From Deltaproteobacteria bacterium (GTDB taxonomy: Bacteria; Myxococcota_A; Polyangia; Polyangiales; JADJMO01), in NCBI GenBank assembly GCA_025363655.1, contig JANYDK010000038.1, positions 1 through 64,000 on the forward strand: a stretch of 64,000 nucleotides of DNA, in the 5' to 3' direction. The notes below the pieces were generated by a model, which did not search any database, had not been told where the DNA came from, and saw only the letters and a program-made list of their open reading frames with translations. Both the position numbers and the translations under genes were made by a program. The number at the start of each line of letters is the position of its first letter. Position 1 is the first letter of the stretch. Shown here in pieces: positions 1 to 64,000 of the stretch.

Positions 1-145
1 AAAGCGAGATTGACCGAAGCGGCCAAAGTTGCGAAGCAAGCTTTGGCTAAACGTGCAGCTTCGGCAACCGAGCAAAGCGAGATTGACCGAAGCGGCCAAA
101 GTTGCGAAGCAAGCTTTGGCTAAACGTGCAGCTTCGGCAACGAGC
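1..145. repeat. Two tandem copies of a hairpin-forming 72-73 bp repeat
   Basis: Copies lie at 1-73 and 74-145 and differ by one missing C near the end of the second. Each contains nested inverted repeats. In copy 1, CCGAAGC (14-20) pairs with GCTTCGG (58-64), GCCAAAG (22-28) with CTTTGGC (41-47), and TTGC (29-32) with GCAA (36-39). The window starts exactly at a unit boundary, so the array may continue upstream. A 73-bp period would shift the reading frame, which argues against a coding repeat. It may be a REP-like or RNA-level structure; the role is unknown. Confidence 0.8.
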
Positions 146-170
146 AGCTCGTGAATGACGCTCTCGACCC

Positions 171-1196
171 TCAACCGAGGTGCTGACGCGCGATGTCAGC
201 CCAGGTGCCGGAGGGCTCGAGCTCGAGGTACGTGCGCCAGAGCGGACGGGCGTTGCGCCGATCGCCAAGCTCTTCGTAGGCCATCGCGAGGTTGAAATAG
301 GCGTCGGCAAAACGCGGATCGGCCTCGATTGCGCCTTGAAAATAGCGAATGGCGACGTCGAGCTCGTGACGCTCGAGCATCAAATAGCCGAGGTTGTACT
401 TGGCCTCGGGCTGACGCGGATCGATCGCCAGCGCCTTCGAGTAGAGCGCTTCGGCGGCCGCCTCGTCGCCCTTGCGGAAGAGGATGTTGCCGAGGTTGGT
501 GTAGGCGATGGCGAGGAGCGGGTCAGTCTCGATCGCCTCGCGGTAGAGCGTCGCCGCCTCGTCCATCGTCCGCGGGTCTTCGTCGAGCTCGCTTGCGCGC
601 TTGTAGATCTCGAACGCGGTGCGGGCGCGATGTTGCTTCACCGCCGGACGAAGCACGCGCACGACGTCTTCACGCAAGGCGCGGACGTCGAAGTCGATCA
701 TCATCTGGCCGGTCGCCGGGAGGAACGTGCCCTCGGACGAACGAACGACGATTTTGCCACCGTCGCTCGTGACGTTGAGCTCGGTGAGCGGCTTCTTCAC
801 GCGCGGGATCGCCGTCTTCAGCGCGGAGACGGCGCGGACCACGTCACGGACCTTCACACCCTTGGCGAGCAGACCGAGGGCCGCGCGGAGGGCTATCAAA
901 TCTTGAAACGTGTATGCGCGACGCGCGCCTCGACGACCGCTCGGCACGACCACACCATTGCGCTCGAGCGCGCGAAGACGGCCCGTGCTCGCGCCCGTGA
1001 GCTTCTCGACCTCGGCGCGGGTGTAGACGTCGCGCGTCGGCTCGATGGCCGGCTCGGGAGGCGGCGGCTCGCTCGGCGGCGGCTGGGAGTGCGCACCGTC
1101 CTTGTCGATGCGGCGGCGCCCCTGCTCGGTGGCACCACGCGCTCGCTTCGCCCCGAAGTGAACGTGGATGATCTTGCCGTCGCTGCCGGAACCCAT
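171..1196 (-). CDS. MerR-type HTH protein with C-terminal TPR repeats
   Basis: A 341-aa cytoplasmic protein. After a Pro/Glu-rich N-terminal segment (about residues 35-52) comes a MerR-like winged-helix region around residues 55-120, with YTRAEVEKLTG, RLRALERNGVV and RRAYTFQDL. This is the usual MerR pattern of helix-turn-helix followed by an aromatic 'R-Y' wing. The C-terminal third (about residues 210-341) holds three or four TPR units, for example AIAYTNLGNILFRKGDEAAA and AKYNLGYLMLERHELDVA. An upstream in-frame ATG would add 57 residues, but the start at 1196 gives a compact N-terminus and leaves a normal 218-bp divergent spacer to the PEGA gene. It is probably a transcriptional regulator or scaffold that binds partners through the TPRs; effector and targets are unknown. 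Confidence 0.85.
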   Translation of the reverse strand: MGSGSDGKIIHVHFGAKRARGATEQGRRRIDKDGAHSQPPPSEPPPPEPAIEPTRDVYTRAEVEKLTGASTGRLRALERNGVVVPSGRRGARRAYTFQDLIALRAALGLLAKGVKVRDVVRAVSALKTAIPRVKKPLTELNVTSDGGKIVVRSSEGTFLPATGQMMIDFDVRALREDVVRVLRPAVKQHRARTAFEIYKRASELDEDPRTMDEAATLYREAIETDPLLAIAYTNLGNILFRKGDEAAAEALYSKALAIDPRQPEAKYNLGYLMLERHELDVAIRYFQGAIEADPRFADAYFNLAMAYEELGDRRNARPLWRTYLELEPSGTWADIARQHLG

Positions 1197-1414
1197 CGCG
1201 CCTGCTTGCCTCTCGAGTCGAGATCGACCTCGAGGCTCTGCTTGGAAATCGGGAACGAGAAAGTACGACGGTACACGCGGGCGGGGCCGCGGCGGAAGGA
1301 AAAAGTCGTCGCCGAGCCCCTTCACTTCGCCGCCAGATCCGCTACCAATGCTGTGTGCGCTTTCCACTGCCCATTCCTTGCCTCTCTGCTGCGCCGCGTG
1401 ACCTCGGGCGCCAC

Positions 1415-2638
1415 ATGTTCCGCCGCTCGCTTCGCGCCGGCGTCGCCGCGACGGTCGCGCTCGCTCTCGCGCTCGGCCCGATGACGATCACCGGCGTGCC
1501 CGACGCCTCGGCCGCCAAGCAAGGAACCCCAGGCGCGCTCGAGATCGAAGTGCTCTCGTTCTCCTCGAACGACGCGGTCGAAGAGGCTCAGGCCTTCACG
1601 GACGCGTTCAAGCACGCGCTCATCGAGGCGCCTGGAATGTTCGAGCACGTCGCGGCCGGCAAAGGGCACGCGCTCGAGGCCGTGCTCCTCACCGTCAACT
1701 GCGAAGACGCCACGACGCCGGCCTGCGCGGCCAAGGTTGCCGCGGAAATCAAGCACGATCGCTTCCTTTTCGGCACCATCAAACGTTCGCCGCCGAACAA
1801 GCTGACGGCGACGCTCTCGTACTACAACAAGGGCGAGATCAAGACGGTCGCCAAGACCTACGACGCGGGCCCCGCCTCGAAGGACGGCACCGCGCCCGAG
1901 CTCAAGGTCATCGCGCTCGACGCGCTCTATGCAATGACCGGAGGTCCGCCGAAGTCGAAGGTCGACGTCGTCGTGACCGGTCCCGGCGCCAACGAAGCGG
2001 GCGACATCTACGAAGGCGCGAACAAGGTCGGTCACGTCGAGGGTGGCAAGACCACGCTCGAGCTCGCGGCCGGCAAACACACCCTCGAGCTGCGCGTCTC
2101 CGGCTACTCGACGAGCACCGCCGACGTCGACCTCGGCGCCGATCCGACGTCGGTGCAGTTCACGCCCGTCAAGCTCGCGCCCACGAAACCGCTCGATTGG
2201 CAGCTGTACGGCGGCATCGGCGCGATCGCGGTCGGCGCGGTCTTCGTCGGCGTCGGCGTCGCCACCTCGCTCAGCATCAAGGACGCGCAGGACGACCCGA
2301 CCTTCAACACCTATCGCCACCGCTTCCCCGCCAGCGTCGGCGACACCTGCGCCGAAGCAAAGGCAGGACACGAAGGCACCACCAGCGGCGGCGACAAACT
2401 CGCGCCCACCGTCTCCGATCTCTGCGACAGCGTCTCGCGCAAGCAGAAGATGCAGTTCGTCTGGTACGGCCTCGGCGCGGTCTTCATCGGCGGCGGCGCG
2501 GTCCTCATCGCCACCGACAAAAAGGGCGGCAGCGAGGGCGAAGCCCCGAAGACGGCGAGCGGCAGCAACTTCACCCTCAAGGTCCAGCCCACCGTCGGTC
2601 CCAACTTCAACGCGCTCTCGATCGTCGGCGCGTTCTAG
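1415..2638 (+). CDS. Exported PEGA-domain membrane protein
   Basis: A 407-aa protein. The N-terminus is a signal peptide (basic MFRR, hydrophobic Ala/Leu core, Ala-rich cleavage region near residue 34). An N-terminal domain of about 150 residues is unassigned. Around residues 190-245 lies a PEGA-type beta domain (VDVVVTGPGANEAG, GHVEGGKTTLELAAGKHTLE), a surface/periplasmic module common in Myxococcota. Two hydrophobic segments follow (about 268-290 and 350-370), separated by a loop with two cysteines (DTCAEAK and DLCDSV). ATG at 1415 was chosen over an upstream ATG because it starts directly at the signal peptide. rsmD follows 27 bp later on the same strand. Probably envelope-anchored; no enzymatic role is visible. 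Confidence 0.85.
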   Translation: MFRRSLRAGVAATVALALALGPMTITGVPDASAAKQGTPGALEIEVLSFSSNDAVEEAQAFTDAFKHALIEAPGMFEHVAAGKGHALEAVLLTVNCEDATTPACAAKVAAEIKHDRFLFGTIKRSPPNKLTATLSYYNKGEIKTVAKTYDAGPASKDGTAPELKVIALDALYAMTGGPPKSKVDVVVTGPGANEAGDIYEGANKVGHVEGGKTTLELAAGKHTLELRVSGYSTSTADVDLGADPTSVQFTPVKLAPTKPLDWQLYGGIGAIAVGAVFVGVGVATSLSIKDAQDDPTFNTYRHRFPASVGDTCAEAKAGHEGTTSGGDKLAPTVSDLCDSVSRKQKMQFVWYGLGAVFIGGGAVLIATDKKGGSEGEAPKTASGSNFTLKVQPTVGPNFNALSIVGAF

Positions 2639-2665
2639 GCGACTCGCCTCCTCCCCATCTCGATC

Positions 2666-3247
2666 GTGCGCGTCATCGCCGGTTCCCTCCGCAGTCGCGC
2701 GATCAAGGCGCCGAAGGGGAACGCCACGCGGCCGACGAGCGATCGCGTGCGTGAAGCTCTCTTCGCGGTCCTCGGTGACGTCGTCGACGCGCGCGTGCTC
2801 GACCTCTACGCAGGGAGCGGCGCGCTCGCGATCGAAGCACTTTCCCGCGGCGCTGCGAGCGCGGTCTGCGTCGACGACGATCGGCACGCGCTGGGCGTCC
2901 TCCGTGAGAACGCGAAGTCATTGGGCCTCGAGGGCCGGATGCACATCCTTCCACGACGCGTGCAGGACTGTGGCGCGCTCCTGGAAAAATCGGGTCCGTT
3001 CCATTTGGTGTTCGCCGACCCGCCCTATGCCCACGTGACGTCGGGGGCTTTGCTCGCGGCGCTCTCGCCGATCGTGCAACGCCCGACGCTCTTCACCGAG
3101 GACGCCCTCTTCGTCATCGAGCACGCGAGCCGCGACGAGCTACAGGCGATCGCCGGTCTCGACGTGGACGAGACGCGGCGTTGGGGAGATACGGCGGTGA
3201 CCATGCTCCGACGTTCACTGATTTCCCCCCCTCCCCCACCGTCCTAA
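2666..3247 (+). CDS. rsmD: 16S rRNA (guanine-N2-)-methyltransferase RsmD
   Basis: A 193-aa class I SAM-dependent methyltransferase of the RsmD family, which methylates G966 of 16S rRNA (E. coli numbering) during 30S assembly. The family hallmarks are present: N-terminal MRVIAGSLRSRAIKAP, TRPTSDRVREALF, SAM-binding LDLYAGSGALAIEALSRGA, and the catalytic FADPPY motif near residue 115. The length matches the family. The start is GTG at 2666. It is followed 9 bp later by recD2, so the two are probably co-transcribed. The last residues are a proline run (LISPPPPPS), a lineage-specific tail. Confidence 0.95.
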   Translation: MRVIAGSLRSRAIKAPKGNATRPTSDRVREALFAVLGDVVDARVLDLYAGSGALAIEALSRGAASAVCVDDDRHALGVLRENAKSLGLEGRMHILPRRVQDCGALLEKSGPFHLVFADPPYAHVTSGALLAALSPIVQRPTLFTEDALFVIEHASRDELQAIAGLDVDETRRWGDTAVTMLRRSLISPPPPPS

Positions 3248-3256
3248 TCCTCGCGC

Positions 3257-5608
3257 GTGGCGACGACGCCGAAGCCCACCGCTGCGCAGGCCGACGCCAT
3301 CGTCGTCGAGGGCAACGTCGCGCGCGTGACCTTCGAGAACGACGAGACGGGTTTCCGCGTGCTCCGCGTGCGCCCCGAAGGGCGCGTGACCAATCCGCGC
3401 GTGACGGCGCTCGTCCAACCCGATGGGACGATCACGGTCGTCGGCAAGATGCCACCGGTGACGCGCGGCGAGTCGGTGCGCGCGGTCGGCACGCTCGAGG
3501 TCGATCCGCGCCATGGACCGCAGATGCACGCGCAGATGGTGACGGGAGCGGTGCCGACCACGACCGCCGGCATCGAACGCTACCTCGCGGGCGGCGCCAT
3601 CAAGGGCATCGGCCGCAAGACGGCGGAGAAGATCGTCAAGAAGTTCGGCGAGAAGACATTGCACGTGCTCGACCACGACGCGGGTCGGTTGCAGGAAGTC
3701 CCGGGCCTCGGTGGCAGTCGCGCCTCGGCGCTGGCGACGGCGTGGAAGGAGCAGCGCGGCGAACGGGAGCTGATGATCTTCCTTGCGTCGCTGGAGGTCT
3801 CGCCAGGCCTCGCGCATCGGATCTACCGTAAATACAAGGACCAAGCGCACGCGGTGGTGACGCGCTCACCCTACCGACTCGCCCTCGAGGTGTGGGGCGT
3901 CGGCTTCAAGAGCGCGGACGCGATCGCGCAACGGCTCGGCATCGCGCGGGACGATCCACAGCGCGCGCAGGCGGGCGTGCTCCACGTGCTCCAGCAACTC
4001 GCAGAAGAGGGACACACCGCGACCCCGCGCGATCAGCTCGCCGAGCGGGCGGCGCGGCTGCTCGATCAAAAGCCACTCGGCGAAGGCGAAGAGCCCTCTC
4101 GCGATGGCCACGAGGTGGTCGATGCCGCGACGGTCACGCGCGCGCTGGAAGCGCTCGAGGTCCTGCTCGGTGCCGGACTCGCGGAGGCGTTGCCCGAGGG
4201 GATCTCTCACGCACCGCTCGCCGCGCACGAAGCAGGCGTCGCCGCGCACGTGGCCCGTCTCCTCGCCGGCACGCCCCATGGTTCCCGCGAGCTCGCCGGC
4301 GCCGCGCGCGCCATCGAAGGTTTCGAAGCGGTCACCGGAGTCACCCTCGCAAAGGCACAACGCGCCGCGGTCGAGCTCGTGGCGCGCGCATCCTTCGCCG
4401 TCGTCACCGGTGGACCTGGCGTCGGCAAGACCACCGTCGTCCGCGCGCTCCTCGCGCTCTTCGCCGACCCACGCGGCGCCAACCTCACCGTCGCGCTCGC
4501 CGCACCGACGGGGCGCGCGGCCAAACGGATGAGCGAGGCCACCGGCCGCGAAGCCGCGACGATTCATCGCCTTTTGGAGGTCGATCCGCGCAAGCAGCGC
4601 TTCACGCGTGACGAGGAGAAGCCGCTCGGCGTCGGCGCGCTCATCGTCGACGAGACCTCGATGGTCGACGTGCCGCTGGCGCACTCGCTCCTCCGAGCGC
4701 TCTCCACCGGCACGCGCGTGGTCCTCGTCGGCGACGTCGATCAGCTCCCTTCGATCGGCCCCGGCGCCGTACTTCGCGACGTCATCCAGAGCGGCGTCGT
4801 TCCGGTCGTGCGCCTCACCGAGGTCTTTCGGCAAGCGGGAGCCTCCGCGATCATCGCCGGCGCGCACGCCATCCTCCGCGGCGACGTACCCGAGCCTTCG
4901 GGCGCGCTCTCCGGCGGCACCTCGGCAAAGGGAGGCGAGCTCTTCGTCATCGAACGCGGGACTCCCGAAGAGGCGGCGAAGACGCTCGTCGACGTCGTCG
5001 AAAGACACATCCCGCGCGCCTTCGGCCTCGATCCAAGGCGCGACGTTCAGGTGTTGGTCCCGATGGTCCGCGGCCTCGTCGGGACCCGCGCCCTCAACCT
5101 CGAGTTGCAGGCTCGTCTCAATCCACCACGAGAAAACGTGGGTGAAGTGCGTCGAGGGGGAACGGTGTTCCGCGCGGGGGATCGCGTGATGCAGATGAGG
5201 AACGATTATGACCGGGAGGTGTTCAATGGGGATGTCGGCTTCGTAGGAGAGATCTTGGGCGCGGGCGGGGTCACGGACGATGACGACGACTCTCCCCCTC
5301 GCCTCGTCGTTCGCTTGGAAGAAGGTCGCGACGTTCCCTATGCCGACGAAGACCTCGACGATCTCACCCTCGCCTACGCGTGCACGGTGCACAAAGCGCA
5401 GGGCAGTGAGTATCCCGCGGTCGTCATCGGGCTCGTCAACCAGCACTTCGTGATGCTGGCGCGCAAGCTGCTCTACACGGCGGTGACGCGGGCGAAGCGG
5501 CTGGTGGTGCTCGTGGGGAGCAAGTGGGCGCTGCGCGAAGCCGTGCGTGACGCGCGGGGAGAAGAGCGGCGGACGACGTTGGCGAGGAGGCTGCGGGAGA
5601 GTCAGTGA
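3257..5608 (+). CDS. recD2: RecD2-type ATP-dependent DNA helicase
   Basis: A 783-aa SF1B 5'-3' DNA helicase of the RecD2 (RecD-like, RecBC-independent) family. In order it has an N-terminal OB-like region (residues 15-95), helix-hairpin-helix elements (IKGIGRKTAEKIVKKFG near 117-133 and VWGVGFKSADAIAQRLGI near 213-230), Walker A GGPGVGKTT near 382-390, a DEAD-like DETSMVD box, the Q/R-containing GDVDQLPSIGPG, and a C-terminal TLAYACTVHKAQGSEYP motif plus LLYTAVTRAK. Length is normal for RecD2. The start is GTG at 3257, 9 bp after rsmD. The role is DNA repair or replication-fork processing in the cytoplasm. Convergent with the ThDP enzyme gene downstream. Confidence 0.95.
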   Translation: MATTPKPTAAQADAIVVEGNVARVTFENDETGFRVLRVRPEGRVTNPRVTALVQPDGTITVVGKMPPVTRGESVRAVGTLEVDPRHGPQMHAQMVTGAVPTTTAGIERYLAGGAIKGIGRKTAEKIVKKFGEKTLHVLDHDAGRLQEVPGLGGSRASALATAWKEQRGERELMIFLASLEVSPGLAHRIYRKYKDQAHAVVTRSPYRLALEVWGVGFKSADAIAQRLGIARDDPQRAQAGVLHVLQQLAEEGHTATPRDQLAERAARLLDQKPLGEGEEPSRDGHEVVDAATVTRALEALEVLLGAGLAEALPEGISHAPLAAHEAGVAAHVARLLAGTPHGSRELAGAARAIEGFEAVTGVTLAKAQRAAVELVARASFAVVTGGPGVGKTTVVRALLALFADPRGANLTVALAAPTGRAAKRMSEATGREAATIHRLLEVDPRKQRFTRDEEKPLGVGALIVDETSMVDVPLAHSLLRALSTGTRVVLVGDVDQLPSIGPGAVLRDVIQSGVVPVVRLTEVFRQAGASAIIAGAHAILRGDVPEPSGALSGGTSAKGGELFVIERGTPEEAAKTLVDVVERHIPRAFGLDPRRDVQVLVPMVRGLVGTRALNLELQARLNPPRENVGEVRRGGTVFRAGDRVMQMRNDYDREVFNGDVGFVGEILGAGGVTDDDDDSPPRLVVRLEEGRDVPYADEDLDDLTLAYACTVHKAQGSEYPAVVIGLVNQHFVMLARKLLYTAVTRAKRLVVLVGSKWALREAVRDARGEERRTTLARRLRESQ

Positions 5609-5677
5609 TCCGTCGCGGGCAAGCATTGCCCCGTTGCGGGCGAGCATCTCCCGGTTGCGGAAGCTTTCTCGCGCCGG

Positions 5678-7327
5678 CTAGACCGAGATCGCGCCCTTCC
5701 TGAAATCACTCTTCGCCAGCTTCACGTTCACGCACGCCGGCTTTCCCGCACGCACCGCCGCGAGCGCCGCATCGAGCGCTGGTCCGACTTCTTCCGGGGT
5801 CTCGCACCAGATGCCGAGGCCGCCGCAGGCTTCGACGACCTTCTCATAGCGGGTGTAGTCGAGCGCGGTCGCGACGGCGCGGGGCTCGCCGTAGATCTCG
5901 ACCTGGCCACGACGAATCTGCGTCCAGCCGGCGTCGTTGCCGATGACCGCCAGGACCGGGATTTTCTGACGCGCCAGCGCTTCGAACTCGAGGCCGTGGA
6001 GACCGAACGAGCCGTCGCCGTAGACGAGCCAGGTGACCGCCTTCGGGCGCGCGAGCGCAGCGGCCATCGCGTAGCCGGGGCCGACGCCGAGCGTGCCGAG
6101 GGGGCCCGGATCCATCCACACTTGCGGCCACTGCATCTTCAACACGTAGGCCGCGGTGGCGACGAAATCTCCGCCGTCGCCGACGACGACGTCTTCCTTG
6201 CCGAGGCGCTTGTCGATTTCGGCGCAGAGGCGGAGCGGATTCACCGGAGTGGAATTGCTCTCGATTTCCGCGGTCATCTTCGCGCGCGACTTCGTCTCGG
6301 CGACGCGCACTTCGTCGAGCCAGGCCTTCCACTCCGGGCGTCCGCTGCCGACCTGCGCGAGGAGCTGCTCGAGCACCACGCCGGTGTCACCATCGATGGC
6401 GACATCGACCGCGCGATTGCGACCGAGCTCGCGACCTTCGAGATCGACCTGGACGATCTTCGCGCCGCTGTTGACCGCGCGGCCGTAGTCGAGTCGGAAG
6501 TCGAAGGGCGTGCCGTGGATGAGGACGAGATCGGTGCGGCCGAGCGCGACGCGGCGTGAGCGTGAGAAGAACGACGGGTGCTCGTAGGGGAGCGCGCCGC
6601 GCGCCATGCCGTTGAGGAAGAAGGGAATGCCCCAAGCGTCGGCGGCCTTCTTCACCGCGTCGGGCCTCGGCGACCAACGGAGCTGCGTGCCGACGATGGC
6701 GATGGGGCGCTCCGCTTTTTGTAGCAGCTCGACGGCGCGGGAAATCGAGACCGGATCGCCACCGGGGCGGCTCGGCGGCGCGGCCTTGGTCGCCGGCAAA
6801 TCGGCGTCGTCGCCGAAGTTCATCAAGAGGTCGAGCGGCATCTCGAGGAAGACCGGACCGGGGAGATCGGCCTGCGCCACGCGGAAGGCAGCGTCGATGT
6901 ACTCGCCGATGCGTCGCGTCTCCGGCACACGCACGGACCACTTGGTGATGGGCCGCATGAGATCGAGGTGATTCATGTCTTGCAGCGAGCCCATGTCGGC
7001 GAGCTGCGTCGGACCAGCGCCGCCGATGATGATGAGCGGAATGCCTGCGCGCTGCGCGTTGGCAGCGGCGGTGACGACGTCGGTGACGCCGGGCCCCGCG
7101 GTGACCGCGCACACGCCGGGGCGACCCGTGACGCGCGCATAGCCATCGGCGGCGTGGCCTGCGGTCTGCTCGTGGCGCACGTCGACGACGCGAATCTCTT
7201 CGTCGAGACATCCATCGTAGATCGCCTGGATGTGCCCGCCACAGAGCGTGAAGAGGTGCGTCGTGCCGTGCCTTTTGAGCGCCTGTGCGACCAGCCGGCC
7301 GCCGTGAACCATCGTCATGGCGGGCAT
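5678..7327 (-). CDS. Thiamine-diphosphate-dependent enzyme (acetolactate synthase-like)
   Basis: A 549-aa member of the ThDP-dependent decarboxylase/ligase superfamily (acetolactate synthase, oxalyl-CoA decarboxylase and relatives). The N-terminal PYR domain has the catalytic glutamate motif [21 protein letters not shown] (split here only for length) and [10 protein letters not shown]. The central domain has the usual FAD/ADP-type fold position. The C-terminal PP domain carries the ThDP/Mg motif [13 protein letters not shown] followed by VIGNDAGW. No regulatory-subunit gene is nearby, so a dedicated branched-chain role is doubtful; 2-hydroxyacyl-CoA lyase-like or ALS-like activity cannot be separated by eye. 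Start codons at 7339, 7327 and 7318 are all possible and none has a clear ribosome site. It is divergent from a hydrolase gene only 48 bp away, so promoters must overlap the 5' ends. Confidence 0.88.
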
Positions 7328-7375
7328 CGTACACGCCATCGCGGCGTAGACGCCCGCGAAGTGAGATACGCTCGC

Positions 7376-8203
7376 ATGATGTCGCGAGTGCTCGGCAGAC
7401 GAGGCCTTGCCGGTGTACTCGCGTGGGCGGCGTCGGTGATTGCTTCGCTTGGCTGCGGCCTGCCGCGCGACGCATTGTTCGCCGCGCCGACGCCGAAGGC
7501 GGTCACGATCGACGGGACCTCGGTCATCCGATTTCCCGTCGCCGCGCAGCTCCTCGGCGCGGCGCTCTACGTGCCTGCGCCGTACGGCCGGCCGACGCTC
7601 GTGCACTTCCACGGCAATGGTCAGCAGCTTGCCGATCTCGGTCCGCTCGTCTCGTGGCTGCGCGACGAACGCGTTGGCGTCTTCGCCGTCGAATATCCGG
7701 GATATGGCCTGAACGCAGGGCAGTCACCGAGTGAGACCTCGCTCTTTGCCGTCGCCGAGGCGGCACTCGATCACCTGGAAAGGAAGCTCGGCGTCGCCGT
7801 GAAGGACGTCGTCTTGATGGGCCAGTCGCTCGGCACCGGCGTCGCCACCGAGATGGCGCTACGCGGGCGAGGCAGCGCGGTGGTGCTGATTTCGCCTTAC
7901 ACGTCGATCGACGCGCTCGGGGCTCATTGGTTGCCCGGCATTCCTTCGTCCTTGGTCGTCGACGATCACTTCGACAACCTCGCCAAGGCGCCGCGGGTGC
8001 GCGCCCCGGTGCTGATCGTCACCGGGCTGCACGATCCACTGATTCCACCGTCGATGAGCGAAGAGTTGGCCGCGTCGTTTCCGCACGCCACTCTCTTGTG
8101 GGTACGGACCGGCCATCACAACGATCTCTTCGCTCTCGGGCGACGACGCGCGCTGGTGGCGGCGGTGGCCGAATTCGCCGTCTTGGCGACCGGGTCTCGA
8201 TGA
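7376..8203 (+). CDS. Lipoprotein alpha/beta hydrolase (ABHD13/17-like)
   Basis: A 275-aa serine hydrolase with a lipoprotein signal: basic MMSRVLGRR, a hydrophobic core, then the lipobox ASLGC with Cys near residue 26. The alpha/beta-hydrolase triad is visible as nucleophile GQSLG (about residue 145), an acid in TGLHDPLIP and a late histidine in RTGHHNDL. The oxyanion region is VHFHGNGQQLADL. This organisation resembles bacterial relatives of ABHD12/13/17. It probably acts on ester or thioester substrates at the membrane; the substrate is unknown. Divergent from the ThDP enzyme and convergent with the DUF4105 gene. The 3' end overlaps the dyad GTCTCGA (8194-8200)/TCGAGAC (8219-8225), which could act as a weak two-way terminator. 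Confidence 0.88.
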   Translation: MMSRVLGRRGLAGVLAWAASVIASLGCGLPRDALFAAPTPKAVTIDGTSVIRFPVAAQLLGAALYVPAPYGRPTLVHFHGNGQQLADLGPLVSWLRDERVGVFAVEYPGYGLNAGQSPSETSLFAVAEAALDHLERKLGVAVKDVVLMGQSLGTGVATEMALRGRGSAVVLISPYTSIDALGAHWLPGIPSSLVVDDHFDNLAKAPRVRAPVLIVTGLHDPLIPPSMSEELAASFPHATLLWVRTGHHNDLFALGRRRALVAAVAEFAVLATGSR

Positions 8204-8227
8204 GCAAACGAGCGACAGTCGAGACTT

Positions 8228-10153
8228 TCAATAGTAGATGTACGTGCCAATCATCGCCGAGCTGCCGAGGGGATTCACCCGGCCCTCGAGGGTCAGGGAC
8301 GCATTCTGCGTATATTGAATTCGAAAGGTCGACTCCGCTGCCCAGGTCACCTTCGGGTGATTGAAGGGCAGCCAACCGAGGTTCCCCGACGTCACCGAGA
8401 TGACGCGATCGCTGAAGCGAATGCGCAGTCCGCTCGACGGCCCGAGCGAGAAGCGCACCTTCGGTCCTTCGTCGCCGGTGAAGCGGAGGGCAAGGAGCCG
8501 GGCGTCGAGCGTGGTGAAGAACGTCACGCGCTGCCCGAAGGCGAAGCCGCTGCCGAGCTCCATCGAGCCGAAGGTGCAGTCGGGACAGCCGGAGTCGTGG
8601 TTGCGCGTGACGCCGACCGCCACCTTCCAGGATGGCTTTTGGTCGAAGCGGCTCCACGGGTTGAGCGAGAGGATTTTGAGCAGTGACCCTTCCTCGAGGC
8701 GAATCTTTCGATCTTGCATCCAATAGGCGAAGCGCCCGTGGAGGAACTCGAGCTGCGCGAACTCGGGATATCCAATCGTCGAGTCGGCGAGATCGTGGAG
8801 CGACAATCGATAGTCGAGCCCGATGAATTCTTGTCGGTGGTTCGTGGCGCCGAAGGAGTAGCCGAAACGCGCGGCGCCGTGGCTGAGGTGAGGCAGCTCG
8901 CCGCTCGGAAGTTCGAACGTGAGGTCTTCGCTGGTGAGTCCGAGCTCGGCCCGACGCTCCATCAGCCGCTGCTTCAGCTTTGCTCCGAGCGAATCCTTGT
9001 CGTCGAGAATCTCCTTCGCGTAGCGGAGATCGACGAGATCGAGGGCGGCGTCGAAGACCTTGACCAATCGGTCGTTCGACAGGCCGCCGAGTGGAGCGTC
9101 GGGATTCGTCGCCAGCGCCTCGACGACGTCGAGCTCGAGGGAGCCGAGGTCTTCGATACGACGGCGGAACGTGCTTCGCATCGACGGGCGATAGTGCACC
9201 GCCTTGACGAGCCCAGGCACGGTGTAGAGCACCTTGACGGTCTCGGCCGGGACTACCGGATAGTGGAGGCGATCGACGAAGTGGTAATTGGGATTGGCGA
9301 CCTCGAGCGCTCCGAGGATGTGATACGAACAGTTTTCGCTCATGTACCAGTAGTCGAAATACGTCTGGCCGAGCTCCCATAGGTGCGCGGCGACCGTCTC
9401 GACCTCGTCGGGTGGCAGCGAGAGCTCGTACTCCCAGATGTCGCGTGACTCGAAGTCGTTGTATTCGCGCACCTTGTAGTAATAGGGAATCAGGCTCCAT
9501 ACGCCGGGATACTGGCCAGTCAGCCCCTTGATGGCATAGACGAGCGCGTTGGCGTCGTCGGGATTGGCGGCGTAGTTGACCCCGAGATCGAGGAGCGCGC
9601 GGCTCTCTTCGCCGGCACCTCTCTCCTGGTTGAGCCGGAGAAAGGTGTGACCGAACGCGGAAGAGGGGTTGTTGAGATAATAGGAAGAGAACACCAAGGT
9701 CAGTGACTTGACCTTGATCTTTTCCCAGTACTCGACGAACTTCGGACACTCGACCGCGGGCAACTTGCCCAAATCGAAGCTCAGCTCCTTGGAGAGCCAG
9801 GCGAAGCGCGCAGGAAACCGACAGAGGACGTGATCGTTCTTCGGAGACTTGCGGGCATAAAAGCCGCGAATCGTCGCGTCGAGCTCGGCGGCGGGATCGG
9901 TCTTCCCGTTCGGTGTGAGGAAGAAGCCAGGGCCATCGGCCTCACTCTCGTAAGAGCTGCCGCTCTTGCGCCAGTGACCGAGCCGAAGCCACTTCGTCGA
10001 CGTCTCGAGCCCCTTTTGACGAGCCTTCGCGACCAGCGTCTCGGAATAGGCGGCGGCGTCTTCGGCGTGGACGATCGGCGTCGCGACGAACGTGGCGAGG
10101 GCGATGGCGATGCCGCCGAGAGGGAGCCGCAAGTCTCGAAGGGTCTTCTTCAT
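8228..10153 (-). CDS. DUF4105 / Lnb-like periplasmic protein
   Basis: A 641-aa exported protein. Residues 1-30 form a signal peptide (MKKTLRDLRLPLGGIAIALA, ending in VHAED). The middle is a DUF4105 domain with the conserved histidine motif SSAFGHTFLRL (His near residue 168) and cysteine motif SENCSYHILG (Cys near 272). This Cys/His pair is the feature of the family that includes the lipoprotein N-acyltransferase Lnb. The C-terminal half is beta-rich and ends GTYIYY, consistent with an outer-membrane beta-barrel. The start at 10153 skips a 31-codon upstream extension that would include the terminator hairpin. It follows the DUF3015 gene, separated by that terminator. Inference: an acyltransferase or peptidase-like role in envelope lipoprotein maturation. 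Confidence 0.85.
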   Translation of the reverse strand: MKKTLRDLRLPLGGIAIALATFVATPIVHAEDAAAYSETLVAKARQKGLETSTKWLRLGHWRKSGSSYESEADGPGFFLTPNGKTDPAAELDATIRGFYARKSPKNDHVLCRFPARFAWLSKELSFDLGKLPAVECPKFVEYWEKIKVKSLTLVFSSYYLNNPSSAFGHTFLRLNQERGAGEESRALLDLGVNYAANPDDANALVYAIKGLTGQYPGVWSLIPYYYKVREYNDFESRDIWEYELSLPPDEVETVAAHLWELGQTYFDYWYMSENCSYHILGALEVANPNYHFVDRLHYPVVPAETVKVLYTVPGLVKAVHYRPSMRSTFRRRIEDLGSLELDVVEALATNPDAPLGGLSNDRLVKVFDAALDLVDLRYAKEILDDKDSLGAKLKQRLMERRAELGLTSEDLTFELPSGELPHLSHGAARFGYSFGATNHRQEFIGLDYRLSLHDLADSTIGYPEFAQLEFLHGRFAYWMQDRKIRLEEGSLLKILSLNPWSRFDQKPSWKVAVGVTRNHDSGCPDCTFGSMELGSGFAFGQRVTFFTTLDARLLALRFTGDEGPKVRFSLGPSSGLRIRFSDRVISVTSGNLGWLPFNHPKVTWAAESTFRIQYTQNASLTLEGRVNPLGSSAMIGTYIYY

Positions 10154-10164
10154 GGTCTGGTCGC

Positions 10165-10202
10165 GGAAAGGAAAACGCGGAGGCCCCATCGGAGCCTCCG
10201 CG
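10165..10202 (-). terminator. Rho-independent terminator after the DUF3015 gene
   Basis: A 9-bp perfect stem (10176-10184 with 10194-10202, arms CGCGGAGGC/GCCTCCGCG) with a 9-nt loop. Read on the minus strand it is followed by TTTTCCTTTCC. It lies between the stop of the DUF3015 gene and the start of the DUF4105 gene, so it could attenuate read-through between them. Confidence 0.8.
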
Positions 10203-10224
10203 CGTTCGACGCTCGTCGGCTCGA

Positions 10225-10785
10225 TTAGGCCGAGAGCTTCTTGCACGAGAGCGTCGAGTCGGCCGAGAGCGTGCCGATGATCGAGCCCGAGACAGCGTCG
10301 TTGGTCACCTTCGCATCGGGGAAGATCTTCTTGAAGTTCTTCTGCAGGGTGACGCCGACCGCCTTGGCATCCGAGCAGCCACCGAGCGTCGCGAGGCTGT
10401 TGATGGTCTCGCCCGAGCCGCGCGAGATGTCCTTGGCGAGCGCCTCACGGTTGGTCTCGATGAACGCCTTCGCGCTCGTCTTGCCACCACCGGTGTCAGC
10501 ACAGTTGCTGGTACCGCTGGTGATGCCGAAGGTCTGGCTGCCGGAGCTGCCATTGGTCGTCGAGGCGAGGACCGACACCTTGTTGCCGAAGAAGACCGAG
10601 CCGAGACCGCAGCCGGCCGGACCGTACTTCGGCTCGCCGCCCGTGGCAGCAGCGGGCGGAGGCGCAGCAGCAGGCGGCGGCGCAGCAGCGGGGGCGGGGG
10701 TCGCCGTGCTGTCGTCGGCAGCGGCCGTCGTGACGACCATCAACATCGAGGCGGCGACGGAAGCGAGAAGCGCAAACTTGTTCAT
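10225..10785 (-). CDS. DUF3015 family exported protein
   Basis: A 186-aa secreted protein. Residues 1-24 are a signal peptide ([20 protein letters not shown], then AAADD). A low-complexity Ala/Pro linker (about 25-50) follows, then the DUF3015 region with [14 protein letters not shown], the Thr/Ser-rich [10 protein letters not shown] segment and [26 protein letters not shown]. The four cysteines are typical of the family. The start at 10785 is set by a strong AGGAG site 6 nt upstream; a longer in-frame ATG exists but lacks this. Function is unknown. It sits directly upstream of the DUF4105/Lnb-like gene on the same strand, with a terminator between. Confidence 0.9.
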
Positions 10786-11005
10786 GACGTCTCCTAGAAA
10801 GAGTTCAGGGGCGGCGACCAGAGGCCGGCGCCCATCGCGAACCAAAATTGGAACTGCAACTTCACTCGGAGGCCGCTGCGACCTCGACCGATCTCAGACG
10901 GTCAGCCCCGAGGACGCATGCAAAGTAGAGTCGAGATTCCAGAACTACAAGCAATCCTCACTCTGGCAGTTTGCGCACCGGCAACTTTCGCCTCGGCAGC
11001 CGGGC

Positions 11006-11623
11006 TCAGTGCAGGGTTCGAAGGTGGAGGCGCCCTGCCCCGAGGCCGAGCAATCGCACGGCATTTTCCACGGAATCGAGCAGTCGCTCGCCGAACCTTT
11101 GGCCGACCCGCCCACGCGCGAGCCCCCACAATGAGGCCTCGAGCCGCGGACATCGCGTCAGGGCGCCATCGGGAATGCGGGGAGACGGAACCAAATCACC
11201 GCCGACGAGCGCGAGGGGAAAGAGCGCACAGCCATCGAGGAGATATCCGTCCTCCCGCAGGCCCGCTTCCGTCGACGCTCCCCGCAAGCGACACCCCTCG
11301 CCGAGGACGCCCAGCGATAGGTCGGCGAGTGCGCTGCAGGCGAAGCCAGCCGGACCGCGATCGGCAAGCCGAATGACGACCCCGCTTGGTGCATCGTAGC
11401 GCAGCACCGGTGGCTCGTCGTCGAGGCTCTCCGCTCCGAGCAGCGTCCGAATCAGGTCGCGATGACGCCCATCGACGAAGGCGCCGCGTGCGCAGCAGAG
11501 CGGAGCAATGGACGTCCAGGCCAGCGCAAGACGCGCACAGCGCAAATCGAAACCCCGCGGCATCCCCTCGCCGACGTCGTCGAGCGCGATCACCGCCGCG
11601 CCCGGTGGTGACTCCTTGTTCAT
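11006..11623 (-). CDS. Hypothetical protein
   Basis: A 205-aa protein not assignable to a family. It starts 13 bp downstream of the GYF-like membrane protein gene, with a GAGGA ribosome site 8 nt before the ATG, which supports a real, co-transcribed gene. The sequence has a basic composition and six cysteines (for example IAPLCCARGAF and LDGCALFPLALVGG), no signal peptide and no clear membrane span. A Gly/Leu-rich middle (SALADLSLGVLGEGC) could form a small alpha/beta domain. Reading on the opposite strand is possible but has no ribosome site. Downstream, 10786-11005 (220 bp) holds no recognisable gene and should contain the promoter of the DUF3015 gene. Confidence 0.6.
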   Translation of the reverse strand: MNKESPPGAAVIALDDVGEGMPRGFDLRCARLALAWTSIAPLCCARGAFVDGRHRDLIRTLLGAESLDDEPPVLRYDAPSGVVIRLADRGPAGFACSALADLSLGVLGEGCRLRGASTEAGLREDGYLLDGCALFPLALVGGDLVPSPRIPDGALTRCPRLEASLWGLARGRVGQRFGERLLDSVENAVRLLGLGAGRLHLRTLH

Positions 11624-11636
11624 CGATGCATCCTCG

Positions 11637-13142
11637 TCACCATGGCGAGAGCCGAAGCTCGAAGTAGTCGACGCCCGGCAAAATCATGTGGTGGAAGAGC
11701 TCGCTCGCCATCGCCGGCTTGAGCACGGTGATGATGCGGCGCAGCTCGCGGACGTCGGCCTCGGCGAGCGTCTTCGCCATCTTCGATAGGTCGCTCGCCG
11801 AGAACGAGATGGTCACCGAGACCTCCGCGCCGTCGAGCCGGACCTCGGCGTTCTCGAGCGCGTCGGCGACGAGGTCGGTGCTCTCTTCCTTGCGGAGCAC
11901 CAGCGACATCGCCTTCAGCTTCTCTTTCGTGGCGGTGACGTCGTTGCCGCTCGAGCCTGGCGTCGTGGTCCACGTGCGGTGGAACGTCAGGCTCTTTCCG
12001 CCCTTGTCGAAGGTGTAGCGCTCGTCGGTGACCGAGGGCGTCTTCGCGTCCTTCTGCCCGGCGGCGGCGCCCACCTCGGCCTCGGTCCAGCGACGGACGA
12101 TCGCGTCGCCGTCGTGCATTGCATACGCGCGCGCGACCGCCCTCGTCGGCACGTAGCGCTCGATGAGGCGCTTCGGCCCGATGAGCACGACCTGCGACGT
12201 TGCCATCGTCGCCCAGCGATCGTCGTCGATCTTGAGGTACGGTCGACCATCGACGTCGTCGATTTTGAGCTTGTCTTCCTTGTATTTGCGATCGCGATGG
12301 AGGAGCCCGTCTCGGATCGCCCCGAGGAGATCGCGCCCGCGGAACGCCCCGCCGATGACGAGCAGCCGTTGCGCTCCGCCATCGTCGCGCACCTCGCAGT
12401 AGCCCACCTCTTTGACGTCGCCGTACGGCTGTACGCCGAGCTTGACCAAGCGACGCAAGGTCGCCGCGCGACCACGTGCGTCGTCGTCGGTCGAGCGGCG
12501 GATGCCCTCTTCGTCGTCGAGATCTTCCAGCCAATCGACCAGCGATTTCTCACGTTTTTTGGCCACTTCGCGCATCGCTGGCGAGGCGTCGAGGGCGCCG
12601 AAATCGACATACTCCATCACCGCGCAATCGTCCGGCAGATGCTCGAAGACCGCGCCATGCGTGTAGCCGAAGCGGTACCAGACGCAGAGCGCGGACGCGC
12701 CGCCGCCGACGATGACGAGCACCGCGGCCATCACCGCTGCGAGCCATCGCATGCCCCCGCGTTTGCGGGGCGGAGGCGGAGGAGGCGGAACCCCAGCGTC
12801 GGTCGCCGAGGCAGCCCTCACTTGCGCGGGCGGAGCTCCGAGGAGCGTCGGCGCGAGCGACGGCGGCTGCTCGAACATGTCGACGCCCTGCGCCGAGAGC
12901 GACGGCGGCGGCATGTCGAACGACGGGCGCGAAGGTCGTCCCTCCTCCTCGCCGCTCGCTTTCGGCGATGCGGTCTTCACCTCGTCGAGCTCCTCGACGA
13001 GCTTCCACTCGCTGCCACCGACCTTGACCGCGAGCGTGCCGGCGAGGAGCTTGCCCTTGCGATGACGCTCGGCGAGCTCGTCGAGCGACATGTCGACGGG
13101 CTTGTCTGCGCCCGGAATCTGCACCCAAAACCGCGTGCTCAT
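11637..13142 (-). CDS. GYF-like (GYF_2) domain membrane protein
   Basis: A 501-aa protein with three parts. Residues 1-55 form a GYF_2/DUF4339-like domain (FWVQIPGADKPVDMSLDEL, then KGKLLAGTLAVKVGGSEWKLVEEL). A Pro/Ser-rich cytoplasmic linker runs to about 128 and includes a PPPPPPPRKRGG stretch. A single transmembrane helix near 130-153 (MRWLAAVMAAVLVIVGGG) is followed by an extracytoplasmic domain of about 345 residues. That domain has alternating charged helices and a DDRWATMATSQVVLIG segment but no motif I can name. This layout of cytoplasmic GYF_2 plus TM plus large outer domain recurs in Myxococcota. The role is unknown; GYF_2 domains are thought to bind proline-rich peptides. Confidence 0.85.
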   Translation of the reverse strand: MSTRFWVQIPGADKPVDMSLDELAERHRKGKLLAGTLAVKVGGSEWKLVEELDEVKTASPKASGEEEGRPSRPSFDMPPPSLSAQGVDMFEQPPSLAPTLLGAPPAQVRAASATDAGVPPPPPPPRKRGGMRWLAAVMAAVLVIVGGGASALCVWYRFGYTHGAVFEHLPDDCAVMEYVDFGALDASPAMREVAKKREKSLVDWLEDLDDEEGIRRSTDDDARGRAATLRRLVKLGVQPYGDVKEVGYCEVRDDGGAQRLLVIGGAFRGRDLLGAIRDGLLHRDRKYKEDKLKIDDVDGRPYLKIDDDRWATMATSQVVLIGPKRLIERYVPTRAVARAYAMHDGDAIVRRWTEAEVGAAAGQKDAKTPSVTDERYTFDKGGKSLTFHRTWTTTPGSSGNDVTATKEKLKAMSLVLRKEESTDLVADALENAEVRLDGAEVSVTISFSASDLSKMAKTLAEADVRELRRIITVLKPAMASELFHHMILPGVDYFELRLSPW

Positions 13143-13184
13143 GCGTCGCCTGGAACGATAGCGGAAGAAAGATTCGTGCGTCGG

Positions 13185-14282
13185 CTAGCCTTCGCGGAAC
13201 ACCAGATCTCGCTCGTGCGGCAGCGTCGGGGCCGGATCGGGACCGGGGAGTTCGTCGTAGCGAATGGTTTTGGCGATGGCTCGATCGACGTAGCCTTTGT
13301 CGAGATACCAACGTATCGCCCGCGCCAACGTCTTGCGCGCTGGGCGGTGCGCGTAGCCGAGCTCGCGCGCGGCCTTGTCGCTCTTGACCCAGAATTTCCC
13401 CGCGTAGAAGTCGCGAGCCATCTTGTTCGTGACCTCCGGTTCGTCGCCGGAGATGCGCGCCCACAGCTCCATCAGGCTGCCCGCGAGCTCGACGAGCGAC
13501 TTCGGCAGCGGGCTCGAAGGCCGCCGCAATCCGGTGATTTCGGCCATCGTCTCGAGCACCTGACTGAGCGTGAGGTTCTCGCCGCCGAGGATGTAGCGTT
13601 CGCCGATGCGCCCTTGGTCCATCGCTTGGAGGTGCCCGCGCGCGACGTCGTCGACGTCGACCACCGAGATGCCGCCGGGGCTTCCCGGAAAGCCGAACGG
13701 CGCGCGCCAGTTGAGATAACGAACGATGAGCGCGCCCGAGGGCGTCGGCTTGTGATCGCCGGGCCCGAAGACGCCGGACGGGTTGACGACGACGACCCGA
13801 AGCTCGCGTGCGAGGGAGAGCGCGAGCTCCTCGGCGCGCCGCTTGGCGACGACGTATTGCTCGGAGTCGTGCAGCAGCCACTCGGCGGTCTCGTCGATGG
13901 GCTCGTCGTCTTCGGCGAGACCGATGGCAGCGACGGAGCTGGTGACGACGACCTTGGAGATGGCGCCGTCGCGACGTCGCACCGCCTCGAGCACCTCGCG
14001 CGTGCCTTCGACCGAGGGACCGAGCACGCGGCTCGGATCCGGGTCCCACATCTTGTAGTTGGCGGCGACGTGGAAGAGCCGATCGCAGCCGGCGAGCGCA
14101 CGAAAAACCGTGCTCCCGACCATGATGTCGCCCTCGACGACATCGACCGGCAGCCCCTTCAGGGCCCCGCGCGAAGCCGATGCACGAAGGAGCACCTTCA
14201 CCTCGTCGCCACGCTCGCACAGCTGGCGAACGATCCGCGAACCGATGAAACCCGACGCGCCGGTGACGAGGACCTTGGCCAT
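13185..14282 (-). CDS. NAD-dependent epimerase/dehydratase (HpnA-like SDR)
   Basis: A 365-aa extended short-chain dehydrogenase. The Rossmann motif GASGFIG lies at residues 8-14. The catalytic motif is SEQYVVAKRRAEE (YxxxK), preceded by VVTSSVAAIG with the catalytic Ser. Further family markers are NPSGVFGPGD, GGISVVDVDDVARGH and GERYILGGENLT. The pattern, with VDDVA-GH and a length near 330-360, matches hopanoid-associated sugar epimerase HpnA and dihydroflavonol-4-reductase-like proteins. A GAGAGGGG ribosome site precedes the ATG at 14282. The lipoprotein gene lies 8 bp upstream, so they are probably one operon. Substrate is unproven: no other hopanoid gene lies in the window. Confidence 0.85.
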   Translation of the reverse strand: MAKVLVTGASGFIGSRIVRQLCERGDEVKVLLRASASRGALKGLPVDVVEGDIMVGSTVFRALAGCDRLFHVAANYKMWDPDPSRVLGPSVEGTREVLEAVRRRDGAISKVVVTSSVAAIGLAEDDEPIDETAEWLLHDSEQYVVAKRRAEELALSLARELRVVVVNPSGVFGPGDHKPTPSGALIVRYLNWRAPFGFPGSPGGISVVDVDDVARGHLQAMDQGRIGERYILGGENLTLSQVLETMAEITGLRRPSSPLPKSLVELAGSLMELWARISGDEPEVTNKMARDFYAGKFWVKSDKAARELGYAHRPARKTLARAIRWYLDKGYVDRAIAKTIRYDELPGPDPAPTLPHERDLVFREG

Positions 14283-14290
14283 GACCCCTC

Positions 14291-14905
14291 TCACTTCCGC
14301 AGGTGCGTGACGTACCACTTCGCGTCGTGGTCGATCATCGTCGCGATGTCGAAGCCGTAGCTCTTGCCCTTGAGCTTGTATTTGAGCTTCGATCCGCTCA
14401 CCTTGTTGTAGCCGGTCTTGTTGAACTCCTTCTTCGGAGCGACGTAGACCTGCTTCTTGGTGTTGAGCTCGAGGACGTCGAACTCGGCGTCGGCGGCGCG
14501 TTTTCCCAGCTTGCGATGGTAGTAGTGGATGTGGGACTTGAACTGCTTCACGAGCTTGTCCCAGTAGGCGCCCGGGTCCTTCATGTCCTTGAGGGCGATG
14601 AACGGCTCCTTGGGGAAGAACATCGCGAGGGCGATGTCCGGCTCGTCCTTTTGGATGGCCTCGAAGAGCTTCTTCGCGCGGCCCTGCAGCTCGTCGACCG
14701 CCGGCTCGAGTGGCGCAGCGTCGAGGGGCGCCGAGAGCGCAGCGCCGACGCTGTTCGAGGCCGAGGCCGACGACGAGCCCTCGTTGCCCGAATCGAGCAG
14801 CGACGCCGGCGGCGCGCCCTTGGTGCACGCGGCGAGGATCGCGGGGGTGATGACGGCGCACAGACCGCCGATCACCAGGGTGAAGAAACGACGACGAACG
14901 ACCAC
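14291..14905 (-). CDS. Lipoprotein of unknown function
   Basis: A 204-aa lipoprotein. GTG at 14905 was chosen because GAGG lies 5 nt upstream and it puts the basic VVRRRFF directly before a hydrophobic stretch ending in lipobox ILAAC (Cys near residue 27). A Ser/Ala-rich tether follows (about 38-58). The mature domain (about 65-204) is alpha/beta with many lysines and ends [13 protein letters not shown]. It resembles exported stress- or cofactor-binding domains only in general shape. It probably shares an operon with the downstream epimerase (8-bp gap). Divergent from enolase, with about 130 bp between the starts. Confidence 0.75.
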
Positions 14906-15036
14906 GGAGCCTCGATAGGCCGAGTGCGGCACGGCGGGCAACAACCAAGACGGAACGCCGCCCTTTCATCCCCTCTTCCCTCGGCTCTTCCCTCGGCTCT
15001 TCCCCCACAAGGAGCGTCGGAGTAACGAGAGCATTC

Positions 15037-16299
15037 ATGAGCGCCATCACCCATCTTCTCGCCCGTGAAATCCTCGATTCGCGTGGAAATCCGACCGTCG
15101 AAGTGGAGGTCTTCACCGAAGAAGGCCATGGCCGCGCCGCCGTCCCCTCGGGCGCGTCGACCGGCGAGCACGAAGCGATCGAGCTCCGTGACGGCGACAA
15201 GAAGCGCTACCTCGGCAAGGGCGTGACCCGCGCGGTGAGCAACGTCAACGAGCTGCTCTCGGCGGGCGTCGTCGGCATCGACATCTTCGATCAGGCGGCC
15301 ATCGACGGCATCCTCCGCAAGATCGACGGCACTGCGAACAAAGAGAAGGTCGGCGCCAACGCCATCCTCGGCGTGTCGCTCGCAGCCGCCCGCGCCGCCG
15401 CCGACGAGCTGGCGATTCCGCTCTGGCGCTACCTCGGCGGTGCCGCGGCGCGCGTCCTCCCGACGCCGCTCATGAACATCCTCAACGGCGGCCAGCACGC
15501 CGACAACGGCCTCGAAATCCAGGAGTTCATGGTCGTCCCCTGGGGTGCGTCGACCTTCGCCGAAGGCCTCCGCGCCGGGGTCGAGGTCTTCCATCACCTC
15601 AAGGCGAACCTCAAGAAAGACGGCCTCACCACCGCCGTCGGTGACGAAGGCGGCTTCGCCCCGCGCCTCGCCTCCAACGAGGAAGCCATCCAACGCGTCG
15701 TCGCCTCCATCGAGAAGGCCGGCTACGCGCCGGGCAAAGACATCGCGATCGCCCTCGACTGCGCGGCGAGCGAGTTCTTCGACAAGGCATCGAAGGCGTA
15801 CACCTTCGACAAGCAGCAGGTCACCGGCGATCAGCTCATCGCCATTTACGGCAAGTTGGCCGAGAAATACCCCCTCGTCTCCATCGAAGATGGCTGCGCC
15901 GAAGACGATTGGGACAGCTGGAAGAAGCTCACCGACACCCTCGGTGCGAAGACCCAAATCGTCGGCGACGACCTCTTCGTCACCAACCCGATCCGCCTCG
16001 CGCGCGGCATCGAAGCCGGCGTCGCCAACTCCATCCTCGTCAAGGTCAACCAAATCGGCACCCTCACCGAGACCCTCGACGCCATCCGCATGGCCCAAAA
16101 AGCAGGCTACACGGCGATCATCTCGCACCGCTCGGGCGAGACCGAAGACACCTTCATCGCCGACCTCGCCGTCGCCACCAACGCCGGGCAAATCAAGACC
16201 GGCAGCGCGTCGCGATCCGACCGCGTTGCCAAGTACAACCAGCTCCTCCGCATCGCCTACGAGCTCGGCGACGGCGCGGTGTACGCCGGGAAATTCTGA
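15037..16299 (+). CDS. eno: Enolase
   Basis: A 420-aa phosphopyruvate hydratase that converts 2-phosphoglycerate to phosphoenolpyruvate in glycolysis. The N-terminal [14 protein letters not shown], substrate-loop [34 protein letters not shown], catalytic-lysine and Mg-ligand region ([48 protein letters not shown]) and [17 protein letters not shown] are all intact. Length is normal. The start ATG at 15037 has a GAGAG element 8 nt upstream. It stands alone between divergent lipoprotein genes and a 660-bp gene-poor spacer. Confidence 0.98.
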
Positions 16300-16959
16300 T
16301 TCGACGACGAGATCGACTCCGGGTCCGTCCGCGTCGTGCGTCGCTCTCGGCACGTGTGCGTCCTCGGCACGCGTCGTCGTCGGGGCACCGCGTGCGGCGT
16401 TACGCGCTGCAGTCATCGCGATTTCGCAGTTGGGTCGCAACGAAAAAAACGCGATTCACGAGTGAAGAAATCCGCCGACCGGTCGTCCTAGGTGCGGCTG
16501 TGCCCCGCCTTGCCAAGGGCGAGGGAATCCCTAGAGTCGGGCGAATCAGTTCTAGTAACCTCGCCCATGATTCACGTTTGAACGGGCGACTTCTCGGAAG
16601 CGAACCTTCCGCAATCGCAGTGGTTTGACCTCTCGCGAAGTACGGCTCGCCGAAATTCCGACGGAGAGTCGCGTATCTGCCTTCGCCGTTGCTGGCCTTG
16701 CCTAGTGATTTTCAGGTCGGCGTCGATTGTGCATCGCATCTTCGACGACTGACTGACCCCGAAGTTGCGCTTAGTCGTTTCGACTGGTCTCGTGCATGGC
16801 TCATCAAGGTCGTTCGACAGCCAATTCTTTGCGCGGTGCGGCAACGATTCGGTTTCGGGGATCACCGATGAGTTCTTGGCCCGCCTCTACAGACCATGTC
16901 GCCATAGGCGCGAACTCCAGCGTTTGATCGATCGAGAATATTCGAAAGGAACTTTCATC
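16300..16959. other. Gene-poor 660-bp spacer
   Basis: I see no convincing coding sequence here. Short open frames exist on both strands but lack family motifs and ribosome sites. The composition is visibly less G+C-rich than the neighbouring genes, with short A/T runs (for example an AAAAAA tract near 16444). The palindrome GAATATTC lies about 20 bp before the ATG of the outer-membrane protein gene, which starts at 16960. The spacer probably contains that gene's promoter and 5' leader; an unannotated small RNA is possible. Confidence 0.5.
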
Positions 16960-17646
16960 ATGAAGCGTACGCTCGCATTTGCTTTGGTTTCGGCTGCCAC
17001 TCTTGCCGTCGTTCCCGCGTTCGCCGAGGAGGCGACCACCACCGCGGCGGCGACTACCACCGCCGCAGCGCCGGCTGCTGCCGAGGGCGGCGGAGAGTTC
17101 GGCAACCCGGGCGTCATCTCGTTCAACGCGGCGACCAATCTCGATCTCAGCAGCACTTCGAGCAAGCCGCCGGAGGGCGACAGCTCCTCGAGGACGAACC
17201 TCTCGCTTCGTCCCTCGATCGACTACTTCGTCGTGGAAGGCGTCAGCATCGGTGGCGAGGTCTTCCTTGGCTACTCTTCGGCAAAATCCGCCAAAGCGAC
17301 CGACCCCACGAAGACCACGACGATCGGCATCGGGCCCCGCGTCGGCTACAACCTTTGGCTCACGCCCGGCAAGCTGTCGCTCTGGCCGCAGGTGAGCTTC
17401 GGCTTCCTCACCTCGTCGAGCAAGACCGGTGACAGCGACCTCGGGAAGAGCTCCGCGACGTTCATGCGCCTCGGCCTCTTCGTGCCCCTCGAGGTCCACC
17501 TCGCGAAGCACTTCCACCTCGGCATCGGGCCCTATGTCGACATGGACCTGTCCAGCAAGGTCTCTGTCGGCGGCGGTGACTCGAAGGACAGCGACAAGGA
17601 CACGACCTTCGGTCTCAAGGCCGAAATCGGCGGCTGGATCCTCTGA
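16960..17646 (+). CDS. Outer-membrane beta-barrel family protein
   Basis: A 228-aa exported protein. Residues 1-22 are a signal peptide (MKRTLAFALVSAATLAVVPAFA). An Ala/Thr-rich linker (about 23-45) leads into alternating hydrophobic/polar beta strands with Gly/aromatic turns: YFVVEGVSIGGEVFLGYS, IGIGPRVGYNLWL, LWPQVSFGFLTSS and HFHLGIGPYVDMDL. The chain ends GLKAEIGGWIL, a typical barrel end with a near-terminal aromatic. It resembles the small OmpA/OmpW-like barrels with eight strands. An AGGA element precedes the ATG. A strong terminator follows at 17680. Confidence 0.85.
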   Translation: MKRTLAFALVSAATLAVVPAFAEEATTTAAATTTAAAPAAAEGGGEFGNPGVISFNAATNLDLSSTSSKPPEGDSSSRTNLSLRPSIDYFVVEGVSIGGEVFLGYSSAKSAKATDPTKTTTIGIGPRVGYNLWLTPGKLSLWPQVSFGFLTSSSKTGDSDLGKSSATFMRLGLFVPLEVHLAKHFHLGIGPYVDMDLSSKVSVGGGDSKDSDKDTTFGLKAEIGGWIL

Positions 17647-17679
17647 TTCGGTCCTCGTCTCTCCTTCGATGAGACGTGC

Positions 17680-17713
17680 GATGGCGGCGCCCTCGGCCGC
17701 CATCGTTGTTTTT
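17680..17713 (+). terminator. Rho-independent terminator after the barrel protein gene
   Basis: A perfect 9-bp stem (GATGGCGGC at 17680-17688 and GCCGCCATC at 17696-17704) with a 7-nt loop, followed by GTTGTTTTTG. It ends the plus-strand transcript 34 bp after the stop codon and faces the convergent aroF gene. Confidence 0.88.
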
Positions 17714-17736
17714 GTCGCCGCGTCTCGCGAGCAGAC

Positions 17737-18807
17737 CTACTCCGCCGCAGTCGGCAGCGCCTTCGCGCCGAGCATCGACGGACGAATCGCCATCGCCAGC
17801 GCGTGCGTCTGCGCGAAGAGGCGCGGGAGCGACGAGAGCGAGAGGGCCTGCAAGCCGTCCGAGCGGGCCACGCCGGCGTCCGGATGACACTCGACGATGA
17901 CGCCGTCGGCACCCGCCGCGATCGCCGCAGCTGCCATCGGAAGGACGGCCGCACGCACCCCTACCCCGTGCGAGGGATCGACGAGGACGGGGAGGTCGGT
18001 GCGCAATCGAAGGAGCGGCACCGCGGAGAGATCGAGGAGGTTGCGCGCTGCCGGATCGAAGCCGCGCACGCCACGCTCGCAAAGAACGAGATCGGTCGCG
18101 CCGGCGTGGAGCACGTGCTCGGCCGCCGAGAGCAACTCGTCGAGCGTGGCCGACGGTGAGCGCTTGAGGAGCACCGGCTTGCGGGTCTTGCCGACCTCGC
18201 GCAGGAGCGCCACGTCACCCATGTTTCGTGCACCGATTTGCAGGAGATCGGCGTACTCGGCGACGCGTTCGACGTCGCGTGGATCGAGCACCTCGGTGAC
18301 CACGCCGAGCCGATGTCGCTCAGCTACCTCACGGAGCAACGTCAGCGCGCTCGTTCCACCACCGGCGAAGGCATACGGGCTCGTCCGCGGCTTGTAGGCA
18401 CCGCCGCGGAGCAGTCGTCCGCCGGCCGCCGCCACGGCCTGCGCGCAGGCCTCGAGCTGCACTTCGGACTCGACGGCGCAGGGACCGGCGATGACCACCG
18501 GGTGCTCGCCGCCGATGACGACGCGGTCGCGCGCCGGTCCGCAGGGGACGATGACCTCACGGGTGCCACCTCCGCCGCGGAGCCCGGCGAGTGGATGCGA
18601 CGAGGGGGCAGCGAGGACGCGCGCGACGACGCGATGACGCGCGAGGAAGGCAGCGTCGTCGTCGTCGACGTTGGCGATGAAGCCGCGCCCCCCACCCTCC
18701 TCCGAGAGCAACTTCGCCTCGGCGCCGACGCGCACGAGCTCTTGCGCGAAGGCCGCGCGCGCCGCCTCGTCCGCGTGTTCGTGCAGCAAGAAGAGTCGGG
18801 TGCGCAT
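17737..18807 (-). CDS. aroF: 3-deoxy-7-phosphoheptulonate synthase
   Basis: A 356-aa DAHP synthase of the short AroF/AroA-beta type, which condenses phosphoenolpyruvate with erythrose-4-phosphate to start the shikimate pathway. It has an N-terminal ACT-like/ferredoxin-like segment of about 80 residues, then the barrel with [75 protein letters not shown] and VIVECHPDA. These match phosphoenolpyruvate- and metal-binding motifs. An AAAGGA site lies 8 nt before the ATG. It is 53 bp downstream of mqnP and probably the last gene of the menaquinone operon, which would raise chorismate supply for MqnA. Confidence 0.95.
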
Positions 18808-18860
18808 CTTCGTGTCCTTTCTTGACGCGGACGAGAAGTCCGTCGCCGTCTTCGCGCCGG

Positions 18861-19784
18861 TTAGTGCAGGGCCCAGACGTCGACGGCGACGAGCGCGAGG
18901 AACGCCAACGACACCCAGCCGTTGACGTCGAAGAAGGCCTTGTCGAGGCGCTCGAGCGGCACGGTCACCTTGCCGTCGGGAGCTCTGCGGGGACGAACCA
19001 GCGAGTGCTCGTAGACGAGGAGTGCGCCGACGAGGGCGCACGAAGCGCCGTACGCGAGACCAGCGCCGAAGAGCTTTCCCGCGACGGCCAAGGCGGTGAC
19101 GGTGATCACGTGAAGCGAGCGCGAGATGCGCAACGCCCCGAGCGAGCCGAAGCGCGATGGGATCGAACGGAGGCCGTTTTCCCGGTCGAATCGCTCGTCC
19201 TGCAGACTGTAGAGGACGTCGAAGCCGCCGACCCAGCAGGCGACCGCGACCATCAGGAGGACGATCGCCGGCTCGGGTGCGACGCCCATCGCCAGCCACG
19301 CGCCACCGGGAGCGAGCGCGAGCGCGAGGCCGAGCCAGAGGTGCGCCGCCCAGGTGAAGCGCTTGGCGTGGGAGTAGCCGAGGAGCACCGCGAGGACGAT
19401 CGGAGAAAGGAGCGCTGGCGTCCGACCGAGGATCACCGCCGCGCCGACGAAGGCGATCGCGGAGACGACGACGAGCGCGCGCGCTCCCCCGACCGAGACG
19501 ATTCCTGCCGGAATTTCCCTCGATTTCGTCCGCGGATTGGCGGCGTCGACGTCGCGATCGACGAGTCGGTTGTAGGCCATCGCCGCGGTCCTCGCCGCCA
19601 CCAAGGCGACGGCGATGGCGACGACGCGCACGACGGTCACCGGCGCGTGGGGCCGCAAGGTCGCCAGGATCGCCGCGGCGACTGCGAACGGCGCGGCGAA
19701 GATGGTGTGCGAAAGACGCACCAGCGAGGCGAACGCTGCCGCCTTGTCCGCCGCCCTGCCTGCTAGGCCGCTACCCGCGCCCAT
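18861..19784 (-). CDS. mqnP: UbiA-family prenyltransferase (MqnP-type)
   Basis: A 307-aa integral-membrane prenyltransferase with about eight predicted helices. Both Asp-rich motifs are present: [18 protein letters not shown] near 70-87 and [16 protein letters not shown] near 200-215. The pattern matches UbiA/MqnP, which attaches the polyprenyl tail to the naphthoate/aminofutalosine-derived ring of menaquinone. Its start ATG shares one base with the stop of the fused mqnA-mqnC gene (TGATG). The surrounding mqn genes favour MqnP over a ubiquinone role. Confidence 0.92.
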
Positions 19785-21715
19785 CACGCCGGCTCCGTCA
19801 GGTGATCGTAGCGGACGTTGCGACGAGCGACGCGGAAGCCGGCGGCGTGCACCTGCCGCTCGATCATCTCGGCGTTCATGCGGAAGGTGGTCCCCGCGCT
19901 GGAGACGACGTTCTCTTCGAACATCACGCTGCCCCAGTCGTCTGCGCCGAAGCGCAGTGCCAGTTGCCCGACGCCCGGTCCTTGCGTGACCCACGAGCTG
20001 CCGACGTGATCGACGTTGTCGAGGACCAGCCGCGCGAGGGCCTGCGTGCGCAAGTAGAGCTGCGTGCCGTGATCGCCGGCGTGGATGCGGGTGCCCTTCT
20101 CGTACTGAAAATCCCAGCAGAAAAAGGCGGTGAAGCCGCCGGTCTCGTCTTGCAGCTCGCGCAGCTTGAGGAGATGGAGGACACGCTCCTCGGCGGTGTC
20201 GACGGTGCCGTACATCATCGTCGCGCTCGAACGGAAGCCGAGGTGATGTGCGGTGCGCATGACGCCGAGCCACTCGTCGCTCGTGCACTTCGCCTTCGCG
20301 ATCACCCGACGCACGCGATCGACGAGGATCTCGGCGCCTCCGCCCGGCACGCTGTCGAGACCCGCGGCGCGCAGACGCGTCAGGACGGTCGCCACCGGCA
20401 ACTCCTCGAGCTGCGCGATGTGGAGGATCTCTTCCGGCGAGAGGCCGTGGAGACCGAGGCCGTACGTCGCCTTGATCCAACGGAAGAGGTCTTCGTACCA
20501 CTCGATGCGCAGCTCGGGGTTGAGCCCGCCTTGGAGGAGAATCTGCACGCCGCCCGCGTCGACGACCTCTTGCAGCTTCTCCCCCAGCACCTCGCGCGAG
20601 AGCACGTAGCCCTCTTCGTGGCCCACCGGGCGGTAGAAGGCACAGAAGCGACAGCTGGTGGTGCAGACGTTGGTGTAGTTGACGTTGCGATCGACGATGT
20701 ACGTCACGACGTCGCTCGATCCCGCGCGCGCCTTCTTCTTGCGTACGTGATCGGCGGCGATGCCGAGCGCGAAGAGATCTGCCTCGCGGTAGATGCGGAG
20801 GGCCTGCGCCGCCGAGAGACGTCCGCCGTCCATCACCCGTTCGAGCAAGTCGTCGACGCTCGGTGGCGCCGTGCCTTCTGGCCCCGACGCCCGAGGACCC
20901 GTCTCGATCCAGGAAGAAGCGAGGTCGGTTTCGGGAAGCAGGCCCGCCTTCGCGGCGTCGTCGAAGAAGCGAACGAGGCCTGATTTCTCGGCCGGACCGA
21001 TTGCATAGTGAATCGATGAATGTAGGTAGTCGCGGGTGCGCTGCGGGTCCTCGCCTCTCGCCTCGGCGTACCGATCGGCGAGGGTGTCGCGCGCGACCAG
21101 GCCGACGCGCGCCGCCTCTCGGAGGCGCTCGACGAGCTCGGGAGTGAACGCCTCGCGACGTCCTGCCCAAGCAGCGAAGACGAAGGGGAGTCCGGTGCGC
21201 TCACGGAAGGCGGCGCCGAGATCGAGGGCGAAGGGAAAGCGCTCGGCGAGATCGATCGCCGGATCGCCAATGACCAACGCGCCGGTCAGGCCCTTCACCG
21301 AGGCAATGGCTTCGCTCGGCGGCATCGCCTTGAAGCGCAGCGGCTTGCCCTGGCGACGCGCCGAGAGCTCGATGCGCGCGAGGATGGCGCTGGTGCGCGA
21401 CGAGGCGTCGAGCGCGAGCTCTTCGATCTCTTCGAGTGGCTTCTCGGCGACGACGACGACGCTCCGCACGGGCCCCCGCGCGACGATGCCGAGATCGAGG
21501 AAGGCCAGGTCACCGATGCTCGCGGCGCCGGCGACGGGAACGAGCGCGACGTCAGCTTCACCTTCCGCGAGCCGTCGCGTGACCTCGGCGGGTGAGCCGA
21601 GGAAGAGCTCGACGTCGGGATCGCGATCGAGGCCGAAGAGCAGCGGCGCCGCGTTGAGATATCCGACGCCGGCGATGCGAACGCGGGGCTTTTCCAAGCT
21701 CTTTTCCACGCTCAT
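19784..21715 (-). CDS. mqnAC: Fused chorismate dehydratase MqnA / cyclic dehypoxanthine futalosine synthase MqnC
   Basis: A single 643-aa open frame joining two futalosine-pathway enzymes. Residues about 5-275 form MqnA, a periplasmic-binding-protein-like fold (RIAGVGYLNAAPLLFGL, ADVALVPVAGAASIGDL, ALVIGDPAI, LPFVFAAWAGR). MqnA dehydrates chorismate to 3-enolpyruvylbenzoate. Residues about 290-643 form MqnC, a radical SAM cyclase with the cluster motif CTTSCRFCAF near 351-360, then GVQILLQGGLNPEL, AAGLDSVPGGGAEILVDRVR and FRSSATMMYGTVDTAEER. MqnC closes dehypoxanthine futalosine into the cyclic product. Usual lengths are about 280 and 360, so nothing is missing. The ATG overlaps the stop of mqnE by 4 nt. 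No frameshift or internal stop separates the domains. Confidence 0.93.
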   Translation of the reverse strand: MSVEKSLEKPRVRIAGVGYLNAAPLLFGLDRDPDVELFLGSPAEVTRRLAEGEADVALVPVAGAASIGDLAFLDLGIVARGPVRSVVVVAEKPLEEIEELALDASSRTSAILARIELSARRQGKPLRFKAMPPSEAIASVKGLTGALVIGDPAIDLAERFPFALDLGAAFRERTGLPFVFAAWAGRREAFTPELVERLREAARVGLVARDTLADRYAEARGEDPQRTRDYLHSSIHYAIGPAEKSGLVRFFDDAAKAGLLPETDLASSWIETGPRASGPEGTAPPSVDDLLERVMDGGRLSAAQALRIYREADLFALGIAADHVRKKKARAGSSDVVTYIVDRNVNYTNVCTTSCRFCAFYRPVGHEEGYVLSREVLGEKLQEVVDAGGVQILLQGGLNPELRIEWYEDLFRWIKATYGLGLHGLSPEEILHIAQLEELPVATVLTRLRAAGLDSVPGGGAEILVDRVRRVIAKAKCTSDEWLGVMRTAHHLGFRSSATMMYGTVDTAEERVLHLLKLRELQDETGGFTAFFCWDFQYEKGTRIHAGDHGTQLYLRTQALARLVLDNVDHVGSSWVTQGPGVGQLALRFGADDWGSVMFEENVVSSAGTTFRMNAEMIERQVHAAGFRVARRNVRYDHLTEPA

Positions 21716-22917
21716 TCGGCCTCGCCGAGGATCTGCAGGTGCTTGCCCTGCCTTCGATCGCGCACCTTGAACGCGCCCTCGAGCGCGGCGCGCGGGTGCT
21801 CTTTGAGGACGTTGTAGACGGTGTCGCGCTCGACGGGGATGCGCCCTGCCTCGCGGATGAGCCGCACCAGATCCTCTTCGAGCAAACCCTCGGGCGCCTT
21901 CTTGCTCGCGGCGGTGTAGATGGTCTCGGAGACGATGGTCCCGTCGACGTCGTCGGCGCCGAACGAGAGCCCGATTTGCGCCACCTTCGGCGTCGAGCTG
22001 ACCCAGTACGCCTTGATGTGATCGAAGTTGTCGAGCATCAGCCGCGAGACGGCGAGCGTTCGCAAGTCGTCGATGCCGGTGGTTCCAGGCAGCTGCCGCA
22101 TGCCGTTGCCGTCGGGGTGGAAGGCGAGCGGGATGAACGCGAGAAAACGAGCCTTTCCACCGGCGATCGACTGATCTTGCTGCGCGCGAAGGCGCAGCAG
22201 GTGATCGACGCGATGGGCGTAGGTCTCGACGTGCCCGTAGAGCATGGTCGCGTTGGTGAACATGCCGAGCGCGTGCGCCTCGCGGTGAACGGCGAGCCAC
22301 TCCTCGGCCGTCGCCTTGTCGTCGCAGATGCGCGTACGCACCTCCGGATGGAAGATCTCGGCGCCGCCGCCGGGGAGCGACTGCAACCCCGCCGCCTGCA
22401 ACCGCTCGAGCACCTGCCGCGGCGTCAGCTCGTAGCGCCGCGCGAAGTAGTGAATCTCGACCGCGGTGAAGCACTTGCGGCTCGCCGTCGGCATGTGCTC
22501 GGCGAGCGCGCGAAGGAGCTCTTCGTAGTACGTGAACGGCAGGTCCGGGTTGAGCCCGTTGACGACGTGCACCTCGGTCGGCGGCGCGGTGTTGGCTGTC
22601 TTCGCCTTCAACGTCTCGATCGCCTGCGCGACCGTCATCGTCACCGCGCCCGGCATCCCCGTCTCCAACTTGGCGAACGAGCAGAAGCGACAGTTGGCGA
22701 CGCAGACGTTGGTCGTCTCGAGGCGGACGTTGCGGTTGTAGTACGTGCGATCGCCGTGACGACGTTCGCGCACTTCGTTGGCGAGGGCGCCGAGGCCGAG
22801 AAAATCAGGCGTTTCGAAGAGGGCGAGCCCGTCTTCGGCGGTCAGACGCTGCCCCGCACGCACCTTCACGGCGACCTCGGCGAACGTCGGCATCTCGGTC
22901 TTCTCGGTGTTGGTCAC
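21712..22917 (-). CDS. mqnE: Aminodeoxyfutalosine synthase (radical SAM)
   Basis: A 401-aa MqnE, which adds the 5'-deoxyadenosyl radical to 3-[(1-carboxyvinyl)oxy]benzoate, giving aminodeoxyfutalosine. The cluster motif CVANCRFCSFAK lies near residues 70-81. Other family marks are TPDFLGLGALANEVR, EVHVVNGLNPDLPFTYYEELLRALAE, AAGLQSLPGGGAEIFHPEVR, TNATMLYGHVETYAHRVDHL, PLAFHPDGNGM and VAQIGLSFGADDVDGTI. GTG at 22917 was chosen because GGAGGAG lies 5 nt upstream. The GTGA overlaps the stop of the small upstream gene. It feeds the MqnC half of the next gene. Confidence 0.95.
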   Translation of the reverse strand: MTNTEKTEMPTFAEVAVKVRAGQRLTAEDGLALFETPDFLGLGALANEVRERRHGDRTYYNRNVRLETTNVCVANCRFCSFAKLETGMPGAVTMTVAQAIETLKAKTANTAPPTEVHVVNGLNPDLPFTYYEELLRALAEHMPTASRKCFTAVEIHYFARRYELTPRQVLERLQAAGLQSLPGGGAEIFHPEVRTRICDDKATAEEWLAVHREAHALGMFTNATMLYGHVETYAHRVDHLLRLRAQQDQSIAGGKARFLAFIPLAFHPDGNGMRQLPGTTGIDDLRTLAVSRLMLDNFDHIKAYWVSSTPKVAQIGLSFGADDVDGTIVSETIYTAASKKAPEGLLEEDLVRLIREAGRIPVERDTVYNVLKEHPRAALEGAFKVRDRRQGKHLQILGEAE

Positions 22918-23591
22918 GACTCTCCTCCGTCTCGCAGCGCCCTGGTCTCGCGACCGGGAGCTCGGAATTTGCGCTTGGCGGTGCTCGTCTCGTCGACGCC
23001 GCGTTCGTGGGACTCGTCGCCGTGCCACTCGACGAAGCGCGGCGGACGACCGATGGCCGAGAGCAGCGCCGCGAGCTCGCGTTCACGAACGACCGCGGCG
23101 GCGAGCTCGTCTCCCTCGGCGCCGAGGACGGCGAGGCCGCGACCTCTTCGAGAGTGCATGTAAACGAGCTCATCGGCGCCGTAGGCGAGCGCCACCTGCG
23201 CGAGTTGGAGCCCGACGTCGTCGACGTCGACGCGCAGTGCGGCGCCCGCAGCACCCTCGATGCGCGCCCTCGCCACCGACCGGAGGAAGGCCTGCCCTCC
23301 GGCCACTGGATCGAAGCGCGGCAGCGTCATGGCGTCGCTCCTTCCCGGCGGGTCGACGTGGATGCGCACGGCGTCACCTCGTTTGGCCTCGGCCACGCGG
23401 ACTCGATCGGCGAGCGCGCCGAGGACGAGGATGTCGAGCGAGCCCAGCTTCGCGGCGATCGACGCACGAATTGCCGGTGTTTCGTCGCCCGCGAGGCGAG
23501 CCGCGAGGAAGCCGTCGACGCCAGCCTCGGCGAACGCACGCGTGAGCACGCGCGAAGATGTGAGCGTCTTCGTCGTCGTCGTCGTCGTCAT
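22914..23591 (-). CDS. Unknown futalosine-operon protein, possible core-deleted MqnE/MqnC relative
   Basis: A 225-aa protein of unknown function, locked in the operon by 4-nt overlaps at both ends (with the ubiX homologue upstream and mqnE downstream). No cluster cysteines, signal peptide or known catalytic motif are present. Two parts look like pieces of MqnE. LDILVLGALADRVRVAE...GDAVRIHVD (about 52-77) parallels the MqnE stretch TPDFLGLGALANEVR. The C-terminal half has LQLAQVALAYGADELV, paralleling MqnE's VAQIGLSFGADDV, then a helix and GRPPRFVEW that parallels MqnE's AGRIPVERD. The roughly 200-residue core between them, including the CxxxCxxC region, is missing. It may be a pseudo-enzyme, scaffold or partner of MqnE/MqnC. 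An unrelated small fold remains possible. The start is a poly-Thr ATG at 23591. Confidence 0.75.
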   Translation of the reverse strand: MTTTTTTKTLTSSRVLTRAFAEAGVDGFLAARLAGDETPAIRASIAAKLGSLDILVLGALADRVRVAEAKRGDAVRIHVDPPGRSDAMTLPRFDPVAGGQAFLRSVARARIEGAAGAALRVDVDDVGLQLAQVALAYGADELVYMHSRRGRGLAVLGAEGDELAAAVVRERELAALLSAIGRPPRFVEWHGDESHERGVDETSTAKRKFRAPGRETRALRDGGES

Positions 23592-24232
23592 CGAGAGCTC
23601 TCCTGGTGGATGTCGTCGCCCCAACGCTTGGCGCCCTCGGGCTCGACGCCGAGCTGATCGAGGATCCGCGTGACGACCGTGTCGACGATCGCCTCCTTGG
23701 TCTCGGGTCGCGCGTAGAACGAGGGCGTCGCCGGCAACACCACCGCCCCTGCGCGGGTCACGGTGAGCATGTTTTCGAGGTGAATCATCGACAGCGGCGT
23801 CTCGCGCGCGACGAGCACCAGGCGACGTCGCTCTTTCAACATCACGTCGGCGGCGCGGCTCAGCAGGTCGTCGGAGATGCCGTGCGCGATCTTGGCGATC
23901 GCCGACATCGAGCAAGGAACGACGACCATCGCTTCCCACCGCGCGCTCCCCGAAGCGAAGGGCGCGCTGTAGTCGCGACCGTCGAAGACGGGGACGTCGA
24001 GCCCGCGAAGGTGCTCTCGGACATCCCCGCCGAGCTCGTGCGACCAGACCTCACCCGCGCTCTGCGAGAGCACCGCCGCGAGCTGGACCTCTCCGCTCGA
24101 CCGAGCCGCGACGAGCGCCGCGATCACCGCCTGCGCGTAGATGGAGCCGGAGGCGCCTGTGATCGCGAGGACGATTTTGCGCGGCCTTTTCCGGCTGTTC
24201 GCGAGATCGCCGGTGCGCGTCGCCTGCGTCAC
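23588..24232 (-). CDS. ubiX: UbiX-family flavin prenyltransferase
   Basis: A 214-aa UbiX/Pad1-type flavin prenyltransferase. It makes prenylated FMN, the cofactor of UbiD-type decarboxylases. Family motifs are VLAITGASGSIYAQAV (Rossmann-like FMN site), AMVVVPCSMSAIAKIAHGISDDLLSRAADVMLKERR, LVARETPLSMIHLENM and GAVVLPATPSFYARP. The GTG start at 24232 overlaps the stop of menG (GTGA). It is the natural partner of the ubiD homologue three positions upstream in transcription. In this context it could also be called mqnM. Confidence 0.92.
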   Translation of the reverse strand: MTQATRTGDLANSRKRPRKIVLAITGASGSIYAQAVIAALVAARSSGEVQLAAVLSQSAGEVWSHELGGDVREHLRGLDVPVFDGRDYSAPFASGSARWEAMVVVPCSMSAIAKIAHGISDDLLSRAADVMLKERRRLVLVARETPLSMIHLENMLTVTRAGAVVLPATPSFYARPETKEAIVDTVVTRILDQLGVEPEGAKRWGDDIHQESSR

Positions 24233-25029
24233 GTGGAGGCTCGCTTGGCCGGCTTCGTGCCGCTCACGATGGAAGCGACTCCGAGCGTGAGATCTTCGCC
24301 GACGACCTCGACGAGACCGAGCCGCTGAAGATGCGCCTCGACCTCGGCGCGCGGGAGAAAAGCCGCCATCGACTTCGCGAGGTAGGCGTAGGCGTCGCGA
24401 TCTCCGGCGATGACGCCACCGACCGTGGGAAGAACCGCACGCGCATAGACGGCGTGGAACGCACGGGTCACGGCCCCACCGGCGCCATGTCGCGGCTGGA
24501 AGAACTCGAGGATCACGAGCCGCCCGCCCGGCGCGAGGACCCGCACGGCCTCGGCGAGACCGAGCACCGGATCGGCGAGGTTGCGAAGTCCGAAGCCGCA
24601 GATGACGGCGGCGAATCGCTCGCTCTCGAACGGCAGCGACATCGCGTCACCGACCACCGTCTCGGTGCGCGAGACCTTGCCCTTGCCGCGCTCGAGCATG
24701 TCGGCAGCGAAATCGAGCGCGACGATCTTGCGATCGAAAAATGCCCTCTCGACCTCCGCCGACAAATCGAGCGTGCCGGCGCACGAGTCGAGGATTTCGC
24801 CGGCGGGAAGGCCCGAGGGAACACGGGCGGGAGGAGGTGAGAGGAGCGAGACCGCGCGCTTGCGCCAACGGACGTCGAGCCCCGCCGAGAGCAGACGATT
24901 CACCCGATCGTAGGTTGGCGAGATGCGATCGAACATCGAGCGGACCGCGCCGCCGTGCGCGTCTTCGTGACCGATCCGCGCGTCGAGCGTGGCGATCGGC
25001 TCCTTCGGGCTCTCTTGCTCGGACGTCAT
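24229..25029 (-). CDS. menG: Demethylmenaquinone methyltransferase (UbiE/MenG)
   Basis: A 266-aa SAM-dependent C-methyltransferase. It performs the last step, demethylmenaquinone to menaquinone. UbiE/MenG motifs are MFDRISPTYDRVNRLLSAGLD near 31-51, a SAM loop EILDSCAGTLDLSAEV, VALDFAADMLERG, GDAMSLPFESERFAAVICGFGLRNLADP and GGRLVILEFFQPRH. The first glycine motif is the less common CAGTLDLS version rather than GTGD. The ATG overlaps the stop of the UbiD gene by 4 nt. Confidence 0.93.
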   Translation of the reverse strand: MTSEQESPKEPIATLDARIGHEDAHGGAVRSMFDRISPTYDRVNRLLSAGLDVRWRKRAVSLLSPPPARVPSGLPAGEILDSCAGTLDLSAEVERAFFDRKIVALDFAADMLERGKGKVSRTETVVGDAMSLPFESERFAAVICGFGLRNLADPVLGLAEAVRVLAPGGRLVILEFFQPRHGAGGAVTRAFHAVYARAVLPTVGGVIAGDRDAYAYLAKSMAAFLPRAEVEAHLQRLGLVEVVGEDLTLGVASIVSGTKPAKRAST

Positions 25030-26615
25030 CGCGTCATCTCCTTGGCCGCATCCATCCAGCGGCGCAGCGTGCTCTTCGTGCCCTCGTCCGACTCGCGAGC
25101 GCTGCTGCTCGCGTGCGCGCTGTCGCCTTCTGGAAGATCGATTCCGAGCTCGGCCCAGCGCCGCTCGACTGCGGCAGTGGTCGCTGCATCGGCCACGCAC
25201 GGCGACGGCCAGACCCGCGTGTAGCCTTCCTCCGGCCACTTGCGCGTGCCGTCGATGACGATCTTTCCGCCGAAATGCTGCACGTCGCCCGAGTGACAGA
25301 GATGGTCGCTCGGCCCCTCGGTGACCGAGAGATCGCGCTTCGGATCGACGTTGGCGAGGATCTTCCAAGCGACCTCTCGAACGTCCTGCACGTCGACGTC
25401 GTGATCGACGACGACGATCGCTTTGGTGAACATCATCTGGCCCGCACCCCAGATGGAGTGGGCGATCTTCCGACCGTGGAAGGGAAACCCCTTCTTGATG
25501 GAGACGATGCAGAGGTTGTGGAACGCCCCCTCGACCGGGAGGTTCATGTCGACCACCTCTGGCAACTGCAGCTGAAGCAGCGGAAGAAAGAGCCGCTCGG
25601 TGGCCTTCCCGAGCCACTGATCTTCCATCGGGGGCGGCCCGACGATCGTCGTCGGATAGATCGCGTCCCTCCGATGCGTGAGCGCCGTGACGTGAAATCG
25701 AGGGAATTTCTCGATCGGCGTGTAGTAACCGGTGTGATCGCCGAAGGGCCCTTCGTCCACCAGCTCCTCGCTCGGATCGACGTACCCCTCGAGAACGAAG
25801 TCGGCGTCGGCGGGCACCTCGAGATCGTTGGTCAGGCACTTCACCAACCGCACCGCCTTTTTGCGGAGGAAGCCGGCGAGGAGCAGCTCGTCGAGACCAT
25901 CGGGGAGCGGCGCCGTCGCGGCGTAGGCGAGCGCCGGATCGCCGCCGAGGACGACGCTGACGGGCAAGCGTTCTCCGCGCTTCTTCGCGCTCTCGTAGTG
26001 ACGTCGACCGGTCTTGTGCACCTGCCAGTGCATCGCCGTCGTCCGTCGATCGAGCTTCTGCATGCGGTACATGCCGAGGTTGCGATCGCCTCGCTCGGGA
26101 TCGCGCGTGATGACGACCGGAAGCGTGAGGAAGGGCCCGCCGTCGGACGGCCAAGCGGTGATGATCGGCAAGCGATCGAGGTCGACCTCGTCGCCGCGCT
26201 GCACGACCTCCTGACACGCCCCTGCCCCGTCGCGCCGCGGCGGCACGTGCATCAAGTCGGGCAAGTGCGCCGCCAGCTGGCCGAGCATCTGCGTCATGCC
26301 ACGCGAGCCCCCGTGGGCACCGGTGGCCGCGACGATCGAACGGATGCGCTCTGCCTGCTCCTCGAAGTCCTCCGCCGAGAGCGCCAGCGACATCCGACGA
26401 CGCGACGCGTAGGCGTTGATCAAGAGCGGGAACGGAGAACGCACCCCGCGGACGTCGACGACGTTCTCGAAGAGCAGCGCCTTGCCCTTGGATTTGACGG
26501 CCCGATCGGCGATGGCCGCGAGCTCGAGGTGCGAGCCGACGGCTGCGCGTACCCGGACGAGCTCACCCCGTCGCTCGAGCTCCCGCACGAATTCGCTGAG
26601 CCCGTCGTAGGCCAC
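25026..26615 (-). CDS. ubiD: UbiD-family decarboxylase (futalosine-pathway MqnL-type)
   Basis: A 529-aa prenylated-FMN-dependent decarboxylase of the UbiD family. Markers include GKALLFENVVD, PIITAWPSDGGPFLTLPVVITRDPE, NLGMYRMQKLD, MHWQVHKTGRRHY, DEGPFGDHTGYYTP, IWGAGQMMFTKAIVVVD and EGPSDHLCHSG. In futalosine gene clusters the UbiD homologue (MqnL) removes the ring carboxylate. The GTG start at 26615 has a GGGAGG site 5 nt upstream. A perfect dyad lies 17-38 bp before it. This is the first gene of the operon running to mqnP and possibly aroF. Confidence 0.92.
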   Translation of the reverse strand: MAYDGLSEFVRELERRGELVRVRAAVGSHLELAAIADRAVKSKGKALLFENVVDVRGVRSPFPLLINAYASRRRMSLALSAEDFEEQAERIRSIVAATGAHGGSRGMTQMLGQLAAHLPDLMHVPPRRDGAGACQEVVQRGDEVDLDRLPIITAWPSDGGPFLTLPVVITRDPERGDRNLGMYRMQKLDRRTTAMHWQVHKTGRRHYESAKKRGERLPVSVVLGGDPALAYAATAPLPDGLDELLLAGFLRKKAVRLVKCLTNDLEVPADADFVLEGYVDPSEELVDEGPFGDHTGYYTPIEKFPRFHVTALTHRRDAIYPTTIVGPPPMEDQWLGKATERLFLPLLQLQLPEVVDMNLPVEGAFHNLCIVSIKKGFPFHGRKIAHSIWGAGQMMFTKAIVVVDHDVDVQDVREVAWKILANVDPKRDLSVTEGPSDHLCHSGDVQHFGGKIVIDGTRKWPEEGYTRVWPSPCVADAATTAAVERRWAELGIDLPEGDSAHASSSARESDEGTKSTLRRWMDAAKEMTR

Positions 26616-26631
26616 GGCGCCTCCCTTTCAA

Positions 26632-26653
26632 ACTTTCAAAAATCTTTGAAAGT
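26632..26653 (-). promoter_or_regulatory. Perfect 9+9 bp dyad upstream of the menaquinone operon
   Basis: ACTTTCAAA (26632-26640) and TTTGAAAGT (26645-26653) flank a 4-bp spacer, 17-38 bp before the GTG of the UbiD gene. A further CTTTCAAA (half-site, near 26625-26632) adjoins it. The A/T-rich dyad stands out in a G+C-rich window and sits where an operator or promoter overlap is expected. No regulator gene is adjacent. It could instead be a stem in the mRNA leader, but there is no T-run after it. Confidence 0.55.
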
Positions 26654-26708
26654 ACTGGTAGGGCGACCAAGGGTGACCGTCAACCCCAGGAGCGGTCCCC
26701 GAGGGCAG

Positions 26709-26760
26709 GCGCGGGTGCGGTGCGGGTGTCGGCGCAGGCGCAGGCGCAGGCGCGGCCGAG
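26709..26760. repeat. GC-rich simple repeat (GGCGCA hexamer)
   Basis: After degenerate GCGGGTGCGG units, the hexamer GGCGCA is repeated three times and a fourth copy ends GGCGCG. It lies between the operator dyad and the CheY-like gene stop. A slippage-prone spacer, with no coding signal. Confidence 0.6.
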
Positions 26761-26763
26761 AAC

Positions 26764-27147
26764 TTACTCGGTGACCTTCAGCAGCTCTTTGACCTTCGCG
26801 ATCACCTGCGGGGCCTGAATCGGCTTGGTGATGTACGCGTTGGCGCCGAGGGCGAGGGCGCGTTGGCGGTCCTCCTGCGAGCCCTCGGTGGTGATGATGA
26901 TGATCGGCGTGTCTTTGTGGGTCGCGTCGCTGCGAACCCGCTTCACCAACTTGAGGCCGTCCATGATCGGCATGTTGATGTCGGTGATGATGAGGTCGTA
27001 CTTGGCGTTGGCGAGCTTACGCATGCCGTCGATGCCGTCGTCGGCCTCCGTGACGCGGAGGTTCTTGATGCGGGCGAGCGCGAAGACGAGGAGCTGCCGC
27101 ATCATCGGCGAGTCTTCGACGATCAGGCAGGAATACTGGGGACTCAT
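26764..27147 (-). CDS. CheY-like single-domain response regulator
   Basis: A 127-aa stand-alone receiver. All phosphorylation residues are present: acidic pair in LIVEDSPMMR, phospho-acceptor Asp in IITDINMPIMDG, switch Thr in IIITTEGS and conserved Lys in ITKPIQAP. No output domain follows, so it acts by protein contact or phosphotransfer like CheY. It is 33 bp downstream of the GAF coiled-coil gene and convergent with nothing. The start at 27147 is the only ATG consistent with the receiver's first beta strand. Confidence 0.93.
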   Translation of the reverse strand: MSPQYSCLIVEDSPMMRQLLVFALARIKNLRVTEADDGIDGMRKLANAKYDLIITDINMPIMDGLKLVKRVRSDATHKDTPIIIITTEGSQEDRQRALALGANAYITKPIQAPQVIAKVKELLKVTE

Positions 27148-27180
27148 CGGAACGGTTTCCTTGCGGCTCGCTCTCGGGCG

Positions 27181-28143
27181 TCAGGAGATTTCGGTGAATG
27201 CGTCGAGGCTGGGGAGGTTGCCGCCGTGGATGGCGAAGAGGCGTGCAGCGAGGAGCGCCGCCGCGGCGTGGGCACCGAGGAGCTTGAAGAGCTCGAAATC
27301 GACGTCGACGAACGACGGCTTGTGCTCGAACGTGGAGTAGACGACGAGCACGCCGGCGGTGCGATCGTCGACGCGGAGCGGAATGCAGGCCGCCGGAGCC
27401 TCGAGCGTGCCGCGCGTCGAATCGCCCTCGACCCAGCGCGCGCTGCCCTTGATCCACGCCTCGCCGATGGGGCCTTGCGAGGGCTCGATGCGCCGGAGCT
27501 TGGCGAGCGGCACGCCGTCGCTGGCGATGGGGGCGAGCTGTCCGCGCTCTTCGTCGCACAGATAGAGCGCGAGGACGCGTGCGCCGACGAACTGCGCCAG
27601 GAGCTCTTTCAGGTGCCGGACGATGGTGCGGAGGTCGAGCGTCGAGTGGAGCTGGAAGCTCGCCACGTAGAGGCTCGCGAGCTTGGCGTTCTCTGCCTCG
27701 ATTTCGGCGAAACGCTCGGCGCTGTGCGACCAGGTGTGCGAGGCGTCGGTCGCCCGCGAGACGAGCTCACGCTTCTCTTTTTCGAGCTGCGTGATTTTCA
27801 CCAGCATATCGCGGATGGCGTCGGCGCTGGCGACGTGCGCGCGGAGGGCGGCGTTCTCGCGTTCGAGCTCGCCGAGCCGTGAGCGCAGCTGTTCGTCCTC
27901 GCGGATGAGCTCTTCGGTGAGCTCGGCGCCACGGCGGAAGAACGTCTGGATGAACTGCTCGCGCTTCTCCAACAAGTCGTCGGGCGGCGCGGCACGAACT
28001 TTCGCGGCCTTGGGGGCCGGCTTCGTCGGCTTGCCGCTCGAGGTGCCGTTCGACTTGCTGCTTGCCGTGCCACGCGAACTGACCGCGCGTGCCCCGGCCA
28101 CCGGCTTCGTCGGACGCTGCTTGCCACTCGCCTTGGCCGCCAC
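27181..28143 (-). CDS. Coiled-coil GAF-domain protein
   Basis: A 320-aa protein. Residues 1-55 are a Lys/Ser/Ala/Pro-rich basic tail. A coiled coil follows (about 60-145, with ELERENAALRAHVASADAI and TQLEKEKRELV heptads). The GAF domain (about 150-310) begins LYVASFQLHSTLDLRTIVRHL and contains LALYLCDEERGQLAPIASDG, GPIGEAWIKGSARWVEGD and AACIPLRVDDRTAGVLVVYST. GAF domains sense small ligands or redox state. It starts GTG at 28143, divergent from the Ser/Thr kinase, and is co-transcribed with the CheY-like regulator. Inference: a signalling scaffold or sensor for that regulator. Confidence 0.88.
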   Translation of the reverse strand: MAAKASGKQRPTKPVAGARAVSSRGTASSKSNGTSSGKPTKPAPKAAKVRAAPPDDLLEKREQFIQTFFRRGAELTEELIREDEQLRSRLGELERENAALRAHVASADAIRDMLVKITQLEKEKRELVSRATDASHTWSHSAERFAEIEAENAKLASLYVASFQLHSTLDLRTIVRHLKELLAQFVGARVLALYLCDEERGQLAPIASDGVPLAKLRRIEPSQGPIGEAWIKGSARWVEGDSTRGTLEAPAACIPLRVDDRTAGVLVVYSTFEHKPSFVDVDFELFKLLGAHAAAALLAARLFAIHGGNLPSLDAFTEIS

Positions 28144-28312
28144 GAGGCGAAGCTATCACGAGCCAAAGGCCGCGGTGCGAATTCGCGAGGCGCCGGCACG
28201 GCACGTTCCGTCAGCGCGAACGCTCGTTGCGGGGGCTTTCGACGGCCTGCTAGGGTATCTCTTGGCGTCGTCGCGCCAGGGCTTGCTTCGCTCGACCAAA
28301 CTTTCGGCACCC

Positions 28313-29941
<1,629 letters not shown>

Positions 29942-29956
29942 CCGCGAGGTACCGAC

Positions 29957-31270
29957 CTACAAGAGATTGGCGGCCAGCTCGGCGAGCTCGCTGCGTTCGC
30001 CCTTCGACATCGTGATGTGACCGGCCAGACGCTCGGTGCGGAAGCGCTCGGCGACGACCGAGAGGCCGTTGCTGGCGCTGTCGACGTAGGGGTTGTCGAT
30101 TTGGTGCGGGTCGCCGGTGAGCACGATTTTCGTGCCTTCGCCGGCGCGCGTGATGATCGTCTTGATCTCGTGCGGGGTTAGGTTCTGCGCCTCGTCGACG
30201 ATCAAGTACTGATGCGGCAGCGAGCGACCGCGGATGTACGTCAGCGGCTCGACCTGCACGAGCCCGCCCTCGATCAGCTCGTGGAAGCCGTTGTTGTCGC
30301 GCTTGCCGTGGCTGTAGAGGAACTCGAGGTTGTCGAAAATCGGCTGCATCCAGGGGTTGAGCTTCTCGTCGACGTCGCCCGGCAAGTAGCCGAGATCGCG
30401 ACCGAGCGGCATCACCGGACGAGACACGAGCATGCGCGTGAAGGTGCCGTCCTCGACGACCTTCTTCAGTCCCGCGGCGAGCGCCATCAGCGTCTTGCCG
30501 GTGCCGGCCTTGCCGACGAGCGTGACGAGACGAATCGAGTCGTCGAGGAGCAAATCGAGCGCGAACGCCTGCTCTTTGTTCTTCGGGCGGATGCCCATCA
30601 CACCTTCGCGCGGCACGCGAAGCGGCGTCACCGCGTGCTTGACGCTGTCGTAGCGGCCGAGCGCGGTGTGGTTCTGCGATTCGACGTCCTTGAGGACGAT
30701 GCAGACGTTGGGGGTCAGGCCCTCCTGTTTCGGCGTGTGCGCGCCGTTCTGGAAGAAGCCGTCGACCTCGCCCTTCTCGACGGTGAGCTCGGTGATTCCG
30801 ACCTCGAGCTCGTCGACCGCGAGGCGCGAGTTCTCGTACGTCTCCGCTTCCATGCCGAGGGCGTCGGCGCGGATGCGGAGGTTCGTGTCCATCGTGATGA
30901 AGATGGTCGGACGCGTACGATCGCGATCGCGCTCGTCGAGCGCGGTCTTGAGAATGGCGTGATCTTGCGCGCTGTGATCGAGCGCGACCGGCAGATCTTG
31001 TCGGGTGGTCGGCACCGCGACGCGCAGCTCGCCCATGCCGTCGCCGAGCGAGACGCCCTGCGAGAGGCTGATTTGCGCCTTGTCGCGCAGCTCGTCGAGC
31101 ATGCGCGCGAACTGGCGGCAGTTGCGACCGCGCTCCGTACCCTCGCGCTTGAACTGGTCGATCTCCTCGATCACGTAGATCGGGATCACGATGTCGTTGT
31201 CTTCGAATTTGAAGATCGCTTTGGGGTCGTGGATGAGGACGTTCGTATCGAGGACGTAGTTCTTCTTCAC
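29957..31270 (-). CDS. PIN-PhoH family ATPase/ribonuclease
   Basis: A 437-aa fusion of an N-terminal PIN nuclease domain (VLDTNVLIHDPKAIF at the start, FITMDTNLRIRADALG and NSRLAVDEL acidic residues) with a C-terminal PhoH ATPase. The ATPase has Walker A LVGKAGTGKTLMALAAG near 252-268 and LIVDEAQNLTPHEIKTII plus IVLTGDPHQID. PIN-PhoH proteins are RNA helicase/RNase proteins (PhoH2/YlaK class). Length is as expected. It is convergent with the kinase gene and has its promoter facing the gene-poor interval before typA. Confidence 0.92.
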   Translation of the reverse strand: MKKNYVLDTNVLIHDPKAIFKFEDNDIVIPIYVIEEIDQFKREGTERGRNCRQFARMLDELRDKAQISLSQGVSLGDGMGELRVAVPTTRQDLPVALDHSAQDHAILKTALDERDRDRTRPTIFITMDTNLRIRADALGMEAETYENSRLAVDELEVGITELTVEKGEVDGFFQNGAHTPKQEGLTPNVCIVLKDVESQNHTALGRYDSVKHAVTPLRVPREGVMGIRPKNKEQAFALDLLLDDSIRLVTLVGKAGTGKTLMALAAGLKKVVEDGTFTRMLVSRPVMPLGRDLGYLPGDVDEKLNPWMQPIFDNLEFLYSHGKRDNNGFHELIEGGLVQVEPLTYIRGRSLPHQYLIVDEAQNLTPHEIKTIITRAGEGTKIVLTGDPHQIDNPYVDSASNGLSVVAERFRTERLAGHITMSKGERSELAELAANLL

Positions 31271-31467
31271 CGCTAGTGAGCTCCCCGCGAGGACACACGA
31301 ACCGGACGGGCAATCGCTGCCCCCCGCAACATCCGGTTTCGTTATCGCAGATTCCGGCCGCTGCCTACCGCCAGCGGGCGATTCGATGACTGCTCAGCAT
31401 GTTTTCGCAAAGGATGCCTCCGGCACCTTTGCCGAGCCGGTCGATCTCGCTCCGCTCGGTCGCCGTC

Positions 31468-31617
31468 TCAGCGTTCGGGCTCGGCCGAGCTCGCCTGATC
31501 GAGGCTGCGAACGGGCGCATTGCAAGGCTTTCGCTCGCCGCACCCGAGGGCGACGAGCGAGCAGCCGAGACCGAGGGCAGCGAGGACGATCGGGAGAATC
31601 AGCCGAGGGAGACGCAC
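31468..31617 (-). CDS. Small putative lipoprotein
   Basis: A 49-aa open frame starting at GTG 31617. It begins MRLPRLILPIVLAALGLGC and then has SLVALGCGERKPC. The basic start, hydrophobic core and lipobox (LGLGC or VALGC) fit a tiny lipoprotein with a short tail ending SSAEPER. It lies 29 bp downstream of typA on the same strand. There is no clear ribosome site, the stop codon of the upstream frame is only 12 nt before the GTG, and there is no homology evidence, so this is tentative. Confidence 0.45.
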   Translation of the reverse strand: MRLPRLILPIVLAALGLGCSLVALGCGERKPCNAPVRSLDQASSAEPER

Positions 31618-31646
31618 CCGGCGAGCATATCAGGCCTTTGCGAGGC

Positions 31647-33524
31647 TCAGGCTTCGGCTTCGCCCGCGACGCCCTGACGCTCTTCGATGGCATCTTCACG
31701 GCGCGGACGGCGGTTGCACTGGAGGATGATCTTGCGGACGCGGACCGCGTCGGGGGTGACCTCGACCAGCTCGTCGGCGTCGATCCACTCCATCGCGGTC
31801 TCGATGTTGAGCGTCTTCGGCACCGCCAGCATGACGTTCTCGTCCTTGCCGTGGTTACGGACGTTGGTCAGCTTCTTCTCGCGGATGGCGTTGACGTCGG
31901 TGTCGTTCGGCCGATTGTGCTCGCCGATGATCATGCCTTCGTAGACGTCGGCGCCGGGGCTGAGGAAGAACCCGCCGCGCGCTTGCAGATGGTGCAAGGC
32001 GTACGGCGTGGTGACGCCGGCGCGATCGGAGACGATGGCGCCGCAGGGGCGCTTCATCATAGGACCGCCCCAGGGCTCCCAACCTTCGAACTGGGTGTTG
32101 AGGAGGCCGGTGCCACGCGTCGAGGTGAGGAACTCGCCGCGGAAGCCGATGAGGCCACGCGAGGGGACGCGGAATTCGAGGCGCGCGCGCCCAAAGCCCG
32201 GGTTCGCCATCTTCACCATGCGACCACGGCGCTGGCCGAGGCGATCGGTGACGGTGCCGATGAAGCTCTCGGGGACGTCGACGACGACGAGCTCGAGCGG
32301 TTCGCACATCTGGCCGTCGACCTCCTTGGTGACGACCTCGGGGTTCGACATCTGCACTTCGTAGCCTTCGCGGCGCATCGTCTCGACGAGGATCGCGAGC
32401 TGCAATTCGCCGCGGCCGAAGACGCTGAAGGTGTCGGGGCTGTCGGTCTCCTCGACGCGGATCGCGAGGTTTCGGCGCGTCTCTTTCTGGAGGCGCTCGC
32501 GGAGGTGACGCGACGTCAGGTACTTCGAGGTCTTGCTCTTGCCGGCGAACGGCGAGGTGTTGACGCCGATGCGAATTTTCAGCGTCGGCTCTTCGACGTG
32601 GATGCGCGCGAGCGGCTCGATGACCTCACCGACGGCGCCCGGGATGCCGATCGTGTCGCCGATGTAGACGTCCTCGATGCCGGCGATGGCGACGATCTCG
32701 CCCGCCTCGGCCACTTGGATGGTGGTGCGCTTCATCCCTTCGAAGGCCGAGAGGACCTTGATGGTGCCCTTGAAGAGGCCCTTTTGCCCGACGATGTGGA
32801 CGGCGTCGCCCGAGCGGATCGTCCCTTGGACGATTCGGCCGATGGCGAGCTTGCCCACGTACTCGTCGTGATCGAGGTTGGAGACGAGGATGCGGAGCGG
32901 CGCGTCCTTGTCGCCTTCGGGCTGCTTGATCTTGTCGAGGATGGTCTCGAAGAGGGGACCGAGATCTTTTGCCTCGTCGGCGAGCTCACGCTTGGCGAGC
33001 CCGAGCTTGCCGATGGCGTAGAGCACCGGGAAGTCGGCCTGCATGTCGTTGGCTTCGAGGTCGCAGAAGAGGTCGAAGACCTCGGAGACGACGTCCTCGG
33101 CGCGCGCGTCCTGGCGGTCGATCTTGTTGATCACCGCGATGACCGGGAAGCCGCGCTCGAGGCACTTGCGAAGGACGAAGCGCGTCTGCGGGAGCGGCCC
33201 CTCGGCGGCGTCGACGAGGAGCAGCGCTCCGTCGGCCATCGAAAGAATGCGCTCGACCTCACCACCGAAGTCGGCGTGGCCCGGCGTGTCGATGATGTTG
33301 ATTTTCACCTCTTCGCCGCGAACTCGGCCCCAGCGGACGCGGGTGTTCTTGGCGAGGATGGTGATGCCGCGCTCCTTCTCGAGATCGTTCGAGTCCATGA
33401 TGCGCTCGGCGACCTGCTCGTTTTCACGGAAGACGCCGCTCTGTTTGAGCATGGCGTCGACGAGGGTGGTCTTGCCGTGGTCGACGTGCGCGACGATGGC
33501 GATGTTTCGGAGCTTCTGGGCCAT
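31647..33524 (-). CDS. typA: Translational GTPase TypA/BipA
   Basis: A 625-aa translational GTPase that binds the ribosome and helps 50S assembly and stress response. G domain motifs: G1 AHVDHGKTT near 11-19, switch [11 protein letters not shown]3 [15 protein letters not shown]4 [12 protein letters not shown]. The TypA-specific C-terminal part ([58 protein letters not shown]) is intact. An 18-residue upstream ATG extension lacks support; ATG 33524 starts at the family's usual [17 protein letters not shown]. Confidence 0.96.
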
Positions 33525-33617
33525 GGGGGCGCGGCGAACTAGCACGGCGCGCGGGCTCGCGCCATGTCTGTCTCCCAACCCGTCGATCCACGCGACGGAT
33601 CGCCATGCGGATCGCGC

Positions 33618-34823
33618 CTACTTGCAGAACCCGTCGATGCAGACCTTGCCCGTGGCGCACGCCTTGGGAGGTGTGGTGGTCGGATCGCAGTCCGTACCGA
33701 GGTTGGTCGACGAACCACAAACGTCGTGAGCGCCCGACGAGGTCGTCACCGACTTGCAGACCGGGAACTTGTCGGCCTTGGCGCAAGTGGTCGTATCGGT
33801 CGAACCGGTGCAAGCGAGGTAGCAGTTGTGGTGGAGGCAGATGGAGCCGGTGGCGCAGAGGTCCTGCACGCCGTCTTTGGTGCCGTCCTTGTCACAGAAG
33901 AAGCTCGGCTGATCGTTGGGGACGCAGCCGCCCGCGACGCAGACGAGGCCCGGACGACAGGAGCCGTCGGTCGCGCACTTGTCGACGCAGTGGGTAGCCA
34001 CGCACTTCGCGGTGCTCGAGCAACTCGCACCGCCATCGGTGCCCGCGTCTCCGCCCGTAGCGCCGCAGGCCGAGGCCCCGCCGACGCAGGTGCCGGACTT
34101 GGTGTCGCAGGTGTAGCCGGACGCGCAGCCGCTCGTGGCCGTGCACTTGGCGATGCAACGACCATCGACGCACGACTTGCCGTCGAGGCATTGCGTCGAG
34201 TCGGTGCAGAGATCTTTCGCAGCCTTGCAGAGGCCGCCGAGACATAGCGATCCGGCGCCGGTCTTCGCCGTGCAGTCGCCGTCGGCCGCGCACGCGTTGG
34301 GATCGGTCGAGGTGCAGACCTTCCCGCCCGCACCATCGTCGGCGCACTTGTAGCCGCTGATGCAGCCCGTGGTCGTGCAGTCGATGACGGGCGGCTTGGT
34401 GTCGGCGCTGTCGGCGGTGTCGGAGCCAGCGTCGCTCGAGGTATCGGGGCCGGCATCGGCCGACGAACAGGTGTAGACGCCGCCACCGGCGTTCGTACAC
34501 GTCTGCCCCGTCGAACAAGCCCGCTCGGCGCTGCGACAGTCATACGGGAGGCACTGGTAGCGCCCCGTCGTGACCGAGGAGCAGACGTAGCCGGAGGGAC
34601 AGCCTGGGTCGCAACCGTCGGTCGGTACGCCGGTGTCGACCTCGGCGGTCGGCTGGGGCCCGACGCAGTTCGGGTCTTGGGCGCAGCTGTCGGCCGAGTA
34701 GATGGGGCAGCCGGACACCGCGACGACGGAGGCCGAGACGAGCCCGATCGCGGTGAGCAGCGGGAAAAGGCGGCTCGACCTGCGAGAAGCTGAGGTGGAC
34801 GGGCGCTGGGACACCGGGGACAT
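33618..34823 (-). CDS. Cysteine-rich secreted lipoprotein
   Basis: A 401-aa protein. The long signal peptide has a basic start, hydrophobic LFPLLTAIGLVSASVVAVSG and a lipobox SGC near residue 39. The mature part is rich in Cys (about 40), Gly, Asp, Thr and Ser, with repeated short disulphide knots such as GCDPGCPSGYVCSSV, CTNAGGGVYTCSS, CVDGRCIAKCTATSGC and CATGKVCIDGFCK. A Asp/Ser/Thr-rich linker (about 125-145) separates knots. Such modular Cys-rich lipoproteins are common and often surface-displayed in Myxococcota. A GGGAGG site 8 nt before the ATG at 34823 decides the start. Function is unknown. Confidence 0.88.
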   Translation of the reverse strand: MSPVSQRPSTSASRRSSRLFPLLTAIGLVSASVVAVSGCPIYSADSCAQDPNCVGPQPTAEVDTGVPTDGCDPGCPSGYVCSSVTTGRYQCLPYDCRSAERACSTGQTCTNAGGGVYTCSSADAGPDTSSDAGSDTADSADTKPPVIDCTTTGCISGYKCADDGAGGKVCTSTDPNACAADGDCTAKTGAGSLCLGGLCKAAKDLCTDSTQCLDGKSCVDGRCIAKCTATSGCASGYTCDTKSGTCVGGASACGATGGDAGTDGGASCSSTAKCVATHCVDKCATDGSCRPGLVCVAGGCVPNDQPSFFCDKDGTKDGVQDLCATGSICLHHNCYLACTGSTDTTTCAKADKFPVCKSVTTSSGAHDVCGSSTNLGTDCDPTTTPPKACATGKVCIDGFCK

Positions 34824-35217
34824 CGGGGAACCTCCCTGCCGAACGGACGAGGGCAACGACGGCAACGACGGCAATCGAAACAGACCGCGTCCAGCTGCTG
34901 CTGCGACGACTGGTACGAAGGCTAGCAACCGATGTGCCTTCGTTCCAGCGAACCGGGAACACAGACGTCCGTCGCCTGATTCCGGGAATCGACCGACTGC
35001 GGAGAACGAGGGCGTATCCAGGCCTTCACACCACCACGGACCGCCGTGCCCGGTGGGCGAGGGTCGGCCGGTCGCCTCCCGGCAAGTCCACGTTCGACGC
35101 ATCTTGGCGGAATCGTTCCCCACTTCGGTGGCGTGTGTTAGCTTTTGCGACGATCATTCCCGCGGAGCCGCGTGGCTTCAACGAGCCGCGGCACCCCTGG
35201 AAGAGCCTCGCCCCGCG
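34824..35217. other. Divergent intergenic region
   Basis: A 394-bp stretch between two divergent genes (the Cys-rich lipoprotein and the MJ0042 protein). Open frames here are extensions of the neighbours' frames without their own signals. I see no ribosome site, hairpin or RNA motif that I could name; it should hold the promoters of both genes. Confidence 0.6.
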
Positions 35218-37644
35218 ATGGACGTCACCTGCCCCCGCTGCCAGACCGACTACGAGTTCGACGACGCGCTCGTCTCGGAGCGTGGCACGACGGTCAAGTG
35301 CACCAATTGCGGGCACCAGTTCCGCGTCTTCCGTCCGCGAGTCTCGCAGACCGGCGTGCCCACCGCGCAGGTGGCCGAGCTGTGGCGCATCGAGCGTCGC
35401 GAGGGCGAGCCTCTGGAGCTGCGCAGCCTCGTCGAGCTCCAACGCGCCATCCGCGCCGGTCGAATCTCGCGCCAGGACATGCTCCGTCGAGGTGACGGTC
35501 CGCTCCGTCGCGTCGGTGACATTCCCGAGCTCGAACCCTTCTTTCCCGCGGGTCGCGGCGGTCCGCAGTCCCAGCACACGCTGCCTTTGCCCAGCCTCGG
35601 CAACGTCGTCCAACAACAACAACAGTCCCCGCAAACGGGGCCGAGGGTGCCAGCCCATACGCCAGCGTATGGACGCAGCGGGGGTGGCTCGGGGACGCTT
35701 CGGCCAGGTCCGCCGCCACGCACGAACGAGCCCTCGAATCCCGGGCATCGGAGCAACCCGCCGACGCCGACCAACCTACGGACGCCGCTCGGTCTCTCTC
35801 CCTATGTTCCCGCGCAACACGCGCCGACACCGGCGCCGGTACACGACCCGCACGACAACGTCGATCCGCCGACGCTGCCGATGCAGCAGATGTCCGCCAC
35901 CGAGGCCGCCGCTCGTCTCGCCGCCATCGAACGCGAAGCACGCGAGGCGCGCGAAGTACGTGAACGCGAAGCACGTGAACGTGAGGCGAGCGAGCCCGGT
36001 CGTCGGATGACGCCGCCACCGCGCAATACACCGCTTCCACCGCCACGGCCGCCTCCGCCTCATCGCAGCGATGCGCCGCCAGGCCGAGACGAACGCGTCT
36101 CGCTCTCCCAGCTCGCCTCCGAGCTCCCGGGTGCACGACCCGACCCTGCTGCGCTGCGTGCACCGTCCCTCGACGAGCCCGAGCCGCCGACGCAGAGGCG
36201 TGACCCAACGGGGGGACGACTGCTCGCGAATTCGACTTCGACCGGGAATGGCCGCGAGGGCTCGCGCGAAGAGCTCTACGAATCTCTCTTTCCGCCCTCG
36301 AACCACAAGAAGAGCGGTGGCGCCGGCAAGTGGATCGTCGCGTTGCTCGTCGTCGGTGGGCTCGTCGCTGCCGGCGCGACGGTGGGTCGGCCGTACATCA
36401 TGAAGTTGGTCGCTGGCAGCCCGCCCAGCTCGGCGTCGAGCGCGCCAGCACCGACGTCGTCGCCCAGGCTGCAAGACGCCGTCGCAGCGGGCGATCGCGC
36501 GCGCACCGAAGGCGATTTCGTCGCCGCACGCGAGGCCTATCTCCGCGCCACGGTCATCGACGAGAAATCGATGGCTGCTTGGGACGGCTTCTGCGCAGCC
36601 GAGACCGAGCTCGCGATCGCGCACTGGATCGCCTCGCTCATCACCGGCTCGTCGCTCGAACGCGATCAAGCCGCGAGCCTCGGCGGATCGGCGGCGCGCA
36701 CCTGTGCACGTTGGGTCGAGCTCATGCGCGCGACCGAAGACGGCACGAAGAAGGCCTCCGACGACCTCCGCTCGGCCCGTGCCCTCGCAGCGCAAGGCGA
36801 CGCGGCAGGCGTTCGTCTCTATCTCCCGACGCACGCCGGCGACGCCACGTTGACGGCGATGGTGACGCTCGTCGATGCCTCCAAACAGGACACCAAGGCC
36901 GTCGAAGCTGCCGCCAAACAGGTCGCGCCGCAGCTGGGAAAGGTGGCGCTGACGTCGCTCTCGACGCCGGCCGATCTCGCTGTCGCTGCCTACGTCGCCG
37001 CTGTCGGCGGACCGCCCCATCGCGCGCAAGACGTCATCGACGAGCTGGTGAAACGAGCCCCGAAGCACCTGCTGCTCGACACGCTGAAGCAGCTCGTCTC
37101 CGGCGGACCGATCGACGCCGGTCCGCTCCCCCTGCCCTCTACTTCAGTCACGCCCTTTCCGAGCACGACGTCGACCAAGCTCGCCTCCGGTGACCCGACC
37201 GGCGCGCCGACGCCGAAGGGAACGACGACCGGCCCCGGCATTCCTTCCGGCGACTACCGCGACTTCGACAAGAAGGGCCACGAGGCGCTCGCCGGTGGTG
37301 ACGCGAGCAAGGCCGAGACGTACTTCCGCGCGGCGCTGGCGCAACAGCCGGGCGACGTCGATGCGCTCTTCGGGCTCGGTCAAATCGAACGTTCGCGCGG
37401 CAATCACGTGGGCGCCATCGGCTACTTCAAGCAGGTGCTCGAGCACTCGCCGGGGTTCGGGCCGGCGCGCCTCGCGCTCGCCGACGAGCAATGGGCGACG
37501 GGCGCGCAGGGCGAGGCCGTCACCAACTACAAGGCCTACCTCGAGCAGGTGCCGACGGGCTCCGGCGCCGACCGCGCGCGCGCACGCACCGGACAAACCG
37601 AAGGCACCACCACCAAACCGCCGGACCCTGCGCCGACCGAGTGA
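35218..37644 (+). CDS. MJ0042 zinc-ribbon / TPR membrane protein
   Basis: An 808-aa protein in layers. Residues 1-40 form an MJ0042-type zinc ribbon (VTCPRCQTDYEF and VKCTNCGHQFRVF, two CxxC pairs). A short domain with RRVGDIPELEPFF follows (about 58-105, resembling the GYF-like/DUF regulatory modules of this phylum). A long Pro/Gln/Ser-rich disordered region spans about 110-350 with an E/R-rich charged stretch (AREAREVREREAREREA). One transmembrane helix lies near 362-382 (WIVALLVVGGLVAAGATVG). The outer part has Ala-rich helical repeats and at least one clear TPR pair near 695-760 (GHEALAGGDASKAETYFR, VDALFGLGQIERSRG). Followed 2 bp later by sppA, so the pair is probably one transcript. Confidence 0.87.
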   Translation: MDVTCPRCQTDYEFDDALVSERGTTVKCTNCGHQFRVFRPRVSQTGVPTAQVAELWRIERREGEPLELRSLVELQRAIRAGRISRQDMLRRGDGPLRRVGDIPELEPFFPAGRGGPQSQHTLPLPSLGNVVQQQQQSPQTGPRVPAHTPAYGRSGGGSGTLRPGPPPRTNEPSNPGHRSNPPTPTNLRTPLGLSPYVPAQHAPTPAPVHDPHDNVDPPTLPMQQMSATEAAARLAAIEREAREAREVREREAREREASEPGRRMTPPPRNTPLPPPRPPPPHRSDAPPGRDERVSLSQLASELPGARPDPAALRAPSLDEPEPPTQRRDPTGGRLLANSTSTGNGREGSREELYESLFPPSNHKKSGGAGKWIVALLVVGGLVAAGATVGRPYIMKLVAGSPPSSASSAPAPTSSPRLQDAVAAGDRARTEGDFVAAREAYLRATVIDEKSMAAWDGFCAAETELAIAHWIASLITGSSLERDQAASLGGSAARTCARWVELMRATEDGTKKASDDLRSARALAAQGDAAGVRLYLPTHAGDATLTAMVTLVDASKQDTKAVEAAAKQVAPQLGKVALTSLSTPADLAVAAYVAAVGGPPHRAQDVIDELVKRAPKHLLLDTLKQLVSGGPIDAGPLPLPSTSVTPFPSTTSTKLASGDPTGAPTPKGTTTGPGIPSGDYRDFDKKGHEALAGGDASKAETYFRAALAQQPGDVDALFGLGQIERSRGNHVGAIGYFKQVLEHSPGFGPARLALADEQWATGAQGEAVTNYKAYLEQVPTGSGADRARARTGQTEGTTTKPPDPAPTE

Positions 37645-37646
37645 AC

Positions 37647-39458
37647 ATGCAACTTCGACGACGTCGATTCGGCTCGCGCGGGGGGCTCGTCGCGCTCGGC
37701 CTTGCGAGCCTCGCCGGTCTCGCGAGCCTGACGACGATGGGCTGTCGTGGTCGTCCGCGCGCTTGGGAAGTGCCGGTCGGCTCGGACAAGCCGCGCGAAC
37801 GCGGCGCCGTGATCCTCGAGCTCGATCTCGCGGCCGGCGCGCCCGAGCGCTCGAAGTCCGGATTTCTCACGCTCCCTTCGCATCACACCTTCGACGTCCT
37901 CGTCGCCGCGCTCCACCAGGCGCTCGACCGCAAAGACGTGCTTGGCGTCTTCGTCTCGTTCGGCGGCGCGGGGCTCGGCTGGGCACGCGCACACGAGCTC
38001 GGCGATGGTCTTCGCGCGCTGCGTGACAAGGGCATCCCCGTCGTCTGTCACGCCGATGCGTGGGAGAACACTGCCTACGCCGCGGCCGCGCGTGGTTGCG
38101 ACGTCATCGCGATGAGCCCGGCCGGCGAGGTCGAGGCGACCGGGCCGGCGTCGTCGCTGCCATACGCGCGCGAATTCCTCGAAGACAAGCTGCACGCGCA
38201 GGTCGACATCCTCCAGGTCGGCAAGTTCAAGGGCGCTGCCGAACCCCTGACGCGCGACGGACCGAGCGAAGAATATCGCGCGTCGATCGAGCGCGCGCTC
38301 AAAGCGCTCCGTGAAGCCGACGTGCAATCGCTCACGGCGCGTGGCGTCGAAGCGTCGATCGGCGAAGGACCGTTCGCGGGGGACGAGGCGACGAAGCACC
38401 ATCTCGTCGACTCGCTCGGCGATCGCAACGCGGCACGCGAGCTCTTGAAGCAGCGCGCTGGCAACGCGCCCATCGACGTCATTTACGGTCCCAGCTCGGA
38501 AGCCGGTGGCAAGGGCTTGAGCGAGCTGGTCAAGATGCTCGCCCCGCGCGATGCCGAGGCTGCAGCTCAGCCGCACGTGGCACTCGTACGTCTCGAAGGC
38601 GAAATCGCGCTCGGGGGTGAAGGCGGCATCCTCGGTGGCCCGGCAGGCATCGTCGCGAGGCAGGTCGTCGCCGACGCGCACCGGCTGGCGAAAGATCCGA
38701 ACGTCAAGGCCGTGGTGCTGCGCATCGATTCGCCCGGAGGGAGCGCGCTCGGCTCCGATTTGGCGTGGATCGCCGTGCACGAGTTGGAGAAAGAGAAGCC
38801 GGTGATCGTCTCCATCGGCGAGATGGCGGCCTCGGGCGGCTACTACATCGCCAGCGCCGGCACCTCGATTTTCGCCCAACCCGAGTCCATCGTCGGCTCG
38901 ATCGGCGTGGTCGGTGGCAAGGTGTCGTTCGGCGGTACGTTGGCGATGGTCGGCGTTCATACGGCGTCGTTCGGCGATCCGCGCGCAGTGCAGCTCGGGA
39001 GCCTTTTCGAGCCGTGGGACGACGCCACTCGGGCGCGCCTCCTCGGCACGATGAACACCATCTACGCACTCTTCCTCGATCGCGTCGCGGAAGGGCGAAA
39101 GAAGCCGAAAGAGACCTTCACCGACGCGGTCGAGGGTCGCGTGTTCGGTGGGCTCGACGCCAAAGAGCTCGGGCTCGTCGACGAGATCGGTGGCCTCGGC
39201 GTCGCCCTCGCTGCGGCAAAGCGCGCTGGGCACCTCCCCGAGAGCGCACCCGTCGTCACCGATGGTGGCACCGAAGGCATCCTCGACTTGCTCGGCGACG
39301 CGACGGAAGCACGCGCGCTCGACACCGCCCTCGGACCGATCCCGGCAGGTGCGGCGCCCGAGCTCGTCGCCCTTCGACGCTGGCTCCTCACCTTCGTCGA
39401 GGTGACGCGCGGTGGCCGCGTGGCGGCGATGCTCCCCTGGCCCCTACTCGTGCGGTAG
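37647..39458 (+). CDS. sppA: Signal peptide peptidase SppA, 67-kDa type
   Basis: A 603-aa exported/membrane serine protease that degrades signal peptides. The N-terminus is hydrophobic after a RRRRFGSR basic start and contains a Cys near residue 33 (TTMGC), a weak lipobox. The duplicated ClpP-like domains each have a catalytic half: the Lys side GKFKGAAEPLTRD near 190-203 and the Ser side SIGEMAASGGYYIASAGT with SIGVVGGKVSFGG. The intact Lys/Ser dyad makes it active by family rule. ATG at 37647 or GTG at 37641 (overlapping the previous stop) are both possible. Context: directly downstream of the MJ0042/TPR membrane protein. Confidence 0.93.
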   Translation: MQLRRRRFGSRGGLVALGLASLAGLASLTTMGCRGRPRAWEVPVGSDKPRERGAVILELDLAAGAPERSKSGFLTLPSHHTFDVLVAALHQALDRKDVLGVFVSFGGAGLGWARAHELGDGLRALRDKGIPVVCHADAWENTAYAAAARGCDVIAMSPAGEVEATGPASSLPYAREFLEDKLHAQVDILQVGKFKGAAEPLTRDGPSEEYRASIERALKALREADVQSLTARGVEASIGEGPFAGDEATKHHLVDSLGDRNAARELLKQRAGNAPIDVIYGPSSEAGGKGLSELVKMLAPRDAEAAAQPHVALVRLEGEIALGGEGGILGGPAGIVARQVVADAHRLAKDPNVKAVVLRIDSPGGSALGSDLAWIAVHELEKEKPVIVSIGEMAASGGYYIASAGTSIFAQPESIVGSIGVVGGKVSFGGTLAMVGVHTASFGDPRAVQLGSLFEPWDDATRARLLGTMNTIYALFLDRVAEGRKKPKETFTDAVEGRVFGGLDAKELGLVDEIGGLGVALAAAKRAGHLPESAPVVTDGGTEGILDLLGDATEARALDTALGPIPAGAAPELVALRRWLLTFVEVTRGGRVAAMLPWPLLVR

Positions 39459-39569
39459 CTGATGCGGTCGCTGGTGCGATAGCGCAAGCCAAGAAAATCC
39501 GCGCAGATCTGCCAAGCTTCGGTACTCTCGTCCTGCGCGTTTTCCACGACGTTCGCCCGCCGATCGAAC

Positions 39570-42500
39570 ATGCACGCCGACGACGAGACCTCGCGACCTT
39601 CACCCGTGGCCCTGCGGCCTTCGGGACCACCGTCGATGACCCGCAAGGTCGAGCCGATCGGACGACGCCCCGAGCGCCACGACGGCGAGGCCGATCCGCC
39701 TGCCATCGCCGCCGCTCTTCGTGCGCGCATGCGACACGCGGCGTTGCGCGGTGACATCGAAGGCGAAGCCACGGCAGCTGCACGGCTCGCTAGGCACCTC
39801 CTCTCGATCGATGCCCGCGTCGAAGAAGCGGTCATCGTCGGTCGTCGTGCGCTCTCGCTCCGCACCGGAGGTCCCGAGGGGGCGCGCGTCGGGGTCGAGG
39901 ACGACGAGCTGCGCCGCAACCTCGCTGCGCTCCTCGAGGCGCTCGGAGAACCGGGGCTCGCCGCCTCGATGCTGCGCCCGGTGGTCGACGCCACTTGCGC
40001 CTCCGCCTCGCGATCGACCGACGCTACCGACGACGCCATCTACGGGCTCCTCGCGCTCGGCGATCTGCTCTTGCGCAGCGGCGATCTCGAGGGCGCGATC
40101 GAATCGTTCCGCTACGTCACGGTGGTCGCGCCCGATCGGCCCGAGGGGCAGGAGCGCGTGGCGATCGCACGAGGTGTCGCGCCGAGCGCGGTGCCCGCCG
40201 ACGTCGCCGCGCGTGCGTTCATCGGCGCCGCGAAAAAGCACCAAATCGCCGGCCACGACGCGCGCGCGCTCGAAGACCTCGGACGCGCCTTCGAGTGCGA
40301 TTCGACCAACGCCCTCGCGGCTTCGGTCTTCGCCGACGCGATCGAAGAGCTCGGGCGCACCGACGCCGCCGACGCCGTCCGCGCCGAGCACGGACATGCC
40401 CTCGCGGCGCGCGGAAGGCTCGAGGACGCTGCGAAGATCTGCGCCGGGCGACGCGAGAAGGCCGCGCTTCGCAATGACGTCGCGACGACGCTCGCCGCCA
40501 CACTCGACGAGCTCGTCGATCTGGTGACGTACACCACCCCTGGATCCGTCGAGCGTGCGCGCGCGATGACGCGGGTCGACCTCGCGCTCGCCACCTTGGG
40601 CCAGAGCACCGCGATCGCCGCGCCGCTCCTGATCGCCCGACGACGGCTCCACGCGCTCCTCGCACAAGGCGACGAATCGGTGCGGGCCCACCGCGAGCTC
40701 GTCGAGCATTTGCCAGTCGAGGCGCGCCTCGATGCATGGGTCGAGGTCGCCGCGTCCTCCATCGTCGACGATCAGGCCTTCTCGGCGCTCCGTGAGCACG
40801 CGCGCACCACGCGCGATCCAGAGCCGATCGTCGACGCGCTCGTGCGGGTCCTCCGTCGCGGGACCGAGGGCGTCGATCCGGCCGTGTATGCCGCGCGCGC
40901 TGCCGAGCTCGCACTCTGGGCCGAAGAACGCCTCGACGATCCCGTGCTCGCGACCTGGGCGTGGCGAAGGGTCATCTCGGTCACGCCGTCCGACGCTCGG
41001 GCCAGCGCCGAAATCGCTCGCCTCACGCCTCGGGTCGAAGCCGCCGATGGGCTCCTCGATGCGGCGCGGGCGGGCGCCCATCATGCCGACATCGGCCCGC
41101 GCAACGACGCGCGGAGGCAGCTCGTGCGTCACCTCGCCGGGCGTCCCGATGAAGGGTCCGCGCTCATCGACGCACTCGCGGCGCTCCTCGCCGAGCAGCC
41201 GAGCGATCGCACGACGGTGGTGGTGCTCGAGCGCATCCTCGGGAGGCTCGAGAACGACGACGCCGCGCGGGCGTTGCGGCTTCGCGAAGAGTGCACCGCC
41301 GAGACCAACGCGCGTTCGCGGGCCAGGCGGGCGCGGGTCGAGCTCGCGCTCCGTCGAGGCGACGTCGAAGGCGCCCGCAGCCTGGCGAACGAAGCCGAAT
41401 TCCGCGTCGCCTTGGCCCCGATGCGCATCGCGCTCGCGGAGCATGGCGAAGGCGGCGGCGAGCTCGGTCAGGGGCTCGCCGATTTCACCTACCAGACGGA
41501 GGCCGGGCGCGAGATCTCCGCGCGCGAACGCGCAGTCACCTTGGCTGCGGCCGCACGCGCGGGACGATTGGCGCAGAAGCTCGGACAGGCGCGCGCCCAC
41601 GCCGAGCACGGAATGCGCGTCGATCCGCGCGATTTGCGAGCGGCCTACGAGCTCGCCGAGCTTGCCGCTTCGGCGCGCGACGCCCTCCCCTCTGCGCTCG
41701 CCGGCGCCTCGCTCGAACGCGCGCTCGGCGGCATCGGACCGCGGGCGCGTTGGGCGCTTTCGCTCGCCGCGCTCACTGACATCGCCGGCGAACGCGCGCT
41801 CTCGGCGGCCTGGACGAGGCGCGCATGGTCGCTGCGCCCAGGCGACCTCGAAATTGCCCGTCAATGGATCGACCGGGCGGTCGCGCTCGGGGATGCCGAT
41901 TTGGTCGCCGAGGTCGTCCGAGCGACGACGGCGGCGGTGGTCTCTCTCGGCGCGCTCGCGAGCGAGCTCGGGGCGGCGGTGCGTGCGCTCTTCGCGACCA
42001 ACGGGGCGCGCGGCGAAGAGATCGTCCGTGAGCTCCTCGCCCTCGGCGCCGCCCGCCTCGCGCCCATCAGGCTCGCGGCGCTCGACGTCGCGCGCGATCG
42101 TCCGGCGCTGGAAATCGCGGTCCTCGAGCGTTGGCTCGCCTCCGGCGCGAAGGCCACCGAACGCGCCGAATCGCTGCTCCAAATCGCGGTCCGTGCTCGT
42201 GATGCATCCGATCCCGAACGGGGCGTCGACGCCATCGCTCGCCTTCTCGAAGAACCCGAGTGCACGCGCGCCCAACGCGAGGCCGCGGGTGGAATCTTGG
42301 CGGCCTTCAGCACCGCCAAGCTGACGCCCGACGGCGAGCTGTCGCTGCGCCGCGGGCTCGCCGCGGTGCGCGCGGAAGAAGCGGCGATGCTGCTGTCCGA
42401 TCGCGCGCAGCTCCGTCTCCGCCCCGACGAAGAAGCGCGCCTTCGCGAGGTCGCCGACGCGCATCGGCTCCTCGGCCGCGATCAGTGGGATCTCGCGGGC

Positions 42501-45500
42501 GATCGTGAAGCGGCTCTGCGAGCCTGGCTCCGCGGTGCGCTGCTCCTCGGCAGCGAAGGCCTCGACCGGCTCGAGGCCGACATCGGCGCGTTCGGCGGCG
42601 ACGCAGCGGTGCGCGACGCGCTCCTCGAGCTCGCGCGCAAAGCCGACGCCATCGAGCAACACGCTTGGCCGCCTGGCGCGCTCGGACCTCCGCTCGTCGC
42701 TGCGCTGCAGGCTCGCGCTTGGGAGCGCGCCATCGATCGTCCGCCGACCGACATCGAGCCTTGGAGCCTGGCGCGCGAGGCGCTGGCGCGTTCGGTCGAC
42801 CCCGCGGCGCTGCTTCCCGCCGTCGAACGCTTGGCGGCGCGGACCCCCGGAACCGAAGCGCAGCTCATCGAGCTCTACGAAATGGCGGCCGGACGCGCCG
42901 TCGGAAAGTACGGCGAGCGCGGCGTGCGGTATCGCGCGGCACGCGTCCTCGATCGCATCGGTCGTCCCGAGGCGGCGCTGCAACAGGCTGCGCGAGCGTT
43001 CTCCGCGGTGCCGAGCGAGGGCGCGATTCTCATGCTCCTCGAGCGTCTCGGCCGCACGACGCAGCGGCCCGACGTCGTCATCACGACGCTCGTCGAAGCC
43101 GCCGACGGCGCCGAATCCGAGCGACGTGCGACCTGGCTCGATCGCGCCGCGCAGGTCGCCAAAGACGGCGTCGCCGATCCGGCCGAGCGCTTCGACCTCA
43201 TGCTCCGCCTCTTCCTCACGGCGCCGAGCGCGCGCACGTGTGGCTCGGCCGTCGAGACCCTGCGAGCAGCGGCAATCGTCGATCCGGCGGTGGCCGAGAG
43301 CATGCTCGCGCGCCTTCGTCGTGCGCACCAGAAGGTCGACGGCAAGCTGGGCTACGCCGATCGCCTGCCGGTTCTCGGGCTCATCGCGTCGCTGGTGGCC
43401 GAATACGAGTCGGTGACGTCTTCGCTCGACCTGATCGCGCAAGGCGCCGCGAGCACGCCGAGGCAAGATCTCGATCCGCTGCGGGACATCGCCGAAGCCG
43501 TGGCGCAGCGCGATCCCGAGGCGGCACGGGCTTGGCTCGAACGCACCGCCCAGGTCAAGCCGGCACCAGGTGGACCGGTGCGTGCGCACGTCGCGTTCGG
43601 CGCGGGCGATCCCGACACCGCCATCCGCGAGCTCACGCTCCACGCGCCCGAGACCGACGAGTTCGATTTCACCGAGCCGAGCGAAGGACCGACGCGCGAG
43701 CTGCGGCTCCTCGAGAAGTGGGCACGGCACGCGCGCGACAAGCGCTCGGTCGCCGAGGCGTGGGCCAAGCTCGACGGCGGCAAAGGGTCTGGGCTCGAGT
43801 CCGCACGCGCGCTCGACGAATCGGGACAAACCGACGCCGCTGCGCAGGCCATCGTCGAAGCCTGGAAGAACCGGGCCCGCCTCGCACCGCCGCACCTCGC
43901 CGATCTGCTCGTGATGGCGCGCGAGATCCTCCCGCACGCGGGTGCCTACCGGGAGCTCGTCGAAATCCTCGTCGACGACCTCGAGAAGCACCCGCCGCAA
44001 GATCGCGCTGACGGTGTCGCGCGTTGGCGTGAAATCGCCGAGCTGCGCACCGACAAGCTCGCCGATCGCGTGGGCACGCTCGACGCGCTCGTCGAGGCCG
44101 GTCGCATCGCCTCCAACGACGAAGATCTGTGGAGCGAGATCACCGAGCTCGCGGAATCGCTCGGCGTCCACGATCGCCTCGCGGCGGCGCTCGCCCATCG
44201 ACTGCAAAGGGCGCGACCCGACAAGCGCGTCATCCTGCTTCGACGGCTCGCGCGCACGCTCGAGCACGATCTGGCGCGACTGCCGGAAGCCTCCGAGCGG
44301 TGGGCAGAGCTGACGCGTCTTTTGCCGCTCGACGCCGAGGCTGCCGACGCGCTCGAACGCATCGCCGAGCACCGCGCCGATCGAACGCAGCTCGTCGAGC
44401 TCCTGCGAGCGCGCGCCGGTCGTCTTCCGCCGGGGCACGCCGATCGAACGCGCGCGCTTCGTCGGCTCGCGCGGGAGCTCGAAGGGACGCCGAGTCGACG
44501 CGGCGAGGTGCTGAGCGCCATCCGCGAAGTGCACCAGCAGCGCCCGACCGACGCCGAGGTGACGCTCGAGCTCGCCCGTCTCGCGCGTGCTGCCGGCGAC
44601 GTCGGAACGGCCGCCGAAGCGCTGATGCGCAGCTTCCGCGCGATCACCGGCGACGCCTCCAACCAGAAGGTTCGCGTCTCGCTCGCCATCGAGGGTGCGC
44701 GCGCGCTCCTCGAGCTGCACGACTACGAGACAGCCGGGCGACTCCTCGCGGAGGCGAGCGCCGAGGCCGATCTCGCGAAGGACGTGCGAGGGCTCGAGCT
44801 GCTCCAGTTGATGCTCGAGGTCGCGATCGCGCGAGGTGATGCGCGCGACGAGGCGATGACCCGCATCCGCATCGCCGAGCTCGACGCGGATGCGCCGTCG
44901 GCCAAGCGCGCGTCCAACTGCATGTCGGCGGCGCGGGCGCTCCTCGCCATGGGCGATCACCCGCGAGCGCGCGAGCTCGCGTGGGCCGCCGCGCGTTCGG
45001 CTACTGGTGACCCCGCCGCTGCGGCCCTGCTCGCGGAGCTCGAGTTCGGCGCCGGCGCGGGGCGACCCCTCGGGAAAATCCTCGCGGCCGACGGGGAGCT
45101 GCTGGCGATCTTGGCGAAGATTGCCCACACCGCGACAGCGCCGGCCGATCAGCTGGCGATCATCGCCTTCGCGCGCGCCGAGCTCCTCGATGCGACCCAG
45201 AGCGTCGGCGCCGGATACCGCGATCTCCACGGCTGGCCCGACGAGGTGCGCGCGCAGCCGCTCGTGCAGCTGGCCTTTGCCGAGCGGCTCGCCGCCGAGT
45301 GGAGCTTCGCGCAGGCGACGGGAGCCTACGAGCGCGCGTTCGCTGGCGACCTTCGGGGTTTTCGAGCGACGGGCCCGGCGGCGTTGCGGGCCGCCGATGC
45401 CGCGGCGCGGTCCAACGATCCGAACCGTGCGCGCGCCTTCCTCGACTTGGCCGCGCGTGATCCGGCGTGTCGGGTCGATGCGCGCAAGCGTGCGGTGGAG

Positions 45501-47528
45501 TTGGCGCGCGCCCTCGGGGACACCGAAGGTGCCATCCGCGCGCTCCAACGTCTCGCGGCCGAAGCGACCGGTGTTCCGCGGGCGATGGCCCTCGCCGAGC
45601 AAGCGCGGATGCTGAAGACGACCGACGCCGAGGGGGCCCTCGAGACCATGCGCCTGGCGGTCGAAGCGTCGCTTCCCGGAAGTGAGCTGCGTCGCGAGCT
45701 CGAGGCCGAGATGGCCGCCATCGACGAGATTCGTTCGCGCCACTCGCTGCCCCCTTCCCCGCCGCCGGCGCTCCGCGATAGCGCGACTTCGGCGAGGTTC
45801 GTCGGCGAGCACGCGCAGCACGCGATGCTCCGTCAGCTGACCGACATCCCCGAACGCCACCTCGAGAGCAGTCGGCCATCGCAGCCGGAGACGCCGCCGG
45901 TGCCGGTCGGTCCGCCCTCGCCGGCGACGGGGACCGATCCCGCGGCGGCGAACGCGCTCGGCGTACCGCCGTCGGGATACATGGCGCCGAACTCCTCGTC
46001 GGAGCCGCCGCCGGAGGCGATGCGCGTCCCGAACGCGGCCCCGCAGTTGTCTCCGTCGGAGCAGCCGCCGTCGGCGCCAGATCCCGTCGCCGAGACGCAG
46101 CGCGCGACCGATTCGAAGCTGCTGGCCGTGGCAGCGGCGGCCGAAGAAGCGAAACAAGCCACCGAAGCCGCGCGCGCGGACGAAGCGGCGCAAGGGGACG
46201 AGCTCACCGATCAACCGCGGCTCACCGTCGTCGGTGAAGCGCCGGCTGCGCGCGCCGTCCCTGCGTTGCCGCGACCGGCGCAGTCGAGCGCGCCGCTCGA
46301 TCTGGCAGCCCTCGACAAACTCGCCCTCGACACCTCCGCGCCCGTCGTCGAGCGCATCCGCGCGCTGAAGACGCTCGGTGAGGCGGCCCACGAGGGTGCG
46401 CGTCTCGAAGATGCGGTACGGCACTTCATCTCCGCGCTCGAGCTCGGTGACATCAGCGCCGGCGATGGCGCCGCCGAGCTGCTCGGTCTTCTGCCTGGGC
46501 GCTCGGGCGACCTGCTGCTCGTGCGTCGTCGCCAAGCGTTCCTCGCGCCGGGCGATCCCTCGCTCCTCGATGCGCTCCACGAAGCCATCCGGACCACCCG
46601 CGATCACGTCTTTGCCCGCGCGGTCGATCACGTGCGACGCGCCTTCGATCCGATCGCCGGTCCGGTGCCCCCTCCGCCGCTCGATCAGCAGCTCGATCGC
46701 CCCGATCTGGTCGTTCCACTCCTCGAGCGCCGCGCCAACGCCGTCGCCGCCGAAGCCCTGCGCATCGCTTGGGAGCACGCGAGCGCGCTCTTCCGTCGCG
46801 ACATCGGGAGCTATGGCATCGGCGGCATGGACAGGCCGCCGGGCAGCTCGGGTGTCGGTCGGGTCATCGCCTCGGCCAATCGCCTCCTCGGCGCGCGCGC
46901 ACCGGTCTTCGTCCGCCATCGCTCCGGGCGCGACGTCGAGGCCGTGCTCCTGGTGCCGCCGACGGTCGTCCTCGGCGGAGACTGTCGCGAGGACACCGCG
47001 CAGACGCGCTACCTGGCGGGCGTCGGCTTCGTCGCCGCGCACCCCTCGCACGCGCTGCTCCTGGCGCAGCCCATGACCGCGGCGAGGGCCACCTGGCAAG
47101 CGCTCCTCTCGGCGTTCGGTCCGCCCGAGCATGGTCGCGGCGTCGCGCCCGAGGTCGGTCGACTGGCCGCCTCGCTCTGGCAGGCGATTCCTCGAGGCCC
47201 GCAGCGTCGGCTCGGCGAGCTCTTGGCCAATCCTCCGTCGTTCGAGGCGGCGGTCGAAGGCGCGCGTCAGGTCGCCCGTCGTACCGGGCTTTATCTCTCG
47301 GGTGATCTCGACGCCGCCGTCCGCACCATTCTCGCCGAGACGGGTGAAGAGGCGATGATCCGCGGTCGCGGGCCGGCCGAGTTGGCGGCAATCTGCCAGC
47401 GCCACCCTCCCATCGCCGATCTCGTGCGGCTCGCGACCAGCCCCGAGTTCGCGGAAGCGCGCTGGCGCAGCAACGCGGCGCCCGGGCAGAGACGAACGCC
47501 GTCGGGTAACCTAAACTCACCGCGTTGA
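39570..47528 (+). CDS. Giant 2652-aa TPR-like helical solenoid protein
   Basis: A very long open frame without signal peptide or membrane helix. Residues about 45-2050 are alpha-helical repeats, Ala/Arg/Leu/Glu-rich, with many TPR-like pairs (YGLLALGDLLLRSGDLEGAI, LRRLARTLEHDLARLPEA, ATEALMRS-type units). A Pro/Ser-rich linker at about 2058-2170 and an Ala/Glu helix near 2183-2212 follow. The last 390 residues form a distinct globular region (VFVRHRSGRDVEAVLLVPPTV, VGFVAAHPSHALLLA). Such huge solenoids occur in myxobacteria as scaffolds; function here is unknown. The ATG at 39570 has no visible ribosome site; another in-frame ATG lies at 39636. The next gene starts 3 bp after the stop. Confidence 0.88.
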   Translation: MHADDETSRPSPVALRPSGPPSMTRKVEPIGRRPERHDGEADPPAIAAALRARMRHAALRGDIEGEATAAARLARHLLSIDARVEEAVIVGRRALSLRTGGPEGARVGVEDDELRRNLAALLEALGEPGLAASMLRPVVDATCASASRSTDATDDAIYGLLALGDLLLRSGDLEGAIESFRYVTVVAPDRPEGQERVAIARGVAPSAVPADVAARAFIGAAKKHQIAGHDARALEDLGRAFECDSTNALAASVFADAIEELGRTDAADAVRAEHGHALAARGRLEDAAKICAGRREKAALRNDVATTLAATLDELVDLVTYTTPGSVERARAMTRVDLALATLGQSTAIAAPLLIARRRLHALLAQGDESVRAHRELVEHLPVEARLDAWVEVAASSIVDDQAFSALREHARTTRDPEPIVDALVRVLRRGTEGVDPAVYAARAAELALWAEERLDDPVLATWAWRRVISVTPSDARASAEIARLTPRVEAADGLLDAARAGAHHADIGPRNDARRQLVRHLAGRPDEGSALIDALAALLAEQPSDRTTVVVLERILGRLENDDAARALRLREECTAETNARSRARRARVELALRRGDVEGARSLANEAEFRVALAPMRIALAEHGEGGGELGQGLADFTYQTEAGREISARERAVTLAAAARAGRLAQKLGQARAHAEHGMRVDPRDLRAAYELAELAASARDALPSALAGASLERALGGIGPRARWALSLAALTDIAGERALSAAWTRRAWSLRPGDLEIARQWIDRAVALGDADLVAEVVRATTAAVVSLGALASELGAAVRALFATNGARGEEIVRELLALGAARLAPIRLAALDVARDRPALEIAVLERWLASGAKATERAESLLQIAVRARDASDPERGVDAIARLLEEPECTRAQREAAGGILAAFSTAKLTPDGELSLRRGLAAVRAEEAAMLLSDRAQLRLRPDEEARLREVADAHRLLGRDQWDLAGDREAALRAWLRGALLLGSEGLDRLEADIGAFGGDAAVRDALLELARKADAIEQHAWPPGALGPPLVAALQARAWERAIDRPPTDIEPWSLAREALARSVDPAALLPAVERLAARTPGTEAQLIELYEMAAGRAVGKYGERGVRYRAARVLDRIGRPEAALQQAARAFSAVPSEGAILMLLERLGRTTQRPDVVITTLVEAADGAESERRATWLDRAAQVAKDGVADPAERFDLMLRLFLTAPSARTCGSAVETLRAAAIVDPAVAESMLARLRRAHQKVDGKLGYADRLPVLGLIASLVAEYESVTSSLDLIAQGAASTPRQDLDPLRDIAEAVAQRDPEAARAWLERTAQVKPAPGGPVRAHVAFGAGDPDTAIRELTLHAPETDEFDFTEPSEGPTRELRLLEKWARHARDKRSVAEAWAKLDGGKGSGLESARALDESGQTDAAAQAIVEAWKNRARLAPPHLADLLVMAREILPHAGAYRELVEILVDDLEKHPPQDRADGVARWREIAELRTDKLADRVGTLDALVEAGRIASNDEDLWSEITELAESLGVHDRLAAALAHRLQRARPDKRVILLRRLARTLEHDLARLPEASERWAELTRLLPLDAEAADALERIAEHRADRTQLVELLRARAGRLPPGHADRTRALRRLARELEGTPSRRGEVLSAIREVHQQRPTDAEVTLELARLARAAGDVGTAAEALMRSFRAITGDASNQKVRVSLAIEGARALLELHDYETAGRLLAEASAEADLAKDVRGLELLQLMLEVAIARGDARDEAMTRIRIAELDADAPSAKRASNCMSAARALLAMGDHPRARELAWAAARSATGDPAAAALLAELEFGAGAGRPLGKILAADGELLAILAKIAHTATAPADQLAIIAFARAELLDATQSVGAGYRDLHGWPDEVRAQPLVQLAFAERLAAEWSFAQATGAYERAFAGDLRGFRATGPAALRAADAAARSNDPNRARAFLDLAARDPACRVDARKRAVELARALGDTEGAIRALQRLAAEATGVPRAMALAEQARMLKTTDAEGALETMRLAVEASLPGSELRRELEAEMAAIDEIRSRHSLPPSPPPALRDSATSARFVGEHAQHAMLRQLTDIPERHLESSRPSQPETPPVPVGPPSPATGTDPAAANALGVPPSGYMAPNSSSEPPPEAMRVPNAAPQLSPSEQPPSAPDPVAETQRATDSKLLAVAAAAEEAKQATEAARADEAAQGDELTDQPRLTVVGEAPAARAVPALPRPAQSSAPLDLAALDKLALDTSAPVVERIRALKTLGEAAHEGARLEDAVRHFISALELGDISAGDGAAELLGLLPGRSGDLLLVRRRQAFLAPGDPSLLDALHEAIRTTRDHVFARAVDHVRRAFDPIAGPVPPPPLDQQLDRPDLVVPLLERRANAVAAEALRIAWEHASALFRRDIGSYGIGGMDRPPGSSGVGRVIASANRLLGARAPVFVRHRSGRDVEAVLLVPPTVVLGGDCREDTAQTRYLAGVGFVAAHPSHALLLAQPMTAARATWQALLSAFGPPEHGRGVAPEVGRLAASLWQAIPRGPQRRLGELLANPPSFEAAVEGARQVARRTGLYLSGDLDAAVRTILAETGEEAMIRGRGPAELAAICQRHPPIADLVRLATSPEFAEARWRSNAAPGQRRTPSGNLNSPR

Positions 47529-47530
47529 CG

Positions 47531-48121
47531 ATGTCTCCGCACAGGCATGCGCCGTCTCCATCGCCTCCCGTTCGTGACGCTGGCGCGCCGAACCGCGCCT
47601 TTCGCCTGCTCTGCGCGGTCTTGGGCTTCACCTCTCCGGCTACGCTCCTCACTCCGATCTTGCCGATGCTCCCGGCGTGCGTCGTCACCAGCGAGCCGAC
47701 CTACCAGCCGCCCGAGGACTGTCCGCCGTACTTCCAACTGAGTGCGTCCTCGTCGATCACGAAGGTGAACACGCTCGTCCTCAAGGACAGCACGGTGGCA
47801 TTCAAAGACGAGGTCGTCCTCGGCTCGTGCGCGACCGACAAGACCTTCGGCGTCCGGCCGTTCATCAACGGAGAGGGAGGTCAGGTCATCAACATCCCCC
47901 CGGACAACGGCAGCGACACGCGGACGGTGTCCATCAATCTCTCGTTCAGCACGCCCGGGTGCTACAACATCGAGCTGATCGCCAGCTCCGACTACAGCCT
48001 CATCGCCCCTCCCAGCATCCCCAACCTGCCGCGTCAGGTCGCGTACGTGCGCTTCCTCGTCGAGGTGCAAGACACCTCCGGAACCGGCCACACCCTGGCC
48101 GACTGTCAGACCCAACGATGA
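47531..48121 (+). CDS. Small lipoprotein of unknown function
   Basis: A 196-aa lipoprotein that begins just after the stop of the giant gene. After a basic/proline-rich lead, a hydrophobic stretch ends LLTPILPMLPACVV, a lipobox with Cys near residue 50; this long leader is unusual. The mature domain (about 55-196) is beta-rich (VNTLVLKDSTVAFKDEVVL, SINLSFSTPGCYNIEL) and could be an Ig-like fold. The stop overlaps the start of the next lipoprotein by 4 nt (ATGA). ATG at 47531 is preferred over TTG at 47525. Its frame is separate from the giant gene, which rules out a single fused protein. Confidence 0.75.
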   Translation: MSPHRHAPSPSPPVRDAGAPNRAFRLLCAVLGFTSPATLLTPILPMLPACVVTSEPTYQPPEDCPPYFQLSASSSITKVNTLVLKDSTVAFKDEVVLGSCATDKTFGVRPFINGEGGQVINIPPDNGSDTRTVSINLSFSTPGCYNIELIASSDYSLIAPPSIPNLPRQVAYVRFLVEVQDTSGTGHTLADCQTQR

Positions 48122-49896
48122 GGGCCGCAGTCACCCTCGCTCTGCTCTCCGTCGGCGTCGCCGTCGCATCGTGCACCGTGCCGGCGAAGCAAGGTGCCGT
48201 TTGGGGAGGGCCGCGCAACGACTGTTCGAACTGCGCGGGTGACGCGCGCACGTGCATCAACGGCGCGTGCCGCATCAACGCCGTCAGTTATCCGCTCGTC
48301 CTAGAGGTGATCCCAGCGCCGACCGCCCTCTATGGCGCGGGCCTCACCTTCGCCATCCCCATCACTTCGAAGGATGGCGGCGATCGCCCGCCGGACACGC
48401 TTCACGCGGTACGCCTCACGTTCTCGCTCGACGCGAGCACCGTGCTCGACCTCGCCAAGCCGATCCCGCTCGAGGTACGCCTCACCCAGCTTCAGGTGCC
48501 GGCCGGCAGCGTCGCGCAGACGTACTCCGCACGAGGATCGAGCAGGGACAGCGCCCCCGGCAAGGGTTCTCTGCACCTCGACGTCCCCGCCGGGCACTAC
48601 GCCGTCTACGCGACGACCTTCGATACGGCGATCGTGTCCAGGCTCCCGCCGATCCTCCTCGACGATCTCGATCTCTCGAGCGGGCAAGCCGCGTTCGCCG
48701 TCGCGCCGACGGTGGTCGCCGACTTGAAATCACTCGATCTCACCATCCTCGACGAGACGGGCACCGCGCCTCTCGATCAGGCGGCCGACGGCTATGACGT
48801 CGCCATCTACGACCGGGGCACCGGGGATCGCGTCTCGACGATCGACAACACCTGCACCCACCCAGGCGGCGCTCACATCGTCCTCTCGCCGCACCCGACC
48901 AAGCACACCTACGTGGTTCGGTTCACTCCGCCGACCAAGCCTTGCGACTCGACGCCGGTGCCGCTCCGCCCTCGCTACGATTTCGACTTCGACGCGCTCA
49001 ACGTCGGCGGTGGCCTCGCCTCCGTCGGCGTCCCGCGCGTCGCGACGCTGCGGGCGCTGCAAGGCAAGCCAGACGCCGCGCCGGTCGCGATCTCCATCTC
49101 CGGCACGCTGACCAGCCCGGCTTCTTCGAGCCAGCTGACGAGCACGCTCCTCTTTCGCAGTCGCAAGCTGACGGTGCCGGTGACCTGGAAGACCGGCACC
49201 GCCTTCTTCGAGGCGCGCACCGACACCACCAGCAAGGGCGCTTACAGCGTCGCGCAGCTCATCTCCGGCACCTACGACGTGCAGATCGTGCCAGGAACGG
49301 CGCTCAATCCCTCGAACCAATACGCCGTCACCACCGTCGAGCGCCAGACGATCACGCTCGATCACCAGGTGCTCGATCTGGCGGTGCAGCAGCCGATGGA
49401 GGTGAGCGGCAGCGTCATCTCGGAGGCGAACGAGCTCTTCACCATCGGGCTCGTCACGTTCAACGCCGGTGCGACGACGACGATGTCCGGCACCAGCCTC
49501 TTTGCGCTCGCGCCGATCGCGCGCAACGCCGACAGCGGTGAGTTCAAGCTCAAGCTCGATCCCGGGCCTTACCACATGGTGATGCGCGTGCCGTCGATCT
49601 CGGGGTACCCCTGGGTCGTGCGACCACGCATCGACGTCGGGACGAAGACGGCGACGTCGGGGCAAGTCCCGCTCGGTCCCGTCACCGTGCGACCGCCGGT
49701 CGTCTTCCATGGCGCCATCGTCACGCCGGCCGGCGACGTGGTGGCCAACGCGGCCATCCGGGCGCGGGCCGGGATCACCGACGGCAGCACGATCATCGAC
49801 ACCGTCATCGTCGGCGAAACCACCACCGGCGACGACGGCAGCTTCACGCTCCTCGTGCCCGCGGGCTTCGAGCCGCTCGGCACCGCGGCCAAGTGA
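48118..49896 (+). CDS. Large lipoprotein with carboxypeptidase-regulatory-like repeats
   Basis: A 592-aa lipoprotein. The signal ends with lipobox VAVASC near residue 19. A small Cys cluster (NDCSNCAGDARTCINGAC) follows at about 34-52. The rest is beta-strand rich, with several domains of the carboxypeptidase-regulatory/transthyretin-like type: for example TFSLDASTVLDL, GHYAVYATTFDT, VAISISGTLTS, QLISGTYDVQIVPG and a final VVFHGAIVTPAGDVVANAAI...DDGSFTLLVPAG. Linked by a 4-nt overlap to the small lipoprotein. It probably sits on the outer membrane. Convergent with the TPR gene downstream. Confidence 0.85.
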   Translation: MRAAVTLALLSVGVAVASCTVPAKQGAVWGGPRNDCSNCAGDARTCINGACRINAVSYPLVLEVIPAPTALYGAGLTFAIPITSKDGGDRPPDTLHAVRLTFSLDASTVLDLAKPIPLEVRLTQLQVPAGSVAQTYSARGSSRDSAPGKGSLHLDVPAGHYAVYATTFDTAIVSRLPPILLDDLDLSSGQAAFAVAPTVVADLKSLDLTILDETGTAPLDQAADGYDVAIYDRGTGDRVSTIDNTCTHPGGAHIVLSPHPTKHTYVVRFTPPTKPCDSTPVPLRPRYDFDFDALNVGGGLASVGVPRVATLRALQGKPDAAPVAISISGTLTSPASSSQLTSTLLFRSRKLTVPVTWKTGTAFFEARTDTTSKGAYSVAQLISGTYDVQIVPGTALNPSNQYAVTTVERQTITLDHQVLDLAVQQPMEVSGSVISEANELFTIGLVTFNAGATTTMSGTSLFALAPIARNADSGEFKLKLDPGPYHMVMRVPSISGYPWVVRPRIDVGTKTATSGQVPLGPVTVRPPVVFHGAIVTPAGDVVANAAIRARAGITDGSTIIDTVIVGETTTGDDGSFTLLVPAGFEPLGTAAK

Positions 49897-49913
49897 GTCG
49901 CGCGCTCACGTGA

Positions 49914-51263
49914 CTACTTGATCGCGTCGGCCTTCTTCTGCGTCGCGGCCTTGTCGAAGGCCATCGCCGAGGTGCCGAGCGAGATCGCCTTCTGGTAGCT
50001 GGCCTTCGCCGACTTCTTGTCGCCGGAGCCGAGCTGCGCGTCGCCGAGCACGTCGTAGCAGCGCGCGTCGGCGGGGAACGCCTTGACGGCACCGGCCGCG
50101 TGCGCCTCGGCCTTGACCGGTTGCTTGGCGGCGAGGAGCACCTCGACCGAGCGGACGAGCGGCGTCGGATCTTTCGCGTCGAGGCCGGCGGCGAGTTGGA
50201 AGGTGTCGACGGCGGCGTCGGTCTCGCCGAGCGCGGCCAGCGATTCGGCTTGGACGACGCGCGCTGCCGGCGACGTCGGGCTCAGCTTCACCGCTTCGAG
50301 CGCCGAGAGCTTCGCCAGGTCGGGGTGCTTCAACTTCAGCTGCGCCCACGCGAGGCCGACGTGCGCGACAGCGACCTTGGCGTCGAGCTTGATGGCGACG
50401 TCGAAGGCGCTCTTCGCGGCGTCGAATCCTCCCGTCGCCAGCTCGAGCTCGCCGAGGCGACGTTGCGCGGCGGCCCAATTGGGACGCATCGCCACCGCGA
50501 GCCGGGCGAGATCACGCGCCTCGGTGCCATCCGGGAGCGCGCGGGAGAGATCGTAGGTCGCCTCCGGCCAATCGGCGTCGAGCTCGCGCGCCTTCTTCAG
50601 CGGCGCGAGGGCGTCGGCCTTCTTGTCCTTCGCCAGGTACTCGTGGCCGAGCCAGTAGAACGCCTCGGCGCGCGTCGGCGTCGCCGCCGAGAGTGCCTTC
50701 AGCTTGGCGATGGCGTCGTCGTGGGCGTCGCCGACGATGTCGACCTCGGCGCGCGCGAGCTTGAGCTCGTAGAGCTTGGCGTCGAGCTTCTCGGCCGCCG
50801 CCAGCTCCGGTTCGGCCATCGAGGGACGACCGAAGCCGAGCCAGGCGCGCCCGGCGCAGACGCGCGAGAGCGCCTCGCCGACGCCCTCTTTCGGGTTGAT
50901 GCGAACGTTCTTGCAAGTCGCCAGCGCGGGCGGCGTCGGCAGGTTGGTGCTGACGTTCTGATCGAGCTCGACGAGCGCCAGCTCGTAGCGGACCTTCACC
51001 AGCTCTTCCCCCTTGGCGAGCCCGGCGGCGCGGAGCAGCTCGACCTTCGCCTCGTTCCAACGGGCGGCGCGACGAAGGCCTCGACCGAGCGTGAAGCTGG
51101 CGGCGCCGTCGGTCGGCTTCGCCTTGGTGTCGGCCTTGAACGCCGCGAGCTTGTTCTCCTGCGCGGAGACGTCACGCATGCCGACGCCGGAGGCGATGCC
51201 GAACGCGATGCCGACGAGACCGAGCCCACCGAGACAGGTACCGATCGAAAGGGTTCGCTTCAT
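49914..51263 (-). CDS. Exported TPR protein
   Basis: A 449-aa protein with a signal peptide or N-terminal anchor (MKRTLSIGTCLGGLGLVGIAFGIA) ending near SAQENK at about 36. The rest is a TPR solenoid: SFTLGRGLRRAARWNEA, AFYWLGHEYLAKDKKADAL, AQRRLGELELATGGFDAA, RVVQAESLAALGETDAAV and CYDVLGDAQLGSGDKKSA show canonical spacing. An insert with CKNVRINPKEG and a Cys near VCAG may form a disulphide. The start is ATG 51263. Probably a periplasmic protein-interaction scaffold. Confidence 0.85.
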   Translation of the reverse strand: MKRTLSIGTCLGGLGLVGIAFGIASGVGMRDVSAQENKLAAFKADTKAKPTDGAASFTLGRGLRRAARWNEAKVELLRAAGLAKGEELVKVRYELALVELDQNVSTNLPTPPALATCKNVRINPKEGVGEALSRVCAGRAWLGFGRPSMAEPELAAAEKLDAKLYELKLARAEVDIVGDAHDDAIAKLKALSAATPTRAEAFYWLGHEYLAKDKKADALAPLKKARELDADWPEATYDLSRALPDGTEARDLARLAVAMRPNWAAAQRRLGELELATGGFDAAKSAFDVAIKLDAKVAVAHVGLAWAQLKLKHPDLAKLSALEAVKLSPTSPAARVVQAESLAALGETDAAVDTFQLAAGLDAKDPTPLVRSVEVLLAAKQPVKAEAHAAGAVKAFPADARCYDVLGDAQLGSGDKKSAKASYQKAISLGTSAMAFDKAATQKKADAIK

Positions 51264-51330
51264 CACGTTCTCTCGAGCTGGAAGTTTTTCCGGATGGCGC
51301 CCCTGCGCGCGGAGATGGAATATCACGGGC

Positions 51331-52686
51331 ATGCACCGCGTGCCCCGCGTCACGGCGCCGAGCGATCCGATTCCGAAGCCGCCGTTCACGCTCGGGGGGC
51401 GCGTGCTCGAGTGGCAGGGTGCGCAAGGCGTCGTCGGCGACGCGTTCGACGAGCTGCCGGTCAGCTTCCTGCAACTGCAGACCTTGCCCTTCGGCACCGG
51501 GACGACGCCCGAGGACATGGCGCTGCGGGTGCGGCCGGTGATCGGTGACCTGGTCGAGATCGACGTCACGGCGCTCGGGCATGATGGTCGGCTGGTCGCG
51601 TCGGCGCTGCGCGTCGTCGGTCGTGACGCGCGGCGCGAGACGGGAGCCACCGAGCAGCCCGCTCTCCGCGAACGTGGCCGGCTGGCGCTTCTTCGGCGCG
51701 GGCACAACCTCCGTCGACGCTCCGAGCTGATGGGGGTCGTGCGGCGCTTCTTCGATGCGCGTCGCTACCTCGAGGTGGAGACGCCGCTGCTCGTGCCGTC
51801 GCCGGGGATGGACGTGCACCTCGATGCGTTCCCCGTGGTCGGCCTCGAAGGCGCGCCGCCGCGGTATCTCGCGACCAGCCCCGAGTACCAGATGAAGCGG
51901 CTCCTCGCGGCCGGAGTGCCTCGCCTCTTTCAACTCGGCAAGTGCTTCCGGCGCGGCGAGGTCGGGGCGCGGCACAACCCCGAGTTCACGATGCTCGAGT
52001 GGTACCGCGCGTTCGGCACCTTCGAGGAGATGATCGACGAGACCGAGGCCCTCATCGTCGAGGTCGCGACCGCCGCTCGAGGCACGGCCGAGCTGGTGGT
52101 CCCGCGTCCCTTCGCCTCCATGAGCTACTCGAACGAAGGTCCACGCGTGGTGCCGCTCGATCCGCCCTTCGAGCGCTTGCCGATCCTCGAGGCCTTCGAG
52201 CGTCACGCCACCGCCAGCCGCATCGGTCGACAAGAAGCGCTCGACCTCGCGCTCTCGGCGCGGCCCGAAGACGAGGAGCGCTTCTTCCGGGTTCTCGTGG
52301 AAGAGGTCGAGCCCGCGCTCGCCGAGGGGCCGCCCGTGGTGCTCGTCGACTACCCGGTGACGCAGGCCTCGCTCGCGCGCAAACGCGACGCCGATCCGCG
52401 GCTCGCCGAACGCTTCGAAGTCTTCGTCGGCGGCATTGAGCTCTGCAACGGCTTCGGCGAGCTGGTCGATCCCGTCGAGCAACGCGCCCGCTTCGCAGTC
52501 GATCAAAAGGCGCGCGCGGCCCGCGGTGTCGAGGTCTATCCCATCGACGAACGCTTCCTCGATGCGCTCGACGAAGGCGTGCCTCCGTCGGCCGGCAACG
52601 CCCTCGGCGTCGATCGCCTCGTCGCCCTCGCCCTCGGCGCTGCCGAAATCGGCGACGTCCTCGCGTTCCCCGAGGCGTGGCTCTGA
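51331..52686 (+). CDS. epmA: EpmA-like elongation factor P lysine ligase with N-terminal extension
   Basis: A 451-aa class II aminoacyl-tRNA-synthetase-like protein. The C-terminal 330 residues match EpmA/GenX/PoxA (beta-lysylation of EF-P): motif 1 FFDARRYLEVETPLLVPSPGMDVHLDAF, YLATSPEYQMKRLL, HNPEFTMLEWYRAFG (motif 2 region) and the motif 3 region GNALGVDRLVALALG with ELCNGFGEL (motifs split here by segment). About 110 N-terminal residues (LGGRVLEWQGAQGVVGD and IGDLVEIDVTALGHDG) are extra and look like a small OB-type beta domain, not normally present. LysRS itself is longer, with a tRNA-binding OB domain, so a divergent LysRS paralogue is the alternative. ATG at 51331. Confidence 0.85.
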   Translation: MHRVPRVTAPSDPIPKPPFTLGGRVLEWQGAQGVVGDAFDELPVSFLQLQTLPFGTGTTPEDMALRVRPVIGDLVEIDVTALGHDGRLVASALRVVGRDARRETGATEQPALRERGRLALLRRGHNLRRRSELMGVVRRFFDARRYLEVETPLLVPSPGMDVHLDAFPVVGLEGAPPRYLATSPEYQMKRLLAAGVPRLFQLGKCFRRGEVGARHNPEFTMLEWYRAFGTFEEMIDETEALIVEVATAARGTAELVVPRPFASMSYSNEGPRVVPLDPPFERLPILEAFERHATASRIGRQEALDLALSARPEDEERFFRVLVEEVEPALAEGPPVVLVDYPVTQASLARKRDADPRLAERFEVFVGGIELCNGFGELVDPVEQRARFAVDQKARAARGVEVYPIDERFLDALDEGVPPSAGNALGVDRLVALALGAAEIGDVLAFPEAWL

Positions 52687-53207
52687 TGGCGATGGTGCCT
52701 CCGCTCGGATACTCGCCCGAGCAAGTGAAGGAGCTGCTCGCGCCGCTGCGCAACGATCTCTCGGTGGCGGTGTACGCGGCGGGCAATCCGTTCTCGGTCG
52801 GCGGGATCATCCGCGTCGCGCACAGCTTCCTCGTGCGCGAGATTCTGCTCGTCGGCGATGCGCCTTATTACGAGAAGGCGAGCATGGGGATGCATCACTA
52901 CGAGCACATCGTGCGGCTGGCCGACGACGACGCGTTTCTCGCGCACGTCGGCGAGCGGCCGCTGTGGGCGGTGGAGAAGGATCACGCGACGGTTGGGTTG
53001 TACGACGTGACGGCATTTCCGAAAGACGTCGTGTTGGTGTTCGGGAGCGAGAGAGCCGGGCTGCCGGAGGCGATCGTGAAGCGGGCCGAGGTGGTGGTGG
53101 GAATCCCGATGTATGGGGTGAATCACTCGTTTCCGCTGACCGTGGCGGTGGGGATGGTTTTGGGGGATTGGGGGCGGCGGAGGTATTTGGGGGCTCGAGG
53201 GGAGTGA
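52686..53207 (+). CDS. SpoU/TrmH-family RNA 2'-O-methyltransferase
   Basis: A 173-aa SPOUT-fold RNA methyltransferase. Family motifs 1-3 are visible as NPFSVGGIIRVAHSF (about 37-51), LVFGSERAGLPEAIV (about 117-131) and IPMYGVNHSFPLTVAVGMVL (about 138-157). The trefoil-knot SAM site is thus intact. Substrate (rRNA or tRNA) cannot be told. ATG at 52686 shares a base with the stop of epmA (TGATG). A GTG three codons upstream is possible. The gene ends just before the mobile element. Confidence 0.9.
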   Translation: MAMVPPLGYSPEQVKELLAPLRNDLSVAVYAAGNPFSVGGIIRVAHSFLVREILLVGDAPYYEKASMGMHHYEHIVRLADDDAFLAHVGERPLWAVEKDHATVGLYDVTAFPKDVVLVFGSERAGLPEAIVKRAEVVVGIPMYGVNHSFPLTVAVGMVLGDWGRRRYLGARGE

Positions 53208-53278
53208 GGGCCCGCATGGCGTGCGCGCGTTGTGGGGGGCGTGATGATCGTGGGGCGTTGGGAGGTGTGGGCGGCCGG

Positions 53279-53340
53279 GGACCGCGGGCTAGAAGCCCAC
53301 GGCATCGAGATCTTCAAGACCCGGCTTCGCCGGGCTTCGC
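53279..53340 (+). repeat. Left 62-bp inverted repeat of the RAYT element
   Basis: Identical over 62 bp to the reverse complement of 53857-53918. It contains two nested palindromes (GGGCT/AGCCC and CCCGGC/GCCGGG), each able to form a hairpin, as expected for REP-type transposon ends. It ends about 53 bp before the transposase start. Confidence 0.92.
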
Positions 53341-53393
53341 GGTGCCGTGCGTGGCTGCCGCAACTGAGCGTTGCGCGGTGCCGACACCACGAC

Positions 53394-53810
53394 ATGAGCC
53401 ATCCGCGATCTCGGACCAACATCGTCGTGCACGTCGTTTGGACGACACGTTTTCGGCAGCCGGTGGTGCCCACCGACGTGGACGCGTGGTTGCGTGAGCG
53501 CGTGCGAACGGAAGCAGCGAAGGTGAGCAGCGAAGTGCTCGCCGTGGGGAACACCAGTGACCATGTGCATGCGGTCGTGAAACTCCGACCAACGCTTGCC
53601 CTGTCGGCAGTGATGCAACAAATCAAGGGCGGATCGAGCCACGCCTGGAATCGATCGGGCAACGGTCCTCTCGCCTGGCAGGACGGCTACTGGGCCGAGT
53701 CCTGCAACCCGCTCGAGCTCGAGGCCCTCCTCGCATATGTCAACCATCAGCGAGTCGAGCACGACGACCAATCGCCTTTCGACGCTTGGCAGGCCATCGC
53801 CGACCTCTAG
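53394..53810 (+). CDS. REP-associated tyrosine transposase (Y1, HUH)
   Basis: A 138-aa single-domain transposase of the IS200/RAYT type. It cuts and joins single-stranded DNA by a HUH nuclease reaction. The metal-binding pair is His57/His59 in SDHVHAVVKL, and the catalytic Tyr is probably Tyr115 in LLAYVNHQRVEH. The N-terminal VVHVVWTTRFRQPVV is the usual lead of the family, and HAWNRSGN plus AWQDGYWAES match the W/Y-rich core. It is shorter than E. coli RayT (about 165) but complete for this fold. Start ATG 53394. An in-frame upstream extension into the left repeat has no ribosome site. Confidence 0.93.
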   Translation: MSHPRSRTNIVVHVVWTTRFRQPVVPTDVDAWLRERVRTEAAKVSSEVLAVGNTSDHVHAVVKLRPTLALSAVMQQIKGGSSHAWNRSGNGPLAWQDGYWAESCNPLELEALLAYVNHQRVEHDDQSPFDAWQAIADL

Positions 53811-53856
53811 CGCAATCGTCGGCACGGCTCAGGGATGATCGCTCGTCGCGCAAGGA

Positions 53857-53918
53857 GCGAAGCCCGGCGAAGCCGGGTCTTGAAGATCTCGATGCCGTGG
53901 GCTTCTAGCCCGCGGTCC
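53857..53918 (+). repeat. Right 62-bp inverted repeat of the RAYT element
   Basis: Perfect reverse complement of 53279-53340. It starts 46 bp after the transposase stop and carries the same two hairpins in mirror order. Confidence 0.92.
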
Positions 53919-53920
53919 CA

Positions 53921-53996
53921 AGATCCTGGCCATCCCCTCACAGCAGATCCTGGCCATCCCCCACCTCACAGCAGATCCTGGCCATCCCCCACCCCC
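53921..53996 (+). repeat. Three copies of a roughly 28-bp direct repeat
   Basis: Starting just after the right inverted repeat, AGATCCTGGCCATCCCC is repeated three times, spaced by CTCACAGC or a longer CACCTCACAGC. The first spacer is shorter, so copies are about 23 and 28 bp apart. No coding signal. This array lies inside the outer repeat pair and could be a target site scar or expansion. Confidence 0.75.
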
Positions 53997-54052
53997 CAGC
54001 GCCCCACGATCATCACGCCCCCCACGACGTGCGAACCTCGTGCGGGCCCTCG

Positions 54053-54220
54053 GTAAGCTGCTCCGGTAGCTCCGTAAGCCGCCCTGGCGCCTCTGTAAGG
54101 TGCGCCGGGAGCTCTGTAAGTAGCTCGCGCCACGGGGAAAGATGCCCAGGCGGCGGGGAAAGCTGCTCCGGGCCTAGGGGAAGCTGCCCAGGCGACGGGG
54201 GAAGTCACTCCGGCCACAGG
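54053..54220 (+). repeat. Eight-unit 21-bp minisatellite
   Basis: Eight successive 21-bp units fill 168 bp exactly, starting at 54053, 54074, 54095, 54116, 54137, 54158, 54179 and 54200. Each unit begins G(T/A/G)AAG and then varies in a G+C-rich body. Units 1-4 start GTAAG, 5-6 GAAAG, 7-8 GGAAG. The period is a multiple of three, so both strands read as 7-residue repeats, but neither open frame has a ribosome site or known family. It begins 28 bp past the outer repeat of the RAYT element and stops 34 bp before the FAD gene stop. Confidence 0.88.
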
Positions 54221-54254
54221 GACAGTCCATCCCCCTAAATTTCCGGCCCCTCGC

Positions 54255-55664
54255 CTACTCCACTCTATCCGCCGTCTCCCTCATCAACCGCGCCGTCCGA
54301 TTCTCGAACGCCCGCAGCGCCTTCAGATCGAACCGCTCCGGATACGTCCGCGCATGCGCCACCAACAATGGCACGCGGGCAAACGCCGCCCCGACCTGCG
54401 CGGTGAGCCGCGGATTCTTCCGCAACGCACCGGCCATCGCGATCGCCGCTGCCACACTGGGCGTCGGAAGCACCTGCGCCATCGCCGCGCGCAGCGTGTC
54501 CTGCGTGACGAGGCCCGACGTGAAGAGACCTTCGACTTGCTCGTTGCTCAGCGCCTGCGAAGCGCGACGAACGGCGTCGTAGCCAGCGAGCAAGCCTCCA
54601 TGCGTGCGATGAAATCGCGCTGCGTAGGCATGCAGCGCAGACTCGTCTCCCGCACGTGCAGCCGGGGACGCGAGCACGACATCGGCGAGCATGCGTGCGG
54701 CGCGAATGCCGATGGCGATGCCGCTGCCGTGGGCGGAGAACATCTGACAGGCGGTGTCGCCGAGGAGAGCCAAGCCGGGGGCGACGAGGCGCGTGTAGGG
54801 ACGACGGAGCGGGATGGCCGCGGCGCCTCCGAAGATCGGTTCGCCGACCCAGGGGTTCTCGGCGCGGAACTCGTCGATCATGCGGGCGCCGCTGATGCCG
54901 CGAGTCTGGGGAGTGGGGATGCAGCCGGCGAGGAGGGAGACTTCTTTCACGTCGCGATCGACGCGGACGTTGAGGATGCTGAAGCCGCCGCGGAGGCCGG
55001 AGCAGGCGAGGACGTCGCCGTCGCCGATCTTCTGTTTGCGCAAGTAACTGCCGGCGCCGGCTTCGTCGACGATGCGGTGGACGTACTGCGCGGCGAGACA
55101 CAGATGCTCGGGCGCGACGGCGGGCCAGTGGGGGAAGACGGCGCGACGGAGGACCGCGGGGAGTCCGGTGGCGTCGATGAAGAGCGGTGCGCGGAGGACG
55201 CGCGGTTCACGTCCGCCACCGGTCGTTCGCACAGCGACGACGCGACCGCGGACGATCTCGACCTCGGTGACCTCCGTCTCGAAGAGCAGCGTCGCGGGGA
55301 CCTTCGCGCGCGCGGCGTCGTCGCGGAGACGTTCGCCGAGCTTGCGCATGTCGAGCTCGAGGAGCGGATTGTCGCCGCTCGCGGCGTCGTGACCGTCGAG
55401 GACGACGCGGTGGGCTCCGCTCGGGGCACCGAGGACGAAGGCGCCGCCTTGTCCGCGCAGCTCGGGAGGCTTCGGGAGAGGGAGGCCCACTTCGGGGAAG
55501 ACGCTGCTGGGGACGCCGTTGACCCAGCGCGCGCCGGCCTTCTCGGCGCTGCGACGATCGACGAGGGCGACGCGGAGGCCGCCGTCGGCGAGGAAGCGCG
55601 CGCAGGCCGAGCCGGCGATGCCAGCGCCGACGATGACGACGTCGAAGGTGATCGGTTCGATCAT
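54255..55664 (-). CDS. FAD-dependent oxidoreductase (geranylgeranyl-reductase/halogenase-like)
   Basis: A 469-aa flavoprotein of the class A flavin monooxygenase/geranylgeranyl reductase superfamily. The FAD-binding motif VVIVGAGIAGSACARFLADGGLRVALVD starts at residue 8 (GxGxxG seen as GAGIAG). A second FAD-contact motif is GLALLGDTACQMFSAHGSGIAIG (GD box). The middle has PLFIDATGLPAVLRR. No halogenase WxWxIP signature is visible. Substrate is unknown; the divergent partner operon gives no chemistry. The ATG at 55664 lacks a clear ribosome site. It follows the minisatellite, which is on its 3' side. Confidence 0.88.
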   Translation of the reverse strand: MIEPITFDVVIVGAGIAGSACARFLADGGLRVALVDRRSAEKAGARWVNGVPSSVFPEVGLPLPKPPELRGQGGAFVLGAPSGAHRVVLDGHDAASGDNPLLELDMRKLGERLRDDAARAKVPATLLFETEVTEVEIVRGRVVAVRTTGGGREPRVLRAPLFIDATGLPAVLRRAVFPHWPAVAPEHLCLAAQYVHRIVDEAGAGSYLRKQKIGDGDVLACSGLRGGFSILNVRVDRDVKEVSLLAGCIPTPQTRGISGARMIDEFRAENPWVGEPIFGGAAAIPLRRPYTRLVAPGLALLGDTACQMFSAHGSGIAIGIRAARMLADVVLASPAARAGDESALHAYAARFHRTHGGLLAGYDAVRRASQALSNEQVEGLFTSGLVTQDTLRAAMAQVLPTPSVAAAIAMAGALRKNPRLTAQVGAAFARVPLLVAHARTYPERFDLKALRAFENRTARLMRETADRVE

Positions 55665-55726
55665 GGATCTTGGTACGAACGGGGCTGAGGGGTGATCGTC
55701 GAGATCGCGGTGTCGGGTTTCGTGAC

Positions 55727-55758
55727 GTGTCCGTCGGATTTCCGGACACCAGCGGACA
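55727..55758. promoter_or_regulatory. Dyad with third half-site between divergent genes
   Basis: GTGTCCG (55727-55733) and CGGACAC (55743-55749) flank 9 bp, and a third CGGACA follows at 55753-55758. It lies 63 bp before the FAD gene and about 113 bp before the export operon. Position between divergent genes fits an operator; no regulator gene is adjacent. Confidence 0.4.
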
Positions 55759-55870
55759 ATCGCAAGGCCGTGTGCAGGCAGAAGTTGGGCGATTTGCCCG
55801 AGGCGAAGGCGGCGCGGCTCGTGCACCATAGCGTGCTCTCCACTCGGACCCATAGAGAAGGAGTCCACGC

Positions 55871-57856
55871 GTGCCCTCACGTACCCGCTTTGCTCAGGTT
55901 GCCCGGCTTGCTCCGCTCGGACTGACGGTCGGCCTTTCGCTCGCACTCGCGACCACGACGAGTGACGCCGACGCCGCGACGCGATCGCTCGACGACTATC
56001 GTCACTTCCGCGCGCTCTCGATCGACCTCGTCGGGCGCATGCCGACGCGGGACGAGATCGTCGCCTTCGAGAAGGACGACTTCGATATCGACGCCTTCAT
56101 CGGCAAGCACGTCGAGAGCGACGCCTACGTCGAGCGGCTGAGTCGCATCTACTTCGATCAGCTGCGCCTCGAGGTGAGCCCGGCGTTCAACTTCACGCCG
56201 CCGGCGACGACCTTGCGACGGGTGACCATCCAAGGTCCCGACGGCAAGCCGCTGCACGTCTTCTATCGGCAGAACCAGCGCCGCGTGCGCCCCGAGACCG
56301 ACGGCGAGTTCTGTCTCTCGGAGGCGGAGATCGGGCTCTACGTGCCGATGAACAACAAGCAGCCGGAGGGGAACGCCAAGGCCGTCGACGCCAAGGCTTT
56401 GGATGCAGCGACGGTGCTGGTGAAGCCGTGGTGGCTCTATCGCGACTATCGCAACGCGGCGCCGGTGCTCCACTACGGCGACACCTGGGGCACCGTCGAT
56501 CCTGGGTACCAACCCGTGGAGACGTTGCTGAAAGAACCCGACGGCACGCCCACGGTCGCGGTGCGCGTCTGCCGTGAAGAGGCGCAGGCCGCCGACACTG
56601 GGACGCTCTACGTCTCGGGACGCGACAAGCCGCAGCCCGGCGCCAAGTACGGTCGCAAGCGTCCGCTGCCGCCCGACGACAACTACGCCAAGAAGCACAA
56701 GGGCGAGCCGATCTCTTGTCACAGCAGCGCCGCCGTCTCGATGTCGGTCGACTGCGGGTGCGGCGTCGGTCTCGAGAACTGCATGCCCGGCGACAGCACC
56801 GGCAACAACGACGTGCGCGCGTTCGTCTTCCCCACGCGCTATCCGCTCGGCCTCGCGCAGCCGCTCTCGACGGTCGCGCAATCGGAGTCGGCCTGGCACA
56901 AGCTCTGGTGGTCGCAAGAGGCGGGGCAGTACATGCGCCACCTCTTCGGCGAGGACCGCGACTTCCGGGAGATTCTCACCGGCAAGTGGACCTACGTGAA
57001 CGGACCGCTGGCGCAGTTCTATCGCTCGACGGCGCCGGCGACGTGCTGCGGACAAGCGAAGGCGTTCGGCCTCATCGAGGCGACCGAGCCGCTCTTCGAT
57101 CCCAAATCGGTGCCGAGCAAGCTGGCGCCGCACGACGTCGGTGATTGGGAGAAGGTCGACGACCGCGGACCGAACGCAGCCGGCATCGTCACCATGCCGG
57201 TCTTCCTCACCAAGTATGCGTCACGTCGGGCGCGCGGCGCGGCGCTCTACAACACGTTCCTCTGCAAGTCGTTCGTCGCCGGCAACGTCATGCTCAAGCC
57301 CTCGACCGAGCCGAACTTGATGAAGCGCGACGGTTGCTCCACCTGCCACGCCACGCTCGAGCCGCTCGCCGCCTACTTCTCGCGCGTGGTCGAGACCGAC
57401 TGGACGTTCCTCCCGAAGACGCAGTTCCCGCTCGAGAACCCGCTCTGCAAGAAGAACCCGCAGGGCAACGTCCCCGGCTATTGCCGCAACTACTACGACC
57501 CGGCCTTCGCCGACGCGAGCCACGGCACGCTCTTCGGTGCCTACGCCGCGCCCGATCACGCGGAGGCCGGACCGATCGGCGCCGCGATCGCGATCGCCAA
57601 CGATCCGCAGTTCGCCACCTGCGCCGTCGAACGCGTCACCTCGTCGTTCCTCGGCAGACAGGTGGGCCCCGACGACGACGCGCTCATGAAGTCGCTCGTC
57701 GCCACGTTCACTGCCGGTGGCTACAAGATGAAGCCGTTGGTGAAGGCGCTCCTCCGCTCGGACGCGTACCAACACGCGAACAACTGGAGCTCGTCGGTCT
57801 TGCGCAAAGAAGTCGCTTCGAGCTCGGCGAACGGCGCGAACGGAGGTGGCAAGTGA
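55871..57856 (+). CDS. Exported DUF1549-like protein with a cytochrome c motif
   Basis: A 661-aa protein. A signal peptide (PLGLTVGLSLALATTTSDADA, cleavage near 36) is followed by a DUF1549-like stretch: DDYRHFRALSIDLVGRMPTRDEIVAFEKDD. The late part contains DGCSTCHATLEPLAAYFS, a CxxCH haem c site near residue 490, and ERVTSSFLGRQVGPDDD followed by LVKALLRSDAY, a pattern of DUF1585-like ends. Cys pairs in DCGCGVGLENC may form disulphides. The start GTG at 55871 has AAGGAG upstream. First gene of a four-gene operon with a DUF1501 protein, the usual partner of DUF1549 in planctomycete-type systems; substrate unknown. Confidence 0.85.
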   Translation: MPSRTRFAQVARLAPLGLTVGLSLALATTTSDADAATRSLDDYRHFRALSIDLVGRMPTRDEIVAFEKDDFDIDAFIGKHVESDAYVERLSRIYFDQLRLEVSPAFNFTPPATTLRRVTIQGPDGKPLHVFYRQNQRRVRPETDGEFCLSEAEIGLYVPMNNKQPEGNAKAVDAKALDAATVLVKPWWLYRDYRNAAPVLHYGDTWGTVDPGYQPVETLLKEPDGTPTVAVRVCREEAQAADTGTLYVSGRDKPQPGAKYGRKRPLPPDDNYAKKHKGEPISCHSSAAVSMSVDCGCGVGLENCMPGDSTGNNDVRAFVFPTRYPLGLAQPLSTVAQSESAWHKLWWSQEAGQYMRHLFGEDRDFREILTGKWTYVNGPLAQFYRSTAPATCCGQAKAFGLIEATEPLFDPKSVPSKLAPHDVGDWEKVDDRGPNAAGIVTMPVFLTKYASRRARGAALYNTFLCKSFVAGNVMLKPSTEPNLMKRDGCSTCHATLEPLAAYFSRVVETDWTFLPKTQFPLENPLCKKNPQGNVPGYCRNYYDPAFADASHGTLFGAYAAPDHAEAGPIGAAIAIANDPQFATCAVERVTSSFLGRQVGPDDDALMKSLVATFTAGGYKMKPLVKALLRSDAYQHANNWSSSVLRKEVASSSANGANGGGK

Positions 57857-58614
57857 ACCTCCGTCAGCTCGCGCGCACGTTGGTCCTCGCCGCGCTGGTC
57901 CCTGCGGCGGTGCTCTCGACGACGTTCTGTACCCACCGGCCGGAAGTCGTCCCCGGCATTCCGGTGAACCAACTCCCCGGACACGATCAGGTCGGCATCG
58001 ATACCTCGCCGAAGGAAGAGCTGCGGCTCGTGCCGGCCGAGGCGTACATGCGCACGTACTTGCAGCTCTTCGGAGGGCTCGCACCGGGCGCTCCGCTGTC
58101 GCCCATCGATCTGCAGAAGAAGGCGCGCGCCGGCGATGGCGGGCAGCTCTTCGACACCTGGGACGACTACGTCGCGGCGCTCGGTCTCCCCGACTACCGC
58201 AACGACATCCCGCGCGGCGCGCAGACGAACGCGCTGATGGTCGCCACCTTCGAGCGGCTCGGCGTCGCCCTCTGCGATCGCGCCGTCGAGCACGACTTCG
58301 GCACGGGCGGCGCGAAAGGCAAGCCCGCTGCGCCCGCCAACGAGCGCGCAATCTTCGCCTTCGAGCCGACCAAGAACGCGCCCACCGCGCTCGAGTTCGC
58401 CGCGCGCTTCGACGTCTTGCACCGCACCTTCCTCGGCTACCCGGCGGCGCTCGCCGAGACCGACCGCACCGCGCGCTTCTTCGAGCTCTACAACGAGACC
58501 GTGAAGCGACACGAAGACGCGAAGTCCGCGAAGTCGCGCTTCTCCCCGATGGAAATCGGCTGGGCCAACGTCTGCTACGGGCTCATCCGTCACCCCGAGT
58601 TCCAGCTCTACTGA
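57853..58614 (+). CDS. Exported accessory protein of the DUF1501 operon
   Basis: A 253-aa protein with a hydrophobic N-terminus (MNLRQLARTLVLAALVPAAVLSTTFC) that may be a lipoprotein signal, though the STTFC box is atypical. The rest is helical, with PAEAYMRTYLQLFGGLAPG, FDTWDDYVAALGLPDYR and GWANVCYGLIRHPEFQLY. The last motif resembles the ends of DUF1553/DUF1800-like proteins in which a conserved 'NxxYxxxxHPxFQ' closes the chain. GTG at 57853 overlaps the previous stop (GTGA) with GGAGG before it. It probably pairs with the preceding DUF1549-like protein. Confidence 0.75.
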   Translation: MNLRQLARTLVLAALVPAAVLSTTFCTHRPEVVPGIPVNQLPGHDQVGIDTSPKEELRLVPAEAYMRTYLQLFGGLAPGAPLSPIDLQKKARAGDGGQLFDTWDDYVAALGLPDYRNDIPRGAQTNALMVATFERLGVALCDRAVEHDFGTGGAKGKPAAPANERAIFAFEPTKNAPTALEFAARFDVLHRTFLGYPAALAETDRTARFFELYNETVKRHEDAKSAKSRFSPMEIGWANVCYGLIRHPEFQLY

Positions 58615-58644
58615 GCGGCCGAGCCAAGGAAGCAACAGAAGAAC

Positions 58645-60030
58645 ATGAACTCGAATCGTCGCACCTTTCTCAAGGTCCTCGGTGGCGCCGGCGTCGCGGG
58701 GCTCGCTGCCGCGCCGCTCTTCCGTGCGATGGCCGGTCCGGGCGCAGCCGCCGCAAGTGACGGAGAGCTCTTCATCTTCGTCCACGCGTCGGGCGGCTGG
58801 GACGTCACGCTGTGGGCCGATCCGCGCAACGAGAAGAAGGGGCTCGTCGACCCGGCCTCGACGGTCAACACCGACACCGGCTCGCTCAAGCGCTGGGTCG
58901 ACAAGCCGATCGACGACGAGCTGACGTCGTTCCAAATCGTCCAACCGCCCGGCTGCAACATCCCTTTCGGCCCCGGCATCGGCGACTTGGTCGAGCTCCA
59001 CGATCGCCTCTGCGTCGTCAACGGCCTGGCGATGAACACCGTCAGCCACCCCGACGGCACCGTCTATTCGGCGACCGGACGTCACACCAACGGCGGGCGC
59101 GTCGTCGCCTCCAGCATCGACACGATGATGGCCAACGAGCTCGGCCGCGAGTCGACGTTCCCCTGCGTCTCGCTCAACTTCCCGTCGTACTTCGTCGGCG
59201 ACGGGCTCGATCGGCGCGTGGTGCCGCTGCGCATCGGCGGCGTCGACGCCATCACCAAGACGCTCACCCGAAGCCAGCTCTACGACACCGACGCCGATCG
59301 CGACGCGGTCACCGCGCTCCTCTCGAAGGAAGCGAGCGACCTCGCCGCCAAGTCGAACTTCGGCGACGTCTTGCAGGGCATGTCGCTGCAGTACGACGCG
59401 CTCCGCAAGATGCTCGGCAGCAAGCTGCAAGACGCCTTCAGCACCAAGTCCCTCAAAGACGCCTACCCGGACTTGATGGCGAAGAAGGGCAAAGGAGGAG
59501 GAGGGAAGAAGGGCCAGCTCGGCGGGGTGTCGGCCGCCTTCGCCGTCGAGGCGATGCGTCGCAACGTCGTCCGCTGCGTCAGCTTCGCCATCGGCGGCTT
59601 CGACACGCACAACACCAACTACCAGAAGCAAGCGGGGACGCAGGAAGACCTCTTCGACCTGATCGCCACCTTGGTGAAGACGCTCGACGTCACGCCGCAC
59701 CCGACGAAGACCGGAAAGAAGCTCTCCGATCACACGCACATCTTGGTGATGAGCGACTTCTGCCGAACGCCGCAGATCAACATCGCCGGGGGTCGCGATC
59801 ACTATCCGAACAACTCGGCGCTGGTGATCTCGCCGCGCTTTCGGCGCAACTTCGTCTTCGGCAAGAGCGATCCGGAGCAGCTCCTGCCGGCGCAGGCAGG
59901 CACCTTCAGCGACGGACCGCGGGCGATCGCGCCCCCCGACTTGCTGGCGACGTTCGTCAGCGCCTTCGGCGTCAATCCGAGCAAATATCTCCGCGACGGA
60001 GAGGTCGTGAAGGAGCTCCTCTCGACATGA
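58645..60030 (+). CDS. DUF1501 family protein with Tat signal
   Basis: A 461-aa protein with a twin-arginine signal (NRRTFLKVLGGAGVAGLAA near residues 4-22), exported folded. The core is a DUF1501 domain, a member of the alkaline-phosphatase/sulfatase-like fold: GELFIFVHASGGWDVTLWADP, DRLCVVNGLAMNTVSHPDG, VSFAIGGFDTHNTNYQKQ and HTHILVMSDFCRTPQIN with the catalytic-like metal positions GGRDHYPNN. Position after a DUF1549-like gene copies the planctomycete DUF1501-DUF1549/1553 pairing, unusual in this phylum. Substrate is not known. The gene is 30 bp after the small accessory gene. Confidence 0.93.
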   Translation: MNSNRRTFLKVLGGAGVAGLAAAPLFRAMAGPGAAAASDGELFIFVHASGGWDVTLWADPRNEKKGLVDPASTVNTDTGSLKRWVDKPIDDELTSFQIVQPPGCNIPFGPGIGDLVELHDRLCVVNGLAMNTVSHPDGTVYSATGRHTNGGRVVASSIDTMMANELGRESTFPCVSLNFPSYFVGDGLDRRVVPLRIGGVDAITKTLTRSQLYDTDADRDAVTALLSKEASDLAAKSNFGDVLQGMSLQYDALRKMLGSKLQDAFSTKSLKDAYPDLMAKKGKGGGGKKGQLGGVSAAFAVEAMRRNVVRCVSFAIGGFDTHNTNYQKQAGTQEDLFDLIATLVKTLDVTPHPTKTGKKLSDHTHILVMSDFCRTPQINIAGGRDHYPNNSALVISPRFRRNFVFGKSDPEQLLPAQAGTFSDGPRAIAPPDLLATFVSAFGVNPSKYLRDGEVVKELLST

Positions 60031-61232
60031 GCGACCTGGGAAATGTGGGACCTCTCGCGAGACCTCTCGTCATCGCCACCGTGGCTTCTGCTCTTCTCGC
60101 ATCCGTGACCGCGTGCGGCACCTCGCGATTCTCGCGCGAAGGGGGCGCCGTGGCGCCTCTCTCCGTGCGCGCGGTCGAATGGAACCCCACCCACGCCGAC
60201 GTCGGGCGCATCGACGCGATCACCGACGATGGCGACGACGTCACGCTCTTCGGCGCTGCGGGCGCGACCATCTTCAGCGGTGGCACGCTCGTCGCGACCG
60301 ACAAGAACGTCACCAGCTGGCGGGCCGCGGCGACCATCGGCGCACCCGACGCGACGGGACGATGGATGGTCGGCATCGACGACAAGGGCCGCATCTTCCG
60401 CGTCCGCACCCGCAGCAAGCTGGAGCTCGTCTCCGATCGCTTCGCCCTCGGCGGGCTCGGTGTCGACGCCGTCGCGTCTCTCGGCGGCGGCTTCACCGCC
60501 TTCGACTTGCCCGGCCGCCTCGCGCTCGCCGACGGCAAGACCATGAAGCAGCTCGACGTGCCCGGTCTCACCGCCTTCGGCGGAGGCGCTGGACACGCGC
60601 TGCTCGCCTTCGGAGAGATCGTCCGCGACATCGACGCGGCGCACGGGCGCGATCGCATCTTCCACCTCGAGGGCGCGCGCTACCTCGCCGTCGGCGACGA
60701 CGGTCGTCTCTACGCCGCGACCGAGCACGAGCTCTATGCCGAAGACGGGCAAGGTCGATTGCAGCTCCGCTACGAGACGAGCGGCACCACCATCCACGGC
60801 CTCGTCGCCTCCCAGGCCCGCGTCTGGTTCGCCGATGGCGGAGAGCTCGGGGTCATCGATCCCACGCACGTCGCCGAGACCACCAGCCTCGGCCTCGGTG
60901 CACATGCGCGCCTCTCAGCATCGACGAGCGGCGGCGTGTGGACCCTCGACGCGACGGTCGGTCGCTACGACCTCGCGACCGCAGCCCCCCTGCCCGGTCC
61001 ACCTGACCGACTGGCGCAGTGGAGCGCGAACGTGCAACCCGCCTTCAGCCGCGCCTGCGCCGGTTGTCACCTGCCGGGAGGCGCCGCCGGCATCGACCTC
61101 TCGACGCCGGCCGCGTGGGAAGCCAAACGCGCGCTCATTCACGAGCGCGTGGTCGACACCAAGTCGATGCCGCCGAAGGGGAGCCCGATCAGCGACGCCG
61201 ATCGCGCGGCGATCGACGCCTTCACGAAGTGA
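60027..61232 (+). CDS. Haem-binding lipoprotein
   Basis: A 401-aa lipoprotein. The leader ends with lipobox ASVTAC near residue 30. Residues about 45-320 are a chain of short beta repeats with Gly/Asp turns (VTLFGAAGATIFSGG, RWMVGIDDKGRIFRV, YLAVGDDGRLYAATEHELYAEDG), likely a beta-propeller. The C-terminus has a cytochrome c site ACAGCHLPGGAAG near 342-354 and a distal Met candidate in TKSMPPKGSP. The start overlaps the DUF1501 stop by 4 nt (ATGA). It may pass electrons for the operon's DUF1549-like haem protein. Confidence 0.85.
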   Translation: MSDLGNVGPLARPLVIATVASALLASVTACGTSRFSREGGAVAPLSVRAVEWNPTHADVGRIDAITDDGDDVTLFGAAGATIFSGGTLVATDKNVTSWRAAATIGAPDATGRWMVGIDDKGRIFRVRTRSKLELVSDRFALGGLGVDAVASLGGGFTAFDLPGRLALADGKTMKQLDVPGLTAFGGGAGHALLAFGEIVRDIDAAHGRDRIFHLEGARYLAVGDDGRLYAATEHELYAEDGQGRLQLRYETSGTTIHGLVASQARVWFADGGELGVIDPTHVAETTSLGLGAHARLSASTSGGVWTLDATVGRYDLATAAPLPGPPDRLAQWSANVQPAFSRACAGCHLPGGAAGIDLSTPAAWEAKRALIHERVVDTKSMPPKGSPISDADRAAIDAFTK

Positions 61233-61268
61233 TGGAACCGACCACGGTGCTCGAAGAGCTCGCCGAGC

Positions 61269-62057
61269 TCACGTCCGCGCGACGAGCGCCCCCGCACGGG
61301 CGGCGATCACGTGGGCGACGATCTGATCGAGCCCCACGCCTTTCGTCGCCTGCGCAAACACCACCGGCCCTGGCCCGCGCATCTTCGCCGCGTCACGCGC
61401 CATCACCTCGAGGCTGGCCCCGACGTGCGGCGCGAGATCGGTCTTGTTGACGACGAGGAGGTCGGACTGGGTGATCCCCGGACCTCCCTTGCGCGGCACC
61501 TTGTCACCACCGGCGACGTCGATGACGTAGATCGTGTAGTCGACGAGCTCTCGACTGTACTGCGCCGCCAGGTTGTCGCCGCCGCTCTCGACGAAGAGCA
61601 AGTCGGGCCGATGCAGCTCCATCAGCTCGTCGAGCGCCATCAGATTGCCGCTGATGTCCTCGCGAATCGCCGCGTGCGGACAGCCGCCCGTCTCCACCGC
61701 ACGGATGCGCGCCTTGGGGAGCGCCTCGTTGCGCACGAGGAACTCGGCGTCCTCGCGCGTGAAGATGTCGTTGGTCACCACCGCGAGCGAGATGCGATCG
61801 CGCAGCGCACGACAGAGCGCGAGGAGGAGCGCCGTCTTGCCACTTCCGACCGGCCCGCCGATGCCGACGGTGAAGGCGCGCGCCGCATAGTCGCGGTGCT
61901 GTGGCGCATCGCGCTCGTGAAAGAGCCCGGCGCCGTGCCACTTGGGATGGGTGTGGCCATGGGCGTCGTCATGACCGTGGTCATGCGTGTGCTCGCGCGG
62001 GTGATCGTGGTCATGCGTGTGGTCGTGACCATGCGTGTGCTCGTGCTCGTGGCCCAT
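61269..62057 (-). CDS. ureG: Urease accessory GTPase UreG with His-rich N-terminus
   Basis: A 262-aa Ni-delivery GTPase. Residues 1-40 carry about 17 histidines ([18 protein letters not shown], then [16 protein letters not shown]). The SIMIBI domain has P-loop [19 protein letters not shown] near 64-82, switch [32 protein letters not shown] and [16 protein letters not shown]. Standard UreG is about 205 residues; the extra is the His tail. It is 9 bp downstream of ureF. GAGAGG precedes the ATG. Role: loads Ni into the UreC active site with UreF/UreD. Confidence 0.96.
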
Positions 62058-62066
62058 GGGAACCTC

Positions 62067-62729
62067 TCAACTGGAAAACAGCCTCGAATAGAGTCGATCT
62101 TGCAGACTTTGCAGCACCTCGACGACCGGGGACGGCTGCGTCGCCTCCTCCGCGGTGCGTCCGCTGCACTTGGCGAGCACGCGCTCGAGGAGTGGCGCCA
62201 TCTCGTGCTGGACCCGCTGCGCCTCGTGCGGACCGAGCGCGCCGAGCCGCACCGCCGCCGACGTCACGCCTCGAAGCGCGAGATGGAGAAAGAGCCGCGC
62301 CGTCGCCTCGGCGTCGACCGAGAGCGTCGCCATCGTCGCCCCGAAGGTGGGCGCGTGGTGGAGCTTCACGGAGGCCGCGCGGGCCTCGAGACGCAACGCC
62401 TCGACGTCACCACCGAAGATGCGCGCGGCGGTGTCGAGGAGCGCGCGGCCTTGCGCACGACTCGCGCGATTCTGCACGTGCATCGGCAACATCGCGTCAC
62501 AACGCGCATCGAGCTCGGCGAGACGCCGCGGCCGGCGATGCGCATCGAGCGCGAAGGGCAGTCCGAACGTGCCCGCCTGCCAGACGACGTCTTCGATCCA
62601 CGCACACGCCTCCGCACGCGAGCCCACCTCGCCGAGCTGCATGCCCGCCTCGAGACCACTGGCGTGCGCGAAGCCGCCGGTGGGAAACGCCGTGTCGGCG
62701 AGCTGGAGGACGAGCCAGGAGGAGGTCAT
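62067..62729 (-). CDS. ureF: Urease accessory protein UreF
   Basis: A 220-aa all-helical urease chaperone that bridges UreD and UreG. Family marks: LLQLADTAFPTGGFAHASGLEA (shown as QLADTAFPTGGFAHASGLE, about residues 9-27) and the late helix ALGPHEAQRVQHEMAPLLE. The start at 62729 fits the family's N-terminus and has GAGGTG nearby. Between ureC and ureG, in the same operon. Confidence 0.93.
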   Translation of the reverse strand: MTSSWLVLQLADTAFPTGGFAHASGLEAGMQLGEVGSRAEACAWIEDVVWQAGTFGLPFALDAHRRPRRLAELDARCDAMLPMHVQNRASRAQGRALLDTAARIFGGDVEALRLEARAASVKLHHAPTFGATMATLSVDAEATARLFLHLALRGVTSAAVRLGALGPHEAQRVQHEMAPLLERVLAKCSGRTAEEATQPSPVVEVLQSLQDRLYSRLFSS

Positions 62730-62748
62730 TGTCGACACCTCGATTGGA

Positions 62749-64000
62749 TCAAAAGAGCGAATACCGCTGGGCCAGCGGAAGGATCTTGGCGGGCTCACAC
62801 GTCAGCAGCTGACCGTCGGCGCGCACTTGGTAGGTCTCGGGATCGACCTCCATCTTCGGGAGCGCGTCGTTGAGCTTCATGTCCTTCTTGCCGATGCCAC
62901 GACAGTTGCGCACCGCGACGATGCGCTTCTGCAAATCGAGCGCGTGCACCACGCCCTGCTCGATCGCCCGGCGCGAGACGAAGGCGATCGAGTTCGGACC
63001 AATCGCCCGTCCGAGCGAGCCGAACATCGGTCGCATCAGCTGCGGCTGGGGCGTAGGAATCGAAGCCCCGGCGTCGCCCATCTGCGCCCAGGCGATGAAC
63101 CCGCCCTTGATGACGATCTCCGGCCGTACGCCGAAGAGCGCCGGTCGCCAGAGCACCAAGTCGGCCATCTTGCCGAGCTCGATCGAGCCGATTTCATGGC
63201 CCATTCCATGCGCGATGGCAGGGTTGATGGTGTACTTGGCGAGGTAGCGACGCGCGCGCAGGTTGTCGTTCGTCTGCGAGTCACCGGGGAGCGCTCCGCG
63301 CTGCACCTTCATCTTGTGCGCCGTCTGCCACGTGCGGGTGATGGTCTCGCCGACGCGCCCCATCGCCTGCGAGTCGCTCGAGATGATGCTGATCGCGCCG
63401 AGGTCGTGGAGAATGTCCTCGGCGGCGATGGTCTCTCCGCGGATGCGACTCTCGGCGAAGGCGACGTCTTCGGGAATCTCTCGATCGAGGTGATGGCAGA
63501 CCATCAACATGTCGAGGTGCTCGTCGAGCGTGTTGACGGTGTACGGCCGCGTCGGGTTGGTCGAGCTGGGGATGACGTTGGGCTCGCCGCAGACCTTGAT
63601 GATGTCCGGCGCGTGCCCGCCCCCTGCCCCTTCGGTGTGATACGCGTGGATCGTCCGACCCTTGAAGGCGGCGATCGAATCGTCGACGTAGCCTGACTCG
63701 TTCAGCGTGTCGGTGTGAATGGTGACCTGCACGTCCTCTTCGTCGGCGACCGAGAGACAGCAGTCGATCGACGTCGGCGTCGTCCCCCAATCTTCGTGGA
63801 GCTTGAGACCGACGGCGCCGGCGCCCACTTGATCGACGAGCCCAGCCGCGAGCGAGCTGTTGCCCTTGCCGGTGAGACCGACGTTGACCGGCAGCCCGTC
63901 GGTCGCCTGCAACATCAGCTCGATGTGCCGCGAGCCCGGCGTGCACGTCGTCGCGCAGGTGCCCGTCGCCGGACCGGTGCCGCCGCCGACCATGGTGGTG
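62749..64000 (-). CDS. ureC: Urease alpha subunit, N-terminus beyond window
   Basis: The 3' part of ureC, running off the window at 64000, so about 414 of the usual 570 residues are seen. Retained motifs include [12 protein letters not shown], the carbamylated-lysine site [56 protein letters not shown] and [16 protein letters not shown] at the end. Urease hydrolyses urea to ammonia and carbamate with a dinickel centre. The missing upstream part holds the two N-terminal His ligands. ureF follows 19 bp downstream. Confidence 0.96.

Follow-up and report, generated by a model that had tools for sequence, protein, structure and literature searches.

The window analysed here, a stretch of 64,000 nucleotides of deltaproteobacterial DNA, carries an operon for the futalosine route to menaquinone in which a short gene, termed X below, separates ubiX from mqnE. 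A sequence-only reading had paired motifs by eye and proposed that the encoded protein is MqnE with its radical SAM core removed, and that, with no mqnB or mqnD visible nearby, it might have an unknown activity. The locus therefore raises the question of where X comes from, what chemistry it could still perform, and what role would keep it in the operon.

Gene X within the menaquinone operon

Read 5' to 3' on the minus strand, the operon encodes a UbiD-like protein, a MenG/UbiE-type methyltransferase, a UbiX-like protein, X, MqnE, an MqnA–MqnC fusion and a UbiA-like protein (Table 1). The X frame opens with the ATG at 23591 and closes with a TGA that ends at 22914. The 225-aa frame and its 4-nt overlaps with both neighbours were found as first described, with the strand corrected to minus: ATGA is shared at the ubiX/X junction (...CGATGACG) and GTGA at the X/mqnE junction (...CGTGACC), and AGGAG-type ribosome sites precede the starts of both X and mqnE. 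Downstream, the operon continues by eye at 17737-19790 (minus strand) with genes for a UbiA-type prenyltransferase and a DAHP-synthase-like protein (chorismate supply).

Table 1. Features of the X locus (positions in the window) and the basis of each assignment
Feature	Position	Strand	Basis
Gene X, core-excised MqnE paralogue, 225 aa, lacking CxxxCxxC	22914..23591	-	Alignments, profiles, model; dN/dS<1 in homologues
X N-terminal module, residues ~10-80 (N-terminal helices, LGALAD-VR helix, first barrel strand)	23352..23564	-	Matches MqnE N-termini of X-lacking Myxococcota; AF2 model
X excision point, residues ~79-95 (linker replacing ~205 MqnE residues: CxxxCxxC cluster and most of the barrel)	23307..23357	-	Alignments
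X C-terminal module, residues ~94-190 (CofH_C-like last two barrel strands, LAQ-AL-FGAD and AGR motifs)	23022..23312	-	hhalign; TIGR03700 in 15/16 homologues
mqnE, full-length aminofutalosine synthase, CxxxCxxC intact	21712..22917	-	TIGR03700 458 bits, over cut-off; GTGA shared with the X stop
ubiX-like flavin prenyltransferase gene, directly upstream of X, ATGA overlap	23588..24232	-	Sequence and operon position; neighbour kept in X loci with enough contig
mqnA-mqnC fusion, 643 aa, MqnA then MqnC, CTTSCRFC intact	19784..21715	-	One open frame; PF02621; TIGR03699 over cut-off
menG/ubiE-type methyltransferase of the operon	24229..25029	-	Sequence; conserved neighbour
ubiD-like decarboxylase of the operon	25026..26615	-	Sequence; conserved neighbour

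The idea that X fills a gap left by MqnB and MqnD did not survive inspection of the rest of the genome. MqnD is encoded on another contig (G000:C7, C7:25942-26751), and MqnB-like proteins of the PNP family, sub-threshold for TIGR03664, are found on C57, C58 and C67; X therefore need not supply a missing step, and a hidden missing MqnB/MqnD step was rejected on these grounds. The same genome holds a further CofH/MqnC-like radical SAM gene (G000:C38:167669-168712), which is probably F420-related.

Descent of X from the MqnE/MqnC family

Taken alone, the X sequence of the window matched no Pfam or NCBIfam model, including TIGR03700, the MqnE model, whose curated cut-off of 434.55 bits it did not reach; phmmer against the PDB returned chance matches only, and pairwise BLASTP against MqnE gave a non-significant E=0.05 over 14 aa, with nothing decisive against MqnC either. 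With no family match and so weak a match to MqnE, the claim made by eye needed relatives for testing. A profile of 16 X sequences, the window's included, was compared by hhalign with an alignment of 24 MqnE sequences and scored 97.6% (E=3.8e-12) in a match that covers 90 columns at the C-terminus, bearing out the proposed MqnE ancestry at the profile-profile level; the score against MqnC was 96.1% (E=3.7e-9). TIGR03700 matched 15 of the 16 profile members (best E=1e-10), the window's own being the unmatched one, and in the PDB the profile found MqnE 6xi9 (E=1.1e-5), where an N-terminal and a C-terminal segment aligned in the correct sequence. All three lines of evidence place in X a C-terminal CofH_C-type half-domain homologous to that of MqnE.

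When the phylum was searched with the X profile, the matches comprised true X genes and also MqnE C-termini, the latter reaching ~1e-15 in single genomes; several genomes showed a match to each end of one MqnE frame, correctly ordered and flanking the core. Positions 2-72 of the profile matched the MqnE N-termini of three loci (L059, L060 and L061) with i-E values of 1e-10 to 1e-11. A related-locus search with a four-sequence X subset returned Myxococcota only.

In the alignments, the earlier motif pairings agreed residue for residue: X L57-G-A-L-A-D..R65 pairs with MqnE L42-G-A-L-A-N..R50, X L130-A-Q..A-L-A-Y-G-A-D with MqnE V312-A-Q..L-S-F-G-A-D, and X G181-R with MqnE G358-R. Between these ends, MqnE residues of roughly 63-270 are replaced in X by a linker of ~15-20 residues; the loss of about 200 residues that had been estimated, cluster motif and barrel included, comes to ~205. 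X resembles MqnE (TIGR03700; PDB 6xi9/6xig) in its N-terminal LGALA-VR segment with the first strand and in its C-terminal CofH_C half-domain with the AQ-AL-FGAD and AGR motifs, and its gene lies next to mqnE; it differs from MqnE in lacking CxxxCxxC and the barrel residues, in the linker, and in an (R/K)xLP loop. Neither the window's X nor any other X sequence inspected contains the CxxxCxxC motif, and the Pfam search gave no match of X to PF04055 (radical SAM). Unable to bind the radical-SAM cluster, X is not an aminofutalosine synthase, and it is virtually certain to be without radical-SAM activity.

Structure prediction also led back to MqnE, which was the top Foldseek match for models of two X subfamilies. 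For the AlphaFold model of the window's X (pLDDT 84, pTM 0.79), the three best PDB matches were all to MqnE (6xig/6xi9), with probabilities of 0.90-0.99, E ~0.04 and TM-scores of ~0.27, which are low as expected for a partial fold. For the more complete X of another family, f16 (pLDDT 88.8, pTM 0.86), MqnE again came first (E=1.9e-5, probability 1.00), and the later matches included the radical-SAM barrels PylB, BioB (biotin synthase), HydE and ThiH.

Combined, these results make it almost certain that X originates from the MqnE/MqnC family, closest to MqnE. MqnC (dehypoxanthine futalosine cyclase, TIGR03699) and CofH belong to the same CofH_C superfamily as X but possess the catalytic cluster. 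A derivation from MqnC is less likely, X being nearer to MqnE by profile, although the C-terminal tree does not decide, placing X with neither MqnE nor MqnC in preference to the other. The X sequences of the sampled families group in a single clade (SH-aLRT 99). That X is a fragment of a frameshifted mqnE was rejected because a full mqnE adjoins it and X is intact in dozens of genomes, and a horizontal or plasmid origin found no plasmid match.

Distribution, stepwise erosion and selection

Among the 379 Myxococcota genomes searched, 70 carry MqnE over the curated cut-off, and 25 of these belong to the window's class. The expectation that X homologues adjoin mqnE elsewhere was borne out in 24 of the 25 class genomes with full MqnE, where X lies between ubiX and mqnE. 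The UbiX-X-MqnE order is kept in the close relatives found and in 11/11 other-family genomes of the class, and indeed wherever the contig extends far enough around X, and most of the junctions show start/stop overlaps; the named relatives are Polyangiaceae, Labilithrix and unclassified Myxococcales. The class exception (genome G012, locus L086) has MqnE and no X, and its ubiX and mqnE are directly joined. Outside the window's class, the loci inspected showed no X at the ubiX/mqnE junction. As G012 and those other genomes run the pathway without X, it would be accessory rather than essential. The MqnE of G012 keeps the C-terminal tail typical of the class, which makes this genome a natural X-minus comparison.

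Some observations hint that X and MqnE are linked. An N-terminal helix (RA...AGL) is kept in X and in the MqnE of X-lacking families and is absent from the MqnE of X-bearing genomes, so that X differs in this respect from the MqnE encoded beside it, and MqnE of the X-bearing class has a C-terminal tail of ~25 aa. Both the lost helix and the added tail also occur in the X-less G012, and they may therefore be lineage traits. The divergence of X tracks that of MqnE (partial r 0.41) more than that of UbiX (0.08) or MenG (0.22), which is weak evidence, as these values have no null distribution.

In two other families, the X proteins retain a larger part of the barrel. For the X of family f20 (about 245–251 aa), the alignment with MqnE covers 139 columns, beginning past the GGGAEIF segment and running to the end (98.3%, E=1.5e-14); for the X of f16 and that of the window's order it covers about 90 columns at the C-terminus, and f16 X has extra predicted strands before this region. 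Judged from these alignments, the proteins form an erosion series, with the X of other families as intermediates, so that the loss is traceable step by step.

X is under purifying selection. Over 15 pairs, its dN/dS ranged from 0.07 to 0.82, with most pairs within 0.07-0.6 and the bulk of the values at 0.15–0.5, a single pair at 0.82, and the two closest pairs at 0.07 and 0.15; in all 15 pairs the value was above that of MqnE, and X evolves 2-3 times faster than MqnE. With the frame open across families, the observation that X keeps its frame and coupling, unlike a decayed gene, was upheld. The homologues also conserve residues of their own. The invariant positions (A61, G72, V75, L103, R110, Q132, A134, L135, G138, A139, L153, E172, G181 and R182) are mostly those common to the MqnE fold, and where MqnE has its IYHMAGA loop, the homologues share an X-specific (R/K)xLP segment.

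Role of X and parallel core loss in MqnC

The reading that we favour, with a probability of about 0.58, is that X is a radical-SAM pseudoenzyme which has had its core excised and which persists, without catalysis of its own, as a partner that docks on MqnE or stabilises it. It would have arisen by a tandem duplication of mqnE in an ancestor of the myxobacterial class, after which the duplicate would have lost its [4Fe-4S]/SAM loop and then, stepwise, its barrel core. The parts left over are the helical cap and first strand at the N-terminus and the last strands and helices at the C-terminus, which are neighbours in the MqnE fold. Co-translated X may dock on MqnE, or on an MqnE/MqnA-MqnC group, through surfaces inherited from MqnE, and once docked it could stabilise or position MqnE or help to hand on labile intermediates. 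For the partner role taken by itself, the odds are about even.

The rapid evolution of X lends some weight to a different account, in which X is a decaying relic of the mqnE duplication, in frame mainly for translation coupling between ubiX and mqnE, with a protein that does little. Its dN/dS is higher than that of MqnE and reaches 0.82 in one pair, its N-terminal half is poorly conserved, its core was eroded stepwise, and in G012 it was lost altogether. However, the open frame, core residues and own motifs are kept across families f1, f3, f7, f9, f10, f12, f16 and f20, dN/dS falls to 0.07 and 0.15 in the closest pairs, the AF2 folds are confident (pLDDT 84 and 89), and erosion has always spared the same modules, so that a relic appears unlikely. 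Slightly less likely again is a new catalytic or ligand-binding role, such as keeping hold of the unstable enolpyruvyl or futalosine intermediate on its way among MqnA, MqnE and MqnC, or assisting in a hydrolase step. The conserved (R/K)xLP segment and the operon position would suit such a role, but the invariant residues are almost all structural and common to MqnE, the pathway has no gap given the MqnD and MqnB-like proteins elsewhere in the genome, and other Myxococcota as well as G012 manage without X.

X overlaps ubiX as tightly as it does mqnE, and its effect could accordingly run via UbiX or via UbiX/UbiD decarboxylation (prenyl-FMN maturation) instead of MqnE. We consider this improbable, as the ancestry of X lies in the MqnE/MqnC family and not in a UbiX partner, and its covariation with UbiX is nil after accounting for MqnE (partial r 0.08). 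The pairwise BLASTP value of E=0.05, the failure of the window's X to match any library family and the low TM-scores of its model could suggest an unrelated small protein with a chance or generic TIM-barrel resemblance; the hhalign E of 3.8e-12, the NCBIfam matches in 15/16 members, the two ordered segments on 6xi9 and the Foldseek probability of 1.00 for f16 X already refute this, leaving it a negligible chance.

Pseudoenzyme paralogues in general are well known, and catalytically dead paralogues serve as partners of enzymes in QTRT2 of tRNA-guanine transglycosylase and in PDX1.2. Dph1-Dph2 is a radical SAM heterodimer in which each subunit carries Fe-S clusters (PMC11048331). These systems resemble X as interpreted here in being paralogous partners of a TIM-barrel or radical enzyme, but they are full-length subunits, whereas X is without the whole catalytic core. 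In the open-access literature searched, neither X nor a core-less MqnE/MqnC is described, and absence there is no proof of novelty. What appears to be new is a pseudoenzyme derived from a canonical radical-SAM barrel minus the cluster loop and most of the barrel, with both ends under selection. If the leftover is a docking module, it offers a direct test of whether the futalosine-pathway enzymes, which handle labile intermediates, form a complex. Additionally, automatic annotation may label such core-less proteins MqnE or MqnC despite their having no capacity for the chemistry.

A similar loss, first of the cysteines and then of the core, was seen in the MqnC domain fused to MqnA in families f33, f35, f42 and part of f41, where all stages occur. 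The cysteine motif is intact in L064 and L088; the domain is full length without the motif in L063, L098 and L099; and it has shrunk to ~180–250 residues, keeping the same two ends as X, in L058, L061, L089, L095 and L096. Altogether, cysteine-less or core-eroded fused domains occur in L058-L063 and L089-L101, and in the genomes with an eroded fusion that were checked, a separate MqnC-like gene lies elsewhere. The eroded domains cluster with MqnC and not with X (SH-aLRT 99), which points to a separate origin and to a core loss independent of that of X. That two radical-SAM proteins of one pathway have become core-less independently, with the same ends remaining, favours a structural or docking role over simple decay. 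Tentatively, a single kind of core-less module made of the two ends may have emerged two or more times from the futalosine radical-SAM enzymes of Myxococcota, once as X out of MqnE and once as the MqnA-fused domain out of MqnC; this module would serve as a subunit for assembly or docking and would build a menaquinone metabolon together with the active enzymes.

In family f41, the full-length MqnC domains without CxxxCxxC (L063 at 2108-3124, minus strand, L098 and L099) occur in a kind of genome that has a different MqnC-like gene elsewhere, and the native enzyme has apparently been displaced.
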